Virus record (IMG/VR): IMGVR_UViG_3300009320_000083
Span: 1 to 31,284 of that record
Length of the DNA stretch: 31,284 nt
Strand: one strand, 5' to 3'
From: a virus
The notes under the pieces are model-generated. The model did no database searches, had not been told where the DNA came from, and worked only from the letters and a program-made list of their open reading frames with translations. Shown piece after piece: positions 1-31,284 of the stretch. Every line of letters starts with the position of its first letter. Positions within the stretch are counted from its first letter, which is position 1. The translations under genes and the position numbers were made by a program.

Positions 1-2660
1 GCCAGTGCCGTTGTGATCGGCTCGCCGTAGGTGTCGCGCACGACGTCGTGCTTAATCGCGGCATCGCCGGCGGTGTTGATGGTTAGATCTGCCGTCGGCC
101 GCGTGATGCCCGCCGCTGTTGAAGAGATCTCCCTCGCTTGAATATACCAGTACTTTTTCAAGTACGTAGCGTGGGTGACTTCGCGATCTAACTTCAGGTC
201 CGTCCCCACGCCGCCGGGCATGGCAGCGAGGATGTAACCTACGAACGTGCCCTCGCAGTAGACAGCATCAGCCGCCGCCGGCGGGAAGGGATTGCCGACT
301 TCGTAGTCGTTGTCAGTCAAGCCTAGCTTGGTGTTAGCCGTACCCAAGCCCAACTCAACCTTGCTCTCGTCGCCGATGATAGCACTCGCCATCTTCAAAC
401 GACCGGCACTGGCGACAGCAAAGCCCGCGCCCATGGTGCCGTTGATCACAGCCAACAGAGCGGTCAGAGGCTGATACAAGTTCACTGTTCCGGTGAAGCC
501 AATGTTAGCCCAGGCAGTGGACTCATCGCTGAAGAAAGCCATGACCTCACCGCCAGTAGGCTCGGCGCCGCCCACCTGAAAGGCGATGTAGGTTCCCGCT
601 GCGTCGTACACGCCAGCGACAGTACAGGGATAGCACACGATTTCCGCGGCCGCGGCGTTGATGTCATCGACAGCGTCTTGAACGCTGGCACACACACCGA
701 ACGTGGTCTTTATGTACTTACCGCCCACATACAGCTCCAGAATTTCTGTGTTCAGAGCGGCGAAGGTAACGGTGTTAGTCGACACCAAAGGATTGCCCAA
801 ACACTGCGGGATGTCCTTGTGGCTAGCAAAGGGTGAAGAGATACCCAGGGCGGTCCACGCGTCGGTAGTGGACTCGCTGATGTCAAGCACGATGCTTCCG
901 CCGACAGAGACGGCTCCGCCTACCTGAAAGGCGATGTACGTACCAGCAGCGTCGGCAACACCCGTCTGCAACGAGCGGTAGCACACAGCCTGACCGGCAG
1001 TAGCGTTGATCTCGGCAATGGCAACGGCGATGGCCGGAGCAGCGGTGAAGGTATGCTTTACAGCCACGCCATTTACGATCATGCCCAACGTGTCCGTGAC
1101 CAGCAGACCAGCACCGTTGTACACTAATGCAGGTACGATCGGACCACCATCGAATTCGATGGTCTGATTTGAATTGCCGTCCTCTCCTACGATGAGATCT
1201 AGCTTGTGAATATCAGGCGTACCAATCCGCGTAGTTCCTGTCATCTCCGCAGCAGAGGCGGAGGAGGAGAATGTTTGGCCGTAAAAGCGTAGGAGAGGAG
1301 ATAGGGTATCGCCGTCCCCATCATCCACAGCTGCAGCTGCGTAGCGAGTGGTGTTGTCAGTCAACTTAAGCAAAGTGTTGGCCGTGCCATCGCCTACCTT
1401 AAGATAACCATTTGCGCTCGCGAGCTCGAGCTTGTCAGAGACGGTCGCGTTCTCAGAAGCAACTGTCGCTCCAAGACCTAGGTTGATCGCCCGAACAAGG
1501 CTACTGCCGCGATCTGCAGCAGTAGTGAGGCCCATGTTAGTCCAAGCAGTCGAGCCGGTGTTGATCAACTCGATATAGGTACTGCCGTCCCACAGCTTGC
1601 CCCCACCCTGAAACGTGATTTGATTGCCAGCAGCTGCTGGCACACCGGCAGAAGTTGATCGAAAACATACGATTGAGCCGGCAGCGGCGTTGATTTGATC
1701 AACGACGTCATCGGCGTTCGCTGGATTTACAAAAGTGCAGCTTTTTGAAACGCCGGCGACTTTGAAGTTGAGGACCTCGCCGTTCCACGTGCCGGGGAAT
1801 GCGCCCAACACCGCATCCGTTACGATCTTTGTATCGTCAATGCCATAGTACTCGTGGGTGAAGGTGTAGGTCTTCTCCGCCTGGCCGAGGAGAAGAGTAG
1901 CCTCTATGATCTTACCAGTTAAGGTAGTGGTTGGGAAGGTGATGGCGCTGCCACCAGCGACCACAGCATCTTTTCCCGCGCGTAGGAACGACTCTGTCGT
2001 TTTCAGCTCCTGCAGCTGGGTAGAGCTAGCAGTTGTGCCAAGGCTTAGAAAGGCGCGGATGGTGGTCTCGTCAATGTCGAGATCGTCATCGTCCAGGTTG
2101 CGCGGATCTGGGAAGTTCGTTTGAGCAGCGTAGATATCGTCGTTCTTGTAGCTGCCGACGCCGAAGACCTCAAACTGATCGTTAAAGCCGAAGACAGAGT
2201 TTGCCGTCCCGCCCAAAACTTTTAGATCTTCGCCATCGCCAGGAAGGACGGTCTTCAGCATTAAGTAAGTGCTGGCGCCGGAAGTGTGGACGTATGGTGC
2301 CCAGCCAGCCGGCTTTACCGTAGCTGAGTTGATTTGATCTTTGCACTGAAGAGCAGTCAGGCCGATAGCGCCGTTGTCCACGAACGTGAAAGTCTGGGCC
2401 GGTCCGCCTTTGTAGCTTACGATCAAAGTTTTGGTGTTCAGCAGCAGGTAAGGACCGGCGGAAGAAGCGATGAGAATGCCGGGCAGCGAGACGTGGGCAC
2501 TGGAGTTTAAGATCTGATTACCGTTGGCATCCAGCGCGTAAGCCTCGATCACCTGGTTGCAGATTCCCATGCACACAGGAACCAACGTCGGTCGCATGAT
2601 GGTAGGGCTAACAGTAGCGATCCTTTGAATAACTTCAAACCCCGGCTGATTGATGCTCAT
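1..2660 (-). CDS. Large modular virion protein (tail sheath- or fibre-like), 3' end outside window
   Basis: An open frame of 886 codons runs from an ATG at 2660 to the left edge with no stop, so the C-terminus is missing. AAGGAG lies a few bases before the ATG. The N-terminus (SINQPGFEVIQRIATVSPTI, then RPTLVPVCMGICNQV) resembles, from memory, the start of large phage sheath or structural proteins; this is not verified. The protein then carries four related modules: a beta-strand pair ending in TF, a D-x-INA helix, a G-x-x-AA-G-x-x-I-x-F strand and an AW-x-x-x-G-[FIL] end. They recall the flagellin hook IN motif and recur in the protein encoded at 7603-8355. It is the last gene of the leftward tail block, 9 bases after its neighbour. 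Tail sheath, fibre and surface decoration are all possible. Confidence 0.75.
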   Translation of the reverse strand, partial: MSINQPGFEVIQRIATVSPTIMRPTLVPVCMGICNQVIEAYALDANGNQILNSSAHVSLPGILIASSAGPYLLLNTKTLIVSYKGGPAQTFTFVDNGAIGLTALQCKDQINSATVKPAGWAPYVHTSGASTYLMLKTVLPGDGEDLKVLGGTANSVFGFNDQFEVFGVGSYKNDDIYAAQTNFPDPRNLDDDDLDIDETTIRAFLSLGTTASSTQLQELKTTESFLRAGKDAVVAGGSAITFPTTTLTGKIIEATLLLGQAEKTYTFTHEYYGIDDTKIVTDAVLGAFPGTWNGEVLNFKVAGVSKSCTFVNPANADDVVDQINAAAGSIVCFRSTSAGVPAAAGNQITFQGGGKLWDGSTYIELINTGSTAWTNMGLTTAADRGSSLVRAINLGLGATVASENATVSDKLELASANGYLKVGDGTANTLLKLTDNTTRYAAAAVDDGDGDTLSPLLRFYGQTFSSSASAAEMTGTTRIGTPDIHKLDLIVGEDGNSNQTIEFDGGPIVPALVYNGAGLLVTDTLGMIVNGVAVKHTFTAAPAIAVAIAEINATAGQAVCYRSLQTGVADAAGTYIAFQVGGAVSVGGSIVLDISESTTDAWTALGISSPFASHKDIPQCLGNPLVSTNTVTFAALNTEILELYVGGKYIKTTFGVCASVQDAVDDINAAAAEIVCYPCTVAGVYDAAGTYIAFQVGGAEPTGGEVMAFFSDESTAWANIGFTGTVNLYQPLTALLAVINGTMGAGFAVASAGRLKMASAIIGDESKVELGLGTANTKLGLTDNDYEVGNPFPPAAADAVYCEGTFVGYILAAMPGGVGTDLKLDREVTHATYLKKYWYIQAREISSTAAGITRPTADLTINTAGDAAIKHDVVRDTYGEPITTAL
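490..2440 (-). repeat. Four diverged protein-coding modules in the large structural gene
   Basis: Modules lie at roughly 2185-2440, 1525-1790, 835-1100 and 490-750. The last two are closest: both encode DAAGTYIAFQVGGA, and their DNA is near-identical around 567-611 and 915-960. The module core is [DE]-x-IN-A-x-[AV] followed by a Cys-[FY] strand in three of the four copies. Divergence rises toward the N-terminus of the protein, which suggests successive duplication. Confidence 0.65.
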
Positions 2661-2669
2661 GATAGCTCC

Positions 2670-3413
2670 TTATCTTGTCTTGATTCCGTCTTCACTCACC
2701 CAAACTTCACTAACAGGTTGTGTCCTTATAGTATCAGTCACTTGCTGTCCGTGAGTAGGGGTAAATGTTGCGGGCCTACTCATTGTTGAGATCCCTAGCT
2801 GGATGTGCTGTAAGATCACACGCTGTCCCCGCCGAACCTGCATGTATTCTTGAAGAAATACCGGCACTGTAACCGACGTATTTCGCCACTTACCTGTTCT
2901 ATCACCAGCTACTAAGGCACCGGCGGGTGACGGTGCGCTAACACCAGGCGCCCCCACTTTATGCACAGGCGTTCCTCTGGTGAAGATCCTAGGCAAGGCT
3001 ACGATATGACGCGCAGTGATCATAGCCAGCTGCTCTGACTCTAAATCATTGCCGGCCAAGTGGTTGAGGCTGATCGTAGTAGGTACTAGATCTGTGAGGT
3101 TTCTGGTCATGCCGACCATACTATCGGACTGCCTTCCTCCGATCGATATTTCGGAATATCGAAGTTGCCCTCTAGTGATCGCAATCGTAGGCTTAACTCC
3201 TACCACAGATAGATCTACAGGTGTTTCGTCCGTGATCAGAATCTCGGTCGCTTCCTCATCATCTAGCCATCTGAAACATCCAGCGGGAGCTGTCTTGTAC
3301 ACGCCTTGCGCGAAAAGAACGAACATCTGCCGTAGAGCTCTGAGTGGCTGCTCAGCCCAGAGCTCTTGCGCGCGCTGCCTGGCAGCGCTAACAGCATCGC
3401 TACTTGGGCGCAT
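2670..3413 (-). CDS. Virion-associated protein of unknown function, 247 aa
   Basis: I do not recognise this family with confidence. The sequence has an Ala/Arg-rich N-terminal helix, a hydrophobic stretch around MFVLFAQGVY, and a beta-rich remainder with the pieces LRYSEISIGGRQSDS, DLVPTTISLNHLAGND and VPVFLQEYMQVRRGQR. There is no signal peptide or clear catalytic motif. Its start overlaps the end of the preceding gene by 14 bases and only a weak AGAG precedes the ATG, so translation is probably coupled. Lying between small tail-region genes and the large modular structural gene, it could be a tail completion, neck or baseplate component. That role is inference from position only. Confidence 0.7.
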   Translation of the reverse strand: MRPSSDAVSAARQRAQELWAEQPLRALRQMFVLFAQGVYKTAPAGCFRWLDDEEATEILITDETPVDLSVVGVKPTIAITRGQLRYSEISIGGRQSDSMVGMTRNLTDLVPTTISLNHLAGNDLESEQLAMITARHIVALPRIFTRGTPVHKVGAPGVSAPSPAGALVAGDRTGKWRNTSVTVPVFLQEYMQVRRGQRVILQHIQLGISTMSRPATFTPTHGQQVTDTIRTQPVSEVWVSEDGIKTR

Positions 3414-3717
3414 TAGTTGCTCTTTCTAAAACTTTCTTGCCCAGACTTAAACGAGCCAACCCAGCGACAGTTGCTAATCCGCCGGCTAAGCCGGTAGCTA
3501 CACGAATTGCGGTAGCTGGATTATTTTTAACCAGCCCGCTTTTGAGTAGCGCATTTGCTAGGGGATTGGCCAAGAACCTTCCAACGCCGTAACCAACGCC
3601 ACTACCGGCAGCTCCAGCAGCAACTCCGTGAGCAAAATCACGAAACCGCGCCCTACTCTTTTCGGCTGCAATCTTCTGTACCTCTTCAGAGAATGCGATC
3701 AGCGTCTCAGGTTTCAT
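3400..3717 (-). CDS. Small Gly/Ala-rich hydrophobic protein, 105 aa
   Basis: The chosen start is the ATG at 3717 (MKPETLIAF). A TTG at 3732 would add five residues but has no better ribosome site. The protein has a short charged N-terminus containing EEVQKIAAEK, then two Gly/Ala-rich hydrophobic stretches with G-x-x-x-G spacing (about residues 27-50 and 70-95), and a basic end. This layout could insert into or cross a membrane, or pack inside the virion. It overlaps both flanking genes by 11 to 14 bases, so it is translated as part of the tail operon. Function unknown. The K-I-A motif is shared with many other proteins in the window. Confidence 0.65.
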   Translation of the reverse strand: MKPETLIAFSEEVQKIAAEKSRARFRDFAHGVAAGAAGSGVGYGVGRFLANPLANALLKSGLVKNNPATAIRVATGLAGGLATVAGLARLSLGKKVLERATNAPK

Positions 3718-4585
3718 GGCCCAATATCCCAAGTATCACGTCCCGATCAATATTTTCGACAGACGTTGGGTTTATAAAATTACGAACTGGAGACGGTTCC
3801 AGGTTTTGAAGATCGTCTATGTTGATCGGGAGCATGAATTCTATATCCCCCACTACGATCTCGTGCAGCGTTAGCTGCTGATGAACTACTGACCTTCCTT
3901 TTTGTGTGCTACCTACTGATACAATCTCGTGCCTTACGTTCTCCGCCTCTACAAGTAGATCTCCGGGCTTGCACGGCGGGAAGGCAGATAATCTGGCGGT
4001 TGTGTTTTTTTGTTGTGTTTGTCCCGTACCGAGTGGTTGATCTGCTTTGGGTGCAGGATCAATCTGCACCCAAGCTTCGATAGGATCTAGATATCCGCCG
4101 ATGTAGTTTGTGTCAAAACACGTCTCACATCTCGATCTTGTCTTCTTTTTAAGCACCTCATCAAAGCAAGCTGTACAATACTGCCCGAAAGTTTTCCGGG
4201 GGAAGATCCAAACCATCCGCCCATTATGTTCTCGCAAAACCGCTTCAAACAACCTCCTCATCTCCAACACATATAGATCGGGCTCGGCCGAGAGGCTTGC
4301 AGGAGATGAGTAACTAATATCGGCTATATCAGCACGCCTTACCGATCGCAGCCTGTAAAAGATCTGACGATACCTGTGCTTTAGATTAACCTGATGATCG
4401 ATGAAGTAATATCGATCGGAGAACGGGCCGGTGATCTGATCGAACGGACCTGCGGGACTCTCACTACGCTCGACGTACCAGTCATAGTCCTGTGGATCGA
4501 GAACCGTGTCTTCTATCTCCCACCAGAGTTGTAAATGATCTAATGAGAAAGATCGAACACGAAGATTTTTGAACTCGACATTCAC
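3707..4585 (-). CDS. Tail/baseplate-region protein with Fn3-like domain and zinc ribbon, 292 aa
   Basis: Residues 5-85 read as a beta-sandwich resembling fibronectin type III (WWEIED, DYDWYVERSESPAGPF, YRQIFYRLRSV). A four-cysteine zinc ribbon follows, with C137/C140 and C153/C156 (CTAC and CETC), then an NYIGGYLDPIEAW strand. From memory, a C-x2-C, C-x2-C, GGY-x-x-P layout is found in phage tail or baseplate genes; I could not check this. The C-terminal half is beta-rich with an Asn/Pro segment. It lies 7 bases after the coiled-coil gene 4593-5168 and overlaps the next gene by 11 bases. No enzymatic residues are evident, so the zinc probably serves folding. Confidence 0.75.
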   Translation of the reverse strand: MNVEFKNLRVRSFSLDHLQLWWEIEDTVLDPQDYDWYVERSESPAGPFDQITGPFSDRYYFIDHQVNLKHRYRQIFYRLRSVRRADIADISYSSPASLSAEPDLYVLEMRRLFEAVLREHNGRMVWIFPRKTFGQYCTACFDEVLKKKTRSRCETCFDTNYIGGYLDPIEAWVQIDPAPKADQPLGTGQTQQKNTTARLSAFPPCKPGDLLVEAENVRHEIVSVGSTQKGRSVVHQQLTLHEIVVGDIEFMLPINIDDLQNLEPSPVRNFINPTSVENIDRDVILGILGHET

Positions 4586-4592
4586 TTGAGAC

Positions 4593-5168
4593 CTAACCCT
4601 TGCGTTTCTTCAGATCCTCCAAAAGATCAGCTACGATTTTGTGTTTTATCTCATCGCCATTAAGGTAAAGCTTCGCAGCGATCTTCTCTTGCTCAGGAAC
4701 TGCTTTAGACTTAGCCATAGCTAGCACGAGATCGTTCTTGGCCAATGCGATCTCATCACGACGTGCTCGACTTTCTTGGTATAGATCTTGTTGCTGTTGA
4801 TCGGCGCGGTAGCGCTCCTTTTCAAGCACTGCTTCTTGCTCTAGCAATGCAATAGCTTGCGTATGAAAAGGTGTGCCTTCAAATTGACTGAGCCATGCTC
4901 CCTCGCCGTCTGAACTCATATTCAGAGTCCTGACAAAAGCGGTCTTGTTCTTAAGCACGCCCTCTGCGATCTGAGCCGCTCGCGCTTTGTTCCCATAATG
5001 CCGTCGATCGTTCATGACCTTCTTGATCTTTGGCAAGAGTTGAGAGGCTGCGATCTTATCTCGCACCCCGATTATCTCGTCGTGAGACAGGCTGGCCAGC
5101 CAATTCTCAAACTCCGCCTCTGCTTTCTTTTCTCGATACTCGATCAACTCTTGGGTGATGGGATCCAT
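4593..5168 (-). CDS. Helical, charged probable virion protein, 191 aa
   Basis: The ATG at 5168 overlaps the TAA of the preceding gene, and AGGAG precedes it by about seven bases. The protein is almost entirely helical and rich in Glu, Lys, Ala and Gln. It has a coiled-coil-like stretch around residues 105-140 (LLEQEAVLEKERYRADQQQQ) and ends in a basic DLKKRKG. It contains DKIAASQ and QEKIAAK, two copies of the short motif that recurs across this block. I do not recognise the family. It sits between another coiled-coil protein and the zinc-ribbon tail protein, so a tail chaperone or internal structural role is possible. Confidence 0.7.
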   Translation of the reverse strand: MDPITQELIEYREKKAEAEFENWLASLSHDEIIGVRDKIAASQLLPKIKKVMNDRRHYGNKARAAQIAEGVLKNKTAFVRTLNMSSDGEGAWLSQFEGTPFHTQAIALLEQEAVLEKERYRADQQQQDLYQESRARRDEIALAKNDLVLAMAKSKAVPEQEKIAAKLYLNGDEIKHKIVADLLEDLKKRKG

Positions 5169-6202
5169 TATCTAACTCCTGTGAAGGCTTGGCGGACAGC
5201 ACGCGCAACAGCAGGAGCCGCTGCTGCTCCTGCAGCAGCTCCCACGATGCCAGCGCCGACGGCGCTAAAGGCTGGGTGTTCACGATTGATAGTGGCTAGA
5301 TCTTTTGCGTACTTCGTACTGGCCAAACGGTATTTACCTAAGATACCAGGATGTGCTTTGTTCTCTTGTTGCAAACCTTTGATCCTATGCGCCAAAGATA
5401 TTTCCTTCCTGCTTGGCTGGCCCGGCTTATTCCGGCGATCAGACATGGCTTGCAGTCCAGCTGCTCCGCCCCCGGCAATGAGAGCTCCAGCAAGACGAGT
5501 AGCCATTTCTGCAGAGGCTGTTTTTTGTTGAACCGGCTGTTCTTGCGCTTGCGCTTGCGCTTGAACTGCAGAGAGATCTGCCATAGGAGCTCCAGTTACT
5601 GCTGCGGCTTGAGCAGCCGGATCTGACATTACAGCATCTAAGATACGGCGGCGATACTCTTGCATCTCGTGCTGGAGTCCCATAGCCTGTTCTTTAGCTG
5701 CGAAGCTTTCCTCTTGCGCGGTCATGGAATCTTGTCGAGCCAAATCTCTTTCGGCGCTAGCTTGCATCGCTTGTTGAGTAGCCTGCTGTTGTACGGCAGC
5801 TGCTTGCTCTTGTACTTGTTGCGCCTGCATTTCCAATTCCTGCGCCTGCTGGGCGGCTATAGCCGCCTGCTCCTGCGCCTGCTGTAGGGCTTGCTCTCCT
5901 TCAGCTACTTGCTCCTCGAGGTGAGCCAGGGCGTTCTGCTGCTCAATCTGATCGAGGGCAGGGTCTTCTTGGATAGGTGGTGTGGGTTTGGTCTCAGGCT
6001 TTTTTGCAGTAGGAGCCGGGCGTTTCTTAGCGCCCGGCTCTTCTGCCACATTATCCGCGGTTTCGGCGTCCATATCCGTTTCTTGATTGGAATCGATTTC
6101 ATCAAGAGAAGCAGCAGCTTTCTTCAACTTGTAAAAGAACTCAGCCTTGGCCTTCCATGGAATCTCTCTAACGCTGCGAAGTTCTCTCTCTATTCGATCC
6201 AT
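5168..6202 (-). CDS. Long coiled-coil, Gln/Ala-rich probable structural protein, 344 aa
   Basis: I place the start at the ATG at 6202 (MDRIER), because AGGAG lies six bases before it; the ATG at 6208 abuts that site. Residues about 35-85 are acidic and Pro-rich, probably disordered. Residues about 90-190 form a long coiled coil rich in Gln, Glu and Ala (EQALQQAQEQAAIAAQQAQE). The C-terminal third has two Gly/Ala hydrophobic stretches (RLAGALIAGGGAAGLQAM, and AVGAGIVGAAAGAAAAPAVA near the end). The architecture suits a scaffold-, tape-measure- or injection-like internal protein, but it is short for a tape measure. Its stop overlaps the next start (TAATG). Confidence 0.75.
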   Translation of the reverse strand: MDRIERELRSVREIPWKAKAEFFYKLKKAAASLDEIDSNQETDMDAETADNVAEEPGAKKRPAPTAKKPETKPTPPIQEDPALDQIEQQNALAHLEEQVAEGEQALQQAQEQAAIAAQQAQELEMQAQQVQEQAAAVQQQATQQAMQASAERDLARQDSMTAQEESFAAKEQAMGLQHEMQEYRRRILDAVMSDPAAQAAAVTGAPMADLSAVQAQAQAQEQPVQQKTASAEMATRLAGALIAGGGAAGLQAMSDRRNKPGQPSRKEISLAHRIKGLQQENKAHPGILGKYRLASTKYAKDLATINREHPAFSAVGAGIVGAAAGAAAAPAVARAVRQAFTGVR

Positions 6203-6241
6203 GATCATCTCCTAGTGATTTTTGTCCTGTTTTCATAGCAA

Positions 6242-7600
6242 CTATATGGGCGTGATCACGAGATTGGTAAAAGCTACAATGCCATAATGCGGAGGACCAG
6301 CACTCCACGGATGAATGATAAATTCAAAGTTCTTCTGTTGTATTTGTAATGGATCTCTACTTTTTTTCTCGGCCCATACATGAGTGCGTAACGATGGAAT
6401 GGATGAAACTGCCCGCCAGTCCTCTAACCAAAACATGGCATCGCCCAATTTAAGTAGTCCAATCCAATGTTGGCCTGAAGTCCCACCTGCCCCGTAATTA
6501 TTAGTTACTGCAACATCAATGGTACGAACCCACCCACCTGCCCCATTACGATTATAACCTATAGTATGAACATTGCTGGCCGGCGTACTGGCATCTACAA
6601 TTCCAATGGCTCCGCCAAGATTGTTATTTACGTTTGGATCTCCGTGTCCGTCCAGATCAACCCGTACATGAGCTTGCATGATCCAATCACCAAGAAACGG
6701 CATACGGAAGTGGTAATAAGGCGCGGTGTAAGTTCCAGGCTCCCACTTACACGTACCTGCCGCTGTAACTGTCCACCGAAGTTCACCAGCAACAGATAGA
6801 TCTACCGGATGATTGGCATTAGGTACTTCTGCCGAAAACCGAGCATCCATAGATCCTGCTGGAAATGTCGGAGCAAAGCCGGTGATTAACTTATTGGGCG
6901 TACCGCCATACCCAACAGTATCCAGAATAAGTTTTCCATTGTGTCCTTTATCTACATCGTCAATTGTAATACCACTACTACGGGCCGTCCATACTGCTGC
7001 TGTGGGAGTAGCATCTTCGCAATCGTACCAAGTGGGACCAGTAGTATCTAACCAAGCATCGCCCGCCCGGAAATGTATTCCTATGCCTGCTGTATCTGCT
7101 GAATCATGATCTGCTGTTGGGGCAGAGGTGGCCACGTGCGTCTGCTTTTGTAAAACATCGGTAGTATTTTTAGTTGCGTATGGATTACTTGCATCAGGAG
7201 CGCCCGTACCGGCTAAGGCATTCTTCTCGTCTACCGTGGGATCGTTAGTATTGTCATGGTGGTCGGTAGCTGTCTTACCTGTAGTAGCCGCATGAGCATG
7301 AGCATGCGCCGTAGGAGTTCTGGCGTTAGTAGTCACAGGATCAGTTTCAGTTACGAACCTATTACCGGCTGCCGGAGCTCCCGTAGTACCAACTAGGGCT
7401 GCTTTTTCGTCTGCAGAGGGATCGTTGGTACTATCATGGTGTACGTTTGCTTGACCGCTATGTGTTCCAAACTGATTACTAACTTCGACCTCTGACGCCA
7501 TTGGCGTACTGATTGCAGCTTCGTGCTCAGCTTCAGAAGTAGGAATGTCGGAAGCTAGCGCCCACCCCACAGCATCATATACACCGATAGCATCGGCCAT
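6242..7600 (-). CDS. Probable tail fibre / receptor-binding protein, 452 aa
   Basis: GAGAGGG lies about seven bases before the ATG, and the preceding gene ends 2 bases upstream. Residues 54-147 contain two copies of a 60-residue repeat (HHD-x-TNDP-x-x-DEK-x-AL-x-GT). From memory, the DEKAALAGT...N-x-[FY] segment is common in phage tail fibres. Between the copies lies a His-rich AHAHAHA. The C-terminal half (about 180-452) is a Gly-, Trp- and aromatic-rich beta sandwich that could be lectin-like (WIGLLKLGDAMFWLEDWRA). No transmembrane or enzyme motif is visible. Position among tail genes supports an adsorption role; receptor and trimerisation state are unknown. Confidence 0.75.
   Translation of the reverse strand: MADAIGVYDAVGWALASDIPTSEAEHEAAISTPMASEVEVSNQFGTHSGQANVHHDSTNDPSADEKAALVGTTGAPAAGNRFVTETDPVTTNARTPTAHAHAHAATTGKTATDHHDNTNDPTVDEKNALAGTGAPDASNPYATKNTTDVLQKQTHVATSAPTADHDSADTAGIGIHFRAGDAWLDTTGPTWYDCEDATPTAAVWTARSSGITIDDVDKGHNGKLILDTVGYGGTPNKLITGFAPTFPAGSMDARFSAEVPNANHPVDLSVAGELRWTVTAAGTCKWEPGTYTAPYYHFRMPFLGDWIMQAHVRVDLDGHGDPNVNNNLGGAIGIVDASTPASNVHTIGYNRNGAGGWVRTIDVAVTNNYGAGGTSGQHWIGLLKLGDAMFWLEDWRAVSSIPSLRTHVWAEKKSRDPLQIQQKNFEFIIHPWSAGPPHYGIVAFTNLVITPI
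7200..7442 (-). repeat. 180-bp imperfect direct repeat in the fibre gene
   Basis: The DNA at about 7200-7262 is repeated at about 7380-7442, exactly 180 bp apart. The best-matching part is the GGGATCGTT...TCATGGTG segment of each copy. The repeat keeps the reading frame and encodes the two HHD-x-TNDP...DEK segments. Confidence 0.6.
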
Positions 7601-7602
7601 TT

Positions 7603-8355
7603 TTAGCCCTCTCGATTAACTATGACAGTTAACTCACCAGCACCACCGGCTACTGTCCATCGTACACGACCTTCGATCATGGCGTTGAACCCAAATTCCT
7701 TTACCCCAAAAAATTGAGCACCGGGTACGATCGCTTGTGATGTTTTTGTAGCCCAGCCAGTTACGTTTCTCACATCAAAATACACAACACCATTGTGCGT
7801 AACAACGGCGGCGCCGGTAAAGATTTCAAACCCGACTGTCTTCACGCCCTTGAGATTAAATGCGGCCGATGTTTGGACCACTGCCATTGGCACTGCATCA
7901 AACACAGTTAGTGGATCTGGTCCACTTGGATCTCCGTGGAGTACCGTGATCGAGTTTGACATGTCGGTAATGTATTGCACGATGTCGTAATCTTGATATT
8001 GATTTGCGCCCACGACGCCGGTAGAGAGGCCTAAAGCCGTAAGGGCAGTGCCGCCTGTGATCGCATCTCCCTCAGTATCGAAGACCAGCTCTACCTGATT
8101 TGTCACGTTTCCGTGAACCTGTCTGATCTTAGCCGTTGTCAAGCCAGTCGCGGTGTTGATCTGATCGACAACATCCCTCAGAAAAAGTTGCTGGCCGGCG
8201 AAGGTGACAGTAACTGCCGGTGTAGTCATAATAACTGTTAGACCGTGAAGACCATGTATCTTCGTAAGCGGATTGAACGCCTTCTTCCCTACGATCACGT
8301 CGTTCATCCAATTTTGAAGCGCGCGCCGATTATTGAATGTGGAAAACTGGATCAT
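7603..8355 (-). CDS. Structural protein with a flagellin-IN-like module, 250 aa
   Basis: A strong AAGGAG site lies five bases before the ATG. Residues about 40-115 contain a module (TVTFAGQQLFLRDVVDQINT, then VELVFDTEGDAITGG and ALTALGLSTG) that matches the repeated modules of the large protein at 1-2660. The remainder is beta-rich (FNLKGVKTVGFEIFTGAAVV; GRVRWTVAGGAGELTVIVN) with no catalytic motif. It lies between an unknown tail-region gene and the fibre gene. A tail tube, baseplate wedge or fibre-adaptor role is plausible. I cannot choose among these from sequence alone. Confidence 0.7.
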   Translation of the reverse strand: MIQFSTFNNRRALQNWMNDVIVGKKAFNPLTKIHGLHGLTVIMTTPAVTVTFAGQQLFLRDVVDQINTATGLTTAKIRQVHGNVTNQVELVFDTEGDAITGGTALTALGLSTGVVGANQYQDYDIVQYITDMSNSITVLHGDPSGPDPLTVFDAVPMAVVQTSAAFNLKGVKTVGFEIFTGAAVVTHNGVVYFDVRNVTGWATKTSQAIVPGAQFFGVKEFGFNAMIEGRVRWTVAGGAGELTVIVNREG

Positions 8356-8364
8356 GATATCTCC

Positions 8365-8871
8365 TTACGCAAGCGACGGAACGCCGTAGATGATGAAATA
8401 GTTCGAGTGCACGCCGTACTCGCCTAAGATCTGCTGAATGTTTAGCGAGATTTTGATCTTATCTCTCATGGGATCGTAGAGCTGGTGGTTATAGGTAAGC
8501 CACTGCATAATTTCCGGTGTCTTGGCACTGACTGAGACGTTGATTCCGCCGTCTGAGTAGGGTAGGTGGTTTCGAGTTTCCAACGCGCCGATACTCTCAA
8601 ATAGGGATATGATCGTACCCCGCATACAGAGATTATGAAAACCAAGAGTTAAAAGCTGCTCGAGCGTATAAACTCCCAGGGGAGGAGGAGACTGCGTGAA
8701 GTCTGACAAGAATTCGATGATCGCGCCAACGATTTGAGCGTTGCTGCTTTCTTGGCCCGAAATCAGACGGTTCAGCTCCGGTCGATCTCGAAGCTTCTGT
8801 CGTACAAGCTGTACGAAAGTCACGAACTCCGCGGTAAAGTTTGCGCCGTCTAAACCTTCAAGCTGTGGCAC
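8365..8871 (-). CDS. Unknown tail/head-tail region protein, 168 aa
   Basis: The start is a GTG at 8871 directly after the preceding TAA; AAGGACGAG upstream is a usable ribosome site. The sequence is a compact mixed alpha/beta protein with a helical N-terminus (FTAEFVTFVQLVRQKLRDRP) and a C-terminal part ending YGVHSNYFIIYGVPSLA. It has no signal peptide, zinc site or coiled coil. I do not recognise it. Tight packing between structural genes suggests a virion or assembly protein. Confidence 0.65.
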   Translation of the reverse strand: MPQLEGLDGANFTAEFVTFVQLVRQKLRDRPELNRLISGQESSNAQIVGAIIEFLSDFTQSPPPLGVYTLEQLLTLGFHNLCMRGTIISLFESIGALETRNHLPYSDGGINVSVSAKTPEIMQWLTYNHQLYDPMRDKIKISLNIQQILGEYGVHSNYFIIYGVPSLA

Positions 8872-9210
8872 TTACTCGTCCTTTTTACCCTTCTCTTTTT
8901 TGGGCTTGGACTTGGGCCGAGGTTTGATCTCCACCTCATCATCCTCAGTCCCGAGCTCCTCGTCCGGTCCTGTGCCTACCTCTACATCCATAATCCCTAC
9001 TTCCACAACAGTAGAAGATCCAGGCTCCGGCTCCGGCTTTGGCTGAGCCGCCTCTTCATAAGGAAACTCAAGAATGCCCTCGGCCTTTAAGCCGGTAGAG
9101 CGTGAGGTATAAAGTAAGGGCTCAGGAACGTCGCCAACCTCGCCAGGGGCAAGACAGCTGACCTTGCCAAAATGAACAGTTTGATCTTCGCTGCAATTCT
9201 TGGTGATCAT
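8872..9210 (-). CDS. Small protein with acidic/Pro linker and Lys-rich tail, 112 aa
   Basis: The ATG at 9210 has a strong AAGGAGG six bases upstream and overlaps the preceding TGA (ATGA). Residues 1-52 look folded (VHFGKVSCLAPGEVGDVPEP; STGLKAEGILEFPY). Residues 53-100 are Pro/Glu/Asp-rich and probably disordered, and the end is Lys-rich (KPRPKSKPKKEKGKKDE). The same acidic-then-basic tail plan is found in the gene just upstream (9207-9845). Such tails could bind DNA or other virion proteins; this is inference. Confidence 0.65.
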   Translation of the reverse strand: MITKNCSEDQTVHFGKVSCLAPGEVGDVPEPLLYTSRSTGLKAEGILEFPYEEAAQPKPEPEPGSSTVVEVGIMDVEVGTGPDEELGTEDDEVEIKPRPKSKPKKEKGKKDE

Positions 9211-9845
9211 TTGCGGCCTCCTTTCTTCTTTTTCTTGCTCTTGTTCTTGGTTTTCTTGACCTTCTTGGCATCAGGCTCAGGCGTAGGAGTAAGCTCGGGG
9301 CCTTTCTCCTCCAGCTCCTCCTCCGTGGGAGGTGCGTGTGGCGGCTCAGGCTCAAGGACAGCCTCTTCACCCGCGTCCTTCTCCACAGCAAGCTCGGGCT
9401 CAAGCTCGGTCACGATCGCCTCTTCAGCAAGCTCCTGGGGCGTCTCCAGCTCTTCCGGGGGGAGTTCCGGCGGTGGCGGCTCGATCGGCTCTGATGTATC
9501 GTTTGGCTGCTCCGCCTCTTCCCCGGGGAAGAGGTTTAAGGACAGCAACGTCACCAATCGATCGAAGTCGGCGATCGGCACAAGACAGTTTTCGTACCAG
9601 ATCTCTAACGCTCCTCCTTCGACACGAGGCTTGATGTTAACGGCGTTGAGTAGAAAATCCTCAACGCTCAAAGCCACGCGCTGCCCACGCAAGATGCGCG
9701 AGCCTGCGACCATCTGCTTGAAGCGAGCTCGCGTGGCTTGGGCTGAGCGAAGCAAGCGTGTATGCTGCCGGCGAACGACGTTCTTTACCACTATCGGTCT
9801 TTCAATCTCCATCGGCCTCAACTGGGCTTCCAATTTATCAGGCAT
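9207..9845 (-). CDS. Capsid-region protein with acidic/Pro linker and Lys-rich tail, 212 aa
   Basis: I start it at the ATG at 9845 (MPDKLEAQLRP) because GGAGGG lies just upstream. The frame stays open to 10163, but that extension only shadows the capsid gene. Residues 1-115 are folded, basic and helical, then beta (VVKNVVRRQHTRLLRSAQAT; LEIWYENCLVPIADFDRLVTLLSLN). Residues about 120-190 are Pro/Glu-rich and probably disordered, and the end is very basic (KNKSKKKKKGGRK). It is the first gene after the capsid gene, behind a hairpin-bearing 122-base gap. A head-tail connector, head completion or decoration role would fit that position; I recognise no family. Confidence 0.7.
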   Translation of the reverse strand: MPDKLEAQLRPMEIERPIVVKNVVRRQHTRLLRSAQATRARFKQMVAGSRILRGQRVALSVEDFLLNAVNIKPRVEGGALEIWYENCLVPIADFDRLVTLLSLNLFPGEEAEQPNDTSEPIEPPPPELPPEELETPQELAEEAIVTELEPELAVEKDAGEEAVLEPEPPHAPPTEEELEEKGPELTPTPEPDAKKVKKTKNKSKKKKKGGRK

Positions 9846-9861
9846 GTTCCCTCCAATGTTA

Positions 9862-9879
9862 ATGGTACGCGAGTACCAT
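9862..9879 (-). promoter_or_regulatory. 7-bp perfect stem-loop in leader of the post-capsid gene
   Basis: ATGGTAC and GTACCAT pair perfectly across a four-base loop (GCGA on the plus strand, TCGC on the minus). It lies about 11 bases upstream of the GGAGGG ribosome site for the gene starting at 9845. It has no T run, so it is more likely an RNA processing, stability or translation element than a terminator. Confidence 0.4.
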
Positions 9880-9942
9880 GGGGTATGAGAAGTCTTTTTC
9901 TTATGCAGGGGGCCACCAGGCGGTGCCGACCGTACATAAGAA

Positions 9943-9960
9943 GGGGGGCGGAGAACCCCC
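9943..9960 (-). terminator. Possible weak intrinsic terminator after the capsid gene
   Basis: Read leftward, GGGGG and CCCCC pair across a seven-base loop, beginning about seven bases after the capsid stop codon and followed by CTTCTTAT. The stem is strong but the T tract is poor, so partial termination that lowers tail gene expression relative to capsid is the likeliest effect. Confidence 0.4.
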
Positions 9961-9967
9961 GAGGCGC

Positions 9968-11077
9968 TTAGTAGCTGCTGTACTGCGGGTAGAACATGCC
10001 GGAATCCACGCGGTTGTTGACCGCGCCCAGCTCGTCCTCTTCCAGCGGCACGACAGAAGCCTGCAGGCTGTCGTCGTCGTGATCGGTAGCGTCGCAGGAA
10101 TACAGCTCCAGCTTGCGAATGGCCGCGATGTTGACGATAGCCAGGGCGATGTCCTTCCAGCACTGCCAGGAGATCAAATTCGCCACCTTGTCGATGTAGA
10201 ATTTGGTGTTGTTCAGGACGTAGAACTTGCCCAAGAACTCCGGCGCGGCGAAGCCGTAGACGTTGCCCGGCCGCAGGATGTCGCTCTTGATCGTGCGAGT
10301 GTAAGGCCGACCCAGAAGGGTATTGTGCTTGTACCCATCGGTAGTGGTTTCGGACTGCATCTTGTCACCGAAGTCCTCCACCGTCCACTGCAGCACGTCA
10401 TCCGAGTCCACCTCGTGGATGAGCACCATACGCATGCGGAGGTAGTTCCCGTCCATCATCTTGAACAGGTTGACCAGGTCGGGACGCTGCAGCGGGAAGG
10501 GGGTAGCCACGTTGGCGATCGCGATGCGAGCCAGCTCGCCCTTGCGCACTGAGAACTCCACCGTAGTTCCGATGGTCCCGATGTTGAGGATCGGAGCAGC
10601 TGCCAGGGAGTTGGCCTCTGCCTGGAGAGCTTGGACAGCGGCTTCGATGTGGATCGTAAACTCTCGATCCTGGATCTCGCCGATATCCAGCCCGGAGTTG
10701 TCCTCGATGATCTTGGTGATTGGCATGTCGCCGTAGACCTGGAGCTCCTGCTCGGTCTTCTCCGTCTTCTCCGAGGAGATGGTGAAGAAACCAGCCTCTG
10801 CGCGAGGCGCGCGGATGAAACGAGCCTCAGGCTCACCGCGGAAAGAGATGGTCATGGCCCGAGAACGGGGCTCCACGTGGATGATCTTGCTAAGGGTGTC
10901 GTGGTTCACGCTGATCTGACACTCTTCGCGCTTGCAGGGCTGTTCGGTCAGGACCTTGGCGGTATAGCTTTCTTCCTTCAGCTTGTCCCTAATCCAGTCG
11001 CCGGCGAGCGCTGCCATCTTTTCTTTGCCCTCGGCTGTGTCCAGCCTTTGAGAGAAGAGATCTGCCATGTCGTTCAT
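9968..11077 (-). CDS. Probable major capsid protein, 369 aa
   Basis: This is my best candidate for the HK97-fold capsid subunit. Support is mostly context: it follows the prohead protease and scaffold-like genes, has an excellent AAGGAGG site seven bases before the ATG, is G+C-richer in codon choice than its neighbours, and ends at a G+C-rich hairpin. Length fits the family. The sequence has a helical N-terminus (MADLFSQRLDTAEGKEKMAALA) that may be trimmed, then mixed beta/alpha with ARFIRAPRAEAGFFTISSEK and IIEDNSGLDIGEIQDREFTI. I see no signature that proves the fold. A tail tube or other abundant structural protein remains possible. Confidence 0.65.
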   Translation of the reverse strand: MNDMADLFSQRLDTAEGKEKMAALAGDWIRDKLKEESYTAKVLTEQPCKREECQISVNHDTLSKIIHVEPRSRAMTISFRGEPEARFIRAPRAEAGFFTISSEKTEKTEQELQVYGDMPITKIIEDNSGLDIGEIQDREFTIHIEAAVQALQAEANSLAAAPILNIGTIGTTVEFSVRKGELARIAIANVATPFPLQRPDLVNLFKMMDGNYLRMRMVLIHEVDSDDVLQWTVEDFGDKMQSETTTDGYKHNTLLGRPYTRTIKSDILRPGNVYGFAAPEFLGKFYVLNNTKFYIDKVANLISWQCWKDIALAIVNIAAIRKLELYSCDATDHDDDSLQASVVPLEEDELGAVNNRVDSGMFYPQYSSY

Positions 11078-11089
11078 TGTCGTACCTCC

Positions 11090-11545
11090 TTACACCAACA
11101 GCTGCATGAACTGCAGCATGTTGCCGTTGCTGGCCGCGGTCTGGAAGACTTTACCGACTACCGGAACTACACCGGCGTGGGTCTTCAGGCCAGAAACGCT
11201 CTTGCTGTCGTAGGTCACGGTGTCGACCATAAGGTCAGCGCCCAGAGCAGGAGGAGCGACGGCGTCAAAGATCAGAGTATCCGCCAGGTAATGGCCGATG
11301 AAGAGCGTCGGTATCTTGCGCAGCACCTGCACGTCCGAGCGGCCCATCTCTGCCCACACGGCGAAAGAGAGCTTGGTGCCATCAGCACGCTCGATTTTCT
11401 TGGGTGTGGCCGTGCGCTGATGGATAAACTCACCCATCAGTATCGGATTGGCGTGTGTCGGCTGAAGCAACGTCCGGTCGAAAGGACTGAAGTCCTTCCT
11501 TTGGATCAACTCAACCGAGGTCTTGAGGATGAAGGTTTCAATCAT
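11090..11545 (-). CDS. Small beta-rich capsid-operon protein, possible decoration protein, 151 aa
   Basis: AAGGAG lies nine bases before the ATG, and the gene ends 12 bases before the capsid start. The protein has an N-terminal helix (IETFILKTSVELIQRKDF), a beta-rich middle (LSFAVWAEMGRSDVQV; IPTLFIGHYLADTLIFDAV) and a Gly/Val-rich C-terminus. It lacks membrane, zinc or catalytic motifs. A small beta protein directly before the capsid gene is a common position for head decoration or stabilisation proteins, as in lambda gpD or phage L Dec. Homology is not visible, so the role is inference. Confidence 0.65.
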   Translation of the reverse strand: MIETFILKTSVELIQRKDFSPFDRTLLQPTHANPILMGEFIHQRTATPKKIERADGTKLSFAVWAEMGRSDVQVLRKIPTLFIGHYLADTLIFDAVAPPALGADLMVDTVTYDSKSVSGLKTHAGVVPVVGKVFQTAASNGNMLQFMQLLV

Positions 11546-11583
11546 TTGATCATTCTCCTTGAGATCGTGGAGTTACCGGCTAG

Positions 11584-11973
11584 TTACCCAAACCGAATGA
11601 ACTCCTCCAGTGCTACTGCACTTTGCTGGGACCCTGTCTTGACGTGTCCACCTTCAGACAGAGAAGCGAAGCCCCCATCGGGAGCCACCAACTGAACAGC
11701 CTGTTCCATCACCGCCAGGTCCTTCCCCTGATCCAGCGCCTCATGAATAGAGGCCACCTTCTCCTCATGGGAAACTCCCCAATCGGTAACGCCACGCTCG
11801 TCGGCGGCTTCGGCAACCTTTCGGATGCGTTCGGCCTGCCTGAAATCGTCGACCTCAGTCTGCAGCGAGGCGACCTTCTCCAGAGCGCTGTCACGCTCCT
11901 CAGCCAACTGCCGCAGAACTCCAGGTACGGACGATAGGATCATTGCAATCTTACTTCCTGCGATCTTTTCCAT
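11584..11973 (-). CDS. Helical scaffold-region protein rich in E-K-[IV]-A motifs, 129 aa
   Basis: Two adjacent ATGs (11976 and 11973) follow AGGAGG; the second has the better six-base spacing. The first overlaps the preceding stop as ATGA, so one residue is uncertain. The N-terminal 60 residues are a coiled coil (VLRQLAEERDSALEKVASLQ). Within 80 residues there are MEKIAG, LEKVAS, IRKVAE and EEKVAS. The C-terminus is Gly/Ser-rich and ends ALEEFIRFG. Position between scaffold-like and capsid genes suggests a core or scaffold component that the prohead protease may cleave. No family recognised. Confidence 0.7.
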   Translation of the reverse strand: MEKIAGSKIAMILSSVPGVLRQLAEERDSALEKVASLQTEVDDFRQAERIRKVAEAADERGVTDWGVSHEEKVASIHEALDQGKDLAVMEQAVQLVAPDGGFASLSEGGHVKTGSQQSAVALEEFIRFG

Positions 11974-12899
11974 CATGCACCTCCTGCCAAGACTTGATGC
12001 AGAGCAGCTCGCTGCTTCCTGATCTCCGGCGAGGCGTCATCCCCGGCAGAGAACAGCGATCGCAGGTGTTCTCGCGCCTCATCTGCCGAGGCGATCTTAG
12101 TGCCGGCCTCGCGAGTGTGGTCCAAAGCCTCGTCCAGAACCTTGTCCGTGGCGCTGGACAGTGCTGGCTCGCTGAGTATGGGAGCCAGGTCGGCCTTAGG
12201 CACTGCCTTGGTGTCGCGCTTGGTGGCGTTGATGGCAGCATCGATGCTACTCACCAACGCCTCCTGCTTTACCGTGGCCGAGGGCTTGGGTGCGCCTGTA
12301 GCCTCTCCTGAAGCAACGCCTGGAGAAGGCTCTGCCCCGCCCACGAGGCCAGTCTGGACATCCTCGGCCTGCTTCACGACGCCGGCGATGCGGAGGGCAG
12401 CGCTCTTGACCGCCTCCAGCTCCTGCATCTCGCCCATGTCCTTACCGCTACCGGCGGGGGTATCCATGTTGGTGTTGATCGTAGTTGGCGGATGCAGAGC
12501 CGACGCATCCGGGCCCGGCGTCGACGGCATTTGTTTCTTGGCCTGACCAACGACGTCGGACTGGCCGCCAGGCGTATTGGCGGCCAACACTTTCAGCGCA
12601 CCTGGACCGAGACCGGCGCCGGCGAGCTGCCCTTCCTCCGCGAGCTTAGGAATTTCTTCCCAAGCTACAAGATCTGGGCGAGCGATGATCGCGTCCAAAG
12701 AAGAGGCGATCTTATTGACAGTCTCGGAGGAGACGGAGCCAGGGCTAGAATGCGTTTCCGCTTCCTTCTCCTTTTCTTTCTCCTTCTTCGCTTCCTCGGT
12801 CTCAGAGGTTGGCTGAGCTTCCTCGGCGGCGAGCTTTTCTCGCTCTTGGCCGCGCAAGACCGCCTCGGAGATCATCTCTTGGAATGTGTGTACTTTCAT
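11973..12899 (-). CDS. Low-complexity, scaffold-like protein, 308 aa
   Basis: AAGGAG stands five bases before the ATG. After a helical start (FQEMISEAVLRGQEREKLAA) comes a highly charged Glu/Lys segment (residues about 33-48), then long Pro/Gly/Ser/Ala-rich, probably disordered regions alternating with short helices (VNKIASSLDAIIARPDLV; AVKSAALRIAGVVKQAED; EALVSSIDAAINATKRDT; GTKIASADEAREHL). Such composition between protease and capsid genes fits a scaffolding or core protein removed or cut during head maturation. The K-I-A motif recurs at the helix starts. Function is inference; no domain was recognised. Confidence 0.65.
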   Translation of the reverse strand: MKVHTFQEMISEAVLRGQEREKLAAEEAQPTSETEEAKKEKEKEKEAETHSSPGSVSSETVNKIASSLDAIIARPDLVAWEEIPKLAEEGQLAGAGLGPGALKVLAANTPGGQSDVVGQAKKQMPSTPGPDASALHPPTTINTNMDTPAGSGKDMGEMQELEAVKSAALRIAGVVKQAEDVQTGLVGGAEPSPGVASGEATGAPKPSATVKQEALVSSIDAAINATKRDTKAVPKADLAPILSEPALSSATDKVLDEALDHTREAGTKIASADEAREHLRSLFSAGDDASPEIRKQRAALHQVLAGGA

Positions 12900-12909
12900 G
12901 GTGTCTCCT

Positions 12910-13182
12910 TTACAGGACTGGTGGTGGTGGAACCGCGTGCTGTCCTGCCAACACCCCTGGGTTAAAACCAGGAGGCTTAACGCTGGCGTTCGAGTAGTTG
13001 GTTTCCATTCCTTTGCGAGCAGCTGCTGGAGAGTTAGCCTGCCTCGGCTTTAATGACATAGGCTTCATCGGCTTCACCTGCGGAAGAGCTACACGCTTGG
13101 CCGCGCGAACACCTGCTGCTATATTATGCAGTGCAAGTTTTGTCAGCTCAGCCGAGGCGGCCTTGACCATCTCCAGAGTCAC
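12910..13182 (-). CDS. Small basic, Pro-rich protein, 90 aa
   Basis: I use the GTG at 13182, four bases after AGGAGG; the in-frame ATG at 13170 has GGAG directly abutting it and no proper spacing. Residues 1-35 form a basic amphipathic helix (VKAASAELTKLALHNIAAGV). The rest is Lys/Pro/Met-rich (QVKPMKPMSLKPRQANSPAA) and ends GQHAVPPPPVL, probably disordered. The gene lies 9 bases after the gene at 13192-14064 and 10 before the scaffold-like gene. It may be an internal head or core protein. Unknown family. Confidence 0.6.
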   Translation of the reverse strand: MTLEMVKAASAELTKLALHNIAAGVRAAKRVALPQVKPMKPMSLKPRQANSPAAARKGMETNYSNASVKPPGFNPGVLAGQHAVPPPPVL

Positions 13183-13191
13183 TCACCCTCC

Positions 13192-14064
13192 TTACTGCTG
13201 GTCCTGAAGGAACCCGTAGGTGTCCAAGATCTCGTACGCCGCCGCGTCCACATCGGCGCTGGCGACCTTCTCCGGCTCGTTACTGAGCTGCGCCTCGACA
13301 GCATCGATCGCCTCTGCTACCTTCTCGATGTCGTGGCCGTTCTCGTGCAGCAGCTCGAACGCCCTGTTCCAAGCGGCGTCGGTGAGCTCCCCGGCAGATG
13401 CGGTGACAGTGCGCTCTTTACCGGCCAACCGTCGAGCGATCTCGGCGGCGGTCACACCGCCAGCACCAATCGCACCAGTGATCCCCATCCGCTGAAGCCC
13501 TTCCCTGGCCTCGGCCGCGGCGCCTTCTTGCGCCGCCGAGATCGCTCGGGCACGCTTACCGGCAGCACCGCCAGGAGCCTTGGCAGCAGCAGTGCGCTCT
13601 GCCTTGGTGAGCACGTTAGCAGCTACGCCCTTACGGCCGCGGATGAAGGGGCTGATGCCAGTCACTTCGCCAGCACCGCCGACAGCCTTACGGCCAAACC
13701 GCTTGACTGCTGAGAGCCAGTCCTTGGGCGCTCCTTCTTTCTCACGCTCGATGGCGGCGAGCTCGGCGACGTAGGAGTGGGCCATGACCTTCCCCATCTG
13801 AGTAGCCTCGGCCAACTTCTCCTTGTCAATCTCCCCGCCTTCGGGAGCTTCGGCCACTTTCTCCATAACGTAGGTGTGCAGGTTGACCACTTCCTCATCA
13901 CTCAGGGCGTTGACATCAATGCCAGCTTCCTTCGCAACCTCGGCAGTGAACTCAGCGGCTGCGATCTTTTGGCGATCTTCTTCCGACATGGCGCCGGCGC
14001 CGATGTTATCGGCGGTGTTGAACATCTCGGCCAGGTAGGTATCCATTCCGGTGACTTCAGGCAT
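13192..14064 (-). CDS. First gene of capsid operon: helical scaffold/core-like protein, 290 aa
   Basis: AAGGAG lies about nine bases before the ATG. The N-terminus (MDTYLAEMFNTADNIG, then DRQKIAAAEFTAEVAKEAGI) resembles, from memory, a protein found near head genes of other large phages; unverified. Residues 60-115 are helical with VMEKVAEAP. Residues 120-215 are basic, Ala/Gly-rich with RRLAGKERTVTASAGEL. The C-terminus has two further motif copies (IEKVAEAIDAV, PEKVASADVDA) and ends AAYEILDTYGFLQDQQ. It is preceded by a long leader with a promoter and hairpins. A scaffold or inner-core role is likely but unproven. Confidence 0.7.
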   Translation of the reverse strand: MPEVTGMDTYLAEMFNTADNIGAGAMSEEDRQKIAAAEFTAEVAKEAGIDVNALSDEEVVNLHTYVMEKVAEAPEGGEIDKEKLAEATQMGKVMAHSYVAELAAIEREKEGAPKDWLSAVKRFGRKAVGGAGEVTGISPFIRGRKGVAANVLTKAERTAAAKAPGGAAGKRARAISAAQEGAAAEAREGLQRMGITGAIGAGGVTAAEIARRLAGKERTVTASAGELTDAAWNRAFELLHENGHDIEKVAEAIDAVEAQLSNEPEKVASADVDAAAYEILDTYGFLQDQQ

Positions 14065-14106
14065 TTGGTCTTTCTCCTTAATTTGGAAATTACCGGCGCG
14101 CGTCTT

Positions 14107-14142
14107 AGGGATCTAATCCCTGGCGTCGACCGAAGATCGGTC
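14107..14142 (-). promoter_or_regulatory. Two tandem hairpins in capsid-operon leader
   Basis: AGGGAT/ATCCCT (14107-14112 with 14116-14121) and GACCGA/TCGGTC (14128-14133 with 14137-14142) are perfect six-bp stems with three-base loops. They lie between the promoter-like sequence at 14160-14189 and the ribosome site for the gene starting at 14064. Neither is followed by a T run, so they look like mRNA 5' stabilisers or regulatory structures rather than terminators. Confidence 0.45.
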
Positions 14143-14159
14143 AGTATGACCTTTTGAGG

Positions 14160-14189
14160 ATTATAGGATAACAATAAAAAATGTATCAG
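14160..14189 (-). promoter_or_regulatory. Sigma70-like promoter candidate for the capsid operon
   Basis: On the minus strand, a perfect TATAAT (14160-14165) is spaced 18 bp from CTGATA (14184-14189), a four-of-six match to TTGACA that overlaps the stop codon of the protease gene. The spacer is A/T-rich. A start near 14150 would give a leader of about 85 bases containing two hairpins. Whether host or phage polymerase reads it is unknown. Confidence 0.5.
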
Positions 14190-15748
14190 CGCAAGACACG
14201 TTCTCGGTGTCTTTCCAGAGAAGCTTGTAGGTAAGCTCTTGGAATATCCCCCAGCAGGATAGAAGGCTCAAGTATTTCCGCGATCTTATCTCGGCCCTCG
14301 ATCGCTTTCTGAAGTTCGGGATTAAATTTCACAACCCCACATAGATCTGCCATCTTCGTGACTGATTCTTCGCGATACCCGTTGTAGGCAGCGCTTACTT
14401 TCTCCAGAAGTTTGGTCTTTTCTTCTTTAGGTAGATCAGCTTTATCTTCTCTATCCGCTGCGATCATTCTACGGCGCAAGATCGGACCGAAAGCTGATCG
14501 ATCTTGCATGTGTGGTCGCAGCAGACTCATCAACAGCTTAGACAAGAACGACGGCCCCATACTGATCGATCGATCGATCTTGGGTGTTGAGGCGAAGATC
14601 TTATTCTGATCTTCGAGCTCATCTGCTAGATCTGATTTGCCCAAGCGGACTAATGTAATCCTCTGAAATTCTCGCGGCTTGATCGTGATACCGAGGGCGG
14701 TAGAGGAAGACAGCGTTTTGTTAAGAGGGTGGTTGCTCAGTTCTTCCAATACTTCCTTGGGTAGATCTGGTTCTGCTTTCTCGATCGTAATTGATTTTTT
14801 GCCAAAGGCGGCAGGCACGTCTTTTAAGATTGTAGCTTTCTTTTTATGCGATGTTTTTACAGCAGCAACTTTTTGGCGATCTAATTCCCTGTAACCCCAA
14901 TCTCTGGCTACCGTAGCTGATCGAGGATAGGCAGCCCAAATCTTGCCCCGGCTTGCTAACTTAGCCATCATCTTCGCCGTTTTTTCCGCCCCTATAAAAA
15001 CGAAAGAGATATCAAAGAGACGAAGATAGGGGTTAAACATACAAACGATCTGACCATCGGGCAAGATCTGATTCTTTTGTGTTTTTATATGCCGGCAGTA
15101 ATCATCGTCAGTGATCGCTAAACCTCTGATCGGAGCAACGGTCTTGTGATAGATCAAAGCAGCGATGCCAGGATGACGATGGTAGCGAGGGTTAAAAGTT
15201 TTGAGCGATTTATACCAAAGAGCCCAGTCTGTGCAGATAGAACATAAATCGTAAGCCACTTTCAGGCCCATGCTCACATCAGGCAATTCATTATTATCGA
15301 TCCTCTGAACTACCCTCGCTCCGCCAAACTGGGTTGCTTTCTCTCGATCGATCCTGGCTACGATCTCTACCCTGTGCATCCTCGGATTCCAAGCACTCAA
15401 CTCCACAGTTCCTAAAGCTCGCCCTGGATCTTTATTTTTATGGTGGACGAAAGGATGACCCTGGGTGTAAGTCTCGTAACCCCAGATCGGCCCCTTGTGA
15501 CTTAAGTGGCTATCCCATACTGCATCTGCATTAATATTTGGGCCCCAATACTCGTAAGATCCGAGAGCGTTAATCAAGGCGTAGATACTGTTGTCTCGTG
15601 GCCGTAATTGATCAATGTATTTTTGGATCTCCGGCAGATAGGCTGACGCTAGTTTCTGCCGCTCGGGTTTGTTGGTAGAGGGAGTAAAAAGGTGTACCAG
15701 CTGACTGCCGTCAGGATCACGACCCAAGAATTGAGAGACTTTGATCAC
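14186..15748 (-). CDS. Prohead maturation serine protease with zinc-knuckle-like insert, 520 aa
   Basis: This probably cuts scaffold and capsid N-termini during head assembly. Residues 65-165 follow the phage prohead protease pattern: YWGPNINADAVWDSHL, a His cluster (GHPFVHHKNKDPGRALG, about 97-113) and DVSMGLKV (157-164), with Ser159 the likely nucleophile. Next comes CSIC (169-172) and DYCRH (216-220), a candidate Cys3His zinc site, then LFDISFVFIGAEKTAKMM. The C-terminal 250 residues are a helical extension with several K-[IVL]-A motifs. The start is a GTG overlapping the preceding TGA, with no good ribosome site, so coupled translation is likely. Family call fairly sure; catalytic residues are assigned by pattern only. 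Confidence 0.75.
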   Translation of the reverse strand: MIKVSQFLGRDPDGSQLVHLFTPSTNKPERQKLASAYLPEIQKYIDQLRPRDNSIYALINALGSYEYWGPNINADAVWDSHLSHKGPIWGYETYTQGHPFVHHKNKDPGRALGTVELSAWNPRMHRVEIVARIDREKATQFGGARVVQRIDNNELPDVSMGLKVAYDLCSICTDWALWYKSLKTFNPRYHRHPGIAALIYHKTVAPIRGLAITDDDYCRHIKTQKNQILPDGQIVCMFNPYLRLFDISFVFIGAEKTAKMMAKLASRGKIWAAYPRSATVARDWGYRELDRQKVAAVKTSHKKKATILKDVPAAFGKKSITIEKAEPDLPKEVLEELSNHPLNKTLSSSTALGITIKPREFQRITLVRLGKSDLADELEDQNKIFASTPKIDRSISMGPSFLSKLLMSLLRPHMQDRSAFGPILRRRMIAADREDKADLPKEEKTKLLEKVSAAYNGYREESVTKMADLCGVVKFNPELQKAIEGRDKIAEILEPSILLGDIPRAYLQASLERHRERVLR

Positions 15749-16431
15749 TTCACGCCGTGGATGATGGGGTAAGTCAACATGTCTTTGACTTTTTTCCTAA
15801 TTCTCTGCTTTGATAGCTCGGCTTGTAAAGGATCTTCAGTCCTGTCTTTGACTTTTTTCCTAATTCTCTGCCTTGATAGCTCAGCTTGTAAAGGATCTGT
15901 AGAATCAACAGATCCCACGCGGCCGGTGAATGCCTTCAAGATCAAGTCTTGCTGTCCGGGCTTTTGGGACAAGCTTTGGGCCGTTTGAGGCGAGATATAG
16001 GCGGCCGACTCCAGCGCCTTACTGCCGGTGATAGTACTATCCACGAAGCTGCCGGAGATCAGGGGATCTTTGGCGAGGTGGGGATTAAGATGGTAGAGAG
16101 AATCAAACGCCCGCTGAACTACTTTTGCCGGAGCCTTGCGTTTGAGATGCGGATTAGCAGATATCATAGCTTTATACGCTTGAGGCTTAGCCACCCGATG
16201 CCGGATATGTTTTACTACCTTATCCACGCCGACAGCGGCAGCCGTAAGGCCAGCTCCTACCACACCTCCGACCACGGCATCGGCCGTTCGTTGGCCGAGC
16301 TGCCCGCCAGTAAATGCTTTGCTAAACTGATCAGTGAACGATGCCAAGAACCCGGCACGCTTCTCCCTTAGCCGAATTCCCACCAACTGATCGTGCACGT
16401 CATCAATAGCAGCTTTGTGAGTAGCTTCCAT
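15745..16431 (-). CDS. Unknown pre-protease protein with tandem C-terminal repeat, 228 aa
   Basis: I start at the ATG at 16431 (MEATHKAAID), which overlaps the preceding stop as TGATG and has GGGGA upstream; an in-frame start at 16479 would overlap the neighbour by 49 bases. It has a helical N-terminus, a Gly/Ala/Val-rich hydrophobic stretch (VVGGVVGAGLTAAAVGV, about 52-69) that could be a membrane segment, and a basic middle (HIRHRVAKPQAYKAM; NPHLKRKAPAKVV). The C-terminus carries two 21-residue copies of DPLQAELS-[RK]-QRIRKKVKD. The gene couples to the protease (GTGA overlap). Function unknown; internal virion or core protein possible. Confidence 0.65.
   Translation of the reverse strand: MEATHKAAIDDVHDQLVGIRLREKRAGFLASFTDQFSKAFTGGQLGQRTADAVVGGVVGAGLTAAAVGVDKVVKHIRHRVAKPQAYKAMISANPHLKRKAPAKVVQRAFDSLYHLNPHLAKDPLISGSFVDSTITGSKALESAAYISPQTAQSLSQKPGQQDLILKAFTGRVGSVDSTDPLQAELSRQRIRKKVKDRTEDPLQAELSKQRIRKKVKDMLTYPIIHGVK
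15780..15898 (-). repeat. 63-bp-period tandem duplication, two copies
   Basis: A 56-bp unit at 15780-15835 recurs at 15843-15898 with only two mismatches. The period of 63 bp equals 21 codons, so the frame is kept. It encodes the doubled basic DPLQAELS-[RK]-QRIRKKVKD segment. Near-identity at DNA level points to a recent duplication. Confidence 0.85.
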
Positions 16432-16736
16432 CAGTATCCCCGCTCTTGCTGTTTTTGCGCGTCGCGTTGAGCCTTCCATTGCTTGGCGCGAAAGATGCCC
16501 TGCTGAACTGTATCACTATCCTTTAGCTTCTTGGCCCCACCTATTGCCAAAGCATGCGGCGCATATCGCCCAGCAAGCAAGGCAACACGATTCTTTACAC
16601 CAGCAGTCTGCATGGCATTCTCGATCGCTTTACCAGATCCAGTGAGAGCTTCCTGGCCACCACGCAAAACTCTCATGACAGCGCCTGCACTTTTTGATCG
16701 AAGTGCGGCCAGTGTTACACGAGCTTGATCTCTCAT
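16431..16736 (-). CDS. Small basic Ala-rich protein, 101 aa
   Basis: The start is the ATG at 16736 (MRDQARVTLAALRS), six bases after AGGAGG and overlapping the preceding TGA as ATGA; the open frame upstream to 16757 is not needed. The protein is helical and strongly basic (RVTLAALRSKSAGAVMRVLR; KNRVALLAGRYAPHALAIGG; IFRAKQWKAQRDAQKQQE). It has no membrane or zinc motif. Basic charge suggests binding to nucleic acid or to an acidic partner. Family unknown. It lies in a four-gene overlapping run ending with the protease. Confidence 0.65.
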   Translation of the reverse strand: MRDQARVTLAALRSKSAGAVMRVLRGGQEALTGSGKAIENAMQTAGVKNRVALLAGRYAPHALAIGGAKKLKDSDTVQQGIFRAKQWKAQRDAQKQQERGY

Positions 16737-17578
16737 ACTCGTCCTCCTGCTCGACAAAGCTCTTTGATCTGATCAGATTGCTCATTAACGCCAGCCATTG
16801 TGTGGTGCATTAGCGAGTAGGCCTTAGCCGTCTTCTCAAACTCGCTAAAGGCGATCATCAACGGATGATCAGGATTTGGCTCTCGATCGGAACTGGCAGT
16901 TTTTGCCAGTTCCATCTCAAATCCTTGCTCTCCCAGATCCATCTCACAGACTGGACGCACTATATCTATGGCCGCTTTGACCGTTGCCAGATCTCCAACG
17001 GCGTTCCACGCGCTAGCGATCTTGTTCATAGCCTCGCCGTTCATGATCGCAGATCGAACTTCGCGCACGAGCGTGCGAGAAGCTTCCTCGCAATTCAGGG
17101 AAGCTTTTGCCAATTTCGGACGGAAGAAGTTTTGGAGCCGCGCGACATTAGTTTGCAACTGCGCCAAATCGGGGGGATTTTTGACAGCCGCCACCTTCTC
17201 TTTCGGCAGTCGAAAAGCCGCCTCCAGCGGATCTTCCCGCACCACTTCCTTGGCTTTGCCAGTCGGCTTTTGTGTGTAGTCAGACATGGTAGGCACCTTT
17301 GCAGCTTGTTTTCCTAGCGCTCGTGCTACATCTTTTGGATCTGCGAGTCCACCATCAAACTCGATAATACGAACATCGCCGCCTTTTTTCCACTCTTTCT
17401 GGTAGGCTGCGTGGTTTGCAAATTCGCACGTGCGTTGTATATGATGAGCGTTTACTGGCTCTCCTTTGATCACTTGAATTACAGCATCGGTCAGCGGAGC
17501 GCCAGCGCTGTACAGCTCTGCTGCACGCACTCCCCAACTTTCAAGTCGGGTTTTGGTTATTTGACCTCTACCGCTCAC
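16733..17578 (-). CDS. Unknown protein, 281 aa, first gene of the protease transcription unit
   Basis: It starts at a GTG (17578), about nine bases after AAGAG. Residues 20-95 form a helical domain (LTDAVIQVIKGEPVNAHHIQ, RTCEFANHAAYQKEWKKGGD, then FDGGLADPKDVARALGKQAA). From memory, a domain of this pattern (helix pair, then AN-x-x-AY, then LADP) recurs near head genes of other large phages; not verified. The rest is helical with KEKVAAVK, MNKIASAW, LAKTASS and FEKTAKA motifs. It faces the plus-strand regulator across a 31-bp intergenic gap, so the two may share control. Function unknown; head assembly or an internal virion role is inferred from neighbours. Confidence 0.7.
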   Translation of the reverse strand: MSGRGQITKTRLESWGVRAAELYSAGAPLTDAVIQVIKGEPVNAHHIQRTCEFANHAAYQKEWKKGGDVRIIEFDGGLADPKDVARALGKQAAKVPTMSDYTQKPTGKAKEVVREDPLEAAFRLPKEKVAAVKNPPDLAQLQTNVARLQNFFRPKLAKASLNCEEASRTLVREVRSAIMNGEAMNKIASAWNAVGDLATVKAAIDIVRPVCEMDLGEQGFEMELAKTASSDREPNPDHPLMIAFSEFEKTAKAYSLMHHTMAGVNEQSDQIKELCRAGGRV

Positions 17579-17604
17579 GTATATACACTCTTACTTTCGA
17601 GAGT
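17561..17604 (+). promoter_or_regulatory. Promoter and possible operator between divergent genes
   Basis: TTGACC (17561-17566) and TACACT (17584-17589) are spaced 17 bp, matching a sigma70-type promoter in five and four of six positions, and would start transcription about 14 bases before the ATG at 17610. An inverted repeat, ACTCT and AGAGT (17587-17604), straddles the predicted start. It could bind the helix-turn-helix protein encoded immediately downstream and give autoregulation. Confidence 0.4.
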
Positions 17605-17609
17605 ATCAC

Positions 17610-18347
17610 ATGCCCAATCACCTGAGAAGAGACCAAGTTGATCTGAATACAGCCGCTGCTATTCTAGGGGTAGGCACTAGAACAGTGGGCAGATATATAC
17701 GCATGCGTCTTCTTAAAGCAAAACGCGTAGGCCCTAGGAGATGTTATGCTATCAATCGATTTGCTGTAGAAGAACTAAAACAAAACCCCCCGGATATTAT
17801 TAGCAGAACTCCTTTCGGCCGATTACGCATTCGCGTCAATGCAGTCATTCAGCAGATCGAAAGTATTGAACGCCGGCTTGATCTCTTAATGGAGGCCAGC
17901 GGCCTCAATGTCTCAGGCCTTAGAGATGCTACGGACGAGGAATTGATCGCACTCCATAAAGAGGCAAAAGAATTCAAGGCAATAGATCACAAAAAGATTA
18001 CATTAGATCATATCCAAACATGGTGTCCGATCTTTGCACAACTTACTACGCTAGAGTTTGATCGACTGCTGAACCTCGTTCCAGAGGTTAGGCCTTGGAT
18101 GCCATTCTACGATCTCTGTATTCGATTCATGAGACATACACGCCGGCGTAATGCCTTCCGGACTTCTTGGCACTCTCAAGAAGCTTACCGACTTCTTGAG
18201 CGCGGCCGCAAAAATCTAGAGACTGCGATTATTGTGGTGACGGAGATGGTAGCCTATCGAACAGGTAGCGCCGCCGCTCAAAGACTTGATGCAGTAGCTC
18301 CTGCCAGAGACAACCTCCTTCGTATGGTTCGCGCACTCGAAAGATAG
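17610..18347 (+). CDS. Helix-turn-helix DNA-binding protein (MerR/excisionase-like N-terminus), 245 aa
   Basis: This is one of two genes against the main polarity. Residues 10-58 form a winged-helix or MerR/Xis-like domain: LNTAAAILGVGTRTVGRYIR is the helix-turn-helix, and VGPRRCYAINRFAVEELKQ is the wing and following helix. Residues 70-105 are a likely coiled coil (VNAVIQQIESIERRLDLLME) for dimerisation. The C-terminal 140 residues are helical and aromatic/Arg-rich with no domain I recognise, and no sensor cysteine cluster. GAGAG upstream is a weak ribosome site. It may regulate its own promoter or the divergent late genes, or serve as a recombination directionality factor; no integrase is in the window to support the latter. 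Confidence 0.75.
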   Translation: MPNHLRRDQVDLNTAAAILGVGTRTVGRYIRMRLLKAKRVGPRRCYAINRFAVEELKQNPPDIISRTPFGRLRIRVNAVIQQIESIERRLDLLMEASGLNVSGLRDATDEELIALHKEAKEFKAIDHKKITLDHIQTWCPIFAQLTTLEFDRLLNLVPEVRPWMPFYDLCIRFMRHTRRRNAFRTSWHSQEAYRLLERGRKNLETAIIVVTEMVAYRTGSAAAQRLDAVAPARDNLLRMVRALER

Positions 18348-18390
18348 TGCAAAAAGCCGATCGTTTATGGTGATAAGAAATGTAATAGTG

Positions 18391-18407
18391 GGAGCAAGCC
18401 AAGCTCC
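18391..18407 (+). terminator. Weak hairpin after the helix-turn-helix gene
   Basis: GGAGC and GCTCC pair across a seven-base loop and are followed by TGAATATTTCTTT. The stem is short and the T tract interrupted, so termination would be partial. It lies in the 95-base gap between the two plus-strand genes, and could limit read-through into the membrane-protein gene. Confidence 0.3.
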
Positions 18408-18413
18408 TGAATA

Positions 18414-18429
18414 TTTCTTTGCAAAGAAA
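18414..18429 (+). promoter_or_regulatory. Perfect 16-bp palindrome abutting a ribosome-binding site
   Basis: TTTCTTTGCAAAGAAA is its own reverse complement and runs directly into the AGGAGG of the gene starting at 18443. It could be an operator for a dimeric regulator such as the upstream helix-turn-helix protein. As RNA it could only fold with a reduced loop, so a DNA role is more likely. Confidence 0.4.
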
Positions 18430-18442
18430 GGAGGAAACAAAA

Positions 18443-18811
18443 ATGGCGCCAAAAAAGAAGGCGGATGAAAAATCCGAGCAGCAGAAGTACTCGGAGGACG
18501 TGGCCGAGATGATGAGCAAGTTGAGGCCCGTCATCAATGAGCTCAAGGGAATGGAGGCCGACCAGCGGCGCGAGTTCCTGCATGCGTTGAACGAGGCCAT
18601 GACCGAGGACGACGAACCGGGTCTGGTGAGCCGTCTCTGGGCCGACGGCGTCGGCGGGAAGACCGTGGTCATCATCGGCTTCGGTGCCATCGCCTACGGC
18701 GTGGCCGAGCTGATCACCAGACTCGCGGCCAAGCGCTCCTTCTGGAGCGTCTTGGCTGGGCAGGCCCCGTTGGAGGACCTGCAGGAGGACGTGGAGCGCC
18801 TCGCGGCCTAA
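18443..18811 (+). CDS. Single-pass membrane protein, 122 aa
   Basis: The ATG at 18443 has an ideal GGAGG eight bases upstream; an in-frame TTG at 18419 lacks one. Residues 1-60 are charged and helical (MAPKKKADEKSEQQKYSEDV; MEADQRREFLHALNEAMTED). Residues 73-94 (KTVVIIGFGAIAYGVAELITRL) form one transmembrane helix, followed by a short basic/aromatic segment and an acidic amphipathic end. There is no signal peptide cleavage site. Codons are G+C-richer than the gene before it. It has its own ribosome site and a strong terminator, and lies between late genes of opposite strand. A moron-type cell-envelope function such as superinfection exclusion, or a holin-like role, is possible; neither is shown. 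Confidence 0.75.
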   Translation: MAPKKKADEKSEQQKYSEDVAEMMSKLRPVINELKGMEADQRREFLHALNEAMTEDDEPGLVSRLWADGVGGKTVVIIGFGAIAYGVAELITRLAAKRSFWSVLAGQAPLEDLQEDVERLAA

Positions 18812-18824
18812 TCCCCACCCAAGC

Positions 18825-18856
18825 CTCTCACCCCTGAGAGTGCATTGTAGTACAAT
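18825..18856. promoter_or_regulatory. Two extra inverted repeats in the convergent gap
   Basis: CTCTCA/TGAGAG (18825-18840, loop CCCC) and ATTGTA-G-TACAAT (18844-18856) stand before the main terminator. Neither has a T run in either direction. With the terminator they form three adjacent inverted repeats between converging transcripts. Confidence 0.35.
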
Positions 18857-18862
18857 CCCACC

Positions 18863-18886
18863 TTGCCCCGTCCGGGGCAATTTTTT
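18863..18886 (+). terminator. Strong intrinsic terminator of the plus-strand cassette
   Basis: TTGCCCC and GGGGCAA pair across GTCC and are followed by six T residues, the classic form for rightward transcription. The T run overlaps the TerL stop codon (18885-18887), so it blocks the plus-strand transcript from running into TerL antisense. Read leftward there is no T run after the stem, so TerL transcription probably passes through. Confidence 0.85.
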
Positions 18887-20744
18887 AAGTTGCTAACCCC
18901 TTACGTCTGGTGGGTTGATCTGCGAAGTCTTGTTTTCGCGATGTCAGAATATCCGGACGAGGATATCTGATCATACTGGCGAGAGCACAGTACAAGATCG
19001 CATGGTGTGCATCGTCGGTTGTTCCCGGCGCGTGCTTGTACTCCATCTGGCGCAAGCGCTCGTTATACTCGCTAAAGATATTTAGAATGTCAGAGCCGTA
19101 GGGATCTATGAAGTCGTCCCAACAAGGCAGTTCGATCTTTTTCTGTACCATCGCGCGGAAGATGTCGGTCATGACTTCCGTACGGTGAACCATAAAGCGA
19201 CCGAGACCATCATCGAAATAGATCTTCGCTTTCTTCTGAGTTGGATTGTACTGATACTTAAAATATTTCTCCGGCCCGAAGACCTGCATCAGCGCGTGGT
19301 TTCGATCAAAACCACCGCCATAATCAGCACCTGCCATCGTAGCTTTAAACTTATTCAAAATATATTTGATCTCTACAATTTGCACATCGGGATCTGCCGA
19401 TGCTCCCACAAAGCGGTGGATCCAAAAGATGGTAAACTTGCCCGTGCCCATGTAAGCGCCCAAAGCAATAACCGTATATGAATTCTCGCTAGTTCCCCAA
19501 TCGATCCCCGCAAATATATCCTTGTCTCGCAACATCGAATGAAAGTGCTCAAAATCGCCAAGACGAAGTTCTGGATTACAACAAGCTTTGAGTTGAGCTT
19601 TTGTGATCGGCCGTACACCGCTATCATGGCTGATTCCTACTACCTCATTAAGAAATCTTGCCCTGCTGTACTGCTCTTGTTTTGTTAAAATTTGATCCCA
19701 TTCTTTTAAGATCCAAGGAACCATCAACTGCGGCAGACGATATCCCTCAAACGTAACTCGCTCTTTATTATTATTATTGATCGGGTTTAAAGATGCCCAG
19801 GTAGCGTCTGGATGATAAGGATTGATTGATCTTCGGCATCGACTGCAGATCAATCCCCTTTTACCTATATTCTTTTCGCGCAAAATATTCCAAAACCAGG
19901 TGCTTTTATCTTTTGCCGCCCCACATGCTTCGCAAGGAACGGCCCATTCATTTTGGGTACTGAACTTATGCCAGTAGTGTTCGAGCGTGTTGTCCGTGCT
20001 TTTTGGCGTGCCTGCATACAGAAAGAGCTTGAAGTCAGAGTGGCTGGCGCACTCCTCAATTACCGGCAAATTATCCACCAAAATATCTTGGATTTCATCC
20101 ACCTCTACCAAATCTGCTCTGATGCCACGAACTCGATCCGCGTTTAGGTAAGCGTATCTGATTCTGATAGATGAGTAGTTGATGAAGCGTTTATGAAAAA
20201 CAGCATTCGTGAGTTTCGTATTTGTGTAAGCTTGGACAGTTGGGCTCATTTCGATCGGTTCTGCAATCCGATCGTTGGAGAAAACTTTGGCCTGGAAGGC
20301 CGAGGGAGCGACGAATAAAGCCTTGAAAGCATTGTTCAAGCAGCAATACCCGAGAGTGCGATTGCCTAATGAGGTTGATTTCTCGCACTGACGTCCGGAC
20401 ACGAACAAAACCTTCTTAGCGTCGGTATCATATATCTTACGAAGGTACGGTCTCTCATTAAAAGAGAAGGCATCGATCTTACCTTCAGACGGAATTCTGA
20501 TCGCAGTTTCTGTGAAATCAGAATTGGAGAGATGATAAAACTCGGAGAGCTGCGCTTCCGATGGAGTGACATCTGGTGCTATTGTATCGAAATCATATTC
20601 TACCGGATCTAGATACTCCCCCTCGTCACTAAGATCGTACCACGGCTCTTCGTGAATTGATCCATCGGGGCCCTGGAAGGCGAGGCGTACGGGTACTATC
20701 CGTTGATCATGGTAGGATTCAAAGCTGTTTAGATCTACGATCAC
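18885..20744 (-). CDS. terL: Terminase large subunit, 619 aa
   Basis: The packaging motor ATPase and headful or site nuclease. The ATPase has Walker A SGRQCEKST (116-124), with Glu in place of the usual second Gly, and Walker B LVEVDEIQD (212-220). A zinc ribbon, CEAC (271-274) and CSRC (300-303), lies between the ATPase and nuclease domains, as in some GpA-like terminases. The RNase H-type nuclease has D415 (AGIDWG), D474 (AGADYGGG) and D577/D578 (TTDDAHHA), all intact. Length is typical. The start is GTG, directly after an in-frame TGA and overlapping the upstream stop as GTGA, with no clear ribosome site, so it relies on coupling. Identification is firm. Confidence 0.95.
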   Translation of the reverse strand: MIVDLNSFESYHDQRIVPVRLAFQGPDGSIHEEPWYDLSDEGEYLDPVEYDFDTIAPDVTPSEAQLSEFYHLSNSDFTETAIRIPSEGKIDAFSFNERPYLRKIYDTDAKKVLFVSGRQCEKSTSLGNRTLGYCCLNNAFKALFVAPSAFQAKVFSNDRIAEPIEMSPTVQAYTNTKLTNAVFHKRFINYSSIRIRYAYLNADRVRGIRADLVEVDEIQDILVDNLPVIEECASHSDFKLFLYAGTPKSTDNTLEHYWHKFSTQNEWAVPCEACGAAKDKSTWFWNILREKNIGKRGLICSRCRRSINPYHPDATWASLNPINNNNKERVTFEGYRLPQLMVPWILKEWDQILTKQEQYSRARFLNEVVGISHDSGVRPITKAQLKACCNPELRLGDFEHFHSMLRDKDIFAGIDWGTSENSYTVIALGAYMGTGKFTIFWIHRFVGASADPDVQIVEIKYILNKFKATMAGADYGGGFDRNHALMQVFGPEKYFKYQYNPTQKKAKIYFDDGLGRFMVHRTEVMTDIFRAMVQKKIELPCWDDFIDPYGSDILNIFSEYNERLRQMEYKHAPGTTDDAHHAILYCALASMIRYPRPDILTSRKQDFADQPTRRKGLAT

Positions 20745-21193
20745 TCAATTTCGTTGTTCAGTATGGCTACAAGCTGATGGCCAACTTGATCGATCCGAGC
20801 TGGTTTTACTGGCGAGGGTTTTTTGTCGACGTTCGGAATGATCGCGAAGTACGCTTTTACCTCATCCCGATAATCGTAATCTGGCGTATCAGCCGGGAAG
20901 ACACTTCTGATCGCAGCTTGAATCGCCAGGCCGAAGTGCCCCTTTCCCCAGTAACCATTAGGGATCTTAGCCCCGCGCCAGAAATGGAAGATCAAATGCC
21001 CGTCCTTAAACAAATGAGTCATACGAACAAAATCATTATCCACGACTTCAATCTCATCTGGCACGCCGTCCTCAACTTGTTCCAGCGGGAGTGCCTGATC
21101 AGCAGACAAATGATCGGCCCCCATCTCCCTAATCCGATCGTCCGGTACATCCTGGATGGTTGTGTGCTTAATATCGGGCTTTAAATTATTCAT
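20741..21193 (-). CDS. Unknown protein directly upstream of TerL, 150 aa
   Basis: I start it at the ATG at 21193 (MNNLKPDIKH): AGGAGG lies five bases before, while the upstream in-frame ATG at 21220 has none. The N-terminal 60 residues are acidic (TIQDVPDDRIREMGADHLSA). The remainder looks like a compact alpha/beta domain (FVRMTHLFKDGHLIFHFWRG; NGYWGKGHFGLAIQAAIRSV). It overlaps both neighbours. Position suggests a packaging accessory or small terminase-like role, but I see no helix-turn-helix and recognise no family. Confidence 0.65.
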   Translation of the reverse strand: MNNLKPDIKHTTIQDVPDDRIREMGADHLSADQALPLEQVEDGVPDEIEVVDNDFVRMTHLFKDGHLIFHFWRGAKIPNGYWGKGHFGLAIQAAIRSVFPADTPDYDYRDEVKAYFAIIPNVDKKPSPVKPARIDQVGHQLVAILNNEIE

Positions 21194-22040
21194 CAGATCC
21201 TCCTGTGTTCTCCGAGTCATTTCCGGCCGAGAGTAGATCTAGCTCAACCACTTTCGCTGTATCTACTCTCATCCGGAACTTCTGGAAGGTTTTAATTACC
21301 TCTTGCAGCGGTTTGCCGCTACGCTGCTGCATCTCATCGGCTAAAGATACAACAGATATGTATGTTTTTAACGTCCTCGCGGCCTTGGCACTTGCAGGCC
21401 GATGTTCAAGCTCCAACGCCTTACGATAAGCAATTTGAGCCATGTGGAGTGCCGCTTCTGTGAGATCAATTTGCGGCGCATCCACAAGACCCAACTCATG
21501 CGGTAATTGATCATTTACGACAGTCTTGTCAAGTGAGAGAGCGAGCGAAAGAGGGTACCACTCGTGTCGATCTATTATATATGAACTCCACTGCCCGGAG
21601 GACATGACTCCTTTGTTCCAGAAATAAAAAGAGTAATCGCGTAATCCAGATACCGTGAGTTTGATCTCCGTGATCGGCTGCGCGCGCCGAATGATCGTAG
21701 TAGGTGATATATCAGCTAAGAGCATAGGCTCGATCTTACTTCTCAACAATCTATCTTGAAGTATAGCGTGAGCTTCCTTAACTGCGAGCGTCTCGTGCCA
21801 CAGGTCATGAATCCTGTGCTTTCTAAGCCACTTCTTAGTGAGAACGTGTTTCGGGTCTTCTAGCTTGATCGGATCTGGGAAGGGCGCTAACTCTTTTCTA
21901 AGATCGTCTAAGTATGCTGTACTGACTGAGTCGATGTCAAGAGGCTCAACCATTTCTCTGATATCAAGCACATCGCACTCCGGATCGGAGAGCAAGAACT
22001 TGAGGAAATATTCGGAAGGGCTTCTTGCCTCATGAATCAT
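21186..22040 (-). CDS. Unknown protein two genes before TerL, possible packaging component, 284 aa
   Basis: The ATG at 22040 overlaps the preceding TGA as ATGA with no clear ribosome site. The N-terminal 100 residues are helical (SPSEYFLKFLLSDPECDVLD; TAYLDDLRKELAPFPDPIKL; KHVLTKKWLRKHRIHDLWHE). ILQDRLLRSKIEPMLLADIS followed by PTTIIRRAQ may be a helix-turn-helix, so a DNA-binding small-terminase function is conceivable. The middle has FYFWNKGVMSSGQWSSYIID. The C-terminal helix region (LTEAALHMAQIAYRKALELE) resembles a repeat or coiled coil. I do not recognise a family. Confidence 0.65.
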   Translation of the reverse strand: MIHEARSPSEYFLKFLLSDPECDVLDIREMVEPLDIDSVSTAYLDDLRKELAPFPDPIKLEDPKHVLTKKWLRKHRIHDLWHETLAVKEAHAILQDRLLRSKIEPMLLADISPTTIIRRAQPITEIKLTVSGLRDYSFYFWNKGVMSSGQWSSYIIDRHEWYPLSLALSLDKTVVNDQLPHELGLVDAPQIDLTEAALHMAQIAYRKALELEHRPASAKAARTLKTYISVVSLADEMQQRSGKPLQEVIKTFQKFRMRVDTAKVVELDLLSAGNDSENTGGSDE

Positions 22041-23983
22041 GCTTGCGCTGGTTTTTGGTGAGCAGAATCCCGAAGACTCGCGATAATTCGATCCAGGTGT
22101 TTAATCGCGCGACTGACTGTATTGGCATCCATCCGAAGGCCAATACGGGAAGCGATGAGGAGATCGCACAACTTATTCAGCGTCTCCTCCAGCTGAGGAA
22201 TTGCGTCGACAAATGTCTGCACGTTCTCGTCATTCAGAAAGTTCAATGACAGGACATTGTCTACAGATTGGGGATCGTCTATGAGTGCTGCAATCTTCGC
22301 AAGCGGCGCTTTTGCGAAGACCAGAGGGCTAGCTGCCTGCTTACACCTCTCCATTCTCTCCATCTCCAACGTAATCTCACGACAAAGAACGGGCACGGCT
22401 TTTCTCGTGCGAGCTACTGCGATCTTCTCTCTTCCTTCTTCAGGCGGTGTTCCGAGCACAGCGAGGCTAAACAGCGCGTCATCAACGTCAGTCAATTCAG
22501 TACGCAGCACCTTCCCAAGCTTTACTACCCCCGGACCACGAAGGTTAAAGGTTTGGCCATCGAAAAACAACTCCGCCTGGCGGGGTCGATCTTGTGCGGC
22601 CGCGAGCTTTGTAAAACCCTCAGCGCTCGCAAACAGCGCTGTCTTTTTAGGCAGCGGCAGGAATCCCATATCGTCAGGTATCGCATACTCACCTTTGCTC
22701 AACTTCATCACGCCTTTCAAGCCAGGCGTGAGGCGCAGCGTCGCGCTCTCTCCCAGGAGAGTCTTTACTTTGTAGACAATCTCCTCCCCCCTCTTTACCT
22801 TATTAACGACGTTCATTGGAAGAAGAGCGACAGCGCTGCCTTGTCGAGCTAGGTAAAACACGCCATCGCCGGACGGCGGAACGTCAATGATGTTTGTGCC
22901 CTTCCCTACAAAACTTCCTGCGATCTGCTCCTGAATCGCGGATTCGCTGCCGTTAGAAAACACAGCGAGGCCGTGCTGCACGCCATCCAGATCTACGGTG
23001 CTAGGAAATACCCAACCCTGTACCTGACGGCCGTCTTTTGTCTTCACGTTGTACTGGCCGAAGTCTTTGATGGTTTCGATCTTCACATCGCTGAGGGTCT
23101 TTTTCTCCGGCGCGTCTGTAGACAACGTTACTGTACCATCGTTCTCTACTTTCCGAACGATGTCGTGGCCGACAGCCGTAACTGCAGTTGGGCGATCGAC
23201 GGTTTCGATCTTGGGCGCCAACGCCGCAGGATTTGCTGTTTTGATCTTGAAGCCGCCGGGGACTTTACTTACTTGAAGCACTGTCGCTGGAACAGCTGCG
23301 GTCGCTAGCTTCTCCAACTCCTCACCAGAGACGGGATGAACGTTGGCTAACTTCTCCACATACCCTCGGCCGCTGTCGTTGGCTAGTAGCGCAGCCCTGA
23401 CACGCGGCTGGCTCTCCAACTCTTGGCGAAAACGTTCCAAGTCGCTTGCATTGATAGTCGTTGCTATCTTCTCCAGCAGAGATCCCTGCACGCTGGCCAA
23501 TTTTGGCTGGTAGCCACCGTTGTAGGAAGCACGGCTGGTGGAGAGTAGATCTTCCACGAAGTTGGAGCCTGGCATGTTTTTACGGGAAGCCTCAAACATC
23601 TGGGGGCGGAACATCGCGCGCTGCAACCGCTCTCTTGTCAGCGGCCAGGCTTTCTTGCCCGCAAGGAATGTCTCGAACGATTCGAGCTTGCCGTCCTTTA
23701 CGATCACAGGAATCAAGACCGCCTTGATTCCCTGAATCTTCTCCTTCGTATCTCTTGGATTGATCGCGGTTTTGTTCTGCAGACGGACAGAGCCGAGCAA
23801 GTATCTCTTCTCCTCATCCTGCTCTTTGATGTCAAGAAGCATGTCGAACTTGGCAGCGAACGGCGCCTGCCTGTGCAAAGCGTTCAGAATTTCGCTCTCC
23901 CACCTCTCAGTGTTCTCTGAGAGAGTAATGGTGGCGGCCGCAACCTTCGTTTTTTGTTCCGGCCGGTCCAGGAATAGATTCAT
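22037..23983 (-). CDS. Large probable virion protein, 648 aa, rich in K-[IVL]-A motifs
   Basis: GAGGGAGAG lies three bases before the ATG. Residues 1-140 form a domain with FDMLLDIKEQDEEKRYLLGS, IKAVLIPVIVKDGKLESFET and PLTRERLQRAMFRPQMFEAS. A similar pattern occurs, as I recall, in large-phage structural proteins; unverified. Residues 150-240 are helical with LEKIATTI, VEKLANVH and LEKLATAA. Residues 240-460 are beta-rich (VENDGTVTLSTDAPEKKTLS; YNVKTKDGRQVQGWVF). The C-terminus is helical with REKIAVAR and LAKIAALI. It lacks typical portal features, although it is the only protein here of portal size. An internal head or injected protein is my preferred guess. Confidence 0.7.
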   Translation of the reverse strand: MNLFLDRPEQKTKVAAATITLSENTERWESEILNALHRQAPFAAKFDMLLDIKEQDEEKRYLLGSVRLQNKTAINPRDTKEKIQGIKAVLIPVIVKDGKLESFETFLAGKKAWPLTRERLQRAMFRPQMFEASRKNMPGSNFVEDLLSTSRASYNGGYQPKLASVQGSLLEKIATTINASDLERFRQELESQPRVRAALLANDSGRGYVEKLANVHPVSGEELEKLATAAVPATVLQVSKVPGGFKIKTANPAALAPKIETVDRPTAVTAVGHDIVRKVENDGTVTLSTDAPEKKTLSDVKIETIKDFGQYNVKTKDGRQVQGWVFPSTVDLDGVQHGLAVFSNGSESAIQEQIAGSFVGKGTNIIDVPPSGDGVFYLARQGSAVALLPMNVVNKVKRGEEIVYKVKTLLGESATLRLTPGLKGVMKLSKGEYAIPDDMGFLPLPKKTALFASAEGFTKLAAAQDRPRQAELFFDGQTFNLRGPGVVKLGKVLRTELTDVDDALFSLAVLGTPPEEGREKIAVARTRKAVPVLCREITLEMERMERCKQAASPLVFAKAPLAKIAALIDDPQSVDNVLSLNFLNDENVQTFVDAIPQLEETLNKLCDLLIASRIGLRMDANTVSRAIKHLDRIIASLRDSAHQKPAQA

Positions 23984-23993
23984 GTTCTCTCCC

Positions 23994-24257
23994 TCACGTT
24001 ATACGGCCGCCGGCGGAGTCTGCTGCCGAAGCCAGAATATGCTGAATAACAGCAAAAGCTATACTCTCTGCTATCACACGAGCAAGATCTTTGTCCATGT
24101 ACACCGGGCCAAGAGTCGTTTCCGCAGTCGATGTCATTGTGCCGCCTGGCCCCGGTACCTGTTTTACCTCAGCTCCCACAACACCCTTCAGCGTCAGAGG
24201 CGTTTTTGTTAAACCCTCGTATATGAGAGTCTCCAGCGCTTTTGCCGATAAAGCCAT
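23994..24257 (-). CDS. Small unknown protein after the spike gene, 87 aa
   Basis: I start at the ATG at 24257 (MALSAKALETLIYEGL), 7 bases after the spike gene stop; the frame open to 24296 overlaps that gene. The protein has an N-terminal helix, a beta hairpin-like Gly/Val segment (LKGVVGAEVKQVPGPGGTMT) and a C-terminal amphipathic helix (ARVIAESIAFAVIQHILASA). The ribosome site is weak. Adjacent to the spike gene, it may be a baseplate or spike accessory protein. No PAAR motif is visible. Confidence 0.6.
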   Translation of the reverse strand: MALSAKALETLIYEGLTKTPLTLKGVVGAEVKQVPGPGGTMTSTAETTLGPVYMDKDLARVIAESIAFAVIQHILASAADSAGGRIT

Positions 24258-24264
24258 TGTGAGA

Positions 24265-25449
24265 TTATAGGCCCACCTTAATAGTTTTGGAAACATGGTT
24301 TTCCATTTGGGCGATCTGAGCCGGTATGCTCGGCGGCATGTGTCCCTGGATCAAATGCTGTGTCAGCCACACATTAAGCAACGTACCAAGAACTGCTCGT
24401 TCTATAGGTGCTGCTCCAATTGCGACACTCAACGCGCCTATTACTTTTGCACCAGCCCACGTTTCGGAACTAACGGTACCTTTGATCGTTTGTGCGCCTG
24501 TAAGTGTTTTTTCTTCCATCCCCGTGATTAAGACTTCGCGCTTTCCGACGATAGATAATTTATCTGTTCCAGTAATCGTAGTTTCTCGACCGGCTTTGAT
24601 CGTATGCGTTACCTTTGAGGAGATCGTCTTTGTTTCATCACCATCTTCCGTGACCTCAAAAGAATACACTGGAGAAGAGACACTGCCCTCCTCTACATCA
24701 ATGTGTTCTGGCGCTACATCGATCTTAAACCGGGTGCTGGAACCCACGTGGCCCGCCTGAATTTGAACAGAGGCCTTGCTATCGTCAACAGCATCTTTTA
24801 AGGATAGCCGCCATAAGGCATCCGCGTCTGTGCCTGGATCTGACTCTTTTCGATCTACAGACCAGGTCAACTCCCCGCCTGGTGTACGTAGGGCGTAGTT
24901 TTCACACGAATCTCTGATCATATTAAGGACAGGGATGTATACCCTCTGACTCATTGGAGTAGATCCTATCTCCAACAAGCCGCCACGGTGAAGCACTATA
25001 TGATTACCGTCCCTCCCGATCAAAGCCATGGTGCCTGGATTGAAGCGGCGAGCTCCACCACTAAAATCAAGTGTTGATTCTACGGCCTCGACAGCACCGG
25101 AAGAAACAGGCGATGTGGCTACCTCTTCGGTTTCCGTACCGCCAGATCCAACACTGTCTTCGAGATTCTTCTCTACTACCGCGCTCTTTGGTCTTGGGGA
25201 GGCAACAAAACAGGAGATGAACGCCGGAGAGTTATCGCTCGGTAGTACAACTCTTACTGCGGCGCCGATCTCGGGCTCTACTAAAAAACCCTCCCCGCTG
25301 TGATTGTGAAAATACGGAGATCCAATAATTACGTCAGTCCATACCTCGGACTCGTACTCGCTGGTGACGGTACAAGTCTTGGTCACATGATCTATATCCG
25401 AGATAGTCCCGGATTTAGTCCACGAGGGCCCGAGGTTAGGATCATTCAT
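24265..25449 (-). CDS. Baseplate central spike protein (OB-fold plus beta-helix), 394 aa
   Basis: The protein fits the membrane-piercing spike of contractile tails, like P2 gpV, T4 gp5 or VgrG. Residues about 12-85 form an OB-fold (GTISDIDHVTKTCTVTSEYE; EPEIGAAVRVVLPSDNSPAF). A Ser/Thr/Glu-rich linker (about 88-140) follows, then ALIGRDGNHIVLHRGGLLEI, and residues about 280-350 are short repeated beta strands (KAGRETTITGTDKLSIVGKR; EVLITGMEEKTLTGAQTIKG) as in a triple-stranded beta-helix. No lysozyme domain is present. It overlaps the preceding gene as ATGA. Its presence suggests the phage has a contractile tail. Confidence 0.75.
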   Translation of the reverse strand: MNDPNLGPSWTKSGTISDIDHVTKTCTVTSEYESEVWTDVIIGSPYFHNHSGEGFLVEPEIGAAVRVVLPSDNSPAFISCFVASPRPKSAVVEKNLEDSVGSGGTETEEVATSPVSSGAVEAVESTLDFSGGARRFNPGTMALIGRDGNHIVLHRGGLLEIGSTPMSQRVYIPVLNMIRDSCENYALRTPGGELTWSVDRKESDPGTDADALWRLSLKDAVDDSKASVQIQAGHVGSSTRFKIDVAPEHIDVEEGSVSSPVYSFEVTEDGDETKTISSKVTHTIKAGRETTITGTDKLSIVGKREVLITGMEEKTLTGAQTIKGTVSSETWAGAKVIGALSVAIGAAPIERAVLGTLLNVWLTQHLIQGHMPPSIPAQIAQMENHVSKTIKVGL

Positions 25450-25847
25450 CGCTGTCCAGCTTTATAGGCTACGACAGGAGCCGAAGCAACAGCAACTGTC
25501 TTGCCCAGAGGCGATCGAGCCAAGTTTGCAGCAGCTCCGGTAAATCCTCCGTGAGCGATGGGCTTACCAGCCATATCAGTAACAAACTTGCCTGTGCCGG
25601 CCTTGCCTGCTTTCCAGTGCCGGGTGATGTAATCGCCAAAACCCTTCTCTCCGGACTTGACGCCCAAAACTCTCTGAGCCACGCCCTTTGCTCCCTTTTC
25701 CGCGCCTACCCCAAATGCCCTGGAAAGGCCGGCCAAACCGTCGCCTATATATCGCGCTCCAGCGTCCAGGACTCCGGCAGTTTTGAACTTGCGAATCTCT
25801 TCCAACTCCGCCAAGAAGGCCTCTGCTCGAATTTGTGCAACGTCCAT
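25446..25847 (-). CDS. Small Gly/Ala-rich basic protein between RNA polymerase and spike genes, 133 aa
   Basis: AGGAG lies five bases before the ATG, overlapping the end of the RNA polymerase gene's stop codon region (8-base gap). The N-terminus is a short helix (IRAEAFLAELEEIRKFKTAG). The rest is Gly/Lys/Ala-rich (YIGDGLAGLSRAFGVGAEKG; KAGKAGTGKFVTDMAGKPIA) with a hydrophobic end (PLGKTVAVASAPVVAYKAGQ). This resembles the other small Gly/Ala-rich proteins of the block (3400-3717, 15745-16431). Function unknown; virion association is inferred from context. Confidence 0.65.
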   Translation of the reverse strand: MDVAQIRAEAFLAELEEIRKFKTAGVLDAGARYIGDGLAGLSRAFGVGAEKGAKGVAQRVLGVKSGEKGFGDYITRHWKAGKAGTGKFVTDMAGKPIAHGGFTGAAANLARSPLGKTVAVASAPVVAYKAGQR

Positions 25848-25855
25848 CGTATCTC

Positions 25856-28800
25856 CTAGTAGGGCTTGCCTTGGCCAAACTCTGTGCCGTGGACTATGCC
25901 CGGCATGGGGTGCGTTCCGTGTATGTTACTCACCCATCCTCTATTTGCCGCGTCTATTACAGTACCGTGAAGTTTTTCTCTGTTCAAGCGCGCCATCCAA
26001 TCAGATCGAATATGCTTAGGCATGGCATTCACGCCTTTCAGGATAGGAGTTATGCGCGGAGGCTTATGCAGCTTCAGCTTCCTAGACTCTGCTTTGATCG
26101 ACGTAAGAGGAACGAGATCTCCGCGAATTAACTCTGGGTGCGTGCCGGGATCTTCTATCTGTCCGAGGTTTGTGACAGCACGAACTACCGTCTCCACCTC
26201 ACGGCGGCGAATACCCTGGTTTTTGTAAATCCCATGCAACTGCCCCGATAGATAGTTTTGTACGGTGGGCAAGTTTGTAAGGGGCAGCAGCTCGTGTGGA
26301 TTGATCGGGCCGCGAGATAATGGATCTCCGCGCTTTACAGCCGCGCCAGGTTTTAGGGCCGCACGCTTTCCCGGCATAGTAGGCATGCCACGATCGTGTG
26401 GAACATAATGCCTACGATCGCCGACAAATACATCGTGGCCGCCGGCTGGACTTTTTGTGATTCTCGTAACAGTTCCTGTAGCTGTGCTCAATGGCGCTGA
26501 TTTAGGAATCGTTTCCTGCATACCGATCAATTGCTGCACACGGCGAAAATCATCCGTGAGTTGAGCTTTCTGTTTGCCTACTTCCCCAACAGGGGAGGTG
26601 CCGCCCGAATGGAAGACCCGCATCGCTAATTGGGTTGATCGCTCCCCCAGAGCTTGCCCGGCGATCACGCCAACGTTCTTACCTCTGCTTGGCAACTCCC
26701 CATTCTGCGTTAGGCCATAGCATTTTGCGCACATTCCATCACCGTGCTCACAACGTAGCGGAGAACGCACAACTATTTTTGACACCTTATTGTTGTGCAA
26801 TCGGTCTCTGACGCCGGGAGTGATAAGCGTTCCAGCCGGTAGTGCATGTTTTCCAGCTTTTACCTCCTTCACCAAAAAACGATCGAGAACATCTTTTTCG
26901 GCCACAGGGAGACTGATACCTTTCTTAGTTCCGCAATCATCAGCTCCCACAACTTGATTGAGGACTGTATTCATTACCTGCTTCGTTACATATCCAGGCC
27001 CCGCCACACTCTGGACCTTCTGGATAATTCCCTTACGCGCGCCGCTCATGCTGGTCCAATAATCAGCTACGTCCAAACCTTCAGAATAAGATCTCTGTAT
27101 TGGAGTTGGAATAACTTCTCGCTTAGCGTTCATCATTAAACCAGGAGTCGCTACGATCTGCCGATAGGTCTCCATCGTCGGCTTCATCCCAGCTTGCATC
27201 ATACTCCACAAGCGAGATCCCTTCTTTCCATGAGTATCCTCAATGCCCTTTACTATTTTTTGACTTGCGCGATCGTAGATCGTTACGAGCCGTTTATCTC
27301 GTTCTTTTTGTGGCAGGCCCAACGCTCGAATTTTATCCGCCTCCACGTTCGCGCCTTTCATGATCTTCTCGCGCAAGACCTTGTCCGGCTTTAGATCTTT
27401 TAGACTTAGTGAGAAAGCGGTACTCGTGGCATAGGTATTACCTATATCCTTGAACTTATTAGCCACACGATCAAAAGAGTCCTTATGTTTCTTACCAACA
27501 ACAGAAAGCAGTTGCGACTGACCTTTCTTGTCTAATGCAATACTCCCATCGAGGATACCTTGCCGCTCGGCCTTCATCTCAGCCGGCAGTTCTTTGGCTA
27601 ACATAGATCGACCGACAGTTGTTCGTTGTCCTCCGATCGTAGCAACGTCGGTCATTCCCAGCTTACCTGTAGAGACCGCACGTGCTGCCTCTGCCGTAGT
27701 TTTATATGATTGTTTGGTGCCCTTCCCCTTCTGCCCGATCATATAGAGCCCCAACTGCATCTCTTTCGTCGGTTTATATATCAGCTTACCAGACGCGGGA
27801 GAAAATAGATTATTGGAGGGATGCATTTTCCTAGCTTCCGCTACATCTTGATCAGTGAGGGGGACATAGGCGTTCATTTTGTCACCGTCGAAATCGGCGT
27901 TGAATCCACTAGTTACGAGCGGGTGGATCTTAATTGCGCTGCCGCCGGTAAGCACGGGATTGAAAGCTTGCACGCCGTATTTATGAAGAACTGGATCTCG
28001 TTTTAAGATCAACGGCCTATGCTCTACCACACGATCGAGTGCACGTTTTGCCGTCTCTGTATTTTCTCTAACCTCCTTCTGCGCCATTCCGGGAGTCAGC
28101 CCTGTTATACCGCGCACTTCTCGCACGACGAACGGTTTGTACAACTCCATCGCCGCCTTTCTAGGAATACCTACTTGATCTAATCCTAGATCTGGCTCAG
28201 GTACGATCACGCCTCTTGCGCTTAGATCTTGGCGACGCTTGACTAATTTTCTTTGGTAGAACCCTTCGGCCGGTTTGCCTACTTTGCTGCCAGACTTATC
28301 GATCCTTCTGCCTCTAATGATATCTAAAATCCCGCGGAACTTTCTGTTTTGATACCCACCCAATCCCGCTACTGACTGGAGGCGATCGTAGATAGAAGCT
28401 CGACGCTTATCTAACTCAGATTGCGGCAACAGCTTTGATGCTTTTGCTAGCTGGTTCACTGACAACCCCAACGCCTTATACATTCCGTTGGTGTCGTCCT
28501 CGTTTAGATCTCCATTCGGCAAAACAGCTAGTGGCCGAAACGATGGCGGAAGCACAGGCACGTGCTTTACCATGTAAGCATCTGTAGGATTAAGATCATT
28601 CTTCTTGAGAGCTTGTAAAAATTTGATCTTTCTGTTCACCACATCCAATCTCTGACCCTTGAGAGATGGATTCTTCACTGCTTGGAGAGATGTCTTTAGA
28701 TCTTTGTCTACATCTACTTTCCCCAGCAAACTTTCAATCGCCTTCCCGTATCGAAGTCCGCCCTCCCCTTCTACTACCTTGCCTGTCTTCGCATCGATCC

Positions 28801-31284
28801 CTGCCTTGCCAGACATGATCGATGCGAAGTCTTTCTTTCTGATGCCCGTTAGTCCGACGATACCAGCCTCGAAGATCGGATTTGGCATACGTTCCGGTAG
28901 GGTAATATGTGACCACTTAGTTCCTTCAACTCCACCTGTGATCTTTTTATCGAAGAGCCCATTTTCTTCTGGTTCCAACGACTTAGCCACTACCATTCTG
29001 CCGGCGTCTTTGAGCTCGCCGTTACTCATAGCCAACGTTTGTTTATCTGTCAAAGGGCTAAGACCGATCTTATTTCCATCTTTATTAACATTAACGCCCA
29101 ACGCTTTCATATAACCGAGGAAGCGGTTATAGCTAAAAGACGCCCTGGGTGGTGGAAGTGGATCACCAGACTGCAATGCCGACCACATATCTTCATTACC
29201 ATCGGCATTACTTTTATACGTTTGCATAGATCTGATGTTACTAGTAGTCCCGTGCGCTAGCATGGCGTACAGGCCGAGTGCATCCATACTCTGTGCACTA
29301 TTCGGCCCACCTGCTTTTGGCATCTTGTCAGGATCGTAGGCGTAGCCTGGACCACCAGCACGAGCTAGCAAAGCCTTCCCTGCTTGGTGTTTGAACTTGT
29401 GTATGTACTGCGGACCTACTGCTGCCTTGCCCGCTAACTTAGATCCAGTGACCTTACCCGTCTTCTTATCCACCTCCGGGATGTAGATCTCCTCCTCGTC
29501 CTCAACGCCATGTTTTTTTAGATCTTTAGTTATGCGATCGTTCCAATCTTCTGTCCCATCGAAGTTTTGGATCAAATATGGCTTACCAGTTTTTTGTGCG
29601 ATCTTGGCTGCCGCAGTTTCAAGAGTCTGTCCTAAATTGATCCTCCCGGGAACGCTTGCTGGACTCATAATGAGTTCGATCGGCTTACCATTTTTTCTTT
29701 GGGGCATTTGTTCGTCAGGAACGATCTGAGTCAAGATCCCCTTGTTTCCGTGACGACCTGCGATCTTATCGCCGATCTCTGCCGGCTCGTCCGTGCGAAC
29801 GTGCACCTCCAACTTCTCGCCTCGTTCTGTTGGGCGATTTACTACCTGCACTACTTTTCCAGGATAATCGCTCTCCCAACGAACAGCAGCATCGTTGGTG
29901 GTACGCAGTAAACTTTTATGCATGCGGCCCATTAGGCGAGCCTCATCATCAGTTTCTCTAACCTTGCGCGCAGCTGCAATTAAAGTATCGCCAGGAGCTA
30001 CAGGACTACCCAAACGAATAACGCCTTTTCGATCTAACTTCTTAGCTTGATCTTTTGTGAGAGACGTTCCGTGATGAGCTATGTAATGCTCGCGATCAAC
30101 TATGTGTTGATCTGAAACATCGACACCCTTACGGTGCATGTGTTCTGAGGTTAATTTTTTAGCGCCAGACTCACTAACGACTACCCCGTCCTCATAATTC
30201 AACCCATGCCAGGGCATGTACGCAGTTTCTAAATTCGTACCAAGTGCGAGCTTTCCTTTTTTTGTAAAGTTCGTATCCGCCAGAACTTGATCGCTCTTTA
30301 CCTTATCGCCTACTCGCACGTTAGGCGTGCTGTGCATGACGCTCTTATTATCATTCAGTGGAAAGTAGTTGTAGAGCCCGACCTTTTGTGTTTTGCCTTT
30401 CTCATCTTTGATGGTAATTCGATCGGGCGTCACTTCCTCTACAGTTCCGGCGCCGCGCGCGCGCTGCGAGCTCATTCTTCCTAGCATCTTGTTAAAGGAG
30501 AGAGGTTCCTTGCGGTCGCCAGATACTACGGTCTGAACTAAAGGCTCCTCTCTGTGTTTGAGCGAGAGAGCTTGCTCCATATGTCTACCAGCCATGGTCG
30601 ATCTATTGCCGCTAGTGTTTTGCATAAACGGAATGAGATTTGAAGAGGCGCTGGCAAGTTGTGTCGGGCTAGGCATTACATACTGAGCATCAGCCAAAGA
30701 CCCATCTTCTACTTGATTACCATCGCCGGAGATTCTGATCTTCTTTTTAAGCGCAACAGGACGTCCTCGATCCCACTTAACTTGATCGGGAAAGACAACC
30801 TTTGACTTGTAAGCTTTGGCTGGAGGCACCATCTCTATCTTTTTAGTCTTGGTATTGTACAACGGCATGACCGCTGTATCGCCTGACTTCCTCGCACCCA
30901 AAGCAAGCTGCAACGTCACACCGCTGCGGCTCGACTCCGGCGTGTGCATGGGATCAAGAAAACCAAGGTGGGAAGGGTCAACTAATTTAGCATCTTCCGT
31001 GATTTTATGCTCGCTGGTAATGCCGCCCTCTCCCATGGGAGTAGTACGCATCTGGCCAGTTACCATCTCCAACGGATTGATTTGATCGGGAGTGTTTGCC
31101 AAAGAACTTTTGAACACGCCGGCTATCGGTCTATCAAATAGATCGGCAGCCACGACAGCGCTCACACGCCGGCGACGATCAATATTATTAGCAATGCGGC
31201 GCTTTATTTCAGGAGCCTTGGCTTGAAGTGTCTCTCCTATATAATCCTCGATCGAACGTAACTTCTTGAACATTAGAGCATCGC
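25856..31284 (-). CDS. Single-chain fused beta-beta' multisubunit-type RNA polymerase, 5' end outside window
   Basis: DNA-directed RNA polymerase. From the ATG at 31273 it has 1805 codons, but the frame is open to the edge (D-A-L before the M) and no ribosome site precedes that ATG, so the start lies outside. Beta part (about 1-728): IDPMHTPES-like fork sequence (LDPMHTPESSRSG), SSNLIPFMQ, MPWHGLNYEDG (about 353), GDKIAGRHGNKG (RHGNKG at 507-512) and a beta C-terminus AMLAHGTTSNIRSMQTYKSN. Beta' part: GLFDKKITGG, GFYQRKLVKRRQDLSARGV, the catalytic NADFDGD (1125-1131), bridge-helix GARKG, zinc site 2 (DDCG near 1445; CEHGDGMCAKC near 1506-1518) and trigger loop GERSTQLAMRVFHSGG (about 1542). 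The N-terminal beta' zinc domain is absent. It heads the virion operon here. Confidence 0.95.
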   Translation of the reverse strand, partial: DALMFKKLRSIEDYIGETLQAKAPEIKRRIANNIDRRRRVSAVVAADLFDRPIAGVFKSSLANTPDQINPLEMVTGQMRTTPMGEGGITSEHKITEDAKLVDPSHLGFLDPMHTPESSRSGVTLQLALGARKSGDTAVMPLYNTKTKKIEMVPPAKAYKSKVVFPDQVKWDRGRPVALKKKIRISGDGNQVEDGSLADAQYVMPSPTQLASASSNLIPFMQNTSGNRSTMAGRHMEQALSLKHREEPLVQTVVSGDRKEPLSFNKMLGRMSSQRARGAGTVEEVTPDRITIKDEKGKTQKVGLYNYFPLNDNKSVMHSTPNVRVGDKVKSDQVLADTNFTKKGKLALGTNLETAYMPWHGLNYEDGVVVSESGAKKLTSEHMHRKGVDVSDQHIVDREHYIAHHGTSLTKDQAKKLDRKGVIRLGSPVAPGDTLIAAARKVRETDDEARLMGRMHKSLLRTTNDAAVRWESDYPGKVVQVVNRPTERGEKLEVHVRTDEPAEIGDKIAGRHGNKGILTQIVPDEQMPQRKNGKPIELIMSPASVPGRINLGQTLETAAAKIAQKTGKPYLIQNFDGTEDWNDRITKDLKKHGVEDEEEIYIPEVDKKTGKVTGSKLAGKAAVGPQYIHKFKHQAGKALLARAGGPGYAYDPDKMPKAGGPNSAQSMDALGLYAMLAHGTTSNIRSMQTYKSNADGNEDMWSALQSGDPLPPPRASFSYNRFLGYMKALGVNVNKDGNKIGLSPLTDKQTLAMSNGELKDAGRMVVAKSLEPEENGLFDKKITGGVEGTKWSHITLPERMPNPIFEAGIVGLTGIRKKDFASIMSGKAGIDAKTGKVVEGEGGLRYGKAIESLLGKVDVDKDLKTSLQAVKNPSLKGQRLDVVNRKIKFLQALKKNDLNPTDAYMVKHVPVLPPSFRPLAVLPNGDLNEDDTNGMYKALGLSVNQLAKASKLLPQSELDKRRASIYDRLQSVAGLGGYQNRKFRGILDIIRGRRIDKSGSKVGKPAEGFYQRKLVKRRQDLSARGVIVPEPDLGLDQVGIPRKAAMELYKPFVVREVRGITGLTPGMAQKEVRENTETAKRALDRVVEHRPLILKRDPVLHKYGVQAFNPVLTGGSAIKIHPLVTSGFNADFDGDKMNAYVPLTDQDVAEARKMHPSNNLFSPASGKLIYKPTKEMQLGLYMIGQKGKGTKQSYKTTAEAARAVSTGKLGMTDVATIGGQRTTVGRSMLAKELPAEMKAERQGILDGSIALDKKGQSQLLSVVGKKHKDSFDRVANKFKDIGNTYATSTAFSLSLKDLKPDKVLREKIMKGANVEADKIRALGLPQKERDKRLVTIYDRASQKIVKGIEDTHGKKGSRLWSMMQAGMKPTMETYRQIVATPGLMMNAKREVIPTPIQRSYSEGLDVADYWTSMSGARKGIIQKVQSVAGPGYVTKQVMNTVLNQVVGADDCGTKKGISLPVAEKDVLDRFLVKEVKAGKHALPAGTLITPGVRDRLHNNKVSKIVVRSPLRCEHGDGMCAKCYGLTQNGELPSRGKNVGVIAGQALGERSTQLAMRVFHSGGTSPVGEVGKQKAQLTDDFRRVQQLIGMQETIPKSAPLSTATGTVTRITKSPAGGHDVFVGDRRHYVPHDRGMPTMPGKRAALKPGAAVKRGDPLSRGPINPHELLPLTNLPTVQNYLSGQLHGIYKNQGIRRREVETVVRAVTNLGQIEDPGTHPELIRGDLVPLTSIKAESRKLKLHKPPRITPILKGVNAMPKHIRSDWMARLNREKLHGTVIDAANRGWVSNIHGTHPMPGIVHGTEFGQGKPY

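Follow-up and report, generated by a model that had tools for sequence, protein, structure and literature searches.

A fused beta-beta' RNA polymerase lacking the N-terminal beta' zinc domain in an environmental phage fragment and its relatives

The polymerase gene and its surroundings

The window, i.e. the whole stretch of DNA analysed here, is a linear IMG/VR fragment of 31,284 bp (G000), one end of which is occupied by an RNA polymerase (RNAP) gene on the minus strand (25856..31284). The 5' end of this gene is lost at the contig edge: a single frame (25856..31273, 1805 aa) continues without a stop codon up to position 31282, and the ATG at 31273 is internal rather than the start of the gene. 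Approximately 273 N-terminal residues are absent, the window's 'DALMFKKL' aligning with 'DSLRFKDL' at around residue 274 of the homologue in contig L002, a single ORF of 2464 aa that is ∼2057 aa long without its ∼407-aa intein. As a 31-kb fragment, the window leaves the N-terminus of the enzyme, any sigma gene and any early promoters of the virus beyond its ends.

The original prediction had read motifs of both bacterial-type large subunits in this one frame, and all of them were confirmed at the residues to which it had assigned them. Profile searches gave the same picture: Pfam RNAP domains of the two subunits follow one another along the chain, Rpb2 domains 3 and 6 preceding Rpb1 domains 1–5 (best E-value 2e-55), although the scores of Rpb1 domains 1 and 3 stay under the curated threshold and the match to domain 4 is weak and sub-threshold. 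Judged by Pfam and by alignment to the Escherichia coli subunits, the beta part, from Rpb2_3 to the beta C-terminus, spans 29081..31282 and the beta' part 25859..29080, both on the minus strand, as are all features of the gene. The beta part contains MPWHGLNYEDG (residues 353–363), the flap with the flap-tip helix LMGRMHKSLL (29840..29992), which by homology would contact sigma region 4 as it does in bacteria, and the catalytic motif GDKIAGRHGNKG (residues 501–512; 29738..29773). In the beta' part, alignment and motif checks located the clamp helices, shortened and by homology the expected contact of sigma region 2 (28298..28486), the catalytic Mg2+ motif NADFDGD (residues 1125–1131; 27881..27901), the bridge-helix motif GARKG (residues 1411–1415; 27029..27043), the retained second zinc site with Cys1447, 1508, 1515 and 1518 (26720..26938), and the trigger loop region QALGERSTQLAMRVFHSGG, ending in FHSGG at residue 1558 (26600..26656). 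The ORF runs on past the trigger loop to the beta' C-terminus, and there is no separate gene for the C-terminal part of beta'.

The two subunits are joined at ALGVNVNKDGNKIGLSPL (residues 724–741; 29051..29104). Alignment to E. coli RpoB and RpoC places the end of beta, 'KALGVNVNKDGN', practically without a linker before the start of beta', 'IGLSPLTDKQTLAMSNGEL', as had been predicted; the tail of ∼20 residues with which E. coli beta' begins is missing. Shortly after the junction, residues 772–799 (28877..28960) mark the site of the absent N-terminal beta' zinc domain. The corresponding interval in E. coli, GLFCARIFGPVKDYECLCG...CEKCG...MGHIEL, comprises 53 aa with five Cys, four of them zinc ligands; in the window it is reduced to GLFDKKITGGVEGTKWSHITL, 21 aa devoid of Cys. 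The predicted loss of this domain is borne out well beyond the window, since none of the 93 sequences covering the interval (window included) has a Cys there.

Structure prediction for residues 480–1180, which include the GDK motif, the junction and the Mg loop, yielded a confident model (mean pLDDT 86, pTM 0.78). Its best matches among solved structures were bacterial beta' subunits, at ∼3 Å over ∼490 aligned columns, and the best matches among predicted viral proteins were weaker than these.

The genes following the polymerase form a late virion block, in the order RNAP, small gene, spike-like gene, two conserved genes and terminase large subunit (TerL), that is shared with about 20 relatives; all lie on the minus strand. 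The small gene directly downstream (25446..25847) is conserved in position only (L006, L012 and L019). Next comes a probable baseplate/spike OB-domain protein (24265..25449), syntenic in 20 relatives, whose homologue in L006 matches Phage_base_V below the cut-off (E 0.014). Two conserved virion-module proteins, at 22037..23983 and 21186..22040, are syntenic in 20 and 19 relatives, respectively. The terminase large subunit (18885..20744) is of the gpA type and homologous to gp1 of Salmonella phage Arash (28.8% over 532 aa); PF05876 and phrog_675 fit it better than PF03237, which is matched only below the cut-off (E 3.5e-4). On the other side of the RNAP gene, upstream, Arash has a portal gene, and several relatives have a portal-sized ORF in that place. 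For most other window genes PHROG and Pfam annotation returned nothing. Beside the terminase gene, a 245-aa ORF on the plus strand (17610-18347) matches its equivalent in L019 (26%, E 1.7e-16) and is, by this conservation, probably a real gene running in the opposite direction to the virion operon.

Fused polymerases in other phages

Searching IMG/VR with a single sequence retrieved only one relative, and alignment-based queries were needed: a two-sequence alignment gave 27 relatives, and a broader one at least 507 confirmed stretches, of which the best 80 were retained. A full-length fused ORF was present in 78 of the 94 IMG/VR loci examined, and no intact gene was truly split; the remaining 16 were cut by contig edges, except for one frameshift. 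Most full-length ORFs encode 2007–2207 aa, those bearing inteins being longer. The window contig is a fragment that ends within the RNAP gene, which might raise the suspicion that separate beta and beta' genes were joined during assembly. This explanation is refuted, its probability being practically nil, because the 78 fused ORFs are independent, coming from many metagenomes, and complete isolate genomes share the same junction. The three catalytic Asp residues are conserved throughout the family, the sole deviation being three contigs with an intein at NADFDGD, and the Cys residues of the second zinc site are kept in 84–85 of 89 sequences.

Inspection of the alignments further revealed that intein-like insertions occupy seven or more distinct positions in the fused RNAP, mostly within catalytic motifs or next to them: NADFDG^, GDKL^, GRHGNKGIIT^, NPTGIP^, (T/L)K^SD, the second zinc site and the trigger loop (FH^TGG). 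They are carried by L002, L011/L012/L016, L013, L020, L023, L025 and L028; the window copy is intein-free. Four such inserts occur in the one 3591-aa ORF of L023, and the trigger-loop site is occupied in L002, L023 and L028. The 494-aa insert within the catalytic NADFDGD of L012 (7137-14879; also in L011 and L016) has unusual ends, FDGN|C...VVWD|TM, the third catalytic position being Asp or Asn depending on the splice point. In L015 (7122-13406), which is the same virus as L024, the reading frame of the RNAP is interrupted between beta residues ∼677 and 692, probably by a sequencing or assembly frameshift.

Among cultivated phages, the collection of phage GenBank genomes contains the same fusion in Arash (gp206; OQ632216, of the proposed genus Arashvirus, PMC10585845) and in Vibrio phage D69; in these two and in D148 and D181 the junction is the same and the zinc domain is absent. 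Their relationship to the window extends to the related terminase, the portal-RNAP gene order and the gp10-like sigma gene found in relatives of the window. They differ in sequence, the Arash chain being ∼31% identical to the window protein, and in that gp206 and its D69 counterpart stop inside beta', the remaining C-terminal part being a second gene farther on (gp216 in Arash). In both phages (L003, Arash 130093-141261; L004, D69) beta' is thus divided after the catalytic barrel, with other genes between the halves; in D148 and D181 the match additionally extends across a homing endonuclease. Enzymes of the phiKZ type and of cyanobacteria have likewise been reported to be divided behind this barrel (PMC7598289).

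The suggestion that the window encodes a distinct type of polymerase stands in part: the enzyme is fused and set apart, but it is not unique to the window and had already been deposited as Arash gp206. The fusion itself is therefore public, albeit uncommented, and the available part of the Arash paper does not discuss it (PMC10585845). The literature searched, which was covered in part, yielded no account of phage enzymes that unite a conserved and complete joining of beta to beta', an otherwise almost fully bacterial anatomy, the loss of the N-terminal zinc domain and a sigma factor conserved alongside, although such sequences are public.

Another phage group (L029-L031, L141) encodes a separate beta' of ∼1004 aa followed by a beta of ∼1365 aa. 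In L029-L031 this order, beta' before beta, is the reverse of that in the fused chain, and the proteins are 24% identical to the window protein. These split-type beta' subunits likewise have no zinc domain. Since the domain is also absent from the unfused L029 and L030, fusion and zinc loss are separate traits and, to judge from these sequences, the loss is the wider of the two.

Relationship to bacterial and other phage polymerases

In order to place the family relative to cellular enzymes, trees were built with FastTree and a quick IQ-TREE search using 23 bacterial references, namely 22 beta and beta' pairs from GTDB genomes and that of E. coli. Phage sequences and bacterial pairs were separated by a branch with support of 100 (FastTree; IQ-TREE SH-aLRT), so that the window enzyme lies outside bacterial rpoBC in a tree where, it should be noted, long branches meet. 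The fused group (support 93) is sister to Arash and D69 (support 100), and L029 and L030 (metagenomes 3300017989 and 3300017987) join the phage side via a very long branch. These trees comprise phage and bacterial sequences without an archaeal outgroup and are therefore read as unrooted, showing a separation of the two sides rather than a sister relationship. The window protein is 57–59% identical to its nearest relatives (L006, L007 and L012), 24% to L029 and 26–28% to each of the 23 bacterial pairs, and its earlier description as 'nearly bacterial' was accordingly an overstatement.

Fused rpoBC genes occur in the bacteria Helicobacter and Wolbachia with the same head-to-tail order of beta and beta', and the phage gene might be imagined as a recent capture of such a host gene. 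On present sampling this origin is refuted and we regard it as extremely improbable: the well-supported branch separates all phage enzymes from the bacteria, identity is ∼27% to every bacterium tested, the phage enzymes have no zinc domain, and the 80 best genome matches comprised ordinary bacterial rpoB and rpoC only. Taken together, the gene almost certainly encodes a fused, zinc-domain-less and catalytically intact phage RNAP.

Phage RNAPs with two barrels, RNAPs carried in virions, and phage beta and beta' that resemble the bacterial subunits are already known. Enzymes of the phiKZ/AR9 type are likewise two-barrel RNAPs without alpha or omega (PMC7598289, PMC8287921, PMC9209446), exist in virion forms and have a sigma-like specificity subunit. 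However, their beta and beta' are distributed over four or five chains and far more diverged, and the sigma-like subunit is hardly recognisable, whereas in the window family everything is fused and the sigma factor is recognisable; the window RNAP is a single ORF, distinct from the split phiKZ-type enzymes (PMC7598289) as had been supposed. Both barrels lie on one polypeptide in crAss-like phages, YonO and P23-45, the latter including a virion enzyme (PMC10770324, PMC7481178). These proteins have little sequence similarity to cellular RNAPs, whereas the window enzyme aligns with bacterial beta and beta' over its full length and its cellular RNAP domains are readily detected by Pfam, which upholds the distinction originally drawn from the crAss and YonO enzymes. 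With bacterial RpoB and RpoC the family shares domain order, catalytic motifs, the second zinc site, the flap and the clamp helices; the bacterial proteins differ in possessing the zinc domain, in being accompanied by an alpha gene and in forming a separate clade.

A further parallel is mReC (Weinheimer and Aylward 2020, PMC7481178), a deep clade outside cellular enzymes whose beta and beta' are likewise bacterial-like and can be aligned; its sequences come from metagenome contigs of tailed phages in IMG/VR. The window protein resembles it in that both of its subunits can be aligned and yet fall outside the bacteria in the tree. Compared by description, mReC differs in that separate subunits are reported, fusion being mentioned only for crAss-like phages in the available part of that study (PMC7481178). 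The split-type contigs L029-L031 come from the same metagenome series as two mReC exemplars given there. Of the two Pfam families used to compare genomes with mReC, capsid PF07068 matched none of 17 relatives, but the controls were equally empty, and terminase PF03237 was matched in the window only below the cut-off. The mReC study argued for an ancient origin (PMC7481178), a view that the present tree neither confirms nor refutes.

Sigma factors, a candidate promoter and proposed virion packaging

The loss of the zinc domain had originally been taken to hint at sigma independence. This is not supported, because a sigma-70-family gene resembling Arash gp10 is present in 25 of the 31 family contigs of at least 100 kb (8/9 in the first set and 17/22 in the second) as well as in both isolates, Arash and D69. 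The gp10-like profile matched SigA of the PDB over regions 2–4 (E 1.8e-18), all chains listed being sigma factors, and Pfam Sigma70_r3 scored above the cut-off in the four members tested. Given that the structure model was weak (pTM 0.41; top Foldseek matches were again sigma factors), the assignment is based on sequence evidence. In L213 and L215, where the neighbour was checked directly, the sigma gene immediately follows a virion gene resembling Arash gp8, and in L212, L214 and L216 a gp8-like gene falls within the stretch around the sigma match. Within the 31-kb window there is no match to gp10-like sigma, which is present in the nearest long relatives, G002 and G006.

A core enzyme that recognises promoters by itself or with a non-sigma factor, the zinc loss going along with this ability, would agree with the failure to detect gp10-like sigma in six of the 31 large contigs, including G020 (171 kb) and G029 (150 kb), and in all three split-type contigs. 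It would also recall the phiKZ-type phages, whose genomes have been described as lacking recognisable initiation factors (PMC7598289) and whose enzymes rely on highly diverged sigma-like subunits (PMC8287921, PMC9209446). The wide occurrence of a recognisable sigma gene, the presence of its product in Arash virions and the retention, in the alignment, of the flap-tip and clamp helices, the parts by which bacterial enzymes grip sigma, make such an enzyme improbable. No alpha subunit (PF01000) was found in 11 large relatives, whereas 13 of 14 controls were positive. Where a single chain supplies both barrels, alpha might no longer be required as a scaffold.

A shared sequence, GGTATAAG, with the extended consensus tGGTATAAGtAAagTGTAaA, is found upstream of genes in Arash; it was discovered in this phage and afterwards tested in the other genomes. 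Observed against expected occurrences are 31/2.6 in Arash, 13/1.1 in G006, 17/0.9 in G007, 10/1.2 in G002 and 28/3.4 in G013, an 8- to 20-fold enrichment, and in the same five genomes a ribosome-binding site with a start codon follows the element within 70 nt far more often than in the background. The signal is weaker in G019, there is no clear enrichment in D69, G009, G010, G012, G022 and G028 and none in the split-type controls G016 and G017, and the element is absent from the window, which holds late genes only. A -35 element has not been established. We infer that the fused enzyme together with the gp10-like sigma reads this candidate promoter; as it resembles an extended -10 element, reading by the host sigma-70 is possible.

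The link to the virion comes from Arash. Mass spectrometry of its particles (PMC10585845) detected the fused chain gp206 with 3516 spectra, the most of any protein, structural ones included, along with gp216 (the rest of beta'; 1210), the helicase gp217 (1148) and the sigma factor gp10 (467). The authors gave two possible reasons, namely that the enzyme transcribes early in infection or that abundant protein is carried over (PMC10585845). Were the latter true of the whole family, the polymerase would be made during infection for middle or late genes and its presence in particles would be incidental. This would fit the position of the gene among late genes, whose own expression depends on transcription at a prior stage, as well as the second sigma factor of Arash, gp196. 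We consider it unlikely in view of the high counts for gp206, gp216 and gp10, the position of both RNAP and sigma genes within virion modules of diverse genomes, and the distribution of the element in Arash, where 30 of the 31 GGTATAAG sites are on the strand of the replication and small genes, not that of the structural genes.

We therefore favour, with a probability of about 0.7, a virion-delivered, sigma-directed, single-chain RNAP. The window gene would be the main part of a tailed-phage polymerase in which the head-to-tail fusion of beta and beta' tethers both catalytic barrels, making an alpha scaffold unnecessary. The bacterial catalytic apparatus is retained in full, with the Mg2+ loop, the bridge helix, the trigger loop and the second zinc site, as are both sigma-docking surfaces; the losses are confined to the periphery, the N-terminal beta' zinc domain being one of them. 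As the product of a late virion-module gene, the enzyme would, by analogy with Arash, be packaged and enter the cell with the DNA, pair there with the phage sigma-70-family protein from the same virion module, and initiate at phage promoters, for which GGTATAAG is the probable element. Packaging in this virus, partnership with sigma, promoter recognition and function without alpha are all inferred. Against this reading it counts that virion packaging is known from Arash alone, whose enzyme is 31% identical and has the end of beta' on a chain of its own, that six of the 31 large contigs yielded no gp10-like sigma, and that GGTATAAG is absent or weak in several family genomes.

A further-reaching proposition stands in our estimate at even odds: a large, undescribed class of tailed phages would inject a complete bacterial-type RNAP as one chain of ∼2050 aa, with tethered barrels, no alpha scaffold and the zinc domain discarded, along with a dedicated sigma-70-family factor reading GGTATAAG promoters, and would thus bring in its own holoenzyme with the particle. 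If true, one chain plus one sigma factor would be the simplest bacterial-like RNAP architecture known. It would allow one to ask whether alpha is needed only for bringing beta and beta' together, and what role is played by the N-terminal beta' zinc domain, removed in evolution while the rest stayed. Virions of this phage group seem to contain a promoter-specific holoenzyme of phage origin, and the group offers a culturable relative, Arash, and a candidate promoter.

Additional sigma-related genes were observed in the family. Arash gp196 (120656-121693), encoded besides the virion sigma gp10, is a more canonical sigma-70 protein, and Sigma70_r2 is also matched in D69 (262-aa frame) and G013 (203-aa frame). 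In G033 (4788-5549) and G023 (131357-132115) the gp10-like match lies in longer frames of 702 and 404 aa, respectively, in which sigma is possibly fused to other domains.
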